DNA of 64,000 bases. Origin: a virus. The DNA is taken from the IMG/VR virus record IMGVR_UViG_3300042555_002820, positions 43,983 to 107,982 of that record; one strand, written 5' to 3'. The position numbers and the translations under genes were made by a program. This document shows positions 1 through 64,000 of this stretch, one piece after another. Below the pieces are notes generated by a model. The model saw only the letters and a list, made by a program, of their open reading frames with translations. It did no database searches and was not told the DNA's origin. The number at the start of each line of letters is the position of its first letter. The first letter of the stretch is position 1.

Positions 1-2
1 TC

Positions 3-3000
3 GCAATTAGATGGGATGGAGAAACAGAGGACCCGCAACAAGTTTTAGACTTAGGAAATACATATCCGGCACCTGGAAATTCTGTACAGAGAAGTATGTC
101 AATTACTCACATTTTTGATTTCAATTTTAACACAGGTTGGATGTGGATTAGTCGTAGACCAACCCCCGCAATTACTAATGTTAATTTTCAAATATACGAA
201 TGGAGTATTGATGATGAAGATTTTAATTTAACTTTTAATAGAGTAATTAACGTTTCTGCATCAGGTACTACTTTTAGACACAACCTTGGAATTGCTTCAT
301 TAGACAGAAATACCTTGATAATTGAAACTTGGTCAGGTGGTACTGGCCCCTATAATAATCAGCAGAATTACCGTGAGTTTATTGGTCAGTTGGATATTAC
401 TCCGGCATTAGGTAATAACTTATCTTTGGTGAATAATATGACATTAATGTTCAGATTACCGGCACAAGGAGATTCGATATATACCGGAACACGCTCAACT
501 GTTATTTATAGTAATTTTTATTTAGGTCCTGATAATAAATTAGTAATATTTGCTAGAGATTCTACCAATTTGTCTCAGACGGGTATAAAATATCTTTTAC
601 AATATGAGTACGTCCAAAGTACAAATCCTAACTTTTTTGCATTCCCTGAAGTATATTTCCCATATCCTGACCCTCAGAATCCGGGAAATGGTGTTACAAA
701 TTTTATTGCAACATTCTTAGACGAAATAAGGTCAATAAGATTAACAAATAATGCTCCTGGTTTTGGAAATGCTTTCAGTCAACTTTTATTTAGTCCAACT
801 AATTACCTTGTCACTGGCTCAAATATTGATGAATTTTGGACTCCCCCAAACGGACGAGGACCTTTTGGAGCGTCTTCAATAAACTCAAGTCCTGAAGCGA
901 TAGCCTTGTGTAATCCATTAACTTTTACACCAAATTTAATAGTAACAACTATATTACCTACTTGTCCTGTGTTTTTTGTCACAAGAGCCGATAATAATGA
1001 TTTAAATCCTAACAGGGTTTTTTATTATAATGTTAATGATAATGAGTCAATTGAAATTGAGTTACCAAATATACCTACTATTACAAATGATAGATTTTGG
1101 GATATTGCCTATAATTCAGTAAGTCAAAGACTTTATTTATTACATGGTAGTAATCAAACAACTGATGTAAGATTAACATGGTGGAATGTTGATTTCATAT
1201 CAGGATTTGTTATAACTCCAAACCCAACCTCAGTAACTCTACAAAATCCAGAACCACTTGTTAATGGAAACCCTGGACTATTTGCTGCGGCATTAGGGGT
1301 AAGTGAGGACGGACTCAATGTGTTTTTATCAACCAGACCTTCAAATTCTAACACATGGTCTATTAGAAGATTTGATACTGTGAGTCAGCAATTCATAACT
1401 CCGGCTATTTTGACTTTACCCGTCGATGAAAGCCCAACGGATATTGCGGTTGTAAATAATAATAGAATGTTGATTGGTTATGGTGTAACTAATCCTACTA
1501 GATGGATGATTAAACAAATTTATTTGGATGGTAGTTTTACTAACGCGGTGATTGAAGAAACTGTGACTATTTTTAATTTTCCTGAGTCAACCGATTACGG
1601 TAGTGGAATTGATTTATTTTTAACCGACCAAAATAGATTGTACATTGCCGCGTCATATGCAAGTAATTCATCAAATGTGTCTGACATTTATGAAGTTGAC
1701 ATATATGGTAATACCACATCGGTTTATTCCGACACTGGTTTGGGTAGAGTGTCAGGTGCGGCCAGCTCTCCATCCTGTTCATCTTTCTCATTCCAATCAC
1801 TGTGTAATCCTTTGATGTTATGGTTGGCGCCTACTAGTCAAACACATAGATTAAGAGTATCAAGATACGCATTAGGTCTTGGAGAACCTACTTTCTTAAA
1901 TTTAGGTACTAGTTACAATCCTAATATTTTAGGATTAGGCTCTTTAGTTGAAACATTAGATATTGCACATTCATTTGATTTTATAACAAATACCGGATTT
2001 TTATGGATTAAGAAAGTCGCCAACACTAATGTTACGTATATAAATGAATGGACAATTAATGATGAATACTATAATTTAACTTGGAGTAGATTAATCACAC
2101 TTAATACTTCAAATAATAACGGAGTGATTTCAAGAATTGACCAAGGTATGGCGTATATCTCTCCAAACACACTTGCCATGGGAGCAATAGTAGGTGGAGG
2201 ATGGGCCGGTTGTCCAACAGCGTCTTGTAGAGGGGTTATTTTACAAGTTAATATTACAAATAATAGCATTACGTTTACTAACTGTACTGTGATGTTTAAT
2301 CTTCCGGTTGTTGGAAGTGTGAATTACAATGGAACTACTAACTTACTTGTTTGGTCAGGTATGTATTTTATGGATAATAGCCTGATTATCACCGCAAAAT
2401 ACGGTAGTACTTTAGTCTCAGCGTCACCAATGTATATTTTAGAATATCCATATGTGATTGGGGCTACACCATCGTTGATTCAAGAAATAGGTCCTAATTA
2501 TACCCAACCCGCAGTTTCGCACTTCCCAATGACAATGGAAAATGGTGTTTATTTGATTAGAAATGAAAACACTAACTGGTCTGTATTTGAATATGAAACT
2601 TCGTTCCCAAATGGTGTTTCTTCTGTCTACCAAGGATTAACATTCAATGGAGTTACTGGACCTCACGGAGTTTCTTCAATAAATTCAACCGCCGAATCTT
2701 TACAACTATGCGAACCTATAGCTTTAACTACTGATTTGTGTGAAGAATGTGGTTTTTATTTTGACATAATTGAAACCGGTAACATAGGTTACATAGTAGC
2801 CGGCAACTTATTGTCGACATGTCAGGGTAATATTTCAGATTATGTTATTAATTGGTACGGACCAAATAGTACAACAGAAATTGCGTTTACCAGCGGTTTA
2901 GGAAATCAATTTATTTATGATTATCCTCATCCATTAACAGGTGAACAATCTCCAATTGTATTATCAGGGGAATATTTACCTGTGATTGATAGAATCAACT

Positions 3001-4835
3001 TAGGTGGTGTTATTTATTCACAAGATGGGTCAAATGGTAGTATTGCCACAAACTTGTCTTGTTTTGAATCAATTGAAGTTACATGTGCTGATTGTTTAAA
3101 TGGAAATTCTGATGACCCTATTTATTCATATGAATTTTCATTCGATGGTGCGATTGTAGGAACTCAAACACCACCGTTCCAAACTTGTTTGTCTCTACCA
3201 TCTACAGTTAATCATATTGCTTGGGCATTCACAGGATTTGCGGCTTATGATAATATTAAGATTATATATAATGGAAATAACTACACACAACCAGTTATTT
3301 TAGCCAATTTTAACATAGGTAGTACCCTGATTCCAATGGGAACAATGTGGACAAATTACGAAATAGACGTTGCCGCCCCATCTTTTAGTAAAGTCACGTC
3401 ATTAACTGGTTTATTAAGAAGTCCAGGGTTTGAAAATATTATTTTCCAAATTACCTCCCCATCAGGTGCGAGCAATTGGATTTTAAAATATGATTGTATG
3501 GAAACATTTGATTGTGAAAATTGTCCTCAAAATCAGGAAATTGAAAACAAGTATAAAATTGATTCAAGTAGTATAAGTACAACCTCATATGATGGTAATA
3601 ATCAACCTATAGATTTTTCAGCATCTTGTTATAGTAAAGTTGTTTTGGGTATAAAAGTGTGTGATGAAGACTGTTCTACAGTATCAATACCTCAGACACT
3701 TTTCAATTATTATCCATATGCGTTTTCGCCTTACACGGGTCCTAAAGGTTATGCGTTATGTAATTTTCCACCAAATGACACAGTTTTATTTGGAGGTAAT
3801 GAACAATTAACTTTAGATGGTTTAAAAACCATACAATTAAATCCTGGAAATCAACCATATAATTGTCTTTCATTATCTCAAACTAGCACAATATCTTATA
3901 ACAAATATGTTGACGGTGATTATTGGATTATCGAGGTCACCTCAAACTCCAATATTCCAATCGATTATATGTACCAATCATACTTAAATGCGATGAATGA
4001 AATCTCATATTGCGGATATATGGATTGTAATCAAGATTTTCCAGGTGTTGTTGGGCAGACTTGTCCATTTAGTGGAGGAACGTCAATCAATGGTATACCA
4101 TCATATTCTGACCCAACAGATTATAGATATTATAGAAGTATTGAATTTGGTATTCCTACCGCATCAGGTAATACTTTATGTGGGGAAATTCTTGGGGGAG
4201 ATACTGGAGGTTCAACAGGTACTGTTGGCAATACTACCGACACGGCTTTAAAATTCCAAATCCACGTTTCAGCTGTAGTAACTACAGGAACAATGGATGG
4301 TTTAGAGTTTTATTTAAAAATTGAGAACTATGGATTTTTAGAATCAAATACATTCACTTGTTCTACTTCACCTAATTTTGGTATTAATATCATTAATTTT
4401 ATAAATAATTCATATTACAGTGACGATGTTCAATTTACTTCACAAACAGGAGCAATATTTGAATCACCATTCACTACCTCAAGACGTGTTTATCTAACGT
4501 CATGTAATCCACGGGTTTCTTATAATATAGCAGGTTTGTTTGATACTAATTTAATCAGTAATGCCACATTGCCATTCTATTCTCAAAATGAAAGTTTACC
4601 TGAATTTTCTTCAACAACTTGCACTAATTTTGTAGGAATGTTTAATACGTATTTCCCCAATATAGTTGATTACTATATGTATAAATATAGACTTGAGATT
4701 ATAGATAGTAACACAGTAGATTTTAACATTTACGCTTATCCTATAGTTAATGGTATATGGCAAAACACACCAATTTTGATTCTTACCTACGTAAATGGTG
4801 TGGTAACTTTTAGTGACCCAAACTATGTATATTGA
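3..4835 (+). CDS. Giant tail-fibre/adhesin-like protein, 5' end outside window
   Basis: The reading frame is open from the first bases of the window, so the start lies upstream; an internal ATG at 96 sits inside a repeat and is unlikely to be the true start. About 1610 residues are visible. The first two thirds hold three tandem modules of roughly 290 residues that look like beta-propellers: each begins near a 'hsFDF.tNTG.lWI' strand and ends with a signature like 'SSINS..E...LC.P' (near nt 875-920, 1755-1815 and 2670-2715). The last third is Cys-rich (several CxxC pairs) and Ser/Thr-rich, with no recognised domain. No Pro/Thr linker is seen in the visible part, unlike its downstream relatives. 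The family resemblance to the propellers in the genes at 4957, 48069, 51271 and 54983 is visible by eye. Virion host-recognition is inferred. A strong terminator follows the stop. Confidence 0.75.
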   Translation, partial: AIRWDGETEDPQQVLDLGNTYPAPGNSVQRSMSITHIFDFNFNTGWMWISRRPTPAITNVNFQIYEWSIDDEDFNLTFNRVINVSASGTTFRHNLGIASLDRNTLIIETWSGGTGPYNNQQNYREFIGQLDITPALGNNLSLVNNMTLMFRLPAQGDSIYTGTRSTVIYSNFYLGPDNKLVIFARDSTNLSQTGIKYLLQYEYVQSTNPNFFAFPEVYFPYPDPQNPGNGVTNFIATFLDEIRSIRLTNNAPGFGNAFSQLLFSPTNYLVTGSNIDEFWTPPNGRGPFGASSINSSPEAIALCNPLTFTPNLIVTTILPTCPVFFVTRADNNDLNPNRVFYYNVNDNESIEIELPNIPTITNDRFWDIAYNSVSQRLYLLHGSNQTTDVRLTWWNVDFISGFVITPNPTSVTLQNPEPLVNGNPGLFAAALGVSEDGLNVFLSTRPSNSNTWSIRRFDTVSQQFITPAILTLPVDESPTDIAVVNNNRMLIGYGVTNPTRWMIKQIYLDGSFTNAVIEETVTIFNFPESTDYGSGIDLFLTDQNRLYIAASYASNSSNVSDIYEVDIYGNTTSVYSDTGLGRVSGAASSPSCSSFSFQSLCNPLMLWLAPTSQTHRLRVSRYALGLGEPTFLNLGTSYNPNILGLGSLVETLDIAHSFDFITNTGFLWIKKVANTNVTYINEWTINDEYYNLTWSRLITLNTSNNNGVISRIDQGMAYISPNTLAMGAIVGGGWAGCPTASCRGVILQVNITNNSITFTNCTVMFNLPVVGSVNYNGTTNLLVWSGMYFMDNSLIITAKYGSTLVSASPMYILEYPYVIGATPSLIQEIGPNYTQPAVSHFPMTMENGVYLIRNENTNWSVFEYETSFPNGVSSVYQGLTFNGVTGPHGVSSINSTAESLQLCEPIALTTDLCEECGFYFDIIETGNIGYIVAGNLLSTCQGNISDYVINWYGPNSTTEIAFTSGLGNQFIYDYPHPLTGEQSPIVLSGEYLPVIDRINLGGVIYSQDGSNGSIATNLSCFESIEVTCADCLNGNSDDPIYSYEFSFDGAIVGTQTPPFQTCLSLPSTVNHIAWAFTGFAAYDNIKIIYNGNNYTQPVILANFNIGSTLIPMGTMWTNYEIDVAAPSFSKVTSLTGLLRSPGFENIIFQITSPSGASNWILKYDCMETFDCENCPQNQEIENKYKIDSSSISTTSYDGNNQPIDFSASCYSKVVLGIKVCDEDCSTVSIPQTLFNYYPYAFSPYTGPKGYALCNFPPNDTVLFGGNEQLTLDGLKTIQLNPGNQPYNCLSLSQTSTISYNKYVDGDYWIIEVTSNSNIPIDYMYQSYLNAMNEISYCGYMDCNQDFPGVVGQTCPFSGGTSINGIPSYSDPTDYRYYRSIEFGIPTASGNTLCGEILGGDTGGSTGTVGNTTDTALKFQIHVSAVVTTGTMDGLEFYLKIENYGFLESNTFTCSTSPNFGINIINFINNSYYSDDVQFTSQTGAIFESPFTTSRRVYLTSCNPRVSYNIAGLFDTNLISNATLPFYSQNESLPEFSSTTCTNFVGMFNTYFPNIVDYYMYKYRLEIIDSNTVDFNIYAYPIVNGIWQNTPILILTYVNGVVTFSDPNYVY

Positions 4836-4856
4836 TATTACAAAAAAATAATTATT

Positions 4857-4890
4857 AAAAAAGGAGGTTATTTAACCTCCTTTTTAATTT
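4857..4890 (+). terminator. Rho-independent terminator after the first adhesin gene
   Basis: A 12-bp perfect stem, AAAAAGGAGGTT / AACCTCCTTTTT, closes an ATTT loop (4858-4885) and runs into a T-rich tail 22 bases after the stop codon. It separates the first adhesin gene from the next transcription unit, whose candidate late promoter starts four bases further on. Confidence 0.9.
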
Positions 4891-4893
4891 ATT

Positions 4894-4910
4894 GATATTT
4901 ATATAAAAAC
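4894..4910 (+). promoter_or_regulatory. Candidate phage late promoter before the 2668-residue gene
   Basis: GATATTTATATAAAAAC lies directly after the terminator and 47 bases before the ATG at 4957. It matches the recurrent (G)ATATTTAT motif found upstream of other structural genes here. Promoter function is inferred. Confidence 0.5.
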
Positions 4911-4956
4911 TATAAATAATTGTATTTAGAATACACTATTAAAAAAATATAAGTAA

Positions 4957-7900
4957 ATGGAAAGTCAAAATTATAATCCTCCTTTGGGATTTGTGTTAAC
5001 CCCGTTTCCAACAAATACACCTACACCAAGTAACACTCCAACCCCAACTAAAACGCCTAGCAGCGGGTTCGTTAATCCAACACCAACTAATAGTCCTACA
5101 AATACTAAAACTCCAACTAATACTAAAACCCCTACTAAAACTTCTGGAATTACTCCAACAAATACTCCAACTAGAACAAACCGCCCTGCAGAAGAATTGG
5201 CCGAAGTAACAGTAGGACCAAACGGGTTCCAAGGACCAACAATTTATGTAAAAAACTTAACAAAAAATACCATTTATATATATGATGGTTCAAATGGTTG
5301 GACTGGATTAAACGTTAAAATAGGACAAACTAAAACCTTTCCATTAATAGAGTTTACAACTGGTATTATAAGAATTGACACCAATGCTGACTCATATCAA
5401 AGTTATGAAAGCACATGTTATAATATAAATTACAGACAAGGTGATAAATCAAATACATCATTTTTAGGAGATTACGTTTATTTTGAAAAAGTTAATTGTA
5501 ATGAAGAGTTACCACAAGTTGTACTTAATAATACTTGTTTTTGTAATTCAGAAAAATGCGGAGTTGAACAAAATATAAATCAATCGGTAATTTCTTATAC
5601 AACAATACAGTTATGTGAACAAAAAGAAAACACACCAAAAGGATTAGTTTATTTGGATACGGAAATTGACCCATCATTAGGTTTTCCGGTTACTTTTGAC
5701 GTTTATTATAGCTCATTGTATCCTAACTCTCCTGATTTTACTTTCACATTAGATGATACCGATACGAGAATGTCAGATTTAGGAAGCTCTATTGATAATT
5801 CTATTTATTTGGACGGTACCGGTCCTAAGTTCATTTTTGTTGTAATAACGGCCGAAAATGGAGGTAAGTGGTCAACATCAGTATCTTGTGCCGATGATAC
5901 TTCACCTTTAATATATAGTTACGAATTTTATTTGAATAACCCGAATAAATTTGTTTTAAATATTGAGTCTAATCCTTTCACAGGAACTGTTAATAGACTT
6001 GGCGGTATAAGTGATGGAACTTCATCATATACTGAAACTTTTTTAACTAATACGGAAAGTTCAGTCATATTTGATTTTGCAAATATTAATAAAAATAACA
6101 CTCAATTTAAAAATTCACCAATAATAAATAAAAATGGTTTCACTAAAGATTTATTAGTTTCTGGAGCTTCTGTAAATACCATTGTTGAATTTGGTGATAG
6201 TATTTTGGTAGGTGGAGATTTTAATTATTATAATGATAGAATGGTTTGTCCATTAGTTAAACTAGACAAAAACGGAATCCAAGATTTAACTTTTTCAGAT
6301 AATTTATATATAAGCGGAGAGGTTAAAACTATTTTATCCACAGATAAAGATTCGATATTTGTTGGTGGTGATTTAAAATCAAGCACATGCGATAGACACA
6401 TTTTGTTTGTAGAACATGAAAATGTCATATATAACACTATACCAGGAGTGGTGTTACCAGGAGACCCGGCTGAAAAAAGATTCAATATAGTATCTTATAA
6501 TATTTTAACCAATACGGCTAGAGTTATATTCGAAAGCGAAAATAATTTGCAAGCAGCGGTGGGTGAACAGGCGGTTGATATTGCACATACTTTTAATTAT
6601 AATACAAATACAGGTAAGATTTGGATACTTTACAAATCGCCAGGAACTGGAACACATGCTAAAACAATATATGAGTATAACATTTTAAATTCTAACTACG
6701 ATGTTTCAGAATTAGTAAGAACTATAACCATAGCCGAGCCTGAAGAGTTCGTAGGTTTAGGAAGAGGATTGGCAGTATTTGATAGCGAAAATTTGATATC
6801 AACATTATTTAACAGTTTCTATGATATTTCTTTTGTAAAAATTCCTATAAATAGCGTCGGAAATGTAACGGTAAATCCAATTCCAATAGAGGGTATAAAT
6901 CCCGATATATTTTCTAATTACCCCGCAAACCCAAGATTTTACTCTGACGTATTAGTTACAGATAATAATACTATAGTTTACGCCTTTTCGGAGAGAGAGT
7001 CTTTAGGACAAAGCGCATATACAACTATTTATGAAATTGATATTGTAAGTGGGGGTGTAGTATTTTCAGCAACAACACCTGTGCAATATATAGATGATGG
7101 AGGTATTGACATTAGGTTAGAAGTTGGAGGGTTGTTTTCTTTTCAAAATTATTGGTATCTTACATTTACGCGTCATCCAAACGATTTTTATGACTCACCA
7201 TCTAACAATGAGTTTATATTTAAAATTAATGACCCTAATATAGGATTTATTCCATTTGTTTATAATATACAATCAGCCAATCAATCAAACATAACTCATC
7301 ATCCCCAAAGAACATTTGTCGGGGCATCATCTTTGAAGGATTGTAATATCTTTTCGTATTTAGTTCGACCTCCTGAACCTTGCCAGTGTTATAAATTCTA
7401 TAATAGCGGAAGTACGGCTCAAGGTATGACATATGTTGATTGTGCATCAACAACTAAAAAAATTAAATTTAAAGGAACCAAAAAATTATGCGTTCAAAAT
7501 GTATTATCTTTAGGAACAAATATTTCTCAAACTTTACTTGGTAATTGTGTTAATGGAAAATGTCCAATAACTCAAACACCATCAGATAACATTGTAAAAA
7601 TAAATAGTTTAGGGCAAATAGATAATAAGTTCTTTAAAAATTCAGGTGAAGGATTTAACGGACCTGTAAATATAATAAAAAAATATATAAATAATACTAT
7701 TATAATTGGTGGTAATTTCTCTCAATATAATGGTCAAACAGCTAGAGGTATCATTATATTAAATACCGATGGTACAATATATGACAATTTTGAAGGAGGG
7801 TTTAATTTATCAGGTCTGACGCCAAATGTTACTGGTATTGAAATATTATTAGATAATTCATTAATAGTTATTGGAGGAGGAGATAATCTAAGTTCGTGGA

Positions 7901-10900
7901 TTACCTCATTTAAAAAACAACCAATTCCAACAAATATTGTTAGAATAGATTCAAGAGGTATTTTAGATACCAAGTTTTCAGCGACAACTGGTTTAGATGG
8001 CTCCGCATATTCAATAACAACTGATTGTGATGGAAAAATAGTGATTACTGGTGACTTTGATTGTTATGAAGACACCAATGGTAATAATTGCGGATTAAAC
8101 AACGTATTAAGAATTAGTAATGAAGGTATTTGTGATACTGGATTTGCAAACGATTTATCACTTGACGGTCAGGTTAATGCTGTACTTTCTTTAACAAAAA
8201 ATAGAAGTTTATGTAACTATTCAGTTTCTAATATTGAATACGTGGGTCCAACTAATCAATTTAAGATTTATTTTGAGCAACCATTGGATGAAAACATATC
8301 TTCAATTAAGGTTGAAAGACCAGGAGGATTCCAATTGTATTTAGTAGGTGAGAATTCTGAATATGTTGGAATTGAACCTGGAGATACATGGATACCTCAT
8401 AATGTTGGGTTGACCGGTTATCTTTCTGAATGGGTGCAAACAATAACATTTATAGTTACTTTCACATGTGTAGATGGAATAACTTCAGTTAACGAGGTAA
8501 CTTTTAATTTCCCTTGTGATTGTTATACCTTATATAATAGTGGAACTACCCCTCAAATAGTAAGTTATGTCAGTTGCATAACAGACCCTGAATATTTGAC
8601 AACATATGCACCTTTACGTTCATACCCAACAAAAACCGTTAAATTTGTAGGTACCGAAAAAATATGTACAAAAAGATTAATAACAGTTGGGCCTAATGTT
8701 ACATACGTAAACAATAGTGAAATTGTAGGGTCTCAAGATAGACAAATTTGTACTAATTTAACTGATAACCCATTTATTAATGAAAATATTAGATGTAGAA
8801 GTACAAGTGGTTCTAATCCATTAGTTTCTGTAAAAAAGTTAACAACTCAACCACAGTTACAAAGTTGTGAAGAAAAAACTTTGATTTTTGGAGGTTCATT
8901 TACTTCCCCTGTTGAAAATTTAGTTAAAGTTAGTTTAGGTTCTAATGAAAGACTTTATGAATTTCTGACTTGTGATGGTATTACCGGATTCACTTATGCT
9001 CCGGTAAATACTGAAATTGGTTCTATAGTTTTAGCCTATGTAAATAAAACTGAAGTAGTTTGTGGTACCATAGGTTCTGAGGTTACATCAGGAGACACTA
9101 TAATCTATACTACTGATGCTAAAATAAAATATAGTAGTTGTACTGAGTGTTCAGAAACTTACCAAGTAAAATTATTAGTTAGAGAAAAAGGAAAACAAGA
9201 TAGAGTGTTCTTAAAAGGAATGGATAAAACTCAAATAGATAAAATTTTATCTGATGGGCCAATATTCTCAACTGGAGGGCCTGAAATATATGAAATTTTA
9301 GATTATTGGTTGGGTTCGAGCGTTGTAGGTTCAAAGTCATTAAGTTTTAGTGCAATAACTCCTACTCCGTCGTTTACTCCAAGTTCAACAGTCCTAAGTA
9401 ATTGCCCGAGTTTAACCGGTGTTACTATTTCTGATATTGAAATATCAGGAGGTGATTATAGATTCGTTAATAATGAATCTGGATATGATTTAATACAAAT
9501 AACATCAACATATCAAATTATAACCTCCATAAGTAACGGACAAAGTACTATCTTACCATTATCTTATTTTGAAAATAATACCGCGATTTTTGCAATTATT
9601 ACTTATCCACAAAATTTCTCTTGTGTATATTGTATTGATATTTTAACAAATGAACAAGTAACTTGTAATTTTGTAACTCCCACCCCAACACCAACAAAAA
9701 CCCCTACTCAAACAATACCAACTTTATATCCTGATTGTCCAATATATTATATTCTTAACAATAGTTTGTATTTGTTTAACCTACAAAATTCAAACAGTTA
9801 TTTGATGGAGCCTAATTTCATTTATAATTCGGCCACAAAATTCACATTGGCTGAAAATAGTTTATATTCAGTCAAAAATCTGACATCTAACGGAAACATT
9901 TTTGCAACCCAAATAACTAAATATAATTTAACAAGTCCTCCATTAAATGTTACATTCTCTGATACATTTGATATTAGTTCTACTGATAATGCAACTTCGA
10001 TTTTTGCAATAAGTAACAACATAATATTTGTTTCATATTATGAAGGCGTTAATTTCATATCAACAAACAATTATATTAGACAATATACATTCCAAAATGG
10101 TGTTTTAAATAATAGCTTAACAACTGATTTAATAACGTTACCGGTAAATCTATTAATAATAGATTTTATTATTACTTCAACAAATAAAATTTTAGTTTTA
10201 GTAAAAAATACATTTAACAATTCTTACTATATAAATCAATACGACTATACTAACCCTAACGGCAATTCATCAGAATTAAGTATCTATATTTCATCAGATA
10301 ATGAAATTTCAGTAACTTCAATTTTTGAATTTAGTGGTCAATTGTATTTTACATATGTTGATTATAATACCGAGTGGTACGTTCAATTGGTTAAAAGTGT
10401 TAGTTTAAACCCACCTTACACAATTAGCACAGCCGCTTCTAATTTTAATGGTATATCTTCTGATTATTTTACATTATATTCTTGTTCTACTATTAATTTT
10501 ATACAACCAACACCACAGCCTTCTACAACCCCTACTGAAACAAATGGGTATACAGCTGCAACTCCAACCGCAACCTCAACTAATGTACCGACTAAAACTC
10601 CAACTAAAACTAAAACACCAACAGTAACTAGAACAAACACTTCTAATTATGTTTCACCAACACCAACTAAAACCGGTACCCCAACTAAAACTAAAACTAA
10701 ATCACCAACCCCTACAAATACTCCTACTAAGACTTCAACGACTACAAACACAAAAACCCCATTTAACACACCAAATCAAACACCATCAATAACTCCAACC
10801 AATACAGTAACAAAAACTGTAACAAAAACTCAAACACCTACAAGAACCCCATCTAGAACTCCAACAAATACTCCAACTAGAACAAATACCCCAACTAGAA

Positions 10901-12963
10901 CAAAAACTTCAACAAATACACCTACAATAACTCCAACTAATACCCCAACTCCAACTAAAACAGTAACACCTTATAATACTCCAACAAAAACATCTAGTGT
11001 TACTCCAACAAAAACTAAAACACCTACAAGAACACCATCAGTTACCCCATCGGTTACCGTTACTAAGACAGTAACTAGAACAATAAGACCTACCGCAACT
11101 CCAACTTTAACATCTAATTTACAGGTTATTTTTGAACCATGTTGTAGTTCAATATCTAATGAGATATTCGCATTATACCAAATACCACCTTCAGTTTTCG
11201 AATATTTAACAGGTGGAACTATTTGGGAGATTAATAGTAGTGGATTTATAGGATGTGCAAAAGTTTCAACGTCTGGAACATCGTTGTACAATTACATATT
11301 CAATGGTATTAATGGACCTATTCAATCTTGTGATTCAGGTTCTTGTTTCACCGATTGCCCTAAGGATACTCCAACTCCAACAAAAACTCAAACTCCTACA
11401 AAAACCCCAACTCAAACTCAAACCCCAACAAACACTCCAACAAAATCAATTACTCCAACAAACACTCCAACAAAATCAATTACTCCTACAAAAACAAAAA
11501 CTCAAACTCCTACAAGAACTCAAACTCCTACAAGAACTCAAACACCAACTGTTACTAAAACTCAAACACCTACAAGAACTCAAACCCCAACCAATTGTTC
11601 TGACACACAAATAATAACTTCGGCAACCACCCCATCCTCACAATCAATTGTAAATTTAACAGGAGTTACGTATGGTACTTATACAATGATGGGAACCGTA
11701 TTCCATAGTCCATTTAATTTAAATGGAACGAGTCCTAATAATGATTACCTATATCTTTCAACTACCCCTGTTGTATGGAGAAGAGCTAATTATACTAATG
11801 GTCCTTTAAACAGAACTGGAAAATGGAGTACTGATTTAAATTTCCCTATTAATACTTGGTTAGGGTATAGCGTATGTGTTAATGCACCTGAAACAAAAAC
11901 ATACTGGATTGGTTTGGGAGCGGATAATAATTTTAGAATTGTTGTCGATGGTACTGATATTGTAAACACAATCAATGGACCTTATGATGGGTTGTATGAT
12001 AACGATACTAACATTTCATTTATATATTGGCATGTTTACCCTGTAACTCTTGGTGCTGGAAATCACGTAATAGAATTATACGGTTTAAATAGAGATAATT
12101 TAAGTATAGCGTCTTTTGGATGTGAAATTTATAATAATACAATTGATGAATTAACGGGAGCAACTACCGTATCTGACTTGAATATATTATTCTCTTCTAG
12201 TGGGCAAACAAGTGCAACCACCGTTCAAAATATATCTGGACAATATTTGTCAAGCGGATATACATGTCCTACAGGTTATATTTATGACCCATGTAATTCA
12301 AATTGTTATACAATAACAAATCCTTGTCAACCTGGACCATTACCATCTGTTACTCCGACAAAAACTAAAACTCCAACTCCAACAAACACACCAACAAAAA
12401 CAAGGCCTATTGTTTATACCGGCTTTTCGGCATGTGACCAACCTATTTATGTAAATTCTCAACCAGGAATTCATGAGTATTTAATTATATTAGGAAGTGG
12501 TATTGGCGTAGTTCAGTTAAATTATAACTCTTATAGTATACCTGATAGCTATCAACTTATTTGGAACGGAAGTACGGTAATTGACACCGGATTTAGAGGA
12601 AGTTCAACTTATAACTCTCAACTGAATTCATTAGGATATCCTGATGTTGAAGGAGCGGGTAACGGGTTCGTTACATTTGATAAAACAGTTTCATCTCCAA
12701 TTACGAATACGGCTATGTTAATTGTTAATTCACCAATAGAAGCGGCGTTATGGAGTGTTACTGTAAATTGTCCTAAACCATTCCCGTCCCCAACACCTAC
12801 CAAAACTAAAACTCCAACCAATAGTAAAACTCCAACTAAAACCCCAACACCTACTAAAACTCCAACACCTACACCAACAAATGCAACCATACCACCACTT
12901 ACGATAATTTATACATTAACTGACCCTAATAATCAAAATTTAAAGGGTGTTATAATAAAATAA
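4957..12963 (+). CDS. Giant modular adhesin: Pro/Thr linkers, nested beta-propellers, PA14-like and Cys-Cys modules
   Basis: 2668 residues without signal peptide or membrane segment. Order: Pro/Thr linker (about 14-78); unknown domain (85-200); a delta-60-type (DUF5122-like) beta-propeller with 'GGDF', 'GGNFSQYNG' and 'LNTDG' strands, interrupted by two large insertions (about 477-875 and 1088-1300) that each end in a 'C.CY..YNSG' domain; a second propeller (about 1593-1845); a 200-residue Pro/Thr linker; a Cys-Cys module (about 2058-2135); another linker; a PA14-like domain (about 2215-2460) with a 'FIYWHVYPV' strand; a 'DTGFRG' domain (about 2487-2608); a last linker and a short tail. Several modules recur in the genes at 48069-64000. 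The architecture suggests a virion-borne or released host-surface binding protein; no ligand can be named. The start ATG is preceded by an A-rich leader. A stop and 26 bases separate it from the next gene. Confidence 0.85.
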   Translation: MESQNYNPPLGFVLTPFPTNTPTPSNTPTPTKTPSSGFVNPTPTNSPTNTKTPTNTKTPTKTSGITPTNTPTRTNRPAEELAEVTVGPNGFQGPTIYVKNLTKNTIYIYDGSNGWTGLNVKIGQTKTFPLIEFTTGIIRIDTNADSYQSYESTCYNINYRQGDKSNTSFLGDYVYFEKVNCNEELPQVVLNNTCFCNSEKCGVEQNINQSVISYTTIQLCEQKENTPKGLVYLDTEIDPSLGFPVTFDVYYSSLYPNSPDFTFTLDDTDTRMSDLGSSIDNSIYLDGTGPKFIFVVITAENGGKWSTSVSCADDTSPLIYSYEFYLNNPNKFVLNIESNPFTGTVNRLGGISDGTSSYTETFLTNTESSVIFDFANINKNNTQFKNSPIINKNGFTKDLLVSGASVNTIVEFGDSILVGGDFNYYNDRMVCPLVKLDKNGIQDLTFSDNLYISGEVKTILSTDKDSIFVGGDLKSSTCDRHILFVEHENVIYNTIPGVVLPGDPAEKRFNIVSYNILTNTARVIFESENNLQAAVGEQAVDIAHTFNYNTNTGKIWILYKSPGTGTHAKTIYEYNILNSNYDVSELVRTITIAEPEEFVGLGRGLAVFDSENLISTLFNSFYDISFVKIPINSVGNVTVNPIPIEGINPDIFSNYPANPRFYSDVLVTDNNTIVYAFSERESLGQSAYTTIYEIDIVSGGVVFSATTPVQYIDDGGIDIRLEVGGLFSFQNYWYLTFTRHPNDFYDSPSNNEFIFKINDPNIGFIPFVYNIQSANQSNITHHPQRTFVGASSLKDCNIFSYLVRPPEPCQCYKFYNSGSTAQGMTYVDCASTTKKIKFKGTKKLCVQNVLSLGTNISQTLLGNCVNGKCPITQTPSDNIVKINSLGQIDNKFFKNSGEGFNGPVNIIKKYINNTIIIGGNFSQYNGQTARGIIILNTDGTIYDNFEGGFNLSGLTPNVTGIEILLDNSLIVIGGGDNLSSWITSFKKQPIPTNIVRIDSRGILDTKFSATTGLDGSAYSITTDCDGKIVITGDFDCYEDTNGNNCGLNNVLRISNEGICDTGFANDLSLDGQVNAVLSLTKNRSLCNYSVSNIEYVGPTNQFKIYFEQPLDENISSIKVERPGGFQLYLVGENSEYVGIEPGDTWIPHNVGLTGYLSEWVQTITFIVTFTCVDGITSVNEVTFNFPCDCYTLYNSGTTPQIVSYVSCITDPEYLTTYAPLRSYPTKTVKFVGTEKICTKRLITVGPNVTYVNNSEIVGSQDRQICTNLTDNPFINENIRCRSTSGSNPLVSVKKLTTQPQLQSCEEKTLIFGGSFTSPVENLVKVSLGSNERLYEFLTCDGITGFTYAPVNTEIGSIVLAYVNKTEVVCGTIGSEVTSGDTIIYTTDAKIKYSSCTECSETYQVKLLVREKGKQDRVFLKGMDKTQIDKILSDGPIFSTGGPEIYEILDYWLGSSVVGSKSLSFSAITPTPSFTPSSTVLSNCPSLTGVTISDIEISGGDYRFVNNESGYDLIQITSTYQIITSISNGQSTILPLSYFENNTAIFAIITYPQNFSCVYCIDILTNEQVTCNFVTPTPTPTKTPTQTIPTLYPDCPIYYILNNSLYLFNLQNSNSYLMEPNFIYNSATKFTLAENSLYSVKNLTSNGNIFATQITKYNLTSPPLNVTFSDTFDISSTDNATSIFAISNNIIFVSYYEGVNFISTNNYIRQYTFQNGVLNNSLTTDLITLPVNLLIIDFIITSTNKILVLVKNTFNNSYYINQYDYTNPNGNSSELSIYISSDNEISVTSIFEFSGQLYFTYVDYNTEWYVQLVKSVSLNPPYTISTAASNFNGISSDYFTLYSCSTINFIQPTPQPSTTPTETNGYTAATPTATSTNVPTKTPTKTKTPTVTRTNTSNYVSPTPTKTGTPTKTKTKSPTPTNTPTKTSTTTNTKTPFNTPNQTPSITPTNTVTKTVTKTQTPTRTPSRTPTNTPTRTNTPTRTKTSTNTPTITPTNTPTPTKTVTPYNTPTKTSSVTPTKTKTPTRTPSVTPSVTVTKTVTRTIRPTATPTLTSNLQVIFEPCCSSISNEIFALYQIPPSVFEYLTGGTIWEINSSGFIGCAKVSTSGTSLYNYIFNGINGPIQSCDSGSCFTDCPKDTPTPTKTQTPTKTPTQTQTPTNTPTKSITPTNTPTKSITPTKTKTQTPTRTQTPTRTQTPTVTKTQTPTRTQTPTNCSDTQIITSATTPSSQSIVNLTGVTYGTYTMMGTVFHSPFNLNGTSPNNDYLYLSTTPVVWRRANYTNGPLNRTGKWSTDLNFPINTWLGYSVCVNAPETKTYWIGLGADNNFRIVVDGTDIVNTINGPYDGLYDNDTNISFIYWHVYPVTLGAGNHVIELYGLNRDNLSIASFGCEIYNNTIDELTGATTVSDLNILFSSSGQTSATTVQNISGQYLSSGYTCPTGYIYDPCNSNCYTITNPCQPGPLPSVTPTKTKTPTPTNTPTKTRPIVYTGFSACDQPIYVNSQPGIHEYLIILGSGIGVVQLNYNSYSIPDSYQLIWNGSTVIDTGFRGSSTYNSQLNSLGYPDVEGAGNGFVTFDKTVSSPITNTAMLIVNSPIEAALWSVTVNCPKPFPSPTPTKTKTPTNSKTPTKTPTPTKTPTPTPTNATIPPLTIIYTLTDPNNQNLKGVIIK
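4999..5190 (+). repeat. Pro/Thr-coding tandem repeat, N-terminal linker
   Basis: Degenerate 9-12-nt units (ACN CCN ACN AAY/AAA) encode runs such as [16 protein letters not shown]. The + strand is very poor in G. Interrupted once by a short 'SSGFVN' segment. Confidence 0.85.
10507..11115 (+). repeat. Long Pro/Thr-coding tandem repeat
   Basis: About 200 residues of TPTKT/TPTNT/TPTRT units, interrupted by a few non-repeat words (for example 'SNYVS'). It links a propeller to the Cys-Cys module and is the longest linker of this gene. Confidence 0.85.
11367..11598 (+). repeat. Pro/Thr-coding tandem repeat with near-exact 30-nt and 18-nt units
   Basis: A 30-nt unit at 11431-11460 is repeated at 11461-11490 with one mismatch; an 18-nt unit (CTCAAACTCCTACAAGAA) follows twice near 11501-11536. 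The near-identity points to recent slippage or recombination. It links the Cys-Cys module to the PA14-like domain. Confidence 0.85.
12781..12891 (+). repeat. C-terminal Pro/Thr-coding repeat
   Basis: Encodes [19 protein letters not shown]-type sequence just before the short C-terminal tail of the 2668-residue protein. A shorter run of the same type lies at about 12346-12402. Confidence 0.8.
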
Positions 12964-12989
12964 AATAAAAATTTAAAAAACAAAAAAAT

Positions 12990-13862
12990 ATGCCATTTAT
13001 TTATACATTTAGTACAGGTTCTACAGAGGTCTATGACGCATCTGATTATAGCGGTGTTGATACATTACAAGCGGTTAGTGGGGGTGACATAAACCTAATT
13101 AATTCAGTTTACAACATCAATTACCAAAAAATATTTGCAGGGCCATCTGCTAACTTTACAGGTTTAACTATTTATGATTCAGGTAATACTAAAACAGTAA
13201 TAAACGTATCTGGGTCCACTTTTGGAATAGCTGTCGATAATACCAATGATTTGGTTGCATTAATTGATGTATCTGGCGTATTTGATAATGTTGTTAAAGT
13301 TGTAGACGCATCTACAAATACAGTTGTAAGTACGATTGATGTTGCCACCAGTTATAAAGGTGATATAGCATCAGATAATAATGGTTATTGTTATGTAGTC
13401 GGGGGTCACAGTGATGTTATGACAAAGGTAGATATTATCAGCGGTGTGACTGCAGATACTATTAATATTGGGGATGGGGCGGTTCTTAACAGAAAAGTCA
13501 TATATAACACAAATAATAGTTTTGTTTACACTTGGACACCTACCGTTAGAATTAGAGTATGGGACCCTTCTGGATGGGGTAATGAGGCCAATATAAATTT
13601 GACTGGAAACACCCCATTTTTTGTTTTTAATCCTGACAAAGATTATATTTATGTTGGAAATGTAACAGGTGGTACTAATGACTTTGTTATTACGACAATT
13701 AGATGTGCAAATAATACAATACTCAGTGAAAACCTTATTTATTCCGGAGCAGTTATAGGTGGTGGTGGTGATACTGGAGTATTTGGATTTTATTCAACAG
13801 AGACACAATATTTATATGTAGGAGACTCAGAATCTGATAGTATTTTAGTCTTAACAACATAA
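12990..13862 (+). CDS. Small beta-propeller protein (YVTN-like)
   Basis: 290 residues, apparently a single beta-propeller. Repeated strands such as 'GIAVDNTNDLVALID', 'KVVDASTNTVVSTID' and 'FNPDKDYIYVGN' resemble YVTN/WD-type blades, in which 'D..T..V..TI.VG' is typical. No signal peptide, no Pro/Thr linker and no catalytic motif. It sits 26 bases behind the giant adhesin in the same direction and is probably co-transcribed, so a fibre-tip or adhesin accessory role is likely but inferred. The ATG at 12990 follows an A-rich stretch, as is usual for this genome. Confidence 0.7.
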   Translation: MPFIYTFSTGSTEVYDASDYSGVDTLQAVSGGDINLINSVYNINYQKIFAGPSANFTGLTIYDSGNTKTVINVSGSTFGIAVDNTNDLVALIDVSGVFDNVVKVVDASTNTVVSTIDVATSYKGDIASDNNGYCYVVGGHSDVMTKVDIISGVTADTINIGDGAVLNRKVIYNTNNSFVYTWTPTVRIRVWDPSGWGNEANINLTGNTPFFVFNPDKDYIYVGNVTGGTNDFVITTIRCANNTILSENLIYSGAVIGGGGDTGVFGFYSTETQYLYVGDSESDSILVLTT

Positions 13863-13884
13863 AAAAATTAAAAAATAAAATAAA

Positions 13885-14100
13885 ATGGCAGATATTAATC
13901 CAATTTATTATTACGGTGACATTGCCGGCGCAAATGCCCCCCTGTCAGCCGGAACCCCAAATGTAATATGTTTAGAGCAATGTGACCAATCAGTTGTATC
14001 AGTTGCACCTCCTCATCCTGTATGGACAAACTTAGGTGGAAAGGCGGTGGTCATGTTAGACGCAGTTGTTTTGGGAGGCCCATTTGGTTTAAACGGATAA
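13885..14100 (+). CDS. Small hypothetical protein behind the adhesins
   Basis: 71 residues, hydrophobic and Gly/Ala/Pro-rich, with two Cys in 'CLEQC'. No signal peptide, transmembrane helix or known family was recognised. It lies 22 bases after the propeller gene and 6 bases before the next gene, so it reads as part of the same operon. The good spacing and A-rich start support a real gene. Confidence 0.55.
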   Translation: MADINPIYYYGDIAGANAPLSAGTPNVICLEQCDQSVVSVAPPHPVWTNLGGKAVVMLDAVVLGGPFGLNG

Positions 14101-14106
14101 TTAATT

Positions 14107-14610
14107 ATGAAGAAAGTAGTTAGATTAACAGAATCAGAATTAATTAACGTTATTAAACGTATTATCACAGAAGGTCAGTCTGAAATTGATTCAATTTTGG
14201 ATAAGATAAACCGTGTTGGATTTGAGGGATTAACCCCAAAAGAACAATCTTATCTTAGACATTATTCTGAAACTGGTGAATTTAAAGATGATGAAGAGCT
14301 TGTAACAAGGTCTCAATCATTTGATTATGAACATAAGTTTTCAAATAAAATAGATGGAGTTGATATGACCTTCAAATATGAGTCAACTGAGGATACTCCT
14401 GATGAAATGATTCACAGTGGTTATTTGGAAATTAATAACGATGAGTTCTATGGTGAAATTTATTGTGACACAGATGGAACGTACTCAACATGTAATTTTG
14501 AGGATGGCGACGGTGTAAATTTATTTGAAAAATATGAAGGTTTGGAACATGAGGTTGAGTATTTTTTAGATAATGTATGCGAAGAAATAAAAGGAAACGA
14601 AACGGTTTAA
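14107..14610 (+). CDS. LTE-tagged protein with DUF6576-like segment
   Basis: 167 residues. The N-terminus carries the peptide 'RLTESELINVIKRIITE' (residues 6-22), a tag that recurs in other small proteins of this window. Residues about 25-55 ('ILDKINRVGFEGLTPKEQSYL') look like the short DUF6576-type helical segment known from the C-termini of Bacteroidota rhomboid proteins ('ildKi...G...LT.eEk..L'). The rest is acidic and unassigned, with three Cys. The tag followed by Gly-Gln after 'IITE' resembles a T4 prohead-protease site (I/L-x-E), so an internal virion protein is possible; this is inference. Confidence 0.6.
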   Translation: MKKVVRLTESELINVIKRIITEGQSEIDSILDKINRVGFEGLTPKEQSYLRHYSETGEFKDDEELVTRSQSFDYEHKFSNKIDGVDMTFKYESTEDTPDEMIHSGYLEINNDEFYGEIYCDTDGTYSTCNFEDGDGVNLFEKYEGLEHEVEYFLDNVCEEIKGNETV

Positions 14611-14611
14611 A

Positions 14612-15091
14612 ATGAAAAACAACAAACTAGAAAATCTAATTAAAAAAGTTTTAGAAGAACAAACTTCTGATAGATACATGTTCTTTTCTAATTTAGAACA
14701 AATAAGAAGACAATGTGATATATTGTTAAGTGAAAATAGAGATGAAATTGATTCTATTTTGGACAACGGTCACGATTGGGCTCAAGACCATATTGCCGAG
14801 GCAAAGAATAATATGGACCAAGTATTTGATTTTTTAATGAACGAAACTTCTGATGAAAGTGATTTAGATGACCAATCAGATGAAGAAGAAATGGTTATGA
14901 TGGAAGGTCGTAAAAAAGCGGGTACAAAATTGTGCTCAAGAGGTTACGCTGCCGCAAAGGCAAAGTTTAAAGTATTTCCCTCAGCATATAGCTCAGGCTA
15001 CGGAGTTCAAGTCTGTAAAGGTAGAATGCCAGGATTAGACGGTAAAAAACGTTGTTCACCACCATATTGTGGTTCAAAAAAGAAGAAATAA
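14612..15091 (+). CDS. Small acidic protein with C-terminal basic Cys motif
   Basis: 159 residues. It starts with a helical 'NLIKKVLEEQ' tag like those of its neighbours, has an acidic middle (DESDLDDQSDEEE, about 90-103) and ends with a basic segment containing 'AAAKAKFKVFPSAYSSGYGVQVC' spacing and several Cys, finishing in KKKK. I recall that C-terminal pattern ('K.KF.VYPSAYA.....VC') from hypothetical proteins of large marine phages and other viruses, but no function is known. It starts one base after the previous stop, and its stop codon lies inside a terminator hairpin. Confidence 0.6.
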   Translation: MKNNKLENLIKKVLEEQTSDRYMFFSNLEQIRRQCDILLSENRDEIDSILDNGHDWAQDHIAEAKNNMDQVFDFLMNETSDESDLDDQSDEEEMVMMEGRKKAGTKLCSRGYAAAKAKFKVFPSAYSSGYGVQVCKGRMPGLDGKKRCSPPYCGSKKKK

Positions 15092-15105
15092 TTCTTCTTT
15101 TTTTT
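15076..15105 (+). terminator. Rho-independent terminator overlapping the gene end
   Basis: A 12-bp stem, AAAAAAGAAGAA / TTCTTCTTTTTT, closes a four-base loop holding part of the stop codon and ends in a run of T (to 15105). It ends the unit that includes the two LTE-tagged genes. Confidence 0.75.
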
Positions 15106-15123
15106 AACTTTTTGTGTTTACCC

Positions 15124-15137
15124 ATATATTTATAAAT
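15124..15137 (+). promoter_or_regulatory. Candidate late promoter directly before the HNH gene
   Basis: ATATATTTATAAAT abuts the ATG at 15138 and matches the recurrent ATATTTATAA motif. If it is a promoter for this gene the transcript would be nearly leaderless. Confidence 0.35.
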
Positions 15138-15653
15138 ATGGGCACACAAAAAAAATGTAAAATTTGTAATGAAGTAAAATTTTTGGACGAATTTTATAAA
15201 TCACAAAGAGGTTTAAGATGTAAAACGTGCGTATTAGAATCAACAAGAGAATATAAAAGAAGCAAAAGGAAAGATTCCGAATTTAGAAAAATCGAAGGTC
15301 AAAAACAAAAGGAAAGAAGAGTTAGACTTTGGCAAAATACACTAATAAACGATTCTAAACACAGAAATATAGAAAATACATTAACTGTTGATGATATAAA
15401 TGAAATGTTTGAAAATCAAAAAGGACTTTGCTATTGGTTTAAAATACCATTAATCCCTTCAAGTAAGTCTAAACACCCCCAACAACCATCAATAGATAGA
15501 TTAGATAGAAATAAAGGTTATACGAAAGATAACGTAGTTCTTTGTTGCTACTCTGCAAACATAGGTAGAAATGAAAATGATTTAGAAACTTGGATTGAAT
15601 TTATTAGTCTCTTGAATTTTAACAAATTATCCTTATTATTAGATAATGAATAA
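15138..15653 (+). CDS. HNH endonuclease with N-terminal zinc-binding motif
   Basis: 171 residues from the ATG at 15138; a GTG at 15114 is in frame but lies in the terminator tail and is less likely. Residues 7-31 hold a CxxC...CxxC pair (C7, C10, C28, C31), a probable zinc site common in phage HNH proteins of this type. Residues about 97-145 contain the HNH-like core: 'GLCYW', then 'PSIDRLDRNKGYTKDNVV' and 'N141', the pattern of the phage subfamily with 'DR.d..kGY...N' in place of a classic DH. It probably nicks or cleaves DNA, either as a homing-type free-standing endonuclease or in DNA processing. It is framed by small morphogenesis genes and overlaps the next gene by 8 bases. Confidence 0.75.
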   Translation: MGTQKKCKICNEVKFLDEFYKSQRGLRCKTCVLESTREYKRSKRKDSEFRKIEGQKQKERRVRLWQNTLINDSKHRNIENTLTVDDINEMFENQKGLCYWFKIPLIPSSKSKHPQQPSIDRLDRNKGYTKDNVVLCCYSANIGRNENDLETWIEFISLLNFNKLSLLLDNE

Positions 15654-16074
15654 GAGTAAATTAAAGGATTATATCTTTATTTTTGCCATTATATTACTTT
15701 TGGCATATATTTTCTTTTTGAAAGATAATTTTAAACATAAAGTTGAATCAACTAAAGAGGTTAATACATCACATCAAATTAACCAATTAAGAGATTCTAT
15801 TAGTATACTAAGATTATCAAATAGAGAATTATTACTTTCATTTTTACAAAGAGAACGTGATTATCAAGATGAAACTATAATAAATTATGAGACAAATATT
15901 ACAAAAGTCACTCCTTCTATTGGTACTTATGTTGACCATGATAGGGACAGGATTTGGTCAGACTATACGTCCCAAGAGGATAGTGTTCCAAGGGGACACT
16001 GGGATATTCTTAACCAAAAGACAGGAGGGAGAAGTATTAAAGAGATTAGCGTTGAGGGATTCTTACAAAAGTGA
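15646..16074 (+). CDS. Membrane-anchored coiled-coil protein, candidate inner-membrane spanin (Rz-like)
   Basis: 142 residues. An N-terminal transmembrane helix (about residues 9-25, 'YIFIFAIILLLAYIFFL') is followed by a helical, probably coiled-coil stretch (about 40-75) and a polar C-terminus: the layout of phage inner-membrane spanins. The last 188 nt overlap, in the +1 frame, with a second gene that begins with a signal peptide. This resembles the lambda Rz/Rz1 arrangement. It overlaps the HNH gene by 8 bases. Function is inferred from topology and arrangement only. Confidence 0.55.
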   Translation: MNKSKLKDYIFIFAIILLLAYIFFLKDNFKHKVESTKEVNTSHQINQLRDSISILRLSNRELLLSFLQRERDYQDETIINYETNITKVTPSIGTYVDHDRDRIWSDYTSQEDSVPRGHWDILNQKTGGRSIKEISVEGFLQK

Positions 16075-16414
16075 GATAGACTCGATTTTCAAATACTCAA
16101 GTGATTGTACAGACGCTCTCTTATTATCAAGAGATGCGTTTTTTGGTTTATTTGATAACTACAAAGATTTGGAAGAAGAGGCGATGAATTCTGCATTAAA
16201 AAATCAGAATTTGGAAAGCCAATTAGAACAGGCTCAAGAAAAAATATCACAAGAACAAAAAAAGAAAGTCAGGTGGAAAAGGGCAACGGTAAGTACTAGT
16301 ATTGTCGCTGTTGGAGCCGTAGCCGCGGTTGTTACTGGAGCGTGGTTACCTGCATTAGCCGTTGGAGCGGCAGTCGAGTTAGGTTATATTTTAACACCTA
16401 AAAAAAATAAATAA
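15887..16414 (+). CDS. Secreted/membrane coiled-coil protein overlapping the upstream gene, candidate spanin partner
   Basis: 175 residues. The first 25 residues form a convincing signal peptide (basic start, 'LLLLVLMLTMIG' core, likely cleavage near GFGQ); no lipobox Cys is present, so it is not a classical Rz1 lipoprotein. A long helical coiled coil follows (about 55-125, Gln/Glu/Lys-rich), then a hydrophobic Ala/Val/Gly-rich segment (about 132-168) and a basic tail. Signal plus coiled coil plus C-terminal membrane segment also recalls a unimolecular spanin. It starts inside the preceding gene in the +1 frame. A role in outer-membrane disruption at lysis is inferred. Other possibilities are a holin-associated or superinfection-exclusion protein. 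Confidence 0.6.
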   Translation: MRQILQKSLLLLVLMLTMIGTGFGQTIRPKRIVFQGDTGIFLTKRQEGEVLKRLALRDSYKSEIDSIFKYSSDCTDALLLSRDAFFGLFDNYKDLEEEAMNSALKNQNLESQLEQAQEKISQEQKKKVRWKRATVSTSIVAVGAVAAVVTGAWLPALAVGAAVELGYILTPKKNK

Positions 16415-16415
16415 T

Positions 16416-16446
16416 TTTGTGGGATTGGAGTTTTGTCGTATATTTG
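16416..16446 (+). promoter_or_regulatory. Bacteroidota housekeeping-type promoter
   Basis: TTTG (16416-16419) and TATATTTG (16439-16446) are separated by 19 bases, an exact fit to the Bacteroidota primary sigma consensus TTTG-N19-21-TAnnTTTG. It lies between the stop at 16414 and the ATG at 16465. It probably drives host-polymerase (early) transcription of the next gene and indicates the host phylum. Confidence 0.75.
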
Positions 16447-16464
16447 TACCACAAAACACCTAAT

Positions 16465-16887
16465 ATGTTAAAAAAGTTAATAATCCGCTACAAGTTATTT
16501 CTCAGAAAAATAAATAGATTTACATCTATGGAATCTGAGTTATCGAAAGTTAACACAAGTCAATGTACATTTATTTGTCGTAAATTAATTCATGACAAAA
16601 ATTCAGAATTGTTAATTGCGCCAATTTCTGAAAAGATGTATATTAAAAACCAAGAATTAGGTATATTCATAACTAAAGATGGACACGAGGTTACAATTAC
16701 TAACCACACCTATAGTTATTTCATTAAATTGAGCCCAAATCAATCCGAAAAGTTAAACAATTTCTTCTTTAAAGAAATGGAGATTAGGGCTAAGATTATG
16801 GAACGTGAATTAGAAGGTCAAATTAAACACTCTTTAGATAAGATATTCACAACTATAAGTTCGTATGAATCAAAGACCGTTGTTTAA
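16465..16887 (+). CDS. Hypothetical protein behind a host-type promoter
   Basis: 140 residues from the ATG at 16465; an in-frame TTG at 16417 would put the start on top of the promoter and is rejected. A basic N-terminus is followed by a compact, mixed alpha/beta region ('LLIAPISEKMYIKNQELGIFITKDGHEVTITNH', split here only by position, about 52-90) and a long C-terminal helix with charged repeats (about 100-135). No known family was recognised. A dedicated host-type promoter suggests early expression, unlike the late virion genes around it. The 3' end overlaps the convergent gene on the other strand by 18 bases. Confidence 0.6.
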   Translation: MLKKLIIRYKLFLRKINRFTSMESELSKVNTSQCTFICRKLIHDKNSELLIAPISEKMYIKNQELGIFITKDGHEVTITNHTYSYFIKLSPNQSEKLNNFFFKEMEIRAKIMERELEGQIKHSLDKIFTTISSYESKTVV

Positions 16888-17589
16888 AACCGTATTGATA
16901 AGTCTCTTGATTTGACTCTCAGTAAGTTTAATTTGTTCGTTTTGTTTTTTTGGTTTGTATGAAACCATAGTTGGTGAATTACCAGTTCCTGATTTTGGGT
17001 TACTTTTTTCGGCTTTTCTTTTTTGTTGACAAGCGGACCTTTTTTGAGCGTCTGTCATTTTAGAGGCAACACCCGCAGCTCTGCATTTTGGATAACCCTT
17101 AGAATCAGCATCAGGTCTACCACAAGGCGGATGACCACCACCTTCTTTTTTACGACATATATTAACCCATGGACCCTTTGGTTGTTTACTTCCTTTAGGT
17201 TTCTTTTTAGTACCAAACCATACCCCTAAATCCTCTAATACAGTACTTTCAGTAATCTCAATCCATTCATTAAGTTTACCAGGTGTTGGGTTAATTATAT
17301 CTCCGTCATCGTCATTAATAGTGGGATGATTTTTTTTATAGTTAGATATTTTATTGGATTTTTTTTCCATTTTTTTAATCTTTTTTTTAGGTTCATCCAT
17401 GTGTCCGTCTAAACTATCATAGTTTAACTCGGCATTGTCGTATTTTGAAACTTGAATTGAAAATGGGGATAATTGATTTTTATCAAATTTTTTTAATCCT
17501 GGTTGTAACGGTAAACTGTAAGAACCTCTACTACCACTTTCAGAAGTGGCCTCTTTTAAGTATTGTATAATTTTATTTTTTAAATCCAT
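16870..17589 (-). CDS. LTE-tagged protein with DUF5872-like Cys/Lys-rich domain
   Basis: 239 residues from the ATG at 17589 (a TTG six bases upstream is rejected). Residues about 125-205 carry the pattern 'PWVNICR...GGGHPPCGR', 'KGYPKC', 'MTDAQKRSACQQKRKAE', which fits what I recall of a DUF5872-type domain seen in large-virus and phage hypotheticals. The C-terminus ends with 'IKLTESQIKRLINTVL', the helical LTE tag found at the N-terminus of neighbours. A candidate late promoter lies 22 bases upstream. The function is unknown; tag and promoter suggest a virion or internal protein. Confidence 0.6.
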   Translation of the reverse strand: MDLKNKIIQYLKEATSESGSRGSYSLPLQPGLKKFDKNQLSPFSIQVSKYDNAELNYDSLDGHMDEPKKKIKKMEKKSNKISNYKKNHPTINDDDGDIINPTPGKLNEWIEITESTVLEDLGVWFGTKKKPKGSKQPKGPWVNICRKKEGGGHPPCGRPDADSKGYPKCRAAGVASKMTDAQKRSACQQKRKAEKSNPKSGTGNSPTMVSYKPKKQNEQIKLTESQIKRLINTVLNNGL

Positions 17590-17610
17590 TAACAATGTGT
17601 TTTTTATTGA

Positions 17611-17627
17611 CTATAATTATAAATATC
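17611..17627 (-). promoter_or_regulatory. Candidate late promoter
   Basis: On the - strand this reads GATATTTATAATTATAG, 22 bases before the ATG at 17589; one of the best matches to the recurrent motif. Confidence 0.5.
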
Positions 17628-17640
17628 TAATTACAGTAAA

Positions 17641-17880
17641 ATGGAAAATAGTGAAAACAAAGAATTTGGTAAATTATTTAACTCAGTTTCATTAATAAGT
17701 GAGGAACATTTGGAGTTAATATTAACAACAATGTCTCAAAAAGAGGCAATTTATCTATTGGTACAAGCGGTTAAGCATGCCCATCATTTGGGTACTTATT
17801 CTATAGGAGAAACTGAGGTAATATCTAAAGCAATACGAGTTATTTCGAAAAGTACTGAAGAACCTACCGAAAATAGTTAA
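17641..17880 (+). CDS. Small hypothetical protein
   Basis: 79 residues, probably all helical, acidic at both ends, with His-rich 'VKHAHHLGTY' at about 47-56. No family recognised. It stands alone on the + strand between two - strand genes, with 51 bases upstream and only 2 bases before the convergent stop of the next gene. Regular codon use and an A-rich start support it as real. Confidence 0.55.
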   Translation: MENSENKEFGKLFNSVSLISEEHLELILTTMSQKEAIYLLVQAVKHAHHLGTYSIGETEVISKAIRVISKSTEEPTENS

Positions 17881-17882
17881 AC

Positions 17883-18536
17883 CTACGCAGTTGTTTGTGG
17901 GTTAACAGTAGACTGTACTGGTTTCTGTTCAGGATATGCGTTACAAGCGGTATAAACAGAATCATCTCTAACTAACATATCATTTTTCATACAATTTCTA
18001 AGAGCGTCACATAGCGATTGACTAGCAACACTTTTAGAAAATGGATTTATTGGATTGACAGCTCTACCTATCGTTCTACACATTTCTTTATCGGCCTTAC
18101 CTTGTTGTTTAACTTTATCCGCTTCTAATTTCGCCATTTCAATCGCCTGGGTGGCATCGTATTGTGTTTTAATGTCTTTGTTCAAATTGGATAAAGGAGA
18201 TGTTGTTGGAATCTGAAGTTTAACATCTGTATTAGTTGGTAACTCCAATTTCACGTCTCTTGTTGCCATTGGGGTAATCGCTTCTTTACCTTTTTGAGAT
18301 TGTTTTCTTTGTTCTATATCACTAATCGCTTGAGTTATTGCTGAATAAGTCATTTTACCAAACTTACCGTCAGCACCTGTCTTACCTAAATCATGACCTA
18401 ATTCAACTAGTTTATTCTGAACATCAATGAGAGTTACTGGTTTTTCCGCAGCTTGTTCTAAAACAATATTTTTTTGAGAGTATAAACTCACTATTTCATT
18501 TTTATCTTCTTCTGTTAAAATAAATCTTTTGTTCAT
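17883..18536 (-). CDS. LTE-tagged protein with peptidoglycan-binding-like domain
   Basis: 217 residues. The N-terminus 'FILTEEDKNEIVSLY' (5-19) is the recurrent tag. Residues about 34-72 look like a PG_binding_1 motif: 'VQNKLVELGHDLGKTGADGKFGKMTYSAI', read here as the usual 'vQ..L..lG.....G..DG.fG..T..Ai'. The remainder is Gln/Lys/Thr-rich with four Cys near the C-terminus. No catalytic hydrolase domain is attached, so it probably anchors to the cell wall rather than cutting it. It is followed upstream by a gene of the same design, which suggests a paired tail or entry role; this is inference. Confidence 0.65.
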   Translation of the reverse strand: MNKRFILTEEDKNEIVSLYSQKNIVLEQAAEKPVTLIDVQNKLVELGHDLGKTGADGKFGKMTYSAITQAISDIEQRKQSQKGKEAITPMATRDVKLELPTNTDVKLQIPTTSPLSNLNKDIKTQYDATQAIEMAKLEADKVKQQGKADKEMCRTIGRAVNPINPFSKSVASQSLCDALRNCMKNDMLVRDDSVYTACNAYPEQKPVQSTVNPQTTA

Positions 18537-18546
18537 TTTTTTTATA

Positions 18547-19371
18547 TTATTGAGAGAGTTTATCCATTATCGCTTTTAATGTTTTTGGTCCTAAAATTCC
18601 ATCAACTTTTTCCACCCCTACCTTAGTTTGTAAATCTTTAATTCTTGTAACATTTGGATTTTCTTGGCCACCTTTTAAACCACCAGTTCCATCTGTTTCT
18701 GTTTTGGTCTGAACTTTAAAAATTTCATCATTACAAGTATAGTTCATCATGGTTCCATCAGCAAGACGCTTACGACCATTATTAAAATAAGTTTCACCAT
18801 TAATTGTATAAACTATAGAACCGGATGGATTTTTTACTTGTTTAGCGTTAGGATGATTAATAACACATTGGTAATTATTCCATTTTTCTAATTGGTCCCT
18901 ATCCGCAACAACAAGTTGTTGTTCTTTATCTAATACCCCACATAAATCGTCAAAGGCTTTTTGAACCGCAGATTGAAAATTTTCCCCAAAGTATTGAATA
19001 TTATCCTTATTAGTTCCAAACCTTTTTGAATCACAGTAATAATAAACATCTCCGGTTAAGTTCTCTAAAACTATACCAGTCAAGTCATCAACCAATTGAT
19101 ACGGAATACCCTTTGATATTAAAAATTTAGAGGAACCTTTAACAAATTTAGTACCTTTGTTTAACTTTAATTCACGGTTCATAGTACCATCCGCTCGTTC
19201 CATTTCTAGGTAGTTATTCAAAATTAAAGTTTTAGCATTTAAATCCACCTCAACCCAATTTCCAGTACCGTATGATACCTCATTAATCAAATAATGATTT
19301 TTAGTTGCTGACTCGTGAAGACCTATTATTCTATTTTTTTCTTCTTCTGTTATTACAAATAAATTTTTCAT
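18547..19371 (-). CDS. LTE-tagged protein with C-terminal peptidoglycan-binding-like motif
   Basis: 274 residues from the ATG at 19371; a TTG 36 bases upstream would overlap the previous gene and is rejected. It opens with 'LFVITEEEKNRIIGLHE', the recurrent tag. The middle (about 30-215) is unassigned with a few Cys. The C-terminal 40 residues ('IKDLQTKVGVEKVDGILGPKTLKAI') match the end of a peptidoglycan-binding repeat. It is 10 bases from the related gene at 17883 and has its own candidate late promoter. Possibly a tail-associated wall-binding protein. Confidence 0.6.
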   Translation of the reverse strand: MKNLFVITEEEKNRIIGLHESATKNHYLINEVSYGTGNWVEVDLNAKTLILNNYLEMERADGTMNRELKLNKGTKFVKGSSKFLISKGIPYQLVDDLTGIVLENLTGDVYYYCDSKRFGTNKDNIQYFGENFQSAVQKAFDDLCGVLDKEQQLVVADRDQLEKWNNYQCVINHPNAKQVKNPSGSIVYTINGETYFNNGRKRLADGTMMNYTCNDEIFKVQTKTETDGTGGLKGGQENPNVTRIKDLQTKVGVEKVDGILGPKTLKAIMDKLSQ

Positions 19372-19378
19372 GAAAAAT

Positions 19379-19395
19379 ATTTTATTATAAATATC
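19379..19395 (-). promoter_or_regulatory. Candidate late promoter
   Basis: Reads GATATTTATAATAAAAT on the - strand, 8 bases before the ATG at 19371; it slightly overlaps the 3' end of the upstream gene. Confidence 0.5.
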
Positions 19396-20857
19396 ATAAA
19401 TCCTCAAAATATTTCAAGTTGACTATTTGAAATTTGATGGTTCTTTTATATGTGTTTATTTCCCCACTACTTTCAACTTTCATATCGACAAAATATTCAT
19501 TTGGTATTTTATCACGAGTATCAAATATGAAATAATATTCGTTTGGAGTTCTATTTAGTTTTGTCCAATCCTGTACTTGAACTTCGGTTTGACCTTCCCT
19601 AACATAAACTCGGTAATAAGCGTCAACGTTTGGTAATAGTTTTTGAGTGGTATAGGCTTGTTTTATTATAACACCTACTTTTCTAATGTCTGTATTATAA
19701 ATCTTTTCATCTTGTTTTAATCCATAGAAATCAAATCCATATAATTTTGGGTCTTGAGATTTTGGTCCAATTTGGATTGATTTTTTCATCGGGTATACCG
19801 AAAAAGTGTTGGTCACATCACCAATATCAAATCCATTTAAAATTAGATTTGTCCATTTGTCAGTAAACATACATGGAGTTTTATAACCGGCTAAAGGAGG
19901 TAATGTGATTTCATAAACACCCTTAGTTCTTCTACACGAAGTTAAACCTGTTAATCCAACAATACCTCTACCATAAGGGTCTAAAATTGATACAGTAGGA
20001 TTGACATCCAAATTTATTGGATTTCCATTATCGAATAGATATAGATATAATTTATTAACTTTACCTAATACAAATTCATTTCTATCGTCTTGAATTAAAT
20101 CATCATATGTTGTTTCCAAAAACGGTTCGTAAAAAGTTTGGGTGTGTCTTGTAAAGAATTGAGTTTCATATGCATCGGTTAAACCTTCTAAATTCTCAAT
20201 TTCGGGTACGTATGCAATTCCCCATCCTGAAACACCACTTAATGAACCATTTAAAATTGAATTAATTTCATTGGTCATATCAAAACTAATGTTTTCATTA
20301 CCAAATTGAAAATGTTGTGTGTCAATAATGGTCAATCCGCTGTAATTAACCGAACCCTGATTTTTGTTATTGTAAATTCCTGACTCAGACCATAAATCAA
20401 TAGTGGTTCTTTGATACCAATTGGTAGGTCTTATTGAGTAAGATTCATCAAATTCACTAAATTCGTAAACCAAATCCCCGTAATCATATCCAACACCCTC
20501 ATCCCAAATTTGGTTTGTAGGTATTCTAAATAATATTAAATCAAATGACGTTGCTCTTTTTCTGTTTTGTGATGTGTTTTGGTTTAATAAGTCGTCACCA
20601 CCAAAAAACCCTGTATTTGTCATTCTTAAAACATGTCTAACACTATCATTACAATCTAATGTAATGACCCCATCGGTAACTTTTTCCTTCAATAAAGACA
20701 GGTCTAAATCAAAAATAAATCGGCTGAACCCTTGAGGATATTGACTAATGGTGGTTGACCCATAGAATAGTTCTGTAACAGGATTTCTTCCCGTGTTAAC
20801 ATAACTTCTATATATAATGGTATCGTTTTTACTGAAATAAGAATTATTAATTGACAT
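19394..20857 (-). CDS. Predicted virion structural protein
   Basis: 487 residues, beta-rich, without signal peptide. The N-terminal 250 residues ('TELFYGSTT', 'SRFIFDLDLSLL', 'SFDLILFRIP', 'DYGDLVYEF') look like the jelly-roll, DNRLRE/carbohydrate-binding-like fold seen in structural proteins of large phages. The C-terminal half has Ig-like strands ('VYEITLPPLAGYKTP'). It lies between the peptidoglycan-binding pair and the gp5-like hub gene, so a baseplate or tail accessory role is likely. No catalytic residues were recognised. Confidence 0.6.
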   Translation of the reverse strand: MSINNSYFSKNDTIIYRSYVNTGRNPVTELFYGSTTISQYPQGFSRFIFDLDLSLLKEKVTDGVITLDCNDSVRHVLRMTNTGFFGGDDLLNQNTSQNRKRATSFDLILFRIPTNQIWDEGVGYDYGDLVYEFSEFDESYSIRPTNWYQRTTIDLWSESGIYNNKNQGSVNYSGLTIIDTQHFQFGNENISFDMTNEINSILNGSLSGVSGWGIAYVPEIENLEGLTDAYETQFFTRHTQTFYEPFLETTYDDLIQDDRNEFVLGKVNKLYLYLFDNGNPINLDVNPTVSILDPYGRGIVGLTGLTSCRRTKGVYEITLPPLAGYKTPCMFTDKWTNLILNGFDIGDVTNTFSVYPMKKSIQIGPKSQDPKLYGFDFYGLKQDEKIYNTDIRKVGVIIKQAYTTQKLLPNVDAYYRVYVREGQTEVQVQDWTKLNRTPNEYYFIFDTRDKIPNEYFVDMKVESSGEINTYKRTIKFQIVNLKYFEDL

Positions 20858-20863
20858 TAAAAT

Positions 20864-20881
20864 GTTTTATCAATAAATATC
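20864..20881 (-). promoter_or_regulatory. Candidate late promoter
   Basis: Reads GATATTTATTGATAAAAC on the - strand, 7 bases before the ATG at 20857; its upstream edge touches the stop of the hub gene. Confidence 0.5.
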
Positions 20882-22493
20882 AATTGATTCTGATTTCTTG
20901 ATTCAGAATAGTATTTTCAGCATCGGCAAGTAATTGGTCTATCTCTAAAGTTGTTTGTCCGTTACCTGATGAAACAGGTACTGGAGGACTTGGAGCCACA
21001 GGATGAACGTGACCTTTAACAAATTCAAATATCTTCCTAAGTAGTTTAATTAATTCATCACCTCTAACTGTTGGGTATGTTTTTTCTTGTATTCCACCAG
21101 GTTTAGTAAATTCAATATCGGGTATACCATATATGGTATTTGTTAAATCAATTCTTCCTTTAGGTCCTGTAATATTATGAGATAATAAATATAGTTTTTG
21201 TCCTCCCAATACGGAATAAGTAACCGGACTAGAAAAAACATCAATTTTAGTATCTTGTCTTCTGTTAGTTTTAGTAGAAGGACCAATAGTTGGGACATTA
21301 TTTGTATTATTTGATACGACAAAACAACCCGTTTGAAAATTGTTTGATTTAACTTTAATCCCTTTTTGTAATTTGAAATAATTAACACTTTCTTGAACGT
21401 CACTTGGGTCAACATGTTCTGATAATGTTAGACCTTCTTGATATGTAATTTTAGATGGAGATACCGCAAACGGAAATCTATCGGCATCTTGGAAATTAGA
21501 CCTACTATTTACAACACTATCATTATATAACACAGTACCATCAAATACACTATCTATAAATGTATTAAATGTATATATTACCTCCTCGATTGTTTTATTT
21601 GAAAACCTAATACCCTCTATTTCATTCCCATAATCGGTACCTGAAGTTAAAGTACTAATTGACCCCAATTTAAAATTATCAGTGGTTGCACTTGTAGTCT
21701 CTAACATTCTATGGAGTGTTATACTACCTGAAAAATTATTGGCCGAGTTTCCTAATACACCACTATCAATATTCCAAATTATAATTCTTTTTAATTTAGT
21801 TATAACTTTACTAACATCAAAACTGGTTTCAGTTTCCCCTTGGACTGCGGATGATAAAAAATTAGAAAGTTGTAGAAAGGCTCTGCTATTTTTAGATTTA
21901 GGATAATCTTGAGGTGTTAAGTCACTAGTGACAGTTTTACCTGCTCTTATTAAAACCTCCTCAGGTTTAACAATAACATCGGCACTACCCCTACCTAATA
22001 AAGCGTTATCTCCTGGCTCGGGAAATATTCCGGAACTTACATCATCATTATATACGTTAAAATTATCTTTTAAATTAATACCTAATTTATATCTATCGCC
22101 CGCCGATAAAATAGATTCAGATGAAGGTCTAGTCTCAAAATCAGAATTCATTGGGGACGAAAAAGGTCCTTGAATATAGAACTGATTACCAAATAAAAAC
22201 TTTTTATTTTGATAAATGATATGGACATATTCCCCTTCATCAGGAACTTGACTTATGTAGAACGGTAATAAAGGTAAAAGTATAAAAATGTCATTTTCTC
22301 CCCACCAAAACTCTGTTTTTAAATCTTTCTCATCATCACGTAAATAAGTTTTATCAACAGATTTTAACATCTCAGAAACATATTCACTGTAAATGGGTTT
22401 TGCTCTTACCCTACCTAACATTTTAGGGTCATACCTACTTATTACCTCACCAGGAAATATTATTTGATGTTCATTATTTTTATTTATGTTCAT
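20880..22493 (-). CDS. gp5-like baseplate hub / spike protein
   Basis: 537 residues. The N-terminal part ('FPGEVISRYDPKMLGRVRAKPI', residues about 13-34, and 'VPDEGEYVHIIY', about 82-93) matches the OB-fold of T4 gp5 / gpV-type hub proteins, where 'G.V....D....GRV' and 'P..G..V...F' are typical. A C-terminal 'GHVHP' (about 495) is also usual in this family. The lysozyme domain of T4 gp5 is absent; the middle (150-480) is an unassigned, phage-specific insertion. It should form the central hub below the tail tube. The gene overlaps the small coiled-coil gene upstream by 4 bases (ATGA-type). Confidence 0.75.
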   Translation of the reverse strand: MNINKNNEHQIIFPGEVISRYDPKMLGRVRAKPIYSEYVSEMLKSVDKTYLRDDEKDLKTEFWWGENDIFILLPLLPFYISQVPDEGEYVHIIYQNKKFLFGNQFYIQGPFSSPMNSDFETRPSSESILSAGDRYKLGINLKDNFNVYNDDVSSGIFPEPGDNALLGRGSADVIVKPEEVLIRAGKTVTSDLTPQDYPKSKNSRAFLQLSNFLSSAVQGETETSFDVSKVITKLKRIIIWNIDSGVLGNSANNFSGSITLHRMLETTSATTDNFKLGSISTLTSGTDYGNEIEGIRFSNKTIEEVIYTFNTFIDSVFDGTVLYNDSVVNSRSNFQDADRFPFAVSPSKITYQEGLTLSEHVDPSDVQESVNYFKLQKGIKVKSNNFQTGCFVVSNNTNNVPTIGPSTKTNRRQDTKIDVFSSPVTYSVLGGQKLYLLSHNITGPKGRIDLTNTIYGIPDIEFTKPGGIQEKTYPTVRGDELIKLLRKIFEFVKGHVHPVAPSPPVPVSSGNGQTTLEIDQLLADAENTILNQEIRIN

Positions 22494-22705
22494 TTTGTTT
22501 TGGTTCTATCTTGATGTTCTGATAAAAGTTTGTTGTATAAAACTTCTAATTTATCTAAATGATTAGTTAATTCTATAATTCTTTCTTTAGTAAAATTAAA
22601 ATCTTTTTGAATAAAATCCATCGCAAATGTTAAATCCTTATTTGATGACGATTTATATTCTTTTATAATCCTACTTGTTTTTTCCGAATCTTTCATATCA
22701 ATCAT
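22490..22705 (-). CDS. Small coiled-coil protein
   Basis: 71 residues, strongly helical and charged ('RIIELTNHLDKLEVLYNKLL', about 43-62), with no Cys and no family match. It overlaps the hub gene by 4 bases and starts 2 bases after the large tail gene, so it is translated within the tail operon. A small chaperone or adaptor for a tail protein is possible; nothing more can be said. Confidence 0.6.
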   Translation of the reverse strand: MIDMKDSEKTSRIIKEYKSSSNKDLTFAMDFIQKDFNFTKERIIELTNHLDKLEVLYNKLLSEHQDRTKTK

Positions 22706-22707
22706 AG

Positions 22708-24621
22708 TTATATTTTTTTACCAAAGGCGGATGAAGGTACAGTTAATCCGGCGGGTGTTATCGCCAAAGGGCCTATGGCTATTTGAACTTTTCCATTTTC
22801 AGCTTCCTCGACTGACATGGCTTTCATTTGACCCAACATACTTAATACGGTTAGATTAGGACTACCATCTGGCATAGGACCGGTAGGGATACCCATTTTT
22901 TGTAATTCTTCTATAGTTCCAATAAACGCTCTTGTAGAAGAATAACCATCCAAAAGTCTACTAGCGAGAGCTAACGGTAAAGGAATTTCTCCTCCCCATC
23001 CGGTTGTTGCAATTTGTAATAAACTAAGTAATTCATCAACAACACTTTTACATTCCCTCCAATCCCTAATAAATTGAGCTACCGTTATTAATAGTTGAAT
23101 CAATTTTAAAATCATTATAATTCTTTTGTCGACCTTTTCTCTAGCCAAATCCAATACGATTTGTTGAATTAAATTTTTGATATCTTTTTTAATTATATTA
23201 AATAATTCTTTTACAAAAATTGCCCCCACCTTAGAGATAAAATCTATCGCTCTACTTTTAAATTCTCTTAAAAAGTCCATCAGACTATTAATTCTATCAT
23301 CAATATTATTACCGATTGATTTTAACATTACCATTATTGGAAGTAGTATTTTTGGTACCATCATTCCTGAAACTAATCCTTGAGAGATTAGTTTAATAAA
23401 GTTGAGATTAACCGATGCTTGTATGTTTCCTCGTAAACCAATTTTTGACCACTCGGGATTATTAATTAAAGAATCTGTCACATTGTTTGCGGCATCAACT
23501 AAATTATCGTCAGGTATGAAATTCATTTGGTCCAATGAATCTATAATAGACGAGGCATCCACAGGTAGTTTTACATCGGTACAGTCCAAATATTCAACAA
23601 CTCCTTTTTTAACATTCTCAACTTCTTGTTCGATTGTTCTTAAATCCAAATCAGTGAATTCAAAAAAAGATTCATCAATATTATCTAATTCACCTATTTT
23701 AGCAATTCCACTAACATCAATTTGTTGTTTATTATCAAAACACAATCCCAAAATTCTTTGTAATATCCTCTCAAACTTTTTTTGGTCAGTAACCTCAACA
23801 ATACCTATGTTTGCTTTAATACTTATAGCGCCACTTAATGAGTTCATTATTTGAGCCATCGTTACATTAAAATCAAAGATTTTAATTGATTGAAAATAAT
23901 CAACCATGAATTCTTTAACTTTATTTATTGATGAATTCCTATCCTGTAAAGTAACTTTGAAATAGGGTCCCGTCTCTCCAATTGCGTTAGTTTCAACATA
24001 CTGAATATCAAACAAATCTTGACCTGATGCTCCCTTATAATATGCTCCATAATCACCAAAATACGAAGACGAACTCTGAATCCTATTCCAAAGTTCACGG
24101 TTCATAGAAAATGGATATAACTGTGGAGCATTTGCCGGTTCTTTCTCATATAAAATTTTTCCAGGTTTTTCTAATGGGGTGTAGTTAAGTAAAATTTTAC
24201 CAATATCTATTGAATTAACCTTTATATAAATGTCTTGTGCAACATACTCTTGGTCTTGGTTACACCCAACCATGTTAAAACTTTCCTCTAAAAGTAACTC
24301 TTTAATTTGTGGTTCACAATTTTTTAATGCTCTAATTAATTGTTTTTTTAAATAATTGACTGTGTTTGAACCATATGGAGACGATAAATTATTTATGTCT
24401 AAAAGTTGGGAAAATTGGGTTTTGACTTCTCTTTGATATCTGTTAACTTGGTTTTTAACATCATTTAAAGAAGTCGTAACATCTGACTTATTCTGTTCAA
24501 AACTATCACCCGCCTTTTTTGTTATGTTATCGTAATCAGTTTTTAATGAATTATACGATTTATTGGCCTTGATTTTATCTTGAACCTTTTTATAGTCAAC
24601 ATTTACATCAACTGATGCCAT
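22708..24621 (-). CDS. Predicted large tail/baseplate structural protein
   Basis: 637 residues. A helical, coiled-coil N-terminus (1-95) is followed by a mixed region with 'RELWNRIQSSSSYFGDYG' (about 180) and by a long helical region (390-560) with a hydrophobic stretch 'GLVSGMMVPKILLPIMVML' (about 425-443). The C-terminus is Gly/Pro-rich and hydrophobic. The size, helix content and position two genes from the gp5-like hub suggest a baseplate hub or tail-measure-type component, but no family was recognised with certainty. The adjacent small coiled-coil genes on both sides may assist its assembly. Confidence 0.6.
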   Translation of the reverse strand: MASVDVNVDYKKVQDKIKANKSYNSLKTDYDNITKKAGDSFEQNKSDVTTSLNDVKNQVNRYQREVKTQFSQLLDINNLSSPYGSNTVNYLKKQLIRALKNCEPQIKELLLEESFNMVGCNQDQEYVAQDIYIKVNSIDIGKILLNYTPLEKPGKILYEKEPANAPQLYPFSMNRELWNRIQSSSSYFGDYGAYYKGASGQDLFDIQYVETNAIGETGPYFKVTLQDRNSSINKVKEFMVDYFQSIKIFDFNVTMAQIMNSLSGAISIKANIGIVEVTDQKKFERILQRILGLCFDNKQQIDVSGIAKIGELDNIDESFFEFTDLDLRTIEQEVENVKKGVVEYLDCTDVKLPVDASSIIDSLDQMNFIPDDNLVDAANNVTDSLINNPEWSKIGLRGNIQASVNLNFIKLISQGLVSGMMVPKILLPIMVMLKSIGNNIDDRINSLMDFLREFKSRAIDFISKVGAIFVKELFNIIKKDIKNLIQQIVLDLAREKVDKRIIMILKLIQLLITVAQFIRDWRECKSVVDELLSLLQIATTGWGGEIPLPLALASRLLDGYSSTRAFIGTIEELQKMGIPTGPMPDGSPNLTVLSMLGQMKAMSVEEAENGKVQIAIGPLAITPAGLTVPSSAFGKKI

Positions 24622-24626
24622 AATAA

Positions 24627-25001
24627 TTATTTTTTCATTTTATATGGTTCATCCATTTTAGATAAATCCTTCTCCATTAAACTTTGAATTACCTCATCGT
24701 CAACATCTATATCTGATAAGGTAAAAGATTCTTTAGAAGCGCTAGTTTTTTCCCAGATACTTGACTGTAATTTTGATAAACTTAGTTTTTTCTCAACACA
24801 ATCATTTATGATTTTTTGTTGTTCTTTAATGATAGGACCAAGAACTGTCATGTCCTCGGTCTCCTTCATTAACGAAAGCATTTTGTTTTGAATTCTAATA
24901 GCGGTATTTCTTTGTTCTACTAATTCATTGTAGATTTCTTGCATAAGAGCAAGTATAGATTCTTGAGTTAAATTAATTTCTTTTTTTTGTGGTCTGGCCA
25001 T
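24627..25001 (-). CDS. Small helical protein of the tail operon
   Basis: 124 residues, predicted almost all helical with heptad-like spacing (about 15-80) and an acidic C-terminal half. No family recognised. Only 5 bases separate it from the large tail gene, and a candidate late promoter abuts its start, which makes it the first gene of a late tail operon running 25001 to 20880. A tail-assembly chaperone is one option. Confidence 0.6.
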   Translation of the reverse strand: MARPQKKEINLTQESILALMQEIYNELVEQRNTAIRIQNKMLSLMKETEDMTVLGPIIKEQQKIINDCVEKKLSLSKLQSSIWEKTSASKESFTLSDIDVDDEVIQSLMEKDLSKMDEPYKMKK

Positions 25002-25014
25002 GATAATAAATATC
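25002..25014 (-). promoter_or_regulatory. Candidate late promoter at the head of the tail operon
   Basis: Reads GATATTTATTATC on the - strand and abuts the ATG at 25001; it lies in the 25-base gap after the sigma-factor gene. Confidence 0.45.
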
Positions 25015-25026
25015 TAAACGTATTTT

Positions 25027-25776
25027 TTATTTTAACATACCTTGAACCAACCCATAATAGATAACTTTATATTTTTTCATAGAGCTTCTAATTTCTTTGG
25101 TACTCAAATTAGTCATTTCCCTAAGTGATAATAAAATAATATTTTTATTAAACTTATTATTTGAAGTCCCTATGAATATATCATCATAATTTTGAAAAAT
25201 TTCATATAAAGCGTGACCTAATTTTAACTCATTTTCATTTAATGTTTCATCCTCAATTAATAACTCTATTTGAGTTATAAAATTTTTGATAATCGTTTCT
25301 GAATCCAATGAATCATTATCAATACTGTATGAAAAACTCGGGTTATTTTCCAAATCAGTTGAGATGTCTTCATAAGATATCTTTCTGTTCATATCTTTTT
25401 GGTCTTTTATAATTTGACCCATAAGATAATTTTTACAGATTGTACCAAAATATGAATAAGCCTTTTTTTCTTTAGCCGGCTTAAACTTATCTATTTTGGT
25501 CATTAAAAACGAGTGTGTATCAATATGAATTTCTGTAAAATTCATATCTTTTCGGTAAAGTTTATATCTCCTTATTATCGAAGATATCATCTTATCTAAA
25601 GGTTTTCTTAGGTATTCGTTATAAATTTGGTTTTTCTCCTCAAATGTATCGGCGGATAAAAATCTTATAACCGCCATTTCTTCTCTTACATCAAAGTAGT
25701 TCGCTTGTTTTGGTTTCCTTCCTTTCTTCTTCAACTCGATATTTGCAGTTCCATCGTTGTTGAATTCTTCGGTCAT
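25027..25776 (-). CDS. gp55-like late-transcription sigma factor
   Basis: 249 residues from the ATG at 25776, whose A is shared with the upstream TGA stop. Residues about 85-125 ('FLMTKIDKFKPAKEKKAYSY' followed by 'FGTICKNYLMGQI') match sigma-70 region 2 as found in T4 gp55 and relatives: a hydrophobic helix, 'fdp.k...a.aYf..i' and a basic DNA-binding end. There is no clear region 4 helix-turn-helix, again like gp55. It should redirect host RNA polymerase to late promoters. The tail operon begins right after it with a candidate late promoter. A T4-type co-activator (gp33) was not seen in this window. Confidence 0.75.
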   Translation of the reverse strand: MTEEFNNDGTANIELKKKGRKPKQANYFDVREEMAVIRFLSADTFEEKNQIYNEYLRKPLDKMISSIIRRYKLYRKDMNFTEIHIDTHSFLMTKIDKFKPAKEKKAYSYFGTICKNYLMGQIIKDQKDMNRKISYEDISTDLENNPSFSYSIDNDSLDSETIIKNFITQIELLIEDETLNENELKLGHALYEIFQNYDDIFIGTSNNKFNKNIILLSLREMTNLSTKEIRSSMKKYKVIYYGLVQGMLK

Positions 25777-26579
25777 CAAGAATTGGTTGACTCATATTTT
25801 ATGGCTCTGTCATTGATAAAGAAATATTCCTTTTTTGCCGATTCTATCCAAAATTTAACTTCGTCCTCAACTAAACTTGTCTCACCATTCTTGTAGTTCC
25901 AAAAAATAGAACCTGTTCTAAAATTTGTATGTTTATAACCAATCTTTGGTATGGTCATAATTTTAACTGAATTATACGTCATTCTTAAAAAGAATTCATA
26001 TCCAAATGTCAGCTTAAATGATGGTTTCATCAAACCGTAATCTACGAAGACACTTTTCTTAATTACCATACCTGAAGTTTGGAAATTTTGGAATTGATGT
26101 AATGTATCGTTACTTAAATAACCAATTTCTGAAGTCATATTAAGTGCGAAAGTTGCTTCATTGGTAAAACCAACAAATAAACCTTTTTCATCGGTGTCAA
26201 TCACAACCGGTAAAAAAGCATCAACGTCTTTATAAATTTCCGAGTATTTTTTTACATTTTTAAACCAAATAGATGAATACTCATCGTCAAACTCAAATAG
26301 TGAAATCCATTGGGACGAACTAGACCGTACCCCAAGATTTATTTGTTTTGCATAATTAGGTTCATCGTTCCATTTAACTTTGAGTACATTTAAGTCTCCA
26401 AAATCAAACGAATTTAAAAATTCAACCAAAGACGTTTCATCCGAATGAACTATAACTAATTCATTTATTTGAACTTTTTGATTTTTTATAGATTCCACAC
26501 ATTTTTTAAAATAATCATCAAACCATGGAGCTGAAGATGATTTTATTGGTAATATTACTGATACGTCAAATTTTTCCAT
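25776..26579 (-). CDS. Family 2-type glycosyltransferase
   Basis: 267 residues. A GT-A fold is suggested by the start 'VSVILPIKSSSAPWF', 'VESIKNQKVQINELVIV' and the acidic metal-binding motif 'FEFDDEYS' (95-102, DxD-like). It probably transfers a sugar from a nucleotide-sugar donor in the cytoplasm. The acceptor is unknown. It is translationally coupled to the sigma factor (stop and start share one base) and sits 9 bases after a GT-B enzyme, at the downstream end of the sugar module. Confidence 0.75.
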   Translation of the reverse strand: MEKFDVSVILPIKSSSAPWFDDYFKKCVESIKNQKVQINELVIVHSDETSLVEFLNSFDFGDLNVLKVKWNDEPNYAKQINLGVRSSSSQWISLFEFDDEYSSIWFKNVKKYSEIYKDVDAFLPVVIDTDEKGLFVGFTNEATFALNMTSEIGYLSNDTLHQFQNFQTSGMVIKKSVFVDYGLMKPSFKLTFGYEFFLRMTYNSVKIMTIPKIGYKHTNFRTGSIFWNYKNGETSLVEDEVKFWIESAKKEYFFINDRAIKYESTNS

Positions 26580-26588
26580 AATTTTAAA

Positions 26589-27650
26589 TTATTCAACAGT
26601 TATAAGTTTATTTAATTGTTCTTCAAATGAAATAAGTCTGGTATTGATAAACCCTTCAAATAAAGAAACTGACCTTTCTTCAAAATATTTTTTTGTTGGT
26701 AGATTTTCAACCGTTTTTAACATTTCTGTGTAAAGTTCTTCTTTCACGTTATCCTCTAACCAATTTTGTAAAAAGTCGGCTATAAAATCAACCATTTGAA
26801 TTTTGTTATTTACCCATAAACCATTATCAGAGTTCATCCATTGTGGTACTAAGTTAGGAGTTAGTCCTAACACAGGGACTCCACATTTCATTGATTCTAA
26901 CGGGAAAGTACCGTAAGCACTAGTTTCGTCAATCCAAACCGATAAAAAACAATCTTGGAATGTGTTGGCAAATTCTTTTTCAGGTAATCCTCTCATGTCT
27001 TTAAATGTTATCCATCTATACTGCGGAAACTTAACATAAAAGTTTTTAATTAAATTGATACTATCTCTATGTTCTCTAGAATGAATGGCTATAATTGGCT
27101 TAGGTGGGTATTTTTGAGACACAAAATTTTCTGAAATATATGGAGGTAAAATATCATAAGAGACATTTCTCATAATATTTTCCAAATATTCTTTTTGGGT
27201 TTCCGATGTTGTAACACACTTATAAAAACCTAATTGGTTCCAATTTTCGCCTGGCTGTAATGTTTCCAATACATGGTCATAAGCCTGAGATAAAACTATT
27301 TTACCACATGGTAATTTTGTAACCTGACTCATAATAAAACCAAATATTTCAGGTACAACAATAAAGTCCTCTGGAGACACTTCTAAGTTTTGACCTTCAA
27401 TTGACCTGTGTGGTAATTTTTCATCGTATTCAGACCCCAACCACCCTGAAACTCCCGTATAATCATTTTTTTCGTGTAATATAATTGGGTTATACCCCGA
27501 ATTTAAAAGTGACATTGCAAGTCTATAAATGTACGCAACAGAAGCCTTAGCATTTCCTTTTGTGTCTTGAACAATAAAGTATATTCTTGATTTTTTGTTC
27601 TTTATGTTCTCGATTGAGTTTTCTAATTTTGAAATTTGTTCTTGTGTCAT
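26589..27650 (-). CDS. GT-B glycosyltransferase (group 1-like)
   Basis: 353 residues. The C-terminal Rossmann half holds the donor-binding signature 'ETSAYGTFPLESMKCGVPVLG' spread over about 242-262, the 'E...G...E.m..G.pv' pattern of GT4-type enzymes. The N-terminal half ('IYFIVQDTKGNAKASVAYIY') is a second Rossmann-like domain. It is a cytosolic enzyme with unknown acceptor. One base separates it from the 86-residue gene upstream. With the enzymes at 25776, 32270 and 35003 it forms a set that could build a glycan on a virion protein or on DNA bases. Confidence 0.75.
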   Translation of the reverse strand: MTQEQISKLENSIENIKNKKSRIYFIVQDTKGNAKASVAYIYRLAMSLLNSGYNPIILHEKNDYTGVSGWLGSEYDEKLPHRSIEGQNLEVSPEDFIVVPEIFGFIMSQVTKLPCGKIVLSQAYDHVLETLQPGENWNQLGFYKCVTTSETQKEYLENIMRNVSYDILPPYISENFVSQKYPPKPIIAIHSREHRDSINLIKNFYVKFPQYRWITFKDMRGLPEKEFANTFQDCFLSVWIDETSAYGTFPLESMKCGVPVLGLTPNLVPQWMNSDNGLWVNNKIQMVDFIADFLQNWLEDNVKEELYTEMLKTVENLPTKKYFEERSVSLFEGFINTRLISFEEQLNKLITVE

Positions 27651-27651
27651 A

Positions 27652-27912
27652 TTAATATTTGTTTAATAATCCTTTATTTAGTAATGTATTAAATGATAAT
27701 TTAAATGGAATTGATAGGTCTGAACTTTTTGGTCCTAATGTTTCATCAACTTCATCTTTTTCAGTTAATAATATCTCAGTCAATAACTTGACCATTTCGT
27801 ACTTAACTACACTTATATGATTTTCTGAAGTACCAGTGTCATTTGGTATACTTATGTAGTTATCGATTTCATCTAAATCTAGATAATAATTTTCATTTAA
27901 TACTTTTAGCAT
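27652..27912 (-). CDS. Small hypothetical protein
   Basis: 86 residues, acidic, with no recognised family. The pattern 'NYYLDLDEIDNYISIP' at the start suggests a compact alpha/beta fold. It overlaps the HAD-like gene by 7 bases and ends just before the GT-B gene, so it is part of the same operon. I cannot assign a function. Confidence 0.6.
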   Translation of the reverse strand: MLKVLNENYYLDLDEIDNYISIPNDTGTSENHISVVKYEMVKLLTEILLTEKDEVDETLGPKSSDLSIPFKLSFNTLLNKGLLNKY

Positions 27913-28508
27913 TGTACTATTTGTTTTAATTTTTCTTCGAACTCTTTTACAGACCTGATAGTATATAAAGAATCGACGTTTTTATTATATTCTGTTTCGA
28001 ATTTTATAACTATTTTGTCTTTAGGACACTCTAATAATAGAGATGGGTTGGATGTAAGTAAAACATCCACCTCATTCCACATCGAGTTCATAGTAATATT
28101 ACTGTAAAATTTAATTTTCTCAACTAAACATCCAAATTTAGATAGAAAAAATAGTGTTGCGGGTTTTGATTTACCTATCTCATCCGACACAATTAATAAC
28201 TCATGACTATCTCTTAAATTAAGATAGATTTCATTTAAATCATTAAATGTCGTGTATTCGGATGACTGAGAGTGACCAAAAATTTCCATAGGGAATTCTT
28301 CATATAAAAAAGAATACATTTCATCATCATCTCTAAAATTAAAATGTTTTTTAATCTCCAAATTCTCTATTGGGTAAGTTATTTCGTATTTGAAATCATC
28401 TTCATACTCAATCCCATCCGTCTTATCAATCATGAATTTTTGATAAGTTTGTTCGATTTTACCCAAAGTATTTCTCAAAACCCCGTTTACCTCAATACCA
28501 ATTCTCAT
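27906..28508 (-). CDS. HAD-like protein with degenerate catalytic motif
   Basis: 200 residues. The N-terminus 'RIGIEVNGVLRNT' sits where HAD-superfamily hydrolases have 'iDiDGVL.dt': the catalytic Asp pair is replaced by Glu6 and Asn8. A later 'LLIVSDEIGKSKPATLFFL' (about 104-122) resembles motif II and the following lysine region. The nucleophile is missing, so phosphatase activity is doubtful, and a binding or structural role is more likely. It is coupled to phoH upstream (4-base overlap). Confidence 0.55.
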   Translation of the reverse strand: MRIGIEVNGVLRNTLGKIEQTYQKFMIDKTDGIEYEDDFKYEITYPIENLEIKKHFNFRDDDEMYSFLYEEFPMEIFGHSQSSEYTTFNDLNEIYLNLRDSHELLIVSDEIGKSKPATLFFLSKFGCLVEKIKFYSNITMNSMWNEVDVLLTSNPSLLLECPKDKIVIKFETEYNKNVDSLYTIRSVKEFEEKLKQIVQC

Positions 28509-29227
28509 GATTCGTATCTTTTAAGGATTTTACTTATTAAAGGATTTCTAACTATGTCCTTATTATCAAATTCAAAAACACCAACATCATTTAGTTCTTT
28601 AAATTTTTCAATCGCGTCCCAAAGACCTGATTGTCTTTTATCTTTGTATCTATCGGTTTGTTCTAAATCTCCCGATATAAAAAATTTACTATTGAATCCA
28701 ATTCTTGTCAATAAAAGTTTCATTTGATTTGGCGTTGAATTTTGAGCTTCCTCAAAAATAAGGATTGAATTATCGATATTCATACCTCTCATATAAGCTA
28801 GTGCGAAAACCTCAATAACGTCTATTTGTTTTAATTTTTCACGAGCCTCCTTACCTATGATTTTATTCATTAGGTAATAAGATGGGAAAATATAAGGGTC
28901 TAATTTTTCTTCAACATTACCAGGTAACGAACCTAATTTTTCTTCAGCCTCAACGGCCGGTCTTACAATTATAATTTTTTCATATGCCGTTTCAGGGTCA
29001 GATAATAAATCTAAAGCGGCTTTCATTGCTATATAACTTTTACCAACACCCGCAGGTCCGGAACAAATGGTTATTTGGTTATTGACTAATAAATCGTAAT
29101 ATTTTTTTTGATTTTCGGATAGAAATTTTTCTTTTGATTTTTTCTTAATTATTTCAGTGATTTGGTCTTTCCTACTCACATTTTTTTTCTGTTCTTCTTG
29201 AACTGAAATAGGTTTTTTTCTTGTCAT
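28505..29227 (-). CDS. phoH: PhoH-like ATPase
   Basis: 240 residues. Walker A 'GPAGVGKS' (57-64), Walker B 'ILIFEEAQN' (155-163), and the PhoH signatures 'IIIVRPAVEAEEKLGSLPG' and 'FISGDLEQTD' (about 183-192) are all intact. PhoH-family proteins are superfamily-1-like ATPases, very frequent in T4-like phages, with suggested roles in RNA metabolism that are not settled. The first 35 residues form a charged extension. Four-base overlaps with the genes on both sides mark a tightly coupled operon. Confidence 0.9.
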   Translation of the reverse strand: MTRKKPISVQEEQKKNVSRKDQITEIIKKKSKEKFLSENQKKYYDLLVNNQITICSGPAGVGKSYIAMKAALDLLSDPETAYEKIIIVRPAVEAEEKLGSLPGNVEEKLDPYIFPSYYLMNKIIGKEAREKLKQIDVIEVFALAYMRGMNIDNSILIFEEAQNSTPNQMKLLLTRIGFNSKFFISGDLEQTDRYKDKRQSGLWDAIEKFKELNDVGVFEFDNKDIVRNPLISKILKRYES

Positions 29228-30201
29228 ATATTAATTTTATAATAATCTATCCAATAGTCAATCATCTCATCAAGCATTGACTCAAATGTGTAATCGTGAG
29301 TCCATCCAGTTTTTTTGACAAGTTTAGAGCTATCCCCTTTTAAATCATGTAATTCTTCAGGTCTTAAAAACTTTTCATCTTGTTTAACATACTCAGACCA
29401 ATGTAATCCTAATCTAGTAAAAACATAATTTACAAGTTCTCTTACAGAATGGGAAACCCCTGTAGAACAAACAAAATCATCAGGCTCATCTAATTGTAAA
29501 ATTTCCCACATTGCCTTTACGTAATCTTTAGCATGTCCCCAGTCACGAGTAGCGTCTAAATTACCCAATTTTAATTCATTAGATAATCCTAATTTAATTT
29601 TAACCGCCTCTTTACATACTTTGTTTGTTACAAAATTAGTTCCTCTTCTTGGTGATTCATGGTTAAACAAAATACCATTTGAGATAAACATTCCATAAGA
29701 ATTTCTATAGTTACGACAAATATTGTAACTAAAAACTTTTGCACATCCGTATGGTGAGACAGGATTCATGGGAGTGGATTCTCGTTGGAATCCATCAATG
29801 TCAATTGAATTACCAAACATTTCTGATGAAGATGCTTGATATATTTTAGTATTCGGGTTAATTAATTTAACCGCCTCGAGTAGATTTAAAGTACCAATAC
29901 CTGTAACTTGAGATGTATAGATTGGTTGGTCAAAAGAGATTCTAACGTGAGATTGAGCTGCCAAATTATATATTTCGTCAGGCATTACTTTTTGTATTAC
30001 CGAAATCAAGGAAGACATATCGGTCAAATCGCCATAATGTAATTGTATTTTATCGTAAACATTATCCAATCTAGCGGTCTGATTCTCCGCGACCGAGTTT
30101 CTTTTAAGTATACCATGAACTTCATATCCTTTTTCTATTAAAAATTCTGAAAGGTATGAACCGTCTTGCCCATTAATACCGGTTATAAGAGCTTTTTTCA
30201 T
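29224..30201 (-). CDS. gmd: GDP-mannose 4,6-dehydratase
   Basis: 325 residues. It shows the extended SDR features: the NAD(P)-binding 'TGINGQDGSYL' (7-17), the 'SSSEMFG' active-site segment (124-130), the catalytic 'YGCAK' (Tyr151, Lys155) and the family-specific 'NHESPRRGTNFVT'. It converts GDP-mannose to GDP-4-keto-6-deoxy-mannose, the branch point to GDP-fucose, rhamnose or perosamine. No epimerase/reductase partner is seen in this window, so the host or another phage locus would have to finish the sugar. It is slightly shorter than typical bacterial Gmd but apparently complete. It is coupled by 4 bases to phoH. Confidence 0.92.
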   Translation of the reverse strand: MKKALITGINGQDGSYLSEFLIEKGYEVHGILKRNSVAENQTARLDNVYDKIQLHYGDLTDMSSLISVIQKVMPDEIYNLAAQSHVRISFDQPIYTSQVTGIGTLNLLEAVKLINPNTKIYQASSSEMFGNSIDIDGFQRESTPMNPVSPYGCAKVFSYNICRNYRNSYGMFISNGILFNHESPRRGTNFVTNKVCKEAVKIKLGLSNELKLGNLDATRDWGHAKDYVKAMWEILQLDEPDDFVCSTGVSHSVRELVNYVFTRLGLHWSEYVKQDEKFLRPEELHDLKGDSSKLVKKTGWTHDYTFESMLDEMIDYWIDYYKINI

Positions 30202-30235
30202 TTTTTGTTTTTAATTTCCTCATTTAGTTTTGATT

Positions 30236-30955
30236 TTATGCCACAAAATTATGAGGATTTAAAATAATACCGGAGTAATCCTTTTCAACATGATTATAAA
30301 TAGACTCCTTAAATAAACCACTCATATATGTTAAGATTATATTTCCTTGTAAACTTCTACAGTATTCTTTATATAAAAAATTTGATAATTCTTCATATTT
30401 GTTATGATTAAAATTCCACCCTAAAAATTTTCCAGACACGACACTTAACGATAAAGGGTTAATTTTTTTAAAATTTAATATATCTATGTAATCTTGGGTT
30501 GATTTTAAAATACCTTCTTGGTTGTAGGACCACCTACCATATAATGATGCCTTACATTCCTCAATCATGTTATCTCTTTGACCTGAATAATACCCTGATG
30601 TTACAAATAATGCATTATCTTCGCTACAAGAATCCATAAATTTATTATATCCATTAAATAAAGAAACGATATTACTATCACATACGAACGTTAATTTAAA
30701 ATCTAATATTTCAGGTACAATTTTATGAGGAAAAGTGTTTATAAACCCAACATGGACTCTTCTCTTAAACTTATCAACAGTATTTAAAAATAAATCAGTT
30801 TTTTTAACAATGTCCCACCCCAAAGATTTTGCGATTTCACAATTATAATCAGAATCGGTAATATACACAGTAGTCATTCCCGTTTTAAGATTAACCGGTG
30901 GAGGTATTACTTTTTCATAATTGTATAAATTTTTGACTAAAAAAATGTTACTCAT
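30236..30955 (-). CDS. Possible glycosyltransferase-like protein (unclassified)
   Basis: 239 residues, alpha/beta, lying between gmd and two FkbM methyltransferases. 'FINTFPHKIVPEILDFKLTF' (split over about 71-90) followed by 'CDSNIVSLFNGY' resembles the 'k..PH...p..dysiwiD..i' pattern of DUF616/TOD1-type glycosyltransferase-like proteins, but the match is weak and made from memory. The start is a clean ATG. Sugar metabolism is favoured by context only. Confidence 0.45.
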   Translation of the reverse strand: MSNIFLVKNLYNYEKVIPPPVNLKTGMTTVYITDSDYNCEIAKSLGWDIVKKTDLFLNTVDKFKRRVHVGFINTFPHKIVPEILDFKLTFVCDSNIVSLFNGYNKFMDSCSEDNALFVTSGYYSGQRDNMIEECKASLYGRWSYNQEGILKSTQDYIDILNFKKINPLSLSVVSGKFLGWNFNHNKYEELSNFLYKEYCRSLQGNIILTYMSGLFKESIYNHVEKDYSGIILNPHNFVA

Positions 30956-30960
30956 AGTAT

Positions 30961-31590
30961 TTAATTAACCCATATCATGCCCCAGTTTAGCTTTCTATCT
31001 TTATTAATCATTTTATGAAATGAGGATTCAGACCATCTACTGAATACGTTTGGTTTGACCATGTAGTTATCGCTAAAGATATATCCAAAATTTTCGTATC
31101 CTAATTTTTCTAAGTAATTACAACAATCGTTGGCGTCATCATATTTTTCTTCGGCCCATTCAAAACAAATGTCTTTTTGTTTTTTAGTTAGTCCTTGAAT
31201 TACTTCATACTCGTACCCCTCCACATCAATTTTAATCAAATCAGGATTTCCAAATTCATAAATTAAATCATCGATAGTTTTTGATTTTACTTTTATAACT
31301 TTGTCCCACTTACAATTATTTGTGAATCTGGATTCGTTAATCCAACCTAAAGAAGCTGTTGAGACCACATCATAATTTTTACTTATATAAAAGTCAATCA
31401 TTTTATCAGATTCATTGGATATTAAACAATTTAAAATCTTAACCTTCTTGTTATCTATGTATTTGGACTCCAAAAAGTCTATTAAATCAGGATTTGCCTC
31501 AATTAATATAATTTCAATATCATTATACATGGACAAACATTTATCTGTAAAGAGACCTCTATTGGCTCCAATATCAAAAATTAAATTCAT
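30961..31590 (-). CDS. FkbM-family methyltransferase 1
   Basis: 209 residues. 'IFDIGANRGLFT' (4-15) is the SAM-binding motif I of FkbM-type enzymes; 'LIEANPDLIDFL' follows as motif II; 'DLIKIDVEGYEYEVIQG' (about 116-132) is the family's second signature. It probably O-methylates a sugar hydroxyl. Its start overlaps the stop of the second FkbM gene by 4 bases. Two tandem FkbM genes that share little sequence suggest two different methylation positions. Confidence 0.8.
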   Translation of the reverse strand: MNLIFDIGANRGLFTDKCLSMYNDIEIILIEANPDLIDFLESKYIDNKKVKILNCLISNESDKMIDFYISKNYDVVSTASLGWINESRFTNNCKWDKVIKVKSKTIDDLIYEFGNPDLIKIDVEGYEYEVIQGLTKKQKDICFEWAEEKYDDANDCCNYLEKLGYENFGYIFSDNYMVKPNVFSRWSESSFHKMINKDRKLNWGMIWVN

Positions 31591-32213
31591 TTTTTATTTT
31601 TTTTGTTTTTTATGAATAATCCATCACCATATGTACCTCCTAACCAATGATATTCTTTTAATTCGAAACCATATTGTGAAAGAAAACCAATTAATTCGTC
31701 AATTTTAGTACAGTTTTCATAAACTTCATCTCTGTTAATTTCTGAAACAATAAAATCAATAGACTCTAATGTTTTTTTTGCACCCTTAAAAACTTCTAAC
31801 TCATATCCTTGAACATCTATTATTATCATATTAAAATTGTCCACATTAATGTCTACATCATCTAATCTTTTTACTTCTACCTCTTCCTTCAAATTAAATT
31901 TTATGTGGGGATGCTGAATAAGGTGCTTAGAAGGTTTTAATATAGAGCAAGATTGTCCTTGATTTATTGTCTCGACATACATTTCCATTTTACTTTCAAC
32001 ATTACCTAAAGCAAAGTTAAAAAGTTGATGACTTTCTCCAACAACTTTTTTTAATATATCAAAATTTGAACGAATTGGCTCAAAAAAAACTCTATGTTTA
32101 ATGTTTAATTTTTCATACACTTTATTTTCTTGACCGTAATGAGCCCCAATTTGTATAACCCCTTTTGGGTTTACCTCATATTTATTTAATAGTTCGTATA
32201 AATTGAATAGCAT
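31587..32213 (-). CDS. FkbM-family methyltransferase 2
   Basis: 208 residues. 'GVIQIGAHYGQE' (18-29) is motif I with His/Tyr in place of the usual Asn/Gly, 'VFFEPIRSNFDIL' is motif II and 'IIIDVQGYELEVFKGA' (about 130-145) is the FkbM core. A SAM-dependent O-methyltransferase for a sugar is likely. It is the start gene of a short group that is separated from the next upstream gene by 56 bases without a visible promoter. Confidence 0.8.
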   Translation of the reverse strand: MLFNLYELLNKYEVNPKGVIQIGAHYGQENKVYEKLNIKHRVFFEPIRSNFDILKKVVGESHQLFNFALGNVESKMEMYVETINQGQSCSILKPSKHLIQHPHIKFNLKEEVEVKRLDDVDINVDNFNMIIIDVQGYELEVFKGAKKTLESIDFIVSEINRDEVYENCTKIDELIGFLSQYGFELKEYHWLGGTYGDGLFIKNKKNKK

Positions 32214-32269
32214 ATTTTTAAGTTAATAACAATAGTTTATTTAATTTTTTATTTTAGTAAATAAAAAAA

Positions 32270-33688
32270 TTATTGATTATTTATTAGTTCATTTATTTTT
32301 TCATCAAAATCAACATAATGGTCTTGAGTTCCATGTGAGTTCATTTGATAATGTTTTATTAAACCCTGAGTAATAAATGGATTATGTTTGTACATTAAAC
32401 AATAAAAAGTTGTGGACCTCTCATGACCATGACCTGCGGTTTTGGAGTGTTTAATCGAATCTGCAAGAGGTTCAAACCATTTCATATAATCATTAAAGAA
32501 CGACACTTTCATAGTACAATTACTAGTAGTGGACCAAACCAACTTAGGGTTTTGTCTCATATAAAATCTAATCGTTTTTTCAAGGTCGACTTTATAAACC
32601 TGTTTGATTGCCCCAAATAATTCCTCAACCCAATTTTTATTATCTATAAAATGATAATTAGAACAAGGGAATGGTATGTAACCAATCATATTTTGATTTT
32701 CATACATAAATTTATCTATGATTTGCTCTAAATTTTTATTTAAAATAACATCATACTCAAATAGATTTATATATGGAGTTTTTATTAAGTTGTTCTTCCA
32801 TAAAGCATACCATCCTGTGTATGCATTTATATTTGGGTACTCCTCTAAATTAAATGGTAAATTACGAGCTATAATAATATTTGAATTATCCTCTATTTTA
32901 TCAACAGGTCTATTACCTAAAAAAACATATCTATATTTTTTTAAATTACTAAATTTACCTGATTTTTCATAATCAATTATAATATCTTGGTCGTGACAAA
33001 ATATGAAAGTTTCACAAACATTATTGTTAGTAATATCTAAAGGTAAATTATTTTTAAATTTTTCTGAGAAAAATATTCGATTATTTTCCCATTTATCATT
33101 TATCATACCAACAGATAAGTGAGTGACTCTAACATCTGTAACAATTCCTATTTTAACACCATCTAAATAATTTGGAACACAAAACGACAAATCGTAAAAA
33201 TGGAATCCATCAAATTCTTCATCAAATTTGTGTTTGATTTTTGTTTTATCCAAAACCATAAATAATCCATCAATCAATACCACTTCTTCAACATTACTAA
33301 TTGGTTTTGAATAGGTGCTGGTCCATTTTTTGCCTTCATGTTTATGGTTTACAATACCATACATTGTTTGAGATACTTCCCACCATTTACCCGAGTCGGG
33401 TAAATATTTTGAGCCGGCAAGACCAATCACACCAAATTCAGGGTTTTTATTAAAGTGTTTAATTATTTTTTTACCCCAATTATCCGTATCAAATTCTAAA
33501 TCATCGTGACACAACACTATAATGTCATGTTGTGATTTTTCTAAAATTTCATTATAAGTTTGGGGTAGTGACTTTTCATCATTATTAACAACCTCAATAA
33601 CCTCAACATTTTTTAATCCACAAGATTTTTTCAATATCTCAATATATTGTGGATTTGAATGTCTTGTACTATATCCTATTGTAATCAT
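32270..33688 (-). CDS. Two-domain glycosyltransferase (GT-A type)
   Basis: 472 residues. The N-terminal 230 residues are GT2-like: 'ITIGYSTR', 'VVNNDEKSLPQTYNEILE' and the metal site 'VLCHDDLEFD' (about 58-67). The C-terminal 240 residues form a second GT-A-looking domain ('TGWYALWKNNL', 'PYINLFEYDV' with a possible DxD-like end). Bifunctional enzymes of this kind can add two sugars in sequence, but donor and acceptor are unknown. Its start overlaps the stop of the dUTPase gene by 4 bases. Confidence 0.7.
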   Translation of the reverse strand: MITIGYSTRHSNPQYIEILKKSCGLKNVEVIEVVNNDEKSLPQTYNEILEKSQHDIIVLCHDDLEFDTDNWGKKIIKHFNKNPEFGVIGLAGSKYLPDSGKWWEVSQTMYGIVNHKHEGKKWTSTYSKPISNVEEVVLIDGLFMVLDKTKIKHKFDEEFDGFHFYDLSFCVPNYLDGVKIGIVTDVRVTHLSVGMINDKWENNRIFFSEKFKNNLPLDITNNNVCETFIFCHDQDIIIDYEKSGKFSNLKKYRYVFLGNRPVDKIEDNSNIIIARNLPFNLEEYPNINAYTGWYALWKNNLIKTPYINLFEYDVILNKNLEQIIDKFMYENQNMIGYIPFPCSNYHFIDNKNWVEELFGAIKQVYKVDLEKTIRFYMRQNPKLVWSTTSNCTMKVSFFNDYMKWFEPLADSIKHSKTAGHGHERSTTFYCLMYKHNPFITQGLIKHYQMNSHGTQDHYVDFDEKINELINNQ

Positions 33689-34281
33689 ATTCCTGTACTC
33701 CCAAAACCGTTATCTCCCCTATCTTTAGAGGTAACATTTTTATGTTCAACCAAATTAACCCAAGCGCCATTAACAACTGGACAAAGAACCGCTTGACCCA
33801 CCTTCATTCCTTTCGGTATTTGAACCTCGTGATTATTTGTATTAAAAATTATAACTTGTACTTCTCCGGTATATCCGTTATCAACAGTTCCAGGTGAATT
33901 AAGAACCATTAAACCTTGTTTAATTGCCAAACCGCTTTTTGACCTAACTTGAATTTCATATCCATCTTTAATATCAAAGGATAGTCCTGTTGGAACCAAA
34001 ACCCTACCAAATGGAGGTATTGTTACTTCTTCGGTTGAATATAAATCAAACCCGGAATCTGATGGGTAATTATAGGATGGAGAAACTGCATCATCTACCA
34101 ATTTTATAAACCCTAATTCTAATTTTGGTTTATAATTGAGCATATCATTTTCAAGTTCTTTAACATCTACACCAGTAACTTTTAAAATTTCGTCATAATC
34201 AAAATCGTAACTATTATCAGAAAGTAATTCTTTAATTTTTTCAGATTCTTCTTTTGACATTCCAAAAAAGTCTAAATTCAT
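33685..34281 (-). CDS. dut: dUTPase (dUTP diphosphatase)
   Basis: 198 residues. All five trimeric dUTPase motifs are present: SGFDLYS (76-82), RSKSGLA (113-119), GTVDNGYTGE (131-140), GQAVLCP (162-168) and RGDNGFGSTG (188-197). It hydrolyses dUTP to dUMP and pyrophosphate, keeping uracil out of phage DNA and feeding dTMP synthesis. A 55-residue N-terminal helical extension precedes the catalytic core, which is unusual, as most family members are about 140-150 residues. Four-base overlaps link it to both neighbours. Confidence 0.93.
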   Translation of the reverse strand: MNLDFFGMSKEESEKIKELLSDNSYDFDYDEILKVTGVDVKELENDMLNYKPKLELGFIKLVDDAVSPSYNYPSDSGFDLYSTEEVTIPPFGRVLVPTGLSFDIKDGYEIQVRSKSGLAIKQGLMVLNSPGTVDNGYTGEVQVIIFNTNNHEVQIPKGMKVGQAVLCPVVNGAWVNLVEHKNVTSKDRGDNGFGSTGI

Positions 34282-35006
34282 TGTAATTCTTTTAATTTTT
34301 TTATAATATCAATTAATACTTGAACATCACGTTCACAATATTCACTAATTTCTTTTAACTTTCTATCAACCCAATATGAATCATGAACCATATCTCCCGT
34401 TATTTCACCTTCCTTTGATGTTGGTATATCCATACAAGAACAAAGTAAATCTAATGACCCTATTGAACTATATGCTCCGTATTGCCATATCTCTTTAGTA
34501 TCGATTGCTTTAATTTCCCAAGGTTTTGTGTCATATGAAGGTAGAATTGATGGAGGCATTAGACCATTGATAACCATACGTTTCGCTAACATGGGTATAT
34601 CAAAATTTTTAAGATTATGACCACATAAGTGAAAATCCAATTTACCACATCTGTCCAATAATTTTTGAACATCTTTCAATAGTTCCAATTCATCGTCACC
34701 TGAAAATGTTTGCATTTTTGTTTCATCTTTATCTGTAACAAACGCAACACTAACACAAATAATCTTTGCAAATTCGGGAACTAAAGCAGCTCTTTTTGCG
34801 AATATTCTATCTCGTTTTTTTTCCTCCTGTTCTATATTACTTACCGTATTATCATCTTCAGGAAATCTTTTTAAAAACCAATCATAGTAATTTATAAATT
34901 GAGTTGCTACTTTAGGATTTAATGCCTGACATGTAGTGAAATCAGGACATCCCCCAACCGTTTCAATATCAATGAATAATATTTTGGTGATAGGGATTTT
35001 TATCAT
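34278..35006 (-). CDS. DEDDy 3'-5' exonuclease (DnaQ/PolB-exo-like)
   Basis: 242 residues. Exo I 'FIDIET' (Asp13, Glu15), Exo II 'GHNLKNFDIPML' (Asp136) and Exo III 'YCERDV' (Tyr223, Asp227) give a complete DEDDy set, as in stand-alone predicted 3'-5' exonucleases related to the proofreading domain of family B polymerases. It probably degrades or proofreads DNA ends during replication or repair. It overlaps the dUTPase gene and the GT-B gene by 4 bases each. Confidence 0.82.
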   Translation of the reverse strand: MIKIPITKILFIDIETVGGCPDFTTCQALNPKVATQFINYYDWFLKRFPEDDNTVSNIEQEEKKRDRIFAKRAALVPEFAKIICVSVAFVTDKDETKMQTFSGDDELELLKDVQKLLDRCGKLDFHLCGHNLKNFDIPMLAKRMVINGLMPPSILPSYDTKPWEIKAIDTKEIWQYGAYSSIGSLDLLCSCMDIPTSKEGEITGDMVHDSYWVDRKLKEISEYCERDVQVLIDIIKKLKELQ

Positions 35007-36223
35007 TGTACCAAAGTTTTATACCATTCTGCTCTATTTTTTGTAACATTTCTCAAATCATAAGTGTCTTTAACAGTTTCATAAAGACGCTCACCCATAT
35101 CGGTTATCATATTTGGATTTTGAATGAGTTTTTTAACGTATTTTGACCAATCACTGTGATTTTTGTGTTCGTCAACTAATAAGGCGTTCCCATCAACAAA
35201 GTTACCATTATTTAAACTATGTTTTAAATCAATAGTGTATGGACCAATTTCGGAAGCAATAAGTGCCTTCTTATAAAAACCTGCCTCAATAACCTTCAAT
35301 TGAGATTTCATTCTGTTAAAGATATGGTTCTTAATTGGGGCCAATGAAATATCCAACTTAGAGTAGTTCATTGCGTATGTAGTTACAGGTTTTGTCCAAA
35401 CTCTACGATATGGTAAACTAGTTTCATTTGGGAATTCAACATCTTTAAATTCCATCAAAAATTTCTTATACTCGTCACCAACAACTGCATAATTGTTTGT
35501 AAAAATTTCTTCATATCTAACCCAAACGGTTTCATGAGGAAGTATGTCTCTACGTTTTTCTTCTCCTGTTTTTGGATTAATTTCCGTCATAGTACCACGA
35601 GTATCAAAACCACAAATCACATATTGAATTTTATCGTTGATTTCCTTTCCGTTCTTTTCAACCATTCCATCGAGTAACAACAAATCATGAAGGTGAGATG
35701 AACCTCCGAGCCAACCAACTCTAATTCTTTCTGATTCTAAGGTTGGTTGTTTAAATTGAGGTTCGGTTGGGTCGATAGCGTTTGGAAAAATAATGACATT
35801 TTTGTTTATTTTCTTAATTTCATCCGCAAAAATTGTTGTAGTAGTAGTGACATAACTTGCCTCCCGTAAATTTGCAACAATCTTTTCGTTTAATTTATGA
35901 TTTACAATTAATTGATGAATCGGGTGTTCTCTTGTGGGTAACCAATAATCGTCAATGTCGACTACAACTACAATACCTAATGATTTAAGTTGTTTGATAA
36001 GTTGAGGTACAATATCATAGTTTTGTCCAATACTTCTGTGAGCGTGAACTATTTGGTATTGTTTCCAATAGTTAACATCATTTATTTTTGGTTCATAATC
36101 AATATCCACATGGAAATCATCAGGATAAAGATTTTGTAACATGACATGGGGGTCTAGAGAACGAAATTTTCCGACGCCGGTACGGTCCGATGGGAGAACT
36201 AATACTTTGATTTTTTCTTTCAT
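35003..36223 (-). CDS. GT-B glycosyltransferase (GT4-like)
   Basis: 406 residues from the ATG at 36223; an in-frame TTG at 36271 lies inside the promoter and is rejected. The start 'KVLVLPSDRTGVGKFRSLDP', 'VVVDIDDYWLP' (about 80-90), 'RVGWLGGSSHLHDL' (about 168) and 'LKVIEAGFYKKALIASEIGP' (about 310-330) describe a two-Rossmann GT-B enzyme. The sugar donor is unknown. It is the first gene of the - strand operon that runs down to the sigma factor, and a host-type promoter lies right upstream. Confidence 0.78.
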   Translation of the reverse strand: MKEKIKVLVLPSDRTGVGKFRSLDPHVMLQNLYPDDFHVDIDYEPKINDVNYWKQYQIVHAHRSIGQNYDIVPQLIKQLKSLGIVVVVDIDDYWLPTREHPIHQLIVNHKLNEKIVANLREASYVTTTTTIFADEIKKINKNVIIFPNAIDPTEPQFKQPTLESERIRVGWLGGSSHLHDLLLLDGMVEKNGKEINDKIQYVICGFDTRGTMTEINPKTGEEKRRDILPHETVWVRYEEIFTNNYAVVGDEYKKFLMEFKDVEFPNETSLPYRRVWTKPVTTYAMNYSKLDISLAPIKNHIFNRMKSQLKVIEAGFYKKALIASEIGPYTIDLKHSLNNGNFVDGNALLVDEHKNHSDWSKYVKKLIQNPNMITDMGERLYETVKDTYDLRNVTKNRAEWYKTLVQ

Positions 36224-36239
36224 AATTAAAAATAATAAT

Positions 36240-36272
36240 GAAAGTATACGACCAAAATTATATTTTATCAAC
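36240..36272 (-). promoter_or_regulatory. Probable Bacteroidota-type promoter for the glycosylation/nucleotide operon
   Basis: On the - strand, GTTG (36272-36269), 20 bases, then TATACTTTC (36248-36240), close to TTTG-N19-21-TAnnTTTG. The segment around the -7 box (TTTTGGTCGTATACTTTC) also closely resembles the better promoter at 16432-16446. It ends 16 bases before the ATG at 36223. Confidence 0.5.
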
Positions 36273-36280
36273 TATGATAA

Positions 36281-36310
36281 ATAAAAAACCCCCACATTTG
36301 TGAGGGTTAA
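36281..36310 (-). terminator. Rho-independent terminator after the virion-protein group
   Basis: On the - strand, AACCCTCAC / GTGGGGGTT (one mismatch in nine, 3-4-base loop) runs into TTTTTT. It lies a few bases past the stop at 36314 and insulates the upstream group from the operon starting at 36223. Confidence 0.85.
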
Positions 36311-36313
36311 ATA

Positions 36314-36913
36314 CTACTGTATTTTTTTCACTTTCGTGACCTTTCCTTCGAATATATGTTTCCCCACTTTAAATGAGAATGTGTCATTTGTTTTTGAGGT
36401 TGATTCTGTTATCATACCATTTTCAGATAATACTTCTTTAACAACTTCCTTTAACAAACTTCTAAGATTTTGGTTGTCTAAAACATTTTGTCCTTGAGAT
36501 TGTCTTTGAGATGTTGTTTCTTTAACAATACCCTTACCTTGATATCCATTACCGTCAGAACCTATACTCATAAGACGAGCCGCCTTATCCACAAGTTCAT
36601 TTGATAATGTTGGACCTGTTGGTCCATTTGGTTGAGCAATTGGATGCTCAATCATTAACTTCTTAATTTCATCGGGTAATTTAGACGATAAAATTTTATC
36701 TTGGGTAACAGGTTGTTGTGGTTTTGATTGATACGTACTCTCTTGAACTAATTCTTGTGGTAAGTTATATTTGGCGGCTGGAGCGTCATACGACTCTACC
36801 GTGGGAGTATTAATATCAGGTAAGGCATCTGCTCTACGTGGTATTGCATTGTGTTTTTCCATTATCTTTTTGGAAATCATCAATTTTTGTATTAAGTCGT
36901 TCTCGTTTGTCAT
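36314..36913 (-). CDS. Predicted virion-associated protein
   Basis: 199 residues, Gln/Pro-rich and probably disordered in the middle (50-125). A helical 'LRSLLKEVVKEVLSENG' near 147-163 resembles the LTE-type tags of other small proteins, and a beta-strand tail ('FSFKVGKHIFEGKVTKVKK') ends the protein. No family could be named. It is the last gene of the 38918-36314 group, just before a terminator. A scaffold or internal protein is possible. Confidence 0.55.
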   Translation of the reverse strand: MTNENDLIQKLMISKKIMEKHNAIPRRADALPDINTPTVESYDAPAAKYNLPQELVQESTYQSKPQQPVTQDKILSSKLPDEIKKLMIEHPIAQPNGPTGPTLSNELVDKAARLMSIGSDGNGYQGKGIVKETTSQRQSQGQNVLDNQNLRSLLKEVVKEVLSENGMITESTSKTNDTFSFKVGKHIFEGKVTKVKKIQ

Positions 36914-36922
36914 AAATTAAAC

Positions 36923-37324
36923 TTATTGGGTAAATTCACTATTATCAAATCTTGCGTTAACAATAACTCTTACCATACTTTTATCTCCATTTGGATTATA
37001 ATTTGGTCTTGGAGTATTGAACTTTTCGTTTGTTGGTTTAAAGGATAGAATCTTGTCAACTCTGAATAACCTCCAACCAGGTAAAGGTTGTTCTCCTTTA
37101 TACGCGGTATGTGAGGCTCCTTGATAATCCCACGCTCTTAATACGGGGTTATCCGCCTTACTATAACCAAAACAAACAGGTTCAATCTCTCTAAGACCTC
37201 TACCACCTGGTTCATCACCATCATAGTAGATTATAATCTTATTTCTTTTGTTAATAGCATCAACAATAGAGTCAATTGACGCTATTTCTAAAATAAGAGA
37301 CTTTGCAACGTTGTAAAGTTTCAT
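36923..37324 (-). CDS. Stand-alone WYL-like domain protein
   Basis: 133 residues. Residues about 25-95 follow the WYL pattern: 'AINKRNKIIIYYDGDE', 'GLREIEPVCFGYSK', 'PVLRAWDYQG' and 'WRLFRVDKILSF'. WYL domains are beta-rich ligand- or nucleic-acid-sensing modules, normally attached to helix-turn-helix regulators. Here there is no DNA-binding domain. The C-terminus is a short beta tail. Its ATG shares bases with the preceding stop. It may bind a ligand or nucleic acid and act within the virion group, but no role is known. Confidence 0.6.
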   Translation of the reverse strand: MKLYNVAKSLILEIASIDSIVDAINKRNKIIIYYDGDEPGGRGLREIEPVCFGYSKADNPVLRAWDYQGASHTAYKGEQPLPGWRLFRVDKILSFKPTNEKFNTPRPNYNPNGDKSMVRVIVNARFDNSEFTQ

Positions 37325-37617
37325 TACGCCGATGGAGTCGTGTATGGATTATTTGGTTGATATTCATTAACCTTTATTTCCGCCTTTCTTTCAACTATGT
37401 CTTGAATTGCTCCGGCTTGTTGATTATAAACATCTAAGAATACACCGGTACCTTTACCTTGTTCGTCACCGTCAGCTAAAGCGTCAGGATTTACTGAAGA
37501 ATATTCATATTGTTTATTAAAATCATTTTTTGTTAATAATTTTTTTCTTTCGATATCCGCAATTGATGACAACTCATTATTTGGTTGTTCAAAAACTAAA
37601 GGTTCTACTTGTGCCAT
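37324..37617 (-). CDS. Small hypothetical protein (virion group)
   Basis: 97 residues, acidic and Asn/Gln-rich, with the stretch 'NPDALADGDEQGKGTGVFLD' (about 43-62). No family recognised, although proteins of this look are common near structural genes in large Bacteroidota phages. The start of the WYL gene overlaps its stop by one base. Probably structural. Confidence 0.55.
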   Translation of the reverse strand: MAQVEPLVFEQPNNELSSIADIERKKLLTKNDFNKQYEYSSVNPDALADGDEQGKGTGVFLDVYNQQAGAIQDIVERKAEIKVNEYQPNNPYTTPSA

Positions 37618-37621
37618 AACT

Positions 37622-38092
37622 TTAAATTATTTTTTTTATTAAATCGTTTATTCTTTTTAGACTCTCGGTAACTTCCAAATCATAAAATTCAACATTTGAT
37701 TTGTGACTTTTACTAGGTCTGTTTGAACTATTCAAACCATCTTTTTCATGTGTTTGTATGTATTGATTTGGTAAAACTTCAGATTTTACTTTTTTTCCCA
37801 AATCAACATCAGTTCTCATTGAACCTAAAGTTCTATTTACCCATTCTTTAACATAATGACCTCCGTTTAATATAAAAGGTAAGTCATTTTCTCGACCACT
37901 AAAATTATCGAAGAAGTTTTTCATTCTTTTTAATTGTTGGTATGTAACTTCTTTTGAATCCCTTAATTCAATATTTCTACGATATCCTTCGGTTGTTTCA
38001 TTTGCGCCTTCTGCCGCCCCGTAACATTGTTCAAGGTAACCAACCACGTCTTCAGGTAGTGGTACTTTATGTCCGTATAAATCCTTATTCAT
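37622..38092 (-). CDS. Hypothetical protein (virion group)
   Basis: 156 residues. 'DLYGHKVPLPEDVVGYLEQC' opens the protein, then a helical region ('VTYQQLKRMKNFFDNF', about 53-68) and a C-terminal helix ('ESLKRINDLIKKII') that again resembles the tag of other small proteins in this window. No family recognised. It overlaps the upstream gene by 8 bases. Confidence 0.55.
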   Translation of the reverse strand: MNKDLYGHKVPLPEDVVGYLEQCYGAAEGANETTEGYRRNIELRDSKEVTYQQLKRMKNFFDNFSGRENDLPFILNGGHYVKEWVNRTLGSMRTDVDLGKKVKSEVLPNQYIQTHEKDGLNSSNRPSKSHKSNVEFYDLEVTESLKRINDLIKKII

Positions 38093-38918
38093 GATTCTTT
38101 AACGCCTTCATTAATTGTGTTAAACTAATACCTTCTTTTTCCGCCAATTTTTTAATGGATTTTAAATTATTCATTAAAATTTTGCTAAGTGAAGAATCTT
38201 TACCTACCACCTCAGAGTCATCCTTGGATTTTTTGGTAATAATGTCCTCAACCATTTTAACCATTTTTTGTTTTTGTACCTCTGACAACTTTTCTTTCTC
38301 AACAATTCTTTGTTTTAATTTGCCGTTCTTTCTTTTAACGTCTTTTAACTTTCCAAATTGTTTTGTTCTCTCTACGGGATTATCAACTCCCATATCTTTT
38401 AAAGTGTTCACTGTTCCTTGATAATCTTTGTCTTTTGTTTCTTCATATCCAAAAGCGTCTTCCATATTCACCTCAGAAACAACATTGTCATCCTTTTCTT
38501 CACTTTCTCCATAATATACACGATAACCTCTTGTTACAGGGTCATTGGTTACTCTTGACATACCAATTGTTTGGTCCAAAGTTTTTCTTGGATGTAATGT
38601 CATATCTAGTGGTGGTATCTTAGAACCTAACATTGTTCCATCTGCATCAATTATCTCATCAATCTCACCATCTTTCTCAATTGATTTTAAAGCATTATCT
38701 ACATTTTTTTTACTCAATTTTTGTCTTGAGTTTAAAATTTTCTCGATAGTTTTTTTCAACTTATTTTCATGTTTTTTATTAAACACTTTTTTTTCATCTT
38801 TTTTTCGTGATTCTGTTAAAGTTTCTGCGATTGTATAATATAAAGAAATTGTCTCTCCTCTATCTTTCAAGAAGAAATAACGACCATTACTAAAATATTC
38901 GGTATTGTAATTAATCAT
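38085..38918 (-). CDS. Charged hypothetical protein, first of the virion group
   Basis: 277 residues, Lys/Glu-rich, with long helical stretches (about 35-85 and 190-275) and a central part 'MTLHPRKTLDQTIGMSRVTN' (about 105-124). The C-terminus ('GISLTQLMKALKNHE') looks like a short helical domain. No family recognised. It opens the - strand group with a candidate late promoter, divergent from the + strand structural gene at 38969. Scaffold or head-associated roles would fit, but this is a guess. Confidence 0.55.
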   Translation of the reverse strand: MINYNTEYFSNGRYFFLKDRGETISLYYTIAETLTESRKKDEKKVFNKKHENKLKKTIEKILNSRQKLSKKNVDNALKSIEKDGEIDEIIDADGTMLGSKIPPLDMTLHPRKTLDQTIGMSRVTNDPVTRGYRVYYGESEEKDDNVVSEVNMEDAFGYEETKDKDYQGTVNTLKDMGVDNPVERTKQFGKLKDVKRKNGKLKQRIVEKEKLSEVQKQKMVKMVEDIITKKSKDDSEVVGKDSSLSKILMNNLKSIKKLAEKEGISLTQLMKALKNHE

Positions 38919-38920
38919 AT

Positions 38921-38938
38921 CTTTTTACAATAAATACT
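38921..38938 (-). promoter_or_regulatory. Candidate late promoter, - strand member of a divergent pair
   Basis: Reads AGTATTTATTGTAAAAAG on the - strand, 2 bases before the ATG at 38918. It is back to back with a similar motif on the + strand (38949-38967). Confidence 0.45.
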
Positions 38939-38948
38939 TCGTTACAAT

Positions 38949-38967
38949 GTATTTATCAATAAAAAAG
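38949..38967 (+). promoter_or_regulatory. Candidate late promoter, + strand member of a divergent pair
   Basis: GTATTTATCAATAAAAAAG lies directly before the ATG at 38969. With the - strand copy it makes this 50-base intergenic region a compact divergent promoter. Confidence 0.45.
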
Positions 38968-38968
38968 A

Positions 38969-41900
38969 ATGGCGGGTCAGAATATTAATCAATACGTTTA
39001 CCCAAATTTAAATCCGAAGTTAGCGTTAGAGAGTTATGATATGTCTTTAACCTCTGATGAAAGAGGTTTTAATATGGAGGTAGTGTTTTCTCCGTATTTG
39101 ATTGCCCAAACTTATGGTAATAGACTTCCATTCTATTTTGATATTAATAGTTCAATAACTAACCAAAAATTTACTTTAAATTATAAAGAGTATAACAGAA
39201 ATAATATTTTTGTTTCTGAAAATTATTATAACATAAATAATGAGGATTTAACTTGTTATTCTGCTCAGACATCTTGTGATATTGGGTTAACGGGTATCGA
39301 TAATGGACTCGTTACGGGAATGACAGGATATTCAATTACATTTACAAAGGGTTTATTTTCAGACGGATTAAAATTTGAAAGATTATATTTTGATAGAAGA
39401 TTAAAGTTATTTCAAGTAACCGCTAATACCAACTCACCAAATGTTAGATTTTCAGGGTTTCCAAATACTGTTTTATATGAAGTTGTAAGTAAATACGGTC
39501 AAACCGAAGGATTATATCACGAATTGTATGGTGGTTTCTATCAAGGTTTTTATCGGTTATTTGATTATGATTATGATATTTTCCCTGAAAGAGTAAATAA
39601 GGGTTGGACAATAGAGTTATTATTAAAACCTAGATTAGTTAGTGAATATTTCCCCGGACCTAACGAAACAACACTAAACTTATTATATCCTGAGAATGCA
39701 AATACATTCTTTTATTTAGGGACAAGAGCAGAAAATAAATTCTACCACCACGCTGACGGAACCCCAAATTGTTTTACAGGTTATACAAGATTTACATCAC
39801 CTTTAACCGGAATATCAACTTGTGCTTGTTGTAACAGAACTGTAACAAATAGTAGATGTATATATGTTTATCCACCACGTTCTAAAAATGGAGTTCACGA
39901 TACCCACGTTAATTATGGATGTGACAAATGTGGTTCGGATAAAATGACCCAAGCAACATGTGGATGTGGTTGCGATAAAATCGCATGTGCAACATGTGGA
40001 TGGGAATGTCAAATTCACGAATGTGCGGTTATAGTAGAAGTTACACCAACTCCCACCCCAACACCAACCTCAACCCTAAGTAATTGTATATTACCTCCAG
40101 TTTGTACCCCAACATGTAATACATGTTCAAACTGTACAGATTGTGTTGATTGTGTTTATACAGGATTTTCATCGATTGAAAATACTTGTGAAGTTGACCC
40201 AAAAATGGATGTGTTATCAAACAATATTTCATTTAGACTTTGTGGAGACCCAAAAAATCCGGGTATTGGAATAAGAGCAATTAAATTTACAGGGGGATGT
40301 GAGACAACGGGTTCTTGCGAAACTTCAGGAATTACATATACCACAGGTTATACGATATTAGATTACTGCACACCACCAATATATGAATATTGTCAAAATA
40401 TAAATTATTCGTTCATAGAACAAGAACATTGGTTCCAACTTGATGCGGTTTGGGAAAGATATACATGGTTAGATACTTGTGATTTATGGTATAGAGGAGG
40501 ATTGGGAGATATTACAAAAAAGGTTTATTTAGAATCACTGGCAAACAATTCGGTTTCTTTAATTGATTCTTCTCATACAAGAATGGACCCTAAGTCCACT
40601 TTAGAAATTGATATTGTAAGTTTAAACGAAAAATGGTTACTTGAAGAAAATTTTAGAAAAGGTAGGTTAAAAATCTATATTAATGGTAAACTCTTTTACA
40701 CCATTGAGGATTTTGAAGAGATAATACCAAGAGCTCTTAATACCGATAAAGAAAAACAAGTCGGGGTTCCATTTAACGTATCATGGGGTGGTGGAACACA
40801 AGGATTGAGAGAAAATTTAACATTTAACCCTAAGCCGGCTTGTGACATTGTATTTGGTATTGAAGTAGATTTATTATTATCAGGTTTTATTAGTGAAGGT
40901 TCAATAAATGCTCAGTATGTTTTAACATCAGGATTACCATATAAAGATGAAATACAAGTAAGTTTTAGAAATATTCTTAATAGAAAGAATGGTGGTCATT
41001 ATGAGATTGATAGTAAAGTTATTATACCTCCTTTTGGAATTTCAGGAGTTACATATGAAACTTTAAATGAAAACTTTAATGATTTGGATGGAACGGGATA
41101 TTACCTTAATGTCGAGGTGTTCCCAAAAACAATTATATCAAATTTTGATGTTGTTTCTGATGTTATATTTTTATCACCTACCCCAACACCAACTCCACCG
41201 GTTACTCCTACCACAACTCCAACACAAACTGAAACTCCAACTCCTACCCCAACAAATACTGAAACTCCAACTCCTACCCCAACATTCACACCAACCCCTG
41301 AGCAGGTTATAACAGATGCGATAATAACTAATGAAGTTGAATACATCGATGTTGGAAATGGGTTTTACTTGAAATTCATTGACCCTGAAGTTTTAGATAA
41401 TCCGATACTAACGGATAATGATGAATATATAATTGTTGGCAATTCCCTTTATTTAAAATATATTAACCCATCACCAATACCACCCCCAAGTAATACTCCA
41501 ACCCCAACGTTTACTCAAACACCAACCCCTACTTGTATACCATTTATTAATACTATCATTATTTCTAATGGTTCATATGTCGCCACTAATGGAACTTATG
41601 CAAGAAATAACTCTTCATCAGTTTTTACTCAATTGAGCGGAACTGGCGTTATATTTTTTGGTGGGGATGCATGGTATGTCAATTCAGGACCTGCTGGAAA
41701 TGTTGCTTGGAATACCTCTCAATTAGGGACAGGAACTTGGTCTCCTTTGCCACCAGGAAATTCATCAGGAATTATTGCAGAATATTATTATTATAATTGT
41801 GTAACACCTACAACAACTCCAACTGTAACCCAGACCCCTACAAATACTGAAACACCAACACCCACACCAACCCCAAGTCCATCAGAACCATTATATCCTC

Positions 41901-42484
41901 TTACCATAAACATTCAATCAATGAGTGGAGGTGAGTCAGTTATATTTGAAGGAATAACTTATACGGCAAATACTACTGTAAACATTTTAATTAATACTCC
42001 TTATCTTATTGATGGGGTACCGTCTCCAGGATATATATTAACTGGATGGGGTAGTATTGGCGGTGTTTCATTTGAGTTCTTGTCAGGAAACACTTGGACT
42101 TTTTCAATGAATTTTACAGGTGGCTCGAGTATTACCCCTCAATATGAAGAGATTCCAACACCTACACCTACGATAACTCCATCAATAACTCCAACTACAA
42201 CAATAACCCCAACTCCGTCATTAACCCCAAATTGTGTTCGTCAAATAGTTGTTCCAACATTATGGAATGGGGCAACTAGTATAAACAGTAATACACTTCA
42301 ATTAACTCAGACTTCAGAAACTTTACAAATACAAGTGAATGATGTTATAACAGATAATATTGGGGCAACAAGTTTTGTTGGAATTGTATCTTCAGACGGA
42401 ACTTATACATACGTATTTACAGGACCTGGTGGTGGGGTTTCATTTGATTGTGATTTCCCATTAACATTTTCTGGAACTTGTTAA
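38969..42484 (+). CDS. Large virion structural protein with Cys-rich and Pro/Thr insertions
   Basis: 1171 residues, no signal peptide. The first 280 residues look like a conserved phage structural domain ('WTIELLLKPRLVSEYF', about 213-228, LamG-like). At about 284-354 sits a Cys-rich insert with many CxxC and CxC pairs that recalls zinc ribbons, followed by a short Pro/Thr run and more Cys. The structural fold resumes to about 735 ('LKIYINGKLFYTIEDFEE'). The C-terminal third alternates Pro/Thr linkers with small domains: a duplicated 'NEVEYIDVGNGFYLKFI' unit (about 780-830), a beta domain (860-945), an InlB B-repeat-like domain (about 975-1058, 'GYILTGWG') and a terminal beta domain. It probably forms part of the baseplate or fibre with binding modules added. 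It has its own candidate late promoter. Confidence 0.7.
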   Translation: MAGQNINQYVYPNLNPKLALESYDMSLTSDERGFNMEVVFSPYLIAQTYGNRLPFYFDINSSITNQKFTLNYKEYNRNNIFVSENYYNINNEDLTCYSAQTSCDIGLTGIDNGLVTGMTGYSITFTKGLFSDGLKFERLYFDRRLKLFQVTANTNSPNVRFSGFPNTVLYEVVSKYGQTEGLYHELYGGFYQGFYRLFDYDYDIFPERVNKGWTIELLLKPRLVSEYFPGPNETTLNLLYPENANTFFYLGTRAENKFYHHADGTPNCFTGYTRFTSPLTGISTCACCNRTVTNSRCIYVYPPRSKNGVHDTHVNYGCDKCGSDKMTQATCGCGCDKIACATCGWECQIHECAVIVEVTPTPTPTPTSTLSNCILPPVCTPTCNTCSNCTDCVDCVYTGFSSIENTCEVDPKMDVLSNNISFRLCGDPKNPGIGIRAIKFTGGCETTGSCETSGITYTTGYTILDYCTPPIYEYCQNINYSFIEQEHWFQLDAVWERYTWLDTCDLWYRGGLGDITKKVYLESLANNSVSLIDSSHTRMDPKSTLEIDIVSLNEKWLLEENFRKGRLKIYINGKLFYTIEDFEEIIPRALNTDKEKQVGVPFNVSWGGGTQGLRENLTFNPKPACDIVFGIEVDLLLSGFISEGSINAQYVLTSGLPYKDEIQVSFRNILNRKNGGHYEIDSKVIIPPFGISGVTYETLNENFNDLDGTGYYLNVEVFPKTIISNFDVVSDVIFLSPTPTPTPPVTPTTTPTQTETPTPTPTNTETPTPTPTFTPTPEQVITDAIITNEVEYIDVGNGFYLKFIDPEVLDNPILTDNDEYIIVGNSLYLKYINPSPIPPPSNTPTPTFTQTPTPTCIPFINTIIISNGSYVATNGTYARNNSSSVFTQLSGTGVIFFGGDAWYVNSGPAGNVAWNTSQLGTGTWSPLPPGNSSGIIAEYYYYNCVTPTTTPTVTQTPTNTETPTPTPTPSPSEPLYPLTINIQSMSGGESVIFEGITYTANTTVNILINTPYLIDGVPSPGYILTGWGSIGGVSFEFLSGNTWTFSMNFTGGSSITPQYEEIPTPTPTITPSITPTTTITPTPSLTPNCVRQIVVPTLWNGATSINSNTLQLTQTSETLQIQVNDVITDNIGATSFVGIVSSDGTYTYVFTGPGGGVSFDCDFPLTFSGTC
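41182..41304 (+). repeat. Pro/Thr-coding repeat in the Cys-rich structural protein
   Basis: Encodes PTPTPPVTPTTTPTQTETPT-like sequence, including an 18-codon block repeated once (ACTGAAACTCCAACTCCTAC appears twice). Three shorter runs of the same type lie near 41492-41540, 41806-41880 and 42152-42231. Confidence 0.75.
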
Positions 42485-42503
42485 AACAACATAATAAACT
42501 AAT

Positions 42504-42524
42504 GATATTTATAAAATAAAAAAC
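42504..42524 (+). promoter_or_regulatory. Candidate late promoter
   Basis: GATATTTATAAAATAAAAAA runs up to the ATG at 42525; a near-ideal copy of the recurrent motif. Confidence 0.5.
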
Positions 42525-45500
42525 ATGTCACTAACAGGAAAAACCATAGGCCAATTAACCTTATTAGGAACTCCAACTGCGGATACTTTAATTCCGGTTG
42601 AATATAATGATGCAACGTATCATATTGAGTTCTCATCAATAACTTCTAACTCAACAGTTGAGGTAACTTACTCTGAACTTGTTGATAAAATTACTGGTGA
42701 GACATTAAACACAGGAAGTTATTATATCATAACCGACTTTAGAACTTGTTATGACCAACCTGATTTTAATGTTAATGGTGCTCCAATCACCACTGGTAAT
42801 TATAAACAATCAGATGTTGAACCTATTGTAGTTTTTGCAACAAGTGCAAACACAATTAGTACTACGGCTTATCAACCATTATATCCAAATGATAGAATTC
42901 AATATGATTGGACGTGGAATATGACAGAGGTTACCTCAGGAACTTCTTATGGTAGAATTACTGAAAGAATTGATGAGTTCAATAACAGAACAGATTATGA
43001 CCATAGAACGATTTTATTCAAAAGATATCGTTTGTATACCTATAGAGAAGGACTACGTTTAAATGGTACTATAGAATTATTTAATAATGGTATTGTTAGT
43101 GGTACTAGCACATCTTTTACTGCGTTAACCGTTGGTGATGTTGTTTATATACCTAATGCCGACCCTAGTTATTATGAAATTATTGGTATAACAGGTAACA
43201 CAAGTATGAGAGTTTCTGGCGATACAATAGGTACTACTGGAACAGGTTCAACGTTTTATTTAGCGGTTGACGAAAATAACGATGGTGGTGGATATTTCAG
43301 TTATAAAAGAACAAATGTTAAAACAAATGATTTTATTGAATATACAACATTTGGTGATGCGATTGATGAAAGTTTCGCTAAAAATAACTACATAGGTAAT
43401 TTTGCAAATATTCATACAAATATTGACCCACCATACACTTTTTTATTAGCCAACAATGTGTTTATAGAAGGTCATTATTTAAGTAACAAATTTGGTGATT
43501 GGTGTTTTAATAATACTTTTGGTACTGATAATGAAAATAATATTTGGGGAGATTGGTGTTATCAAAATGTATCAACGAATGATATTGACTTTAATATTAT
43601 TGGACATTATTTTCACGATAACCTAATAAATACTAATTTAACTTCAAATAATATTGGTAACAATTTTAACAATAATCAACTATTAGGTGAAAATAGTGAG
43701 GATTTTGAGGATAACATAATTGGTAACGGTTTTAATAATAATATTATTTATTCTAGGTTTTATAAAAATGAAATATTAGATAATTTTAACGATAATGTAA
43801 TTGGTGATTTTGGTAACTTAGATGATTATGAATTTTACAGAAATTATATCCGTAATAATTTTAATCAAAATATTATAAGAGATGATTTCCAAAATAACCA
43901 AATAGGAAGTAATTTCAATAATAACACTATAAATGGTGAATTTATTGGTAATACAATATTGAATGGTTTTAATAATAATCAAACTGGTGATTATTTTGCT
44001 CTAAATAATATTGGTAATGGGTACAATAATAACAATGTATATGATAATTTCAGAAATAATAGCACAGATTATTATTTTTACAATAACATAATTAGCAATA
44101 ATTTTAATGAAAACAATGTAGGGATAGATTTTCAAGATAATAGACCTTATAACTATACTCTATTTGGTTGGAATAATTTATCAACAGTATCAACAAGAAA
44201 TTACGAGCTTTTTTATGACGCTATTGACACTGATTTTAATGATAAAGTATTAGGTAAAGAATTTGTGATGAAAATAATTTCAACATCACAATACTTTAAA
44301 ATTAAATTTACTCAATGGACAAGTGGTAATGGAGGTGGATTCCAATATGAAAGACAAGAAATTGATTTTAGCGGTAGCCCTATAGGTAATTCAATTACTT
44401 TTAACAAAACAAACGGAGGTTCTGAAGTTGACATTATTGTTGAGGGTGTTGTTGAAATAACTAGAGGTGATTCAGATGGTATTTATAATATTGCAACAGA
44501 AGGGTCGTGGAATTCTGGCGTTTCACCACAGGATACTGAATGGAACTCAATTTACACACAAACAAATAATGGTAATAATTTTAGAAATAATGTAATTGGT
44601 AATAATTTTGAGGATAATATCATAGGTGATAATTTCGAAGATAATCAAATTGGTTTTGATTTTCAAAATAACGAAATTACAAATGACTTCAATAAAAATG
44701 AAATTGCTTCTGGATTCAATAATAATTCAATAAGTGGAGAGACATCCACAAATAGAATCGGTGAACAATTTGAAAACAATACAATATATGGTGATTTTTA
44801 TGATAACCAAATATTCAACGAATTTAAAGGTAATATAACGTATGAGAGTTTTTACAAAAATAGATTAGATTGGGGATTTGGAGGAAATCAAATTAGTGGG
44901 TATTGTGGCGAGAATACCTTCGGACCCATGATTGATAGTAATGACTTTTTGGGTGATGTTTACCAAAATACATTTAAAGGCGGTGTTTTTTCAAACACTA
45001 TTGGTAATAATTTTGCCAATAACAATATCGGTGTCGGTTTTAGTGGTAACATAATAGGTGAAGGTTTTGGAAACGGATATAACGCACCACAAGGTAATAC
45101 CATAGGTAATTATTTTTATGATAATACAATAGGTGAGTATTTCTATAACAATACAATTGCTGATAATTTTCACGATAATGAAGTTGGAAATTATTTCCAA
45201 TGGAATGTAATTAACACAAATATAGATACTACTTATTTCACACTTAATTACGGAAATATTACAGGATTTAGTTATACCGCAGCAGGAACAGGGGCAACAA
45301 ATAATACTTATTCCGGAATACAGGCATGTGGCACCACTCAATCAATGGGTGTCGATGCATCATTTAATGTTGAGGTTTCAGGTGGAACAGTAATTGGTGT
45401 TAGTGGAAACAGTGAAGGTAGATTGTATCAAAATAATGATGAACTAACAATACTTGGAACTCAAATTGGAGGTGTAACCGGTGTTATTGATGGATTCTCA

Positions 45501-46175
45501 AGTGACGCTGTCGGTAAATCAGGAACTACTGGAACATATGATAATGTATTTGCACAAGGTACTGGTGCGGGTGAGAACGGAAGTTTTAATATTATTGTTG
45601 TTGATGATTTAGTTGATAGTATATCATTAAGTGGTGGAGGAAGTTCATATTTGATTGGGGATGTATTAACCATTGACGGTAGTGTATTTGGTGGTGTTGA
45701 TGGCGTTGATGACATCACAATAACCGTTAGCTCAATTTATTCTGATGATATTGTAATTACAGTAACTGGTACAACATCAGGTTCTTCATTCTATCAACAT
45801 TACACCAAACAAATTTTTGAAAGAAGATTAGGTGACAAAAGAGTATCTTTTTATGATGAAGATGATATCTTAAATGTTGATTCAGTATATGAAATCTTAG
45901 GTTATATTCCAGGGTATAGTCAACCTATATCATTCCCCCTCAATAATTCAAGTTTTGAGTTTGAATGTGATGGAAACTATACTAATAATGGTGCCACTAG
46001 CGGGTTTAACTCGGATAATGCGCAGGAACTGGTGTCATATTTTAATAGTAACTATAGGTCATTTGGATATTTCTTTGATAATAATGATGGAACTATTGGT
46101 TTATACATTAACCCACCATTAAAACAACAATACTGTCCAAGTGGAACATACTCAATTTATGTATTTAACGATTAA
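42525..46175 (+). CDS. Tail-fibre-like protein with Asn-rich nonapeptide solenoid
   Basis: 1216 residues, no signal peptide. A virion-type N-terminus ('GKTIGQLTLLGTPTADTLIP') leads to two Asn-rich repeat blocks (about 286-542 and 681-899). Here a 9-residue unit close to x-F-x-x-N-x-I-x-x is repeated dozens of times ('NFNNNTING', 'EFIGNTILN', 'GFNNNQTGD'). Such regular spacing of Phe, Asn and Ile suggests a beta-solenoid with Asn ladders. A globular segment (about 545-680) interrupts it. Gly-rich beta domains follow (about 906-1086, 'GTGATNNTYSG'), of a type common in phage fibres. The last 75 residues form a Cys-containing domain shared with the next gene. A receptor-binding shaft is likely. 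Confidence 0.7.
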   Translation: MSLTGKTIGQLTLLGTPTADTLIPVEYNDATYHIEFSSITSNSTVEVTYSELVDKITGETLNTGSYYIITDFRTCYDQPDFNVNGAPITTGNYKQSDVEPIVVFATSANTISTTAYQPLYPNDRIQYDWTWNMTEVTSGTSYGRITERIDEFNNRTDYDHRTILFKRYRLYTYREGLRLNGTIELFNNGIVSGTSTSFTALTVGDVVYIPNADPSYYEIIGITGNTSMRVSGDTIGTTGTGSTFYLAVDENNDGGGYFSYKRTNVKTNDFIEYTTFGDAIDESFAKNNYIGNFANIHTNIDPPYTFLLANNVFIEGHYLSNKFGDWCFNNTFGTDNENNIWGDWCYQNVSTNDIDFNIIGHYFHDNLINTNLTSNNIGNNFNNNQLLGENSEDFEDNIIGNGFNNNIIYSRFYKNEILDNFNDNVIGDFGNLDDYEFYRNYIRNNFNQNIIRDDFQNNQIGSNFNNNTINGEFIGNTILNGFNNNQTGDYFALNNIGNGYNNNNVYDNFRNNSTDYYFYNNIISNNFNENNVGIDFQDNRPYNYTLFGWNNLSTVSTRNYELFYDAIDTDFNDKVLGKEFVMKIISTSQYFKIKFTQWTSGNGGGFQYERQEIDFSGSPIGNSITFNKTNGGSEVDIIVEGVVEITRGDSDGIYNIATEGSWNSGVSPQDTEWNSIYTQTNNGNNFRNNVIGNNFEDNIIGDNFEDNQIGFDFQNNEITNDFNKNEIASGFNNNSISGETSTNRIGEQFENNTIYGDFYDNQIFNEFKGNITYESFYKNRLDWGFGGNQISGYCGENTFGPMIDSNDFLGDVYQNTFKGGVFSNTIGNNFANNNIGVGFSGNIIGEGFGNGYNAPQGNTIGNYFYDNTIGEYFYNNTIADNFHDNEVGNYFQWNVINTNIDTTYFTLNYGNITGFSYTAAGTGATNNTYSGIQACGTTQSMGVDASFNVEVSGGTVIGVSGNSEGRLYQNNDELTILGTQIGGVTGVIDGFSSDAVGKSGTTGTYDNVFAQGTGAGENGSFNIIVVDDLVDSISLSGGGSSYLIGDVLTIDGSVFGGVDGVDDITITVSSIYSDDIVITVTGTTSGSSFYQHYTKQIFERRLGDKRVSFYDEDDILNVDSVYEILGYIPGYSQPISFPLNNSSFEFECDGNYTNNGATSGFNSDNAQELVSYFNSNYRSFGYFFDNNDGTIGLYINPPLKQQYCPSGTYSIYVFND
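43380..45220 (+). repeat. Protein-level nonapeptide repeats (two Asn-rich blocks)
   Basis: 27-nt units, strongly diverged in DNA but regular in protein, code for xFxxNxIxx. The repeat is interrupted between about 44150 and 44560 by a non-repeat domain. Confidence 0.8.
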
Positions 46176-46197
46176 AAACTAAAAAAATAAAAATAGA

Positions 46198-47163
46198 ATG
46201 ACAACAAAATATATTGTAAATAACGTATCGGGACAAACCATAAATGGTGATATAACTATCAATGGAAACTTGGTTGTTACAGGAACAACAACTAATATAG
46301 GTTTTGTAAACTACAGTGCTTTATTAACTCAAACCGAACAAATAACAGGAACCAGTATAACTGATTTCAATTATTCTTTAATAATTGGTGAAGAATATAC
46401 TATAACAAATTACGTATCGGGTGATAGTTTTAGTAATGTTGCACAAGTCACTAGTGGAAATATAAACGAAACTGATTGTGTTTTTATTGCTACAGGTAGT
46501 ACTCCTTCGATTTGGAGTAATGGTTCTGAATTAGTATCAAGTGGTGATTTAGTTGTTGATGTATTAGAAAATACTCTTGGTTTTGATTTAACTTGGGATA
46601 TGAATCCGGGGCCTGGCTCAGGTGTTTATTTTGTATACAACGATATTACAGGGCCGACTTATAATACTTTTGAGAGAGATAAAACATCGGTAATTACCCA
46701 ATTGACATTTTACCCCGCACCTGTTAGTTTAATTTCCGTTTACGCACAACCAGGGTTTTTAGTAACAAAAGATGATATTGTTTATGTACTTGTTACCGAT
46801 TTAGACTCAGGTCAACCAACTGATAACAGATTATATTACACACCCGTAGAAATTAAAATTAAACGAGATACAAACACAACACCTATTGTGGTAAGTGGAA
46901 CTGTTGAGTCAAGTTATTCTTTTAATAATGTTAGTGTTGAGTTAAAATGCGACGGTTCATTTATTGAAGACTTTATTGGTGACGGCACTACGGTAAATGA
47001 TATAACGGAGTTAATTGCTCAATTAAATACTAATGAAGTTACGGCGTTTTTGGGTACTTACTCGGATGCCGGTGACGGAGGAGTTCTTCTATCAATTGCA
47101 ACAAACAAAGCAAATCAATTCTGTTCGACAGGAACATTAAGTTTTGAAGTTTATTCAGATTAA
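46198..47163 (+). CDS. Small tail-fibre-like protein
   Basis: 321 residues. 'SGQTINGDITINGNLVVTGTT' spans about 10-30, the regular beta-turn sequence typical of phage fibre shafts. The middle is beta-rich without known domain. The C-terminal 75 residues ('SVELKCDGSF ... FCSTGTLSFEVYSD') are clearly related to the C-terminus of the preceding protein, with the same Cys and 'GT.S...Y.D' ending. This shared end could be a trimerisation or attachment domain. It starts 22 bases after its larger neighbour and is probably co-transcribed. Confidence 0.65.
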   Translation: MTTKYIVNNVSGQTINGDITINGNLVVTGTTTNIGFVNYSALLTQTEQITGTSITDFNYSLIIGEEYTITNYVSGDSFSNVAQVTSGNINETDCVFIATGSTPSIWSNGSELVSSGDLVVDVLENTLGFDLTWDMNPGPGSGVYFVYNDITGPTYNTFERDKTSVITQLTFYPAPVSLISVYAQPGFLVTKDDIVYVLVTDLDSGQPTDNRLYYTPVEIKIKRDTNTTPIVVSGTVESSYSFNNVSVELKCDGSFIEDFIGDGTTVNDITELIAQLNTNEVTAFLGTYSDAGDGGVLLSIATNKANQFCSTGTLSFEVYSD

Positions 47164-47175
47164 AAATAAAATAAT

Positions 47176-47436
47176 ATGAGAATATGTATATTATGTGAAG
47201 AATCAAAAGTTTCACAAGCAAGAGAAAAAATGAAAAATGATAATATCTTAAAAATAGATTTATCACCAACAGGAGAATTGCCGGCAACTCACAAATTATG
47301 TGTTATGGCGGTTCCCGAAGAAAGGGCAAAAGAACTTATGGACTCAGCCGAACTAACAATAATTGAGGCAATGAACCCAAAGGAATTTTTGGCAAAACAC
47401 AATTTGAAAAAGATTGGAAAACACGGAAACCTATAA
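47176..47436 (+). CDS. Small hypothetical protein
   Basis: 86 residues. 'MRICILCEESKVSQAREKM' at the start, and 'ATHKLCVMAVPEERAKELM' in the middle, look like a small ferredoxin-like alpha/beta fold. No family recognised. It lies 12 bases after the fibre gene and overlaps the next gene by 23 bases, so it is part of the same operon. Confidence 0.6.
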   Translation: MRICILCEESKVSQAREKMKNDNILKIDLSPTGELPATHKLCVMAVPEERAKELMDSAELTIIEAMNPKEFLAKHNLKKIGKHGNL

Positions 47437-48046
47437 GATAAAAAAAAAGTTTATCTCAAAAGATGAAGTACACCAAATAGTAAATTGGATTGATTCTGTT
47501 AATCACACAGGAAATGATAGTAATTATCATTTATCAGAATTGTCCAAAGAACTAAAAGGAAAGTCTTGCATTTTTGATATTTCAAACACACCCCTTACCA
47601 ATTACATCACAAAATTCCAATCAATTTCAGATGTATCTCAAGATACATTACCTGAGTTTATTTACAATATAATTGACCGAATCTCAAAGGAATTTAATTT
47701 TCCAAAAGATAATATTTTTCTACAAGCGGTAGATATGAATAAGGGTGGAAAAATTAATCCACATTATGATGCATCTATTAACGGTTACATTAATTACAAA
47801 TGTAATATTAGTGTTTTATCTGAAAATTATGATTTATTCATTGGTGATGATTCAATTAATATTGAACAAACTGACCTTTATGGGTTTGAAGCGTCTCTCT
47901 ATAAGCATTGGACAAATGAATTTAATTCAAGAAGAGTTTTTCTAAGTTTTGGTTTTATTGTCCCATATAATGTCACGGGTCGAAGTGAAAATGACCCAAG
48001 AGTTAGATTAAGTCAAAGAATACAAAAGTATTTCCAACAACTTTAA
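47414..48046 (+). CDS. 2-oxoglutarate/Fe(II)-dependent oxygenase-like protein
   Basis: 210 residues. The double-stranded beta-helix core carries the iron ligands His117 and Asp119 ('NPHYDA'), a distal His165 ('YKHWTN') and Arg174 ('RRVFLSFGF') for 2-oxoglutarate, the pattern of phage and prolyl-hydroxylase-like 2OG oxygenases. It would hydroxylate an unidentified protein, nucleic acid or small molecule. No ATG fits; the likely start is the TTG at 47414, overlapping the previous gene by 23 bases. It sits 22 bases before a giant Pro/Thr-linker gene, which invites the idea that linker prolines are its substrate. That is inference. Confidence 0.7.
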   Translation: MENTETYKIKKKFISKDEVHQIVNWIDSVNHTGNDSNYHLSELSKELKGKSCIFDISNTPLTNYITKFQSISDVSQDTLPEFIYNIIDRISKEFNFPKDNIFLQAVDMNKGGKINPHYDASINGYINYKCNISVLSENYDLFIGDDSINIEQTDLYGFEASLYKHWTNEFNSRRVFLSFGFIVPYNVTGRSENDPRVRLSQRIQKYFQQL

Positions 48047-48061
48047 TATTTATAAATAAAG
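48045..48061 (+). promoter_or_regulatory. Candidate late promoter
   Basis: AATATTTATAAATAAAG overlaps the stop of the oxygenase gene and lies 7 bases before the ATG at 48069. Confidence 0.5.
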
Positions 48062-48068
48062 TTTTTGG

Positions 48069-51000
48069 ATGCCGGCAACTGTTAAAATTGGTAGTAATAA
48101 TTATAGTGGTCAAACAGCAAATATAGTATTTTACCCTGAAACGGGTGGAACTATAAATGTAGGTCAACAAATTATACCATATAATTATGTAACTGATTAT
48201 TATTTTGGTACATACGAACTTATTTTTACATCAGACCAATATACTTGTAACTTTACAATACCTTCATCAAATCCGTTTCCTGTTTATATCGAACCAACTC
48301 CAGGTCCTAAGACTTATATATTAGATGGAACGTACAAACAAGACCCTGAAAATTTACCAACTAACGATTTTGTTGGGACCACATTTGAGGGTCTTCAGAC
48401 TAATATTTTATTAGAAAAATATTTTGCCGGTACTTTTGATGGAGGTATATCCCAATTCAGAATGTATGTTGAGCCGTTATCGGCACCTGAAGTAAAACAC
48501 AATTTCAAGTTACTGAAGGATAGGTTTAATATGTTTAACCCTGATTGTCCTGATTGTTTATTACCTGAGTGTGAAATTACTGGAGTTACTTATCAATTAG
48601 TAACACCATCAGTTACGGCAACAATAACTATAACTCCATCAAATACTAAAACACCAAGACCTACCGTTAGCCCAACTTCTACTATAACTCCTACTCCAGC
48701 CGAAACCTCAACTCCAACACCTACTAATTGTCCTATTATTGAGCCTACTATAGAACCAACTAACACCCCTACAAGAACCCCAACAATCACAAAAAGTAAT
48801 TCTCCAACACCATCAATTACGAAAACAGAAACTCCTACTAATACTAAAACGCCAACCCCAACTAAAACACCAACTAAGAGTAAAACGCCTATTAGTACAG
48901 TTACTAAATCTCCAAGTCAAACTCCCACAAATACAAAAACACCTACCCTAACCAAAACCCCAACTAAAAGTAAAACACCTATTAGTACAGTTACTAAGTC
49001 TCCAAGTCAAACTCCCACAAATACACCTTCAAACACATCTACTAAGACCCCAACTAAAACACCAACAGTTACGAAAACAAATACCGCAACAAATACACAA
49101 ACTCCATCAAATACTAAAACACCAAATCCGACTAGAACCGCATCCAAAACACCAACACCGACCAAAACATCAACTTCAAGTAATACTCCAACACCTACAG
49201 TCACTAGAACTGAAACACCAACTAACACGGCCACAAAAACTCCAACTAAAACACCTACAGTTACCAAAACAGAGACACCCACTAACACGGTTACAAAAAC
49301 TCCAACTAAAACACCTACAGTTACTAAAACAAAAACACCGACAAATACCCCAACGAAAACTTCAACTAAAACACCTACAGTTACTCCTTCACAAACTTAT
49401 TACCCACCAGAAATAATATACTTTAGTGGTTGTTGTATCCCGTATTATAATTACCAAATATTTACAGTACCATTATCAATTAAAACAGGACTTACTGATA
49501 ATCAAGTTTACTACATTGAGAGTACAGGGTTTTCAGGTTGTGGTACTTACCTCACCGCACTTACGTCCTACGACTTTTCATACTCATATCAAGGGTTTAC
49601 CGCTCAAACAGATTGTACAGAATGTGCAACCATTTCTGTTTGTCCTACACAAACTCCAACCCAAACTCAAACAAAAACACCAACACAAACTCCCACAATT
49701 ACACCAACAAAAACAAAAACACCAACCTTTACTCCGTCTGAGACACAAACTCAAACTCCTTCTAAAACGCCAACTAAAACTACAACACCAACTACGACAC
49801 CAACTAAAACTACAACACCAACTAAGACACCAACAAAAACTAAAACCCCAACTCCAACAGTTACACCAACCTCAACCAAAACTCCAACACCAACAAGAAC
49901 CAAAACTCCAACATCGACAATTACTTCAACAAATACCGCAACACAAACTCCAACTAAAACTCAAACTAATAGTCCTACTCAAAGTAGAACATCAACAATC
50001 ACTCCAACAAATACACAAACAAATACACCAACAAATACTCAAACTCCTTCAAATACCGTTACTCCGACCATTACACCTACAAACACAAAAACACCTACAA
50101 ACACAAAAACACCATTTGCATCACCTGAACCAACTCAAACTCCAACACAAACAAGAACTGAAACCCCAACAAAAACCAAAACCCCAACAAATACCCCAAC
50201 AAATACTCCAACAAAAACCAAAACCCCAACAAATACTCCAACAAAAACAATTACACCAAGTATTACACAAACTAAAACACCTACACCTTCTCAAGGACTT
50301 GGACCTGCATTACAAGATTGTGTAGTTCTTTATGTTAGCGGTCAAGATGTTTACGCTTACAATCCAACAAATAATCAAACATCTCAGTTGAATGTACCAA
50401 ATACTATGTTGGCTAACGATATTGCCCATACTAGTAATAAGTTGTGGTTATCTAGAATGGACTCTAACAATATTATCGAGGAGTGGAATATTAGTTTATC
50501 TCCATTCTTGGCCACTTATAATAGACAGATTACATCACCACACCCATTAGGATTTGGTTTATTCGCTAAAAATGACACAACATTAATTGCAACAAACCCA
50601 ACCACTACTCCTAATCAAATTGTTGAGCTCGACATAACTAATATTAATGCAACATCAACATTCCAATTCAATTTAACTCAAGGAAGAATTGTTACGGGTG
50701 ACTTTATGTTGACAACAAATAATAAACTAATTGTAACAACAACCGACGGAATAAACCAATATGTTGAACAATATAATTATTTAACAACAGGTAAGGAACT
50801 TGAATTTATTGTTAACATCGATAGTCCTGATGGATTATATGTTAATAATGGCGGAATTTATTTAATAAATGGAACATCTACAGGTATAATTTATAACGTA
50901 CAATTAACCCCACCATTCAACACATCATCAACAGTTGCCTTAGGTAGAGATACTAAAGGAACTTCACAGTTGGCTTCATGTGTAACCTCATTCTTCTCAC

Positions 51001-51263
51001 CAATACAAATCACCATCACTCCTTCTGTAACACAAACACCGACTCCGACAATTATACCTGAACCATTTACACCATTCATAGAGTGTTGTGACCCATATAG
51101 AATATTCTCATTGTACAATGTACCTCAGAATGTTCTATCAAGTTTAGTTTCTGACACTACTTATTACATAGAAGCGGTAGGTTTCTCAGGATGTGCGACC
51201 TACTCTCCATTTTTATCAACAGTAAATTACTATTATGATTATATAAGCATTCAAACCCCCTAA
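48069..51263 (+). CDS. Giant modular adhesin with two Cys-Cys modules and a beta-propeller
   Basis: 1064 residues, no signal peptide. Order: N-terminal beta domain (1-175; 'TANIVFYPETGGTINVGQQI'), related to the start of the gene at 61348; Pro/Thr linker (about 178-444); Cys-Cys module (448-524; starts 'GCCIPYYNYQIF'); second linker (526-744); beta-propeller (746-980; 'NDIAHTSNKLWLSRMDSNNI' is a typical blade start); short linker; C-terminal Cys-Cys module (1003-1064). The Cys-Cys modules recur in the genes at 4957 and 51271. Binding of host surface polymers is likely but unproven. It starts a cluster of three adhesins on the + strand, separated by only 7 and 13 bases. Confidence 0.82.
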   Translation: MPATVKIGSNNYSGQTANIVFYPETGGTINVGQQIIPYNYVTDYYFGTYELIFTSDQYTCNFTIPSSNPFPVYIEPTPGPKTYILDGTYKQDPENLPTNDFVGTTFEGLQTNILLEKYFAGTFDGGISQFRMYVEPLSAPEVKHNFKLLKDRFNMFNPDCPDCLLPECEITGVTYQLVTPSVTATITITPSNTKTPRPTVSPTSTITPTPAETSTPTPTNCPIIEPTIEPTNTPTRTPTITKSNSPTPSITKTETPTNTKTPTPTKTPTKSKTPISTVTKSPSQTPTNTKTPTLTKTPTKSKTPISTVTKSPSQTPTNTPSNTSTKTPTKTPTVTKTNTATNTQTPSNTKTPNPTRTASKTPTPTKTSTSSNTPTPTVTRTETPTNTATKTPTKTPTVTKTETPTNTVTKTPTKTPTVTKTKTPTNTPTKTSTKTPTVTPSQTYYPPEIIYFSGCCIPYYNYQIFTVPLSIKTGLTDNQVYYIESTGFSGCGTYLTALTSYDFSYSYQGFTAQTDCTECATISVCPTQTPTQTQTKTPTQTPTITPTKTKTPTFTPSETQTQTPSKTPTKTTTPTTTPTKTTTPTKTPTKTKTPTPTVTPTSTKTPTPTRTKTPTSTITSTNTATQTPTKTQTNSPTQSRTSTITPTNTQTNTPTNTQTPSNTVTPTITPTNTKTPTNTKTPFASPEPTQTPTQTRTETPTKTKTPTNTPTNTPTKTKTPTNTPTKTITPSITQTKTPTPSQGLGPALQDCVVLYVSGQDVYAYNPTNNQTSQLNVPNTMLANDIAHTSNKLWLSRMDSNNIIEEWNISLSPFLATYNRQITSPHPLGFGLFAKNDTTLIATNPTTTPNQIVELDITNINATSTFQFNLTQGRIVTGDFMLTTNNKLIVTTTDGINQYVEQYNYLTTGKELEFIVNIDSPDGLYVNNGGIYLINGTSTGIIYNVQLTPPFNTSSTVALGRDTKGTSQLASCVTSFFSPIQITITPSVTQTPTPTIIPEPFTPFIECCDPYRIFSLYNVPQNVLSSLVSDTTYYIEAVGFSGCATYSPFLSTVNYYYDYISIQTP
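48600..49397 (+). repeat. Pro/Thr-coding tandem repeat with 90-nt and 60-nt higher-order units
   Basis: A 64-nt core at 48871-48934 recurs at 48961-49024 (period 90 nt) with three mismatches, all at synonymous third codon positions. At 49201-49384 a 60-nt unit is repeated three times. The pattern shows duplication followed by selection on the protein sequence. Confidence 0.88.
49645..50298 (+). repeat. Second long Pro/Thr-coding tandem repeat
   Basis: About 218 residues of TPT(K/N/Q)T units with occasional Ser, Arg and a 'FASPEPT' word. It links the Cys-Cys module to the propeller. Confidence 0.85.
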
Positions 51264-51270
51264 AATATAA

Positions 51271-54200
51271 ATGCAATATACTCTTTTAAAAAATATAAAT
51301 TTAAATAACACATTTGAGATTGATAGAACTCAACTTAGAAGTCTATCACTTTCGAATGAAAAAAACGTAACTATTTCTTTACCTTTAAGAAATGTTACTA
51401 AAGATATTAATCTTACTAAGGCCAATATTTTTTCAGATAATTTTAATCTGTTATCATCAAGTGGGGATGTTTGCGGGGTTGATTTGGGTACCCATTATAG
51501 AGGTAAATTAGTAGATGACGAAAATTCTATAGTGTCTATTAGTTTTTTCAATGACCAAATTCATGGACATATTGTTTCACAAGATGGTACATTTGATATT
51601 AACCATCACGGTGACCTAATTTTTTCAACAGACTTAGTAGAAGGTCAACCTGACTTTAACTGCGGTACATCACATGAATCTGAAATACCCAAACAAAAAC
51701 AAACGTCTAGAAAAAACACAAAAAAACAAGATTTACAAAAACAAATCAACTCCAAAACAATTAACCCATATATTACTGAAGTCTCTACAAAATTAGTTAG
51801 ATTAGATTGGGAGATAGAATATGACATATTCCAAGCTTACGGGACAAGTACTTGGTGTAGAATTTTTGCTTTATTTAATGCATCGGCAACTCTTTTTGCC
51901 AACGATGGTATACAAGTTGTTTTATCTACCTTATATGGATGGGATTCATTTGCCTCACCATACATAAATTATTATTCAACCGTTACACCTGGCTCATCTG
52001 CCAGTGGATTGGGTGGAATAATTAGAAATTATAGAAAATATTGGGGTGACGGTAATATACCTCCAGGAGCACAATCTTGGCAATTTCAAGGTGATTTAAA
52101 ACACCTTTTGGCTATATCATATCCTATATTACCTGGACTTGGAGCGGGAGGTGTCTCAGACGGTCTTGGTACTTTATGTAACCCATTTTCGACCTCTACC
52201 ACTACTGGAAGTGCTGACTCTCCAGTTGTGTTCAGTCAATTGTTTCAGAGTCAAATTACAACTAATCCAAGTTCCACAGTTTATACATGGAATGTTAATG
52301 TTGTGACACACGAACAAGGTCATGCGTTTGATTCTCCACATACTTTTGGTTGTTATTGGAATGTTACTAATTGGACTCCTGGCGCTGAACCTATAGGTTG
52401 TGAAAGAATTGACAGTTGTAGATTCGAAAACAACACTTATTCTTTTTGCAGTGTTAATGGAAGCTTTCCATTATGTATAGACAATGGTTTTCCTGTAAAC
52501 GGAGGTACAATCATGTCCTATTGTCATCAAATTGCGGTAGGTATAAATTTTGCAAATGGATTTGGTCCCCAACCACAACAGAGAATAGTCAATTTTATTA
52601 ATGAACTAACTTGTCTTTGCCCAACCATACAAAGAGATATCGATTTCACTTTTACAGTAACCGGAAATTCTATTCAAGTTGTAAATTTAAATACGGTTTA
52701 TCCAAGAATGTGGGTTTGGGATGGAATGGTTTCAGATACTGTGTTTATAAATGAATTGGAACAAAATGGGGGAGTTGGGAATTTTATGCCAAACTCATTA
52801 TTTACCTCAGGTAAAATTGGACTTTCATTCGAATTTCCATTAAACTGTGAAGTTTGTTTTGATATAAACACTCTATTACCTGAACCGTGTTTTATCATAT
52901 GTGATAATGTTACACCAACACCAACCCCAACAAGAACTCAGACACCCACTAAAACACCAACCATTGGATTTGTCACACCAACCCCTACACGTACACGTAC
53001 AAGTACAGTAACATCAACACCAACTCCTACACGGACACGTACACAAACTTCTAATCTAATACCGTCATTAACACCAACAACTACTCAAACTCCAACACCA
53101 ACGAGAATACCAAATAATGTATGTACAGAACCAACGTCAGTTGCTTTTGGAAACGGAGCATCTTGGATATTAAATGGAATAACCTTAACCCATTCTTGGG
53201 ACCAAAACGTAACAATTATTACCGCAACAGGTACCTCAAGTTATTGTCAATCAAATCCAACTTTTTTAGCCCCCGATACGGTCGCTAACTTAGGTTGGAA
53301 TTCTAATATAAATGTTAGTGGTCCATTTACTTATAATATTGATTTTGATGTACCCGTAAATAATGTTCAGATTCTATATGCGGGTGCCGGTAATTCTGGT
53401 GTCCCATCATTAACTGAAACATTTACATTTACCACAAATACAGGTACCCCATCAATTGTACCCACATATACGTGTCTAACTACAATAAACGGTAATGTGT
53501 TAGTGGCCGGCTCCGGAAGTACATGGAGCTCGCCTAATCTTAACACCGGTACAGGTAAAATTACAATTAATAATTCCCAAAGTTACACAAGATTAACAAT
53601 TCAAGGTAACGGAGGTTCCCAATTTTGGAATGGAGCTGGAACTTCGTTTAAATTTTGTGTCCCATCACCAACATGTTGTAGTAGTTTTAGGCTAGACTCA
53701 AGTCCTTCAGATACAAGTGGAACTACTTTTTTAGTAGTTTTGTGTGACGGTACCATACAAAATATAAATGTACCAACAGGAACCTTCCAAGATTTAAATT
53801 GTGCTAATAATGTTTCTAAAATATCTGGTTTAGGCACTTACATAAGATATCCTGGATGTATATGTAATAGCCCAACCCCAACACCTACTAGAACTAAAAC
53901 TCCGGTGGTCCCTTCTTTGGGCGTTTTATTACTTTATGGTTTAGACATTTACACGTATCAAGTATCTACAAATAACCAAACTTTTTTTGGTACTTTAACT
54001 TTTACAGGAACCCCATTTTTTGAATCCAACGATATAACCCATACGAGTTCCAAAATTTTTGTTAAGGGGTATGTTGGTATAGATTTCGACGACCCTAATT
54101 TAATTTGTGCAATTGGTGAATGGAATTACACTATTAATCCATTTAGTTTAACATTTGTAAAATTTGTAGAACTACCCGACCCAATTGGTGAGTATCCAGG

Positions 54201-54969
54201 TTTGTTTGCAATAAACAATACCACTATTCTAACCTCGACTGATACTAACACAATACCCAATGGAATCGTTCAGATAAATATTTCTTCACCAACCCCGACG
54301 TTTACAACTATATTAGAATTTCCGTTTGGTTTCAGGACATTCGGTGATTATGTCTTAACGACTACAGGTAAATTACTTGTAATAGTTGTTGATTTTAATT
54401 TTAGAGATAAATACATATACCAATATGATTTTACAAATTTATCCGCAGGACCTGAGATAACTAAAATTTTAGGTGATGTTTTAGCAGAAAGATACCTTTT
54501 TGAGGATAATGGTAATTTATATTTTTTAACAAATTCATCACCATCTGAATTATATAGTGTAGGTCTAACTCCTCCATATGATTTAACTCAAACGAATACA
54601 CTTATATTCGATTTTTATAGCGGGGCGTCAAACACTTATTTAAACTCTACAGTTAATTTAATCCCTGGAGGACCAAGTTTAACTCCAACACAAACTCCCA
54701 CTATCACACCAACACCACAACCAACTAATATAGGTTGTGCTCAGTGTGTTAATTTACACCCTTGTGCTATCAGTAAATTTTTTGTAAGTTGTTGTGAGCC
54801 ATTTGATACAATCAGAATATATCTAATCCCTTTTCAAGTCGCTAATACATTGGTAAACGGTCAGTCATACTTTGTGGAGGCTGTCGGGTTTTCAAATTGC
54901 GCGGTATATAATGAGAATTTAAACACTGCAAATTTTTCTTTCGAGTATATTAATATAACACCACAATAA
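51271..54969 (+). CDS. Modular protein with metzincin (M12B/reprolysin-like) protease domain
   Basis: 1232 residues, no signal peptide. Residues 1-150 look like a protease prodomain ('YRGKLVDDENSIVSISFF' about 72-89). The protease (about 165-450) has the zinc site HEQGHAFDSPH (347-357; His347, Glu348, His351, His357) and the Met-turn 'GTIMSYC' (Met415), as in bacterial reprolysin-like metzincins. Asp354 replaces the usual Gly of HExxHxxGxxH. Cys-rich loops follow the zinc site. Downstream: linker (about 548-614), beta-sandwich (615-800), Cys-containing domain (801-866), beta-propeller (about 880-1135), and a C-terminal Cys-Cys module (1168-1232). Cleavage of host surface or extracellular proteins is inferred. 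It is followed after 13 bases by a paralogue. Confidence 0.85.
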   Translation: MQYTLLKNINLNNTFEIDRTQLRSLSLSNEKNVTISLPLRNVTKDINLTKANIFSDNFNLLSSSGDVCGVDLGTHYRGKLVDDENSIVSISFFNDQIHGHIVSQDGTFDINHHGDLIFSTDLVEGQPDFNCGTSHESEIPKQKQTSRKNTKKQDLQKQINSKTINPYITEVSTKLVRLDWEIEYDIFQAYGTSTWCRIFALFNASATLFANDGIQVVLSTLYGWDSFASPYINYYSTVTPGSSASGLGGIIRNYRKYWGDGNIPPGAQSWQFQGDLKHLLAISYPILPGLGAGGVSDGLGTLCNPFSTSTTTGSADSPVVFSQLFQSQITTNPSSTVYTWNVNVVTHEQGHAFDSPHTFGCYWNVTNWTPGAEPIGCERIDSCRFENNTYSFCSVNGSFPLCIDNGFPVNGGTIMSYCHQIAVGINFANGFGPQPQQRIVNFINELTCLCPTIQRDIDFTFTVTGNSIQVVNLNTVYPRMWVWDGMVSDTVFINELEQNGGVGNFMPNSLFTSGKIGLSFEFPLNCEVCFDINTLLPEPCFIICDNVTPTPTPTRTQTPTKTPTIGFVTPTPTRTRTSTVTSTPTPTRTRTQTSNLIPSLTPTTTQTPTPTRIPNNVCTEPTSVAFGNGASWILNGITLTHSWDQNVTIITATGTSSYCQSNPTFLAPDTVANLGWNSNINVSGPFTYNIDFDVPVNNVQILYAGAGNSGVPSLTETFTFTTNTGTPSIVPTYTCLTTINGNVLVAGSGSTWSSPNLNTGTGKITINNSQSYTRLTIQGNGGSQFWNGAGTSFKFCVPSPTCCSSFRLDSSPSDTSGTTFLVVLCDGTIQNINVPTGTFQDLNCANNVSKISGLGTYIRYPGCICNSPTPTPTRTKTPVVPSLGVLLLYGLDIYTYQVSTNNQTFFGTLTFTGTPFFESNDITHTSSKIFVKGYVGIDFDDPNLICAIGEWNYTINPFSLTFVKFVELPDPIGEYPGLFAINNTTILTSTDTNTIPNGIVQINISSPTPTFTTILEFPFGFRTFGDYVLTTTGKLLVIVVDFNFRDKYIYQYDFTNLSAGPEITKILGDVLAERYLFEDNGNLYFLTNSSPSELYSVGLTPPYDLTQTNTLIFDFYSGASNTYLNSTVNLIPGGPSLTPTQTPTITPTPQPTNIGCAQCVNLHPCAISKFFVSCCEPFDTIRIYLIPFQVANTLVNGQSYFVEAVGFSNCAVYNENLNTANFSFEYINITPQ
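52910..53112 (+). repeat. Pro/Thr/Arg-coding repeat
   Basis: Encodes [14 protein letters not shown]-like sequence, richer in Arg than other linkers (ACACGTACACGTAC and ACACGGACACGTAC blocks near 52987 and 53030). It lies directly after the protease region. Confidence 0.8.
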
Positions 54970-54982
54970 TTATATATAAAAT

Positions 54983-57900
54983 ATGAAGTCATTAAGTTTA
55001 CATAAGAGTTTTAACATCAACGGAAAGTTTCAATTAGATGATGATGTTTTTAGTGAATTAATGACTATGAAACACAGTCAAATTATGTTGACTGTACCAT
55101 TATCAGGTGTTGAAAAACAACTTATATTAAATAGAAATGATTTAAGTAAATCTAATTTAAGATTCACTACTGATGAAAATATTTCATCTTACATTGACAA
55201 TAGTGTACACTATGGGGGTAAAGTTGAAGGTTCTGCCAGTTCATTCGTTGCCGTATCATTCAGTGAATTTGGTATATACGGCATAGTTGAGGATGATTTT
55301 GTTCAATATGGTTTTGATAAAAACGAAGATGGTTCGTTTATTCTAACCAAACACGAGAATTTAATTGACCCTTGGGAATGCGGTGTTGACCCATCTAACA
55401 TGCCTAATAATACTGAAAATTACAGGTCTATTGATAGAAAAATCAAACAAGGTTATAGTTTAACATCAACAACAAAATGCATTAATGTTAGGTGGGATGT
55501 TGAGTTTAATGCAATACAAACCTTCGGTGGATTACCTCAAGCTCAGTCCTGGATTACCTCACTATTCAATGCAACTCAACAATTATATTTAAACGAAGGG
55601 ATTCAAATTTATTTACAAACTTTAAATTTCTTTACTTCAGGACCATCAGGGCTTTTTAATAGTAGCACCACACAAAGTCTTTTAAATTATACTAATTATA
55701 GAGTCCAACAGAATAATATTGTTGAAGATACCGCAATGTATTTATCTTTTGGACTTACAAATAGCGGTGGAGGAGTTGCCAATAGTATTGGTAGTATGTG
55801 TGGACAAGGTATTTTTGGTCCTTCAAGTGGACCACTTTCTGGAAAGACCGGTAGATTTTCTTACACACAAATGAGGATTGGTGATTCAGGTGCAACCCCA
55901 AGTTCTGTTTCTTATAGTCGTACAGTTAAAGTTGTAACACACGAACAAGGTCACGTATTCGGCTCACCTCACACTAAGGGTTGTTATTGGAATGTAACAA
56001 ATTGGACTCCTGGTTCTGACACATTCGGTTGTCAAATGTTGGATGGTTGTAATAATGGTCAAAATTTGGAGTGTCCTGATGGTGTAGGAGGAATAGGATA
56101 TGGAAGACCGTTATCTAACATTAGTTTTTGTAGCGCTTTTCCTTCATGTGCCGGATTAAACTGTGTCCCTCCAAATTGGTGTTGTGGAGTGCCCCCAGTT
56201 CCAAGTTTTGGAACTATTATGAGTTATTGCGATACTAACGGAGCAGCGCCAGTTAGTTTTGCGCTAGGTTTTGGTCCAATACCAAGACAAAGAATTATTG
56301 ATTTTATAAATGATGATTTTGACTGTATTACCTGTTCTGGCCCTCCAGTAGACCCAACCCCTCCACCAACCCCATCAAATACACCAACTAATACACCAAC
56401 CAAAACAATAACCCCATCTAAAACAAAAACACCGACTGTTACACCGTCTAACACCAAAACTCCAACAGTTACTAAAACACCATTTTTAAGTCCTGACCCA
56501 ACTTCATCACCGACACAAACACCATCAATAACGCCTAGTATTAATAATCAGACTGAATGTGAACAGTGTTTAGAAAATCATCCGTGTGCGACTCCAACTC
56601 CGACATCAATACCTTGCGCCGACCAAGTCATAACTGTACCAGTAACACCTCCTCAGACTATAATACCACTAACAAGATTTAGGAACAGTGTATATTCAAA
56701 CCAAGGTTCTATATTCTACATAAATGGATATAATTTTGGAGGAAATGGAACTAACTTTGCAGCTTCTCAAACTCCTAACGTTTGGAAGAATACCATTACG
56801 GTTATCGGACAAGAACAAGGACCTTTAAATCGAAGTGGTATATGGGCACCATCAGGTTTTGGATTCCCAATAGACACATGGTTAGGATTTTCGACTTGTT
56901 TTACGGGTATAACAGTTGGAAAAGTATATTGGGTGGGTATTGCTGGAGACAATTATTATAGAATATCTTTAGATGGTACTGAAATAGTAAATTCTTATTT
57001 TGGTACATACACTCCGGCAAATCCTCCTTTACAAAATTTATCATTCATTTATTGGCACGTATATCCTGTCTATATATCACCAGGAAATCATGTTATTACG
57101 GTTTTGGGGGCAAACGATGGAAATGCTGCGGTATTTGGATGTGAAATTTATGATAACACAATCCAAGAATTAACAGGAGCCACTTCTATAAATGATTTGA
57201 ATATTATCTTTACGACTTCTGGTTTTTCTGAAGCAACTGTGGTCCAAACTCTTGGGGGCATTGACTTACCAAGTGGTTATACGTGTCCTGTTGGTTATGT
57301 GTATAGGTCTTGTGCTGATGACTGCGTCAGATTAAATCCTTGTGAAACACTTACCCCAACTCCAACAATGACTAATACTCCGACAAAAACCCCAACAATT
57401 ACTCGGACTCCTTCAATGACTAAAACACCATTTTTATCACCGGACCCAACATCTTCACAGACTAAAACTCCAACTAATACTCCTACCAATACTAAGACTC
57501 CTACCAATACTAAGACTCCATTTGTAACTAATTCTCCGACACAAACACCCGTAGTTTCATCTAGCCCAACACAAACAGTACAAGGGCCTATAACCCCCAC
57601 ACCAACAACTACTATAACTCCAACAAAATGTTGTAGTAGATTTGAAATCTCAACATTTCAAGGAGGAACTGTTTCTATATTGCTTTGTCAAGATACTTTT
57701 CCTATAAATTTTCAGTTATCCGCAGGACAATATATTGACGGGTGTTTTCAAAGTGCAACATTAGTTAGCGGTACTGCCAGTATTTTAAGTTTTTATAATT
57801 GTAGTTGCACATTTCCAACTAACACCCCACCCCCAACCCAATCTATAACCCCCACAAAAACATCATTTTTTCCAACAACTACTCCAACAAAAACCCCCAT

Positions 57901-60900
57901 AAAAACATTTTTACCATGTCAATCCATATTGATGTCCGTTGAAAGAAGGGTTACTGGTCCAAATGGGTCACAAACATATTACCAAAATATCATGTATTAT
58001 GATATCTCAATTAATTCATACGTATATATAGCAGGAACTGGCTTTCCGTTTCCTCCCTATTCAGTATATGATGACATTGCTCATAGTAGAACTAAATTGT
58101 GGTATTTGAAAAGTAATTTTTCAAATGTATCATCACAACCTAACTGGCAGTCTATTCCGACTAACTACCCTGGAATTTACGAATATGATATAACTAATTG
58201 GCAACCATTTACTCTATCATTCAGTAGATTTATACCATATTTAATAGAAAACCCTACTTTGGGTCCTGACGGTTATCCTACCACCAGTATTAATTATTTA
58301 GGGGTATCTTTAGCCTACTTTGGTAATGACCAACAATTAATGGGTTCCCAATTAATTTTTCAATCAAATGATAGATTATCAATATTTGATATGACTCAAG
58401 ACCAAATCATAATAATTGATTTGAGAGCATTACCGTCTGTAACTTTAAGTAATGCCGGTGATATTGTTGTTTCATCTTTTGGACAAATATTCGTAATGGC
58501 AGGAGTTCAGACTGGCGGAAACTTTAGTTATTTTGCCGAAGTATATGTTTTTGAAAACATTCCTCCATATAATCAGAGTTATACTTTCAATTTTACAATT
58601 TTAACAAACGCTCCAGGTGCGGATACTGGAGGTATGTTTGAGTGGTACGGAAAAATATATTTTACATTCCAATCTTGTTATCAATGTCCCCAAGAACTTT
58701 ATGAAATAAGACAGACTCCTCCCTTTGGAATTACTTTTGTAGTTGAAATTGAATCAAGTCCTTTTTATTATATACGAGGAGCGTCTAGTATTTTTGATTG
58801 CCCAACCCCAACTCCAACAGGTGTAGAACCTACACCAACCCCAACAAGAACCAGAACACCTAGTAGACAAACACCAACACCAACAAGAACTCAAACCCCA
58901 ACACAAACAAGAACTCCATCTGTTACTCCAACAAATACAAGAACTCAAACCCCCACACCAACTCCTGGACTACCCCCAAGTCAAACACCAACAAATACAC
59001 AAACACCAACAAATACATCTACTAACACAAGAACCCCTACCAAAACTAAAACACCAGGATTAACGGCACCAACTACAACTCCTTCACAAACAAATTTTGC
59101 AACAAATACACCTACTAAAACATCCCAAGCTCCTGATTCTTCTCAAACACCAACCCCAACAAAAACTAAAACCACAACACCAACCCCAACAAAAACTAAA
59201 ACCCCAGGGTCAAGCCCTGACCCAACAACTAGTCCTACTGAAACACCGACTAAAACTCCAACTCAAACACCAACTAAAACTCAAACACCATCAATAACCC
59301 CTACTAAAACTAAAACCCCAACTCCGACCAAAACCATAGGAGCAACCCCTGACCCAACAACTAGTCCTACCGAAACCCCAACAAAAACCCCAACAAAAAC
59401 CCCAACAAATACATCAACACCCCCAAAAACACCTGACCCTACAACATCACCAACTCAAACTCCGACTAACACCCCAACTAAAACAAAGACTCAAACACCA
59501 ACAAAAACTTTTGTACCTGAAGTTTTGAAATTACAAGTTAAAAATAGAGATGGTGTTAATCCGATGAATATTGTATTAGGTAGTAACAATACGGGAGCAT
59601 TGAATGGTACCGTTGATTGGGGTAACGCCTTACCATTACAAAATTTTAATTTAGGAGCTTCGAGCAATACTACATTGACAAATACTTATGGACCGGGTAC
59701 ATTTACCGCAACAGTTAGCAACTTTAATCCACCGGCTCCTCTAGGCCAGTTAATCACAATAACATTACAAAGAATAAGTGAAATAATTCCTTTAAATACA
59801 TTCACAAGTACAAACTACCCTTCTTTGAGATTTGTAACAATATCGGCTTCAACATTAAATGAAATACCAATAACGTTCCCTAATAGTATTGAAAGTATTA
59901 GGTTCGAATTAGTACAGGGAGTGTTTAATTTTAACCCTGTCTCGATTGGTAACGGATTAAAACAAATTTATTTCATTGTAACCTCCGTACAAAATATAAA
60001 TTGGGATTTTTCCAACACTGTTTTGGAATGGTTCGAGGTGTTAGGAAGTCTTGGAACCTCTGGAGGAGGAAGCTTATCTTCAATAAATGTTACATTCCCA
60101 ACAACTATAAAAAATATTCTAATTAACAAGAATTATACATCAATATTACCACTACAAAATATGTCATTTAACTTAAACTTGACATATACCTCTTTAACTG
60201 GAATCACTATTACTGATAATAGACTATCCGCTTTTAGTGAAATCATCCCTCAAAATGTTCAAATAATTAATTTGAATAATAACAGTACTTCAAGCTCTGA
60301 TTTGAGAAATAGAATTAGTAATTTTACTCCAAATTTTTCAAATGCGACTAGTTTAACTACATTAGATATCAGTAATAATCAAGTTATCCCAAGTATACCT
60401 TCATCAATATCCTCATGTTCATCTTTGATAACTATTGATGCTTCTACAAATAACATTTCTACATTACCAACGTTACCTAATTCGGTTAGAACCTTAGATT
60501 TAGGGGCTAACAATTTTTCAGGAAATTTCTCATTTCCACTCCCAACAAACCTGAGAGTACTAGATTTGGGTCAAAACAACGTGGCGAAAAGAAATAGTAT
60601 AACTACTTTTTCATCCACACTAACTACAACTCAAATTTCGGCGTTTACAATAAATGCGAATTTGTTAACTTCGTGGACCACACAGTTCCCAAATACTATC
60701 AGAACTGTAGATTTTGCGGGCGCCGCTAATAATAGAAATCGCATTACCACCTTAGATTTAAGTTTGTTCCCTGGAATTGTTTCATTAGACATTTCCCAAC
60801 AGACTTACCTTTCAAGTGGTGTTACTTTAAAAAGTTTTACAGGGTTTATTAATTTTAATTCAGTATCCGCAACATTAAAATCTTTAGACATCAGTAATAA

Positions 60901-61279
60901 TATTTTTACATCTGGACCCTCAAATCTAACTCCACTACCACCAGGACTTACTGCGTTGACTATGAATAATATTTTTGGTCCGGGTGTAGTAGCAACGGTA
61001 GGTGGTTCTTATCCTTTTAGTAATTGGAATATACCTTTATTACCTACTTGTCCTAATATTAAAAATATTGAATTAAGATATAGTAAATTAACACAGACTG
61101 CGGTAGACTTTATACTATGTAATTTATCCGCAACTACTGTGGTAGGTGGTACATTATACTTGGATAATTCAAATGGCACTGGAGACGCGGTTAATTCAGC
61201 TCCATCAGCCATTGGAATAGGTTGTAGAAATACTTTGACAGGTACTCCTAAAAACTGGACAGTACTTGTTGCTCAGTAA
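54983..61279 (+). CDS. Giant metzincin protease-adhesin with C-terminal leucine-rich repeats
   Basis: 2098 residues, no signal peptide. Order: prodomain-like region (1-150; '[19 protein letters not shown]'); metzincin protease (about 155-450) with a perfect [11 protein letters not shown] (320-330; Gly327 present) and Met-turn 'GTIMSYC' (Met413); linker (456-546); PA14-like domain (550-790), a clear relative of that in the gene at 4957; linker; a Cys-containing domain (about 882-946); a short linker; beta-propeller (about 980-1273); a 240-residue linker; and a leucine-rich-repeat region (about 1510-2098; '[11 protein letters not shown]', '[11 protein letters not shown]', '[11 protein letters not shown]'). 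The combination suggests a protease delivered to a surface target through several binding modules. It is the tandem paralogue of the gene at 51271. Confidence 0.85.
56347..56625 (+). repeat. Pro/Thr-coding repeat between protease and PA14-like domain
   Basis: Encodes [20 protein letters not shown]-like sequence with an '[12 protein letters not shown]' word that recurs at about 57427 in the next linker. Confidence 0.8.
57349..57628 (+). repeat. Pro/Thr-coding repeat after the PA14-like domain
   Basis: About 90 residues; includes the exact short repeat CCTACCAATACTAAGACTCC in tandem near 57482-57519. Shares the 'FLSPDPTSS' word with the previous linker. Confidence 0.8.
58798..59515 (+). repeat. 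Longest Pro/Thr-coding repeat of the protease-LRR protein
   Basis: About 240 residues before the leucine-rich repeats. A '[15 protein letters not shown]' block is present in two near-identical copies (about 59219-59257 and 59351-59390) and again shortened near 59434. Confidence 0.85.
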
Positions 61280-61310
61280 AACTTATTATGTTATTTAAAT
61301 AATTTTTAAT

Positions 61311-61327
61311 CTATTTATATTTAAAAG
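61311..61327 (+). promoter_or_regulatory. Candidate late promoter (weak)
   Basis: CTATTTATATTTAAAAG lies in the 68-base gap before the ATG at 61348 and shares only the ATTTATA core with the best copies. Confidence 0.35.
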
Positions 61328-61347
61328 TAAAAGGTTAAAAATTTATA

Positions 61348-64000
61348 ATGTCCCAACAAATTGTAATCGAAAGTATTAACTTCGATGGTGAATTAGCTAT
61401 CATTTTATTTACCCCACTAGGTGAAAGTGATGTCATTAACTTAGGTCAGGTTATATTACCTTACGAATTTAATCCTGGTTTACTATCCCCACCTAAAGAT
61501 ATTTATGGGTCCTATAATGTTTTAACATCGGGTGGGACTTGTTCTAATATATTAAATGTTTTACCAACAACTCCAACTCTAACCGCATCAAATACCAAAA
61601 CCCCTTCACCAACTTCATCCCCTACAAATACTCCACAACCATTAACACCAACGTCAACTCCATGCCCAACAAAAACCCCAACCAAAACAAGAACTCAAAC
61701 ACCTACTAATACTCCTTCGAATACCACCACTCAAACAAATACTCCTTCAAACTCTCAAACTCAGTCTAATACACGAACTCCAACAATTACTAAAACCCCG
61801 ACCAAAACACCTACAAATACAAAAACCTCAACATTAACTGCATCTGTAACCAAAACACAGACCGGAACCAATTTCCCTTCTAAAACTCCAACTAAGACCC
61901 CTACAATAACGAAAAGTCAAACATCAACAAACACTCAAACTCCATCACAAACAGATACTCCAAATCCATCGAGAACCGCAACAAAAACTCCAACCATTAC
62001 AAAATCTCAAACTTCAACAAACACTAAAACTCCAACTCCAACCGATACTCCAAATCCATCAAGAACTGCAACAAAAACTCCAACCCCTACAAAAACTCAA
62101 ACAAGAACTCAAACCCCAACTCCAACATTAACTCAAACTTCATTCGCCATAGTAACAGGAAGTACTGAATGTGATGAACCTTTAACTGTATCATTGGCCG
62201 GACCAGGACAATTTACATATTCTGTTTTTGTAGGAAGTGAAATTGGGAAAGTTCCTTTTTATTTCAACGCTCAGTTTGTTCCTGATTGGTTCAGAGTTTA
62301 TTGGGATGGTGATTTAGTAATTGATACAGGATTTAGAGGAGACCCTACACAAAATTCAAGATTAATTGCTTTAGGTTATCCCCCTGTTTCAGGTACAGGG
62401 CAAGGGACGGATTCTTTTTTCAAATCGGCATCTACACCTGATACCGTAACTGTGGTGGTTGTTGCTCCATTACCTGGTACAGTATGGAGTGTTGTGTTAG
62501 ATTGTCCGACAAAACTTGATACTCCTACTCCTACTAAAACTCCTACACAAACACAAACACCTTCGAACACACCTACTAAAACTATTACCAAAACACCATC
62601 TAAAACACCAACTCAAACTAAAACACCAACAAAAACGCCAACACCATCAACCACTAGTCCTGTGAATTTCTCAGGTAATGTTAACTGTGATATACCAATC
62701 ACGGTTTCTAATGGTTACAATGGGATATACACTTATGATATTGAATTGGGAGCTCAGACAGGAGTTATAACATTTACATTTAACTCAGGAATTGTACCAA
62801 ATAGATTTATATTATATTATGATAATTTGGTAGTTATTGATAGTGAATTCTGGGGTGACCCATCCTATAATCCACAATTAAACTCATTGGGTTACCCATC
62901 GGTAATTGATGTTGGTAACGGTTCATATCAATTTACAAAATTGTTAAGTTTCCCAACTAATGCAATATTAGAAGTAATTTCTCCAATTTCTAATGTTACA
63001 TGGACTGCGGAAGTTTCTTGTCCTGTACCGATACCTAGTGAAACTCCAACCAAAACCCCCACTAAAACTCAAACTCCAACCAAAACCCCCACTAAAACTC
63101 AAACTCCAACACAAACTATAACAAAATCACCTACTTCAACTCCAACACAAACAAAAACACAAACCGCTAGTAACACTGCGACAAAAACTCCAACTAAAAC
63201 TCCCACCCCAACGAAATCAAACACACCTTCAAATACTTCAACTATTACAAATACGCCAACCCCAAACCCGTCAAGAACTCCGACAAAAACACAAACTCCA
63301 ACAAAAACAAATACTCCATCGAACACCCCCACTAGAACTGTTACTAAAACCTCAACTCAAACACCAACTGTAACAAAGACATCAACAAAAACTCCAACAG
63401 TAACCAAAACTAATACTCCAAGTTCTAGTGCCCCCGAAACCCCAAAACCAACATATACTCCAACTAAGAGTCAAACTCCAAGCTCAACTGTAACTAGAAC
63501 TTCAACAAAAACACCTTCACCGACAAGAACGTCAAGTCAAACTCCAAGTAATACAACTTCACCAACAAATACACCATCTAAAACACCTACTAAAACACCA
63601 ACATCAACTAGCCCTCCACCAACACCATCTAACACTCCAACAAATACTCAAACTCCAACAAAGACACCATCTAACACTCCAACAAATACGGTTACTAAAA
63701 CACCATCTAAAACACCTACCAAAACACCAACACAAACAAGAACACCGGATACAACTCCACCAGAAACCCTAAGCCCAACTCCAACTACCTCACAAACAAA
63801 GACTCCGACACCGACAAATACTCAAACTAAAACACAGACACCGACAAATACTAAAACTTCAACTCAGACCCCAACTAACACACCATCTGTAACCGTTACC
63901 AAAACATCAACACAAACACCAAGCTTAACCAAAAGCCCAACTCCGACAAGAACTCAAACTAAAACTCCGACAAGAACTCAAACTCCAACTCAAACTAGTG
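61348..64000 (+). CDS. Giant modular adhesin, 3' end outside window
   Basis: The frame is open from the ATG at 61348 to the window edge, giving 884 visible residues. Residues 1-70 ('ELAIILFTPLGESDVINLGQ') are related to the N-terminal domain of the gene at 48069. Then: linker (about 73-265), 'DTGFRG' domain (268-388; 'DLVIDTGFRGDPTQNSRLI'), short linker, a second copy of that domain (about 438-560; here 'IDSEFWGD'), and a very long linker from about 562 to the window edge (more than 320 residues). The same domain occurs once in the gene at 4957. No signal peptide. The function is inferred from its relatives: host-surface binding. Confidence 0.8.
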   Translation, partial: MSQQIVIESINFDGELAIILFTPLGESDVINLGQVILPYEFNPGLLSPPKDIYGSYNVLTSGGTCSNILNVLPTTPTLTASNTKTPSPTSSPTNTPQPLTPTSTPCPTKTPTKTRTQTPTNTPSNTTTQTNTPSNSQTQSNTRTPTITKTPTKTPTNTKTSTLTASVTKTQTGTNFPSKTPTKTPTITKSQTSTNTQTPSQTDTPNPSRTATKTPTITKSQTSTNTKTPTPTDTPNPSRTATKTPTPTKTQTRTQTPTPTLTQTSFAIVTGSTECDEPLTVSLAGPGQFTYSVFVGSEIGKVPFYFNAQFVPDWFRVYWDGDLVIDTGFRGDPTQNSRLIALGYPPVSGTGQGTDSFFKSASTPDTVTVVVVAPLPGTVWSVVLDCPTKLDTPTPTKTPTQTQTPSNTPTKTITKTPSKTPTQTKTPTKTPTPSTTSPVNFSGNVNCDIPITVSNGYNGIYTYDIELGAQTGVITFTFNSGIVPNRFILYYDNLVVIDSEFWGDPSYNPQLNSLGYPSVIDVGNGSYQFTKLLSFPTNAILEVISPISNVTWTAEVSCPVPIPSETPTKTPTKTQTPTKTPTKTQTPTQTITKSPTSTPTQTKTQTASNTATKTPTKTPTPTKSNTPSNTSTITNTPTPNPSRTPTKTQTPTKTNTPSNTPTRTVTKTSTQTPTVTKTSTKTPTVTKTNTPSSSAPETPKPTYTPTKSQTPSSTVTRTSTKTPSPTRTSSQTPSNTTSPTNTPSKTPTKTPTSTSPPPTPSNTPTNTQTPTKTPSNTPTNTVTKTPSKTPTKTPTQTRTPDTTPPETLSPTPTTSQTKTPTPTNTQTKTQTPTNTKTSTQTPTNTPSVTVTKTSTQTPSLTKSPTPTRTQTKTPTRTQTPTQTS
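61563..62143 (+). repeat. Pro/Thr-coding repeat with a duplicated block of about 100 nt
   Basis: A block ending in GATACTCCAAATCCATC and the following Arg-Thr-Ala codons occurs at about 61952 and again at about 62042, with mostly synonymous changes. Confidence 0.85.
62515..62662 (+). repeat. Short Pro/Thr-coding linker between two 'DTGFRG'-type domains
   Basis: Encodes [20 protein letters not shown]-like sequence; joins the two related domains of the last gene. Confidence 0.8.
63035..64000 (+). repeat. Pro/Thr-coding repeat running off the window
   Basis: More than 320 residues. A 30-nt unit is exactly duplicated at 63041-63070 and 63071-63100, followed by a partial third copy. This is the longest uninterrupted linker of the window and is not finished at its edge. 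Confidence 0.9.

What the first reader, a model, noticed from the sequence alone, without database searches (positions are those of the whole stretch)
51271..61279. Tandem phage genes encoding metzincin metalloproteases built into giant adhesins
Both proteins hold a full zinc site (HEQGHAFDSPH at residues 347-357; [11 protein letters not shown] at 320-330), a Met-turn (GTIMSYC) and a prodomain-like N-terminus, followed by linkers, propellers and binding domains. Bacterial reprolysin-like enzymes of this type are known as secreted proteins. I do not know of one described as a phage virion or lysis-released protein. Neither has a signal peptide, so delivery by the virion or by lysis is more likely than Sec export. 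The target could be host surface proteins or extracellular matrix.
Basis: partly seen in the sequence, partly recalled or inferred. Interest (0 to 1): 0.85.

Follow-up and report, generated by a model that had tools for sequence, protein, structure and literature searches.

The report
Phage adhesins carrying ADAM-like metalloproteases
A T4-like virus of Bacteroidota bacteria carries two neighbouring giant adhesin genes that each begin with a complete, apparently self-inhibited zinc protease related to ADAM17 and snake-venom enzymes; related viruses fuse the same enzyme, or a papain-like protease, to a conserved adhesin, which suggests that these phages cut host surface proteins while attaching.

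Summary
Confirmed and extended. ORFs 51271-54969 (1232 aa) and 54983-61279 (2098 aa) of a T4-like phage contig each start with a prodomain plus an M12B (adamalysin/ADAM-type) catalytic domain. The zinc site, catalytic Glu and Met-turn are intact. Evidence: Pfam, a 21-sequence profile hitting adamalysins in the PDB (5e-14), and an AlphaFold model (pTM 0.80) whose best PDB match is zymogen ADAM17. The prodomain's only invariant Cys aligns with ADAM17's cysteine switch. Close cellular relatives are secreted Bacteroidota proteases with signal peptides; the phage copies have none and are joined to Thr/Pro linkers and adhesin modules. In two separately assembled related phage contigs the metzincin lies inside one 2.65-kaa ORF, in the middle of a conserved adhesin whose other homologues often end in a papain-like protease (29 of 80). 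The phage copies form one clade, duplicated before the phages diverged. Other phages have signal-peptide metzincins, some next to an endolysin. No match in 50,697 GenBank phages or the viral structure library. Most likely: virion adhesins with swappable proteases that trim host surface proteins. Virion location, activity and substrate are not shown. Nearest precedent: the phage-derived secreted metzincin Mtz of Listeria.

The parts
51271..54969 (+). Metzincin-adhesin protein 1 (1232 aa)
51271..51720 (+). Prodomain of protein 1 (residues ~1-150), no signal peptide; invariant Cys131 at 51661-51663 = cysteine-switch candidate
51781..52620 (+). M12B-like catalytic domain of protein 1 (residues ~171-450)
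52309..52341 (+). Zinc site HEQGHAFDSPH (347-357); Asp in place of the usual Gly
52504..52524 (+). Met-turn GTIMSYC (412-418)
52894..53127 (+). Thr/Pro-rich linker (542-619)
53947..54750 (+). Propeller-like module (893-1160) shared with adhesin 48069-51263
   Evidence: fold not tested
54778..54966 (+). C-terminal ~60-aa module shared with adhesin 48069-51263 (two copies there) and with related-phage ORFs
54983..61279 (+). Metzincin-adhesin protein 2 (2098 aa)
54983..55432 (+). Prodomain of protein 2 (residues ~1-150); invariant Cys133 at 55379-55381
55475..56332 (+). M12B-like catalytic domain of protein 2 (residues ~165-450)
55940..55972 (+). Zinc site [11 protein letters not shown] (320-330), on model helix 309-325
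56210..56230 (+). Met-turn GTIMSYC (410-416)
56684..57334 (+). Module 568-784 shared with a related-phage metzincin protein (48% identity)
58802..59524 (+). Long Thr/Pro linker (1274-1514)
59531..61264 (+). C-terminal leucine-rich-repeat region (1517-2094; LRR_4 at 1789-1833, below cut-off), shared with an adjacent adhesin in related phages
48069..51263 (+). Adjacent adhesin without protease, sharing modules with protein 1; 7 bases upstream
38969..42484 (+). Conserved adhesin (QNINQY...) whose homologue in G003/G048 contains the metzincin, and in 29 of 80 related loci ends in a papain-like protease
61348..64000 (+). Next adhesin ORF (runs off the contig), same Thr/Pro linkers

Best explanation
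The two genes encode adhesins of a T4-like phage of Bacteroidota. Each carries at its N-terminus a latent M12B-type zinc endopeptidase taken long ago from a secreted protease of the host group; the signal peptide was lost and the enzyme was joined to the phage's own Thr/Pro-linked adhesin modules. Inferred mechanism: the protein is made in the cytoplasm as an inactive zymogen (prodomain, probably with a cysteine switch), is put on the virion (tail or fibre) or released with it, becomes active outside, and cuts host surface proteins near the site to which the linked modules bind. That would give access to the receptor or free the particle, as polysaccharide depolymerases do for capsules. Shown here: sequence, fold class by prediction, zymogen architecture, intact active site, loss of signal peptide, one origin with ancient duplication, and fusion with a conserved adhesin in relatives. 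Inferred: virion location, activity, activation step, substrate.
For: Fold and family. Zymogen: the five best PDB matches of the prodomain profile are ADAM17 zymogen chains, with the invariant Cys aligned to ADAM17 PKVCGY (E 0.0095-0.03 each, weak one by one). Active site kept in all 21 relatives, including phage copies only 24-47% identical to protein 2. Phage context: T4-type portal, Gp23 and terminase on the same contig. Fusion: in G003/G048, adhesin residues 1-358 and 1645-1860 are 65-73% identical to window ORF 38969-42484 and the metzincin is at ~370-807; the two assemblies are 99.1% identical with a 23-residue length difference. Related phages put a papain-like protease on the same adhesin, and L117 couples the metzincin to a glycosyl hydrolase (9e-24). 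No signal peptide in this class, while the phage's own secreted proteins have one. One clade, support 100/97.
Against: No virion proteome is known here for any member, and the conserved adhesin has no match in Pfam, PDB or GenBank phages that would tie it to a known virion part. If the prodomain is removed by cleavage, the G003 fusion would be cut between the two halves of the adhesin core. Protein 1 has Asp for the metzincin Gly. The stretch around the Met-turn is poorly modelled in both structures (pLDDT under 50 for residues 351-433 of protein 1 and 332-405 of protein 2).
Confidence: 0.55

Rival explanations
1. Lysis-released public enzyme: the proteins are not on the virion but are set free when the host lyses, and degrade extracellular matrix, S-layer or decoy surface proteins of debris and neighbouring cells.
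For: No signal peptide. A sister type in other phages is a secreted enzyme directly after a GH19 endolysin. The Listeria Mtz often lies after holin-lysin and eases lysis (PMC8235301).
Against: Joined to adhesin modules and long linkers; inside a conserved adhesin in G003/G048; an endolysin-linked version exists separately, with a signal peptide, so a lysis enzyme need not look like this.
Confidence: 0.25
2. Catalytically silent metzincin fold kept as a structural or binding module of the fibre.
For: Protein 1 has Asp in place of the metzincin Gly; the G003 copy has Thr.
Against: The three His, the Glu and the Met-turn are invariant in all copies while the rest has diverged widely; the prodomain and its Cys are kept, which would be pointless for a dead enzyme.
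Confidence: 0.1
3. Virion maturation or adhesin self-processing protease that cuts phage proteins rather than host proteins.
For: The genes sit among giant adhesins with long exposed linkers.
Against: The cellular relatives are secreted proteases; copy number is 1 to 3 and the gene is absent from most related contigs that have the adhesin, unlike an assembly protease.
Confidence: 0.07
4. Secretion by an unrecognised route (for example T9SS without a classical signal) as an ordinary host-expressed enzyme.
For: The host group uses T9SS; the phage encodes a protein with a T9SS sorting tail.
Against: No Por_Secre_tail hit in either protein, no hydrophobic N-terminus; T9SS cargo needs Sec first (established knowledge).
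Confidence: 0.03

Closest known systems
Secreted M12B-like proteases of Flavobacteriales/Bacteroidota (L006-L013; 37 of 45 genomes of one order)
   Same: Prodomain plus catalytic domain, about 29-36% identity to protein 1, all active-site residues and the Cys
   Different: Have a signal peptide and bacterial C-terminal domains; phage copies lack the signal peptide and carry Thr/Pro linkers and phage adhesin modules
ADAM17 and adamalysins (M12B)
   Same: Zymogen fold, HEXXHXXXXXH, Met-turn, Cys aligned to the cysteine switch
   Different: About 12-18% identity in structural alignment; no disintegrin, EGF or membrane parts
Fragilysin / Bacteroides metalloproteinase II zymogens
   Same: Bacteroidota metzincin with prodomain, structural match
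   Different: Weaker match than ADAM17; secreted, not phage-borne
Listeria Mtz/Tim (PMC8235301)
   Same: Metzincin of phage origin, acts outside the cell, often after holin-lysin
   Different: Has a signal peptide, no adhesin; modifies the host's own envelope
Phage tailspike/fibre depolymerases
   Same: Enzyme attached to adhesin modules that are swapped between phages
   Different: Those cut polysaccharides; these would cut proteins

Membership tests
Metzincin clan | HEXXHXXGXXH/D zinc motif | tested here: met
   Protein 2 exact; protein 1 has all His and the Glu but Asp for Gly
Metzincin clan | Met-turn after the zinc site | tested here: met
   T, M, S, Y of TIMSY invariant over 21 sequences
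Metzincin clan | Metzincin fold | tested here: met
   Protein 2 model pTM 0.80; ADAM8 catalytic domain rmsd 2.4 A over 174 columns; prediction only
M12B (adamalysin/ADAM/reprolysin) | Sequence-profile match to M12B | tested here: met
   Protein 2 over the Reprolysin_5 cut-off, protein 1 below it; family profile hits adamalysins at 4.8e-14
M12B (adamalysin/ADAM/reprolysin) | Prodomain with cysteine switch | tested here: inconclusive
   Prodomain matches ADAM17's by structure and weakly by sequence; invariant Cys aligns with the ADAM17 switch Cys; Cys-zinc contact not modelled (low pLDDT there)
M12B (adamalysin/ADAM/reprolysin) | Zinc-dependent proteolytic activity | not testable with these tools
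   Needs expression and assay
Secreted Bacteroidota metzincins | Signal peptide / T9SS tail | tested here: not met
Phage tail fibre / tailspike depolymerase | Enzyme and adhesin modules on one phage protein | tested here: met
   that the modules bind receptors is inferred
Phage tail fibre / tailspike depolymerase | Presence in the virion | not testable with these tools
   No virion proteome of this group at hand

The most novel reading that the evidence does not exclude
A widespread family of T4-like Bacteroidota phages carries a virion adhesin platform with interchangeable proteases: ADAM-like zymogen metzincins in some, papain-like enzymes in many others. They are proteolytic tailspikes that strip host surface proteins, a counterpart to polysaccharide depolymerases.
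Probability: 0.45. Interest if true: 0.85.

Novelty: new variant of a known kind. Interest (0 to 1): 0.72.

Why it matters
Known adhesin-borne phage enzymes act mainly on polysaccharides or peptidoglycan. Proteases on adhesins would explain how phages get past the protein-rich surface of gliding Bacteroidota, would give a zymogen-controlled enzyme on a phage particle, and would offer a source of new surface-shaving proteases. The distribution makes the idea directly testable in any cultured member.

Tried and rejected
Single-sequence scan of viral contigs found no relative; the alignment-based scans did. phmmer of single proteins against the PDB found nothing useful; the family profile did. 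The first fold, of protein 1 with 13 sequences, was moderate (pLDDT 60) and was followed by protein 2 with 21 sequences. Mis-assembly through Thr/Pro repeats was considered for the G003 fusion and rejected: the entry junction is not repeat sequence and a second assembly agrees. Mutual exclusion of metzincin and papain-like domains was considered, but the numbers are too small to claim it. Literature searches for phage metzincins, M12B, reprolysin, virion metalloprotease and protease-bearing fibres gave only the Listeria Mtz and an FtsH in phage MIJ3, a different enzyme. Tying the conserved adhesin to a known virion part failed.

Full report
Setting. The window is bases 43983-107982 of a 107,982-base IMG/VR virus record. 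The record holds a T4-type portal (1.6e-75), a Gp23 major capsid protein (6e-74) and a T4-type terminase (4.6e-14), so it is a T4-like phage. Its capsid protein is about 41-43% identical over 53-61% of its length to those of Flavobacterium phage immuto, a Microcystis phage and an uncultured phage. More than 590 related terminases occur in IMG/VR. A Bacteroidota host is inferred from a phage protein with a T9SS sorting tail (G000:4416-5444) and from the origin of the metzincins.

Observation. Two ORFs follow each other, with gaps of 7 and 13 bases, in a + strand run of adhesin genes. Pfam Reprolysin_5 is matched over the cut-off by protein 2 and under it by protein 1.

Fold and zymogen. AlphaFold with 21 relatives gives pTM 0.80 for protein 2, with the zinc motif on a confident helix (309-325) and a confident beta-rich prodomain. 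The best PDB matches are zymogen ADAM17 (9.8e-12), Bacteroides metalloproteinase II and snake-venom/ADAM catalytic domains (several with rmsd 2.4-2.9 A). Protein 1 gives the same families with lower confidence. A sequence profile of the family hits adamalysins at 4.8e-14 and ADAM17 including its prodomain at 3.3e-9. A profile of the prodomain region alone has five ADAM17 zymogen chains as its five best PDB matches (E 0.0095-0.03, weak one by one), and its only invariant Cys lies on the PKVCGY cysteine switch of ADAM17. That this Cys binds the zinc is inferred.

Active site. Over 21 phage and bacterial sequences 13 columns are invariant, among them H320, E321, H324, H330 and M413 of protein 2. 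The Gly of HEXXHXXGXXH is Asp in protein 1 and Thr in the G003 copy.

Origin. Close cellular relatives are secreted Bacteroidota proteases; 37 of 45 genomes of one order carry the family. In a tree of 45 sequences the signal-less phage copies form one clade (100/97). Protein 1 pairs with L004:9995 (99/93) and protein 2 with L004:7965 (100/100), so the duplication is older than the split of these phages. GC of the metzincin regions (0.34-0.35) matches the phage (0.33) and not the bacterial relatives' loci (0.40-0.63).

Export. Maximal 11-residue hydropathy near the N-terminus is 0.13-0.77 in this phage class against 1.87-2.95 in bacterial relatives, signal-peptide phage versions and the phage's own secreted proteins. 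The ORF list starts each ORF at the first possible start codon after a stop and the upstream gene ends 7 bases before protein 1, so no longer N-terminus is hidden.

Adhesin link. After masking Thr/Pro linkers, protein 1 shares about 340 C-terminal residues with the adjacent adhesin 48069-51263, and protein 2 shares modules with adhesins of related phages. Relatives G001/G002 have three metzincin ORFs in a row at the same place. In G003 and G048 the metzincin unit sits inside one 2.65-kaa ORF between residues matching 1-352 and 402-619 of window ORF 38969-42484; the two assemblies come from different metagenomes and are 99.1% identical with a 23-residue length difference. The conserved adhesin is found in 11 of 24 related contigs checked, mostly without metzincin, and in at least 173 IMG/VR places. 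In 29 of the 80 best it ends in a papain-like domain, in most with the Cys, His and Asn motifs in place. L117 joins the metzincin to a glycosyl-hydrolase core (9e-24). So this adhesin system repeatedly takes up degradative enzymes, mostly proteases.

Second phage type. Other IMG/VR contigs encode metzincins with signal peptides. Contigs G041, G044 and G046 carry Gp23 and are T4-like too. In L120/L124 the gene begins a few bases after a GH19 endolysin. These form separate branches. The Listeria metzincin of phage origin, often found after holin-lysin, is a parallel (PMC8235301).

Novelty. tblastn of proteins 1 and 2 and of two relatives against 50,697 GenBank phage records gave no match; no viral predicted structure matched at E <= 0.001; PHROGs has no family for the protease part. 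The literature held gave no adhesin-borne phage metzincin; the library lacks most subscription journals.

Mechanism. Best reading: a virion-borne or virion-released zymogen protease that trims host surface proteins at the adhesin's binding site. The lysis-released rival stays open. Unsettled: how latency is lifted, since a cut after the prodomain would split the G003 adhesin core.

Noticed in passing
L017:3-188 (G000:3-188, contig start): C-terminal fragment of an archaemetzincin (M54; Pfam 2.4e-9, NCBIfam 1.8e-12), a second kind of metzincin in the same phage.
   Followed up: partly
L018:14415-16739 (G000:34415-36739): Subtilase (S8, 4.6e-31) with a signal peptide, between capsid genes and giant ORFs.
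   Followed up: no
L017:4416-5444 (G000): LamG-domain protein with a T9SS sorting tail (Por_Secre_tail 1.2e-11), unusual in a phage.
   Followed up: no
L171, L172, L174, L175 and 29 of the 80 loci L184-L263: Papain-like (C1) protease at the C-terminus of the conserved phage adhesin; a free-standing copy at L112:3990-4673.
   Followed up: partly
L124:8923-11359, L120:8904-11338: GH19 endolysin followed within a few bases by a signal-peptide metzincin: possible lysis-cassette protease in T4-like phages.
   Followed up: partly
L117:3-1766: Metzincin fused through Thr/Pro linkers to a glycosyl-hydrolase catalytic core (PF11790).
   Followed up: partly
L017:15794-17842: ClpA/ClpB-type AAA+ ATPase encoded by the phage.
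   Followed up: no
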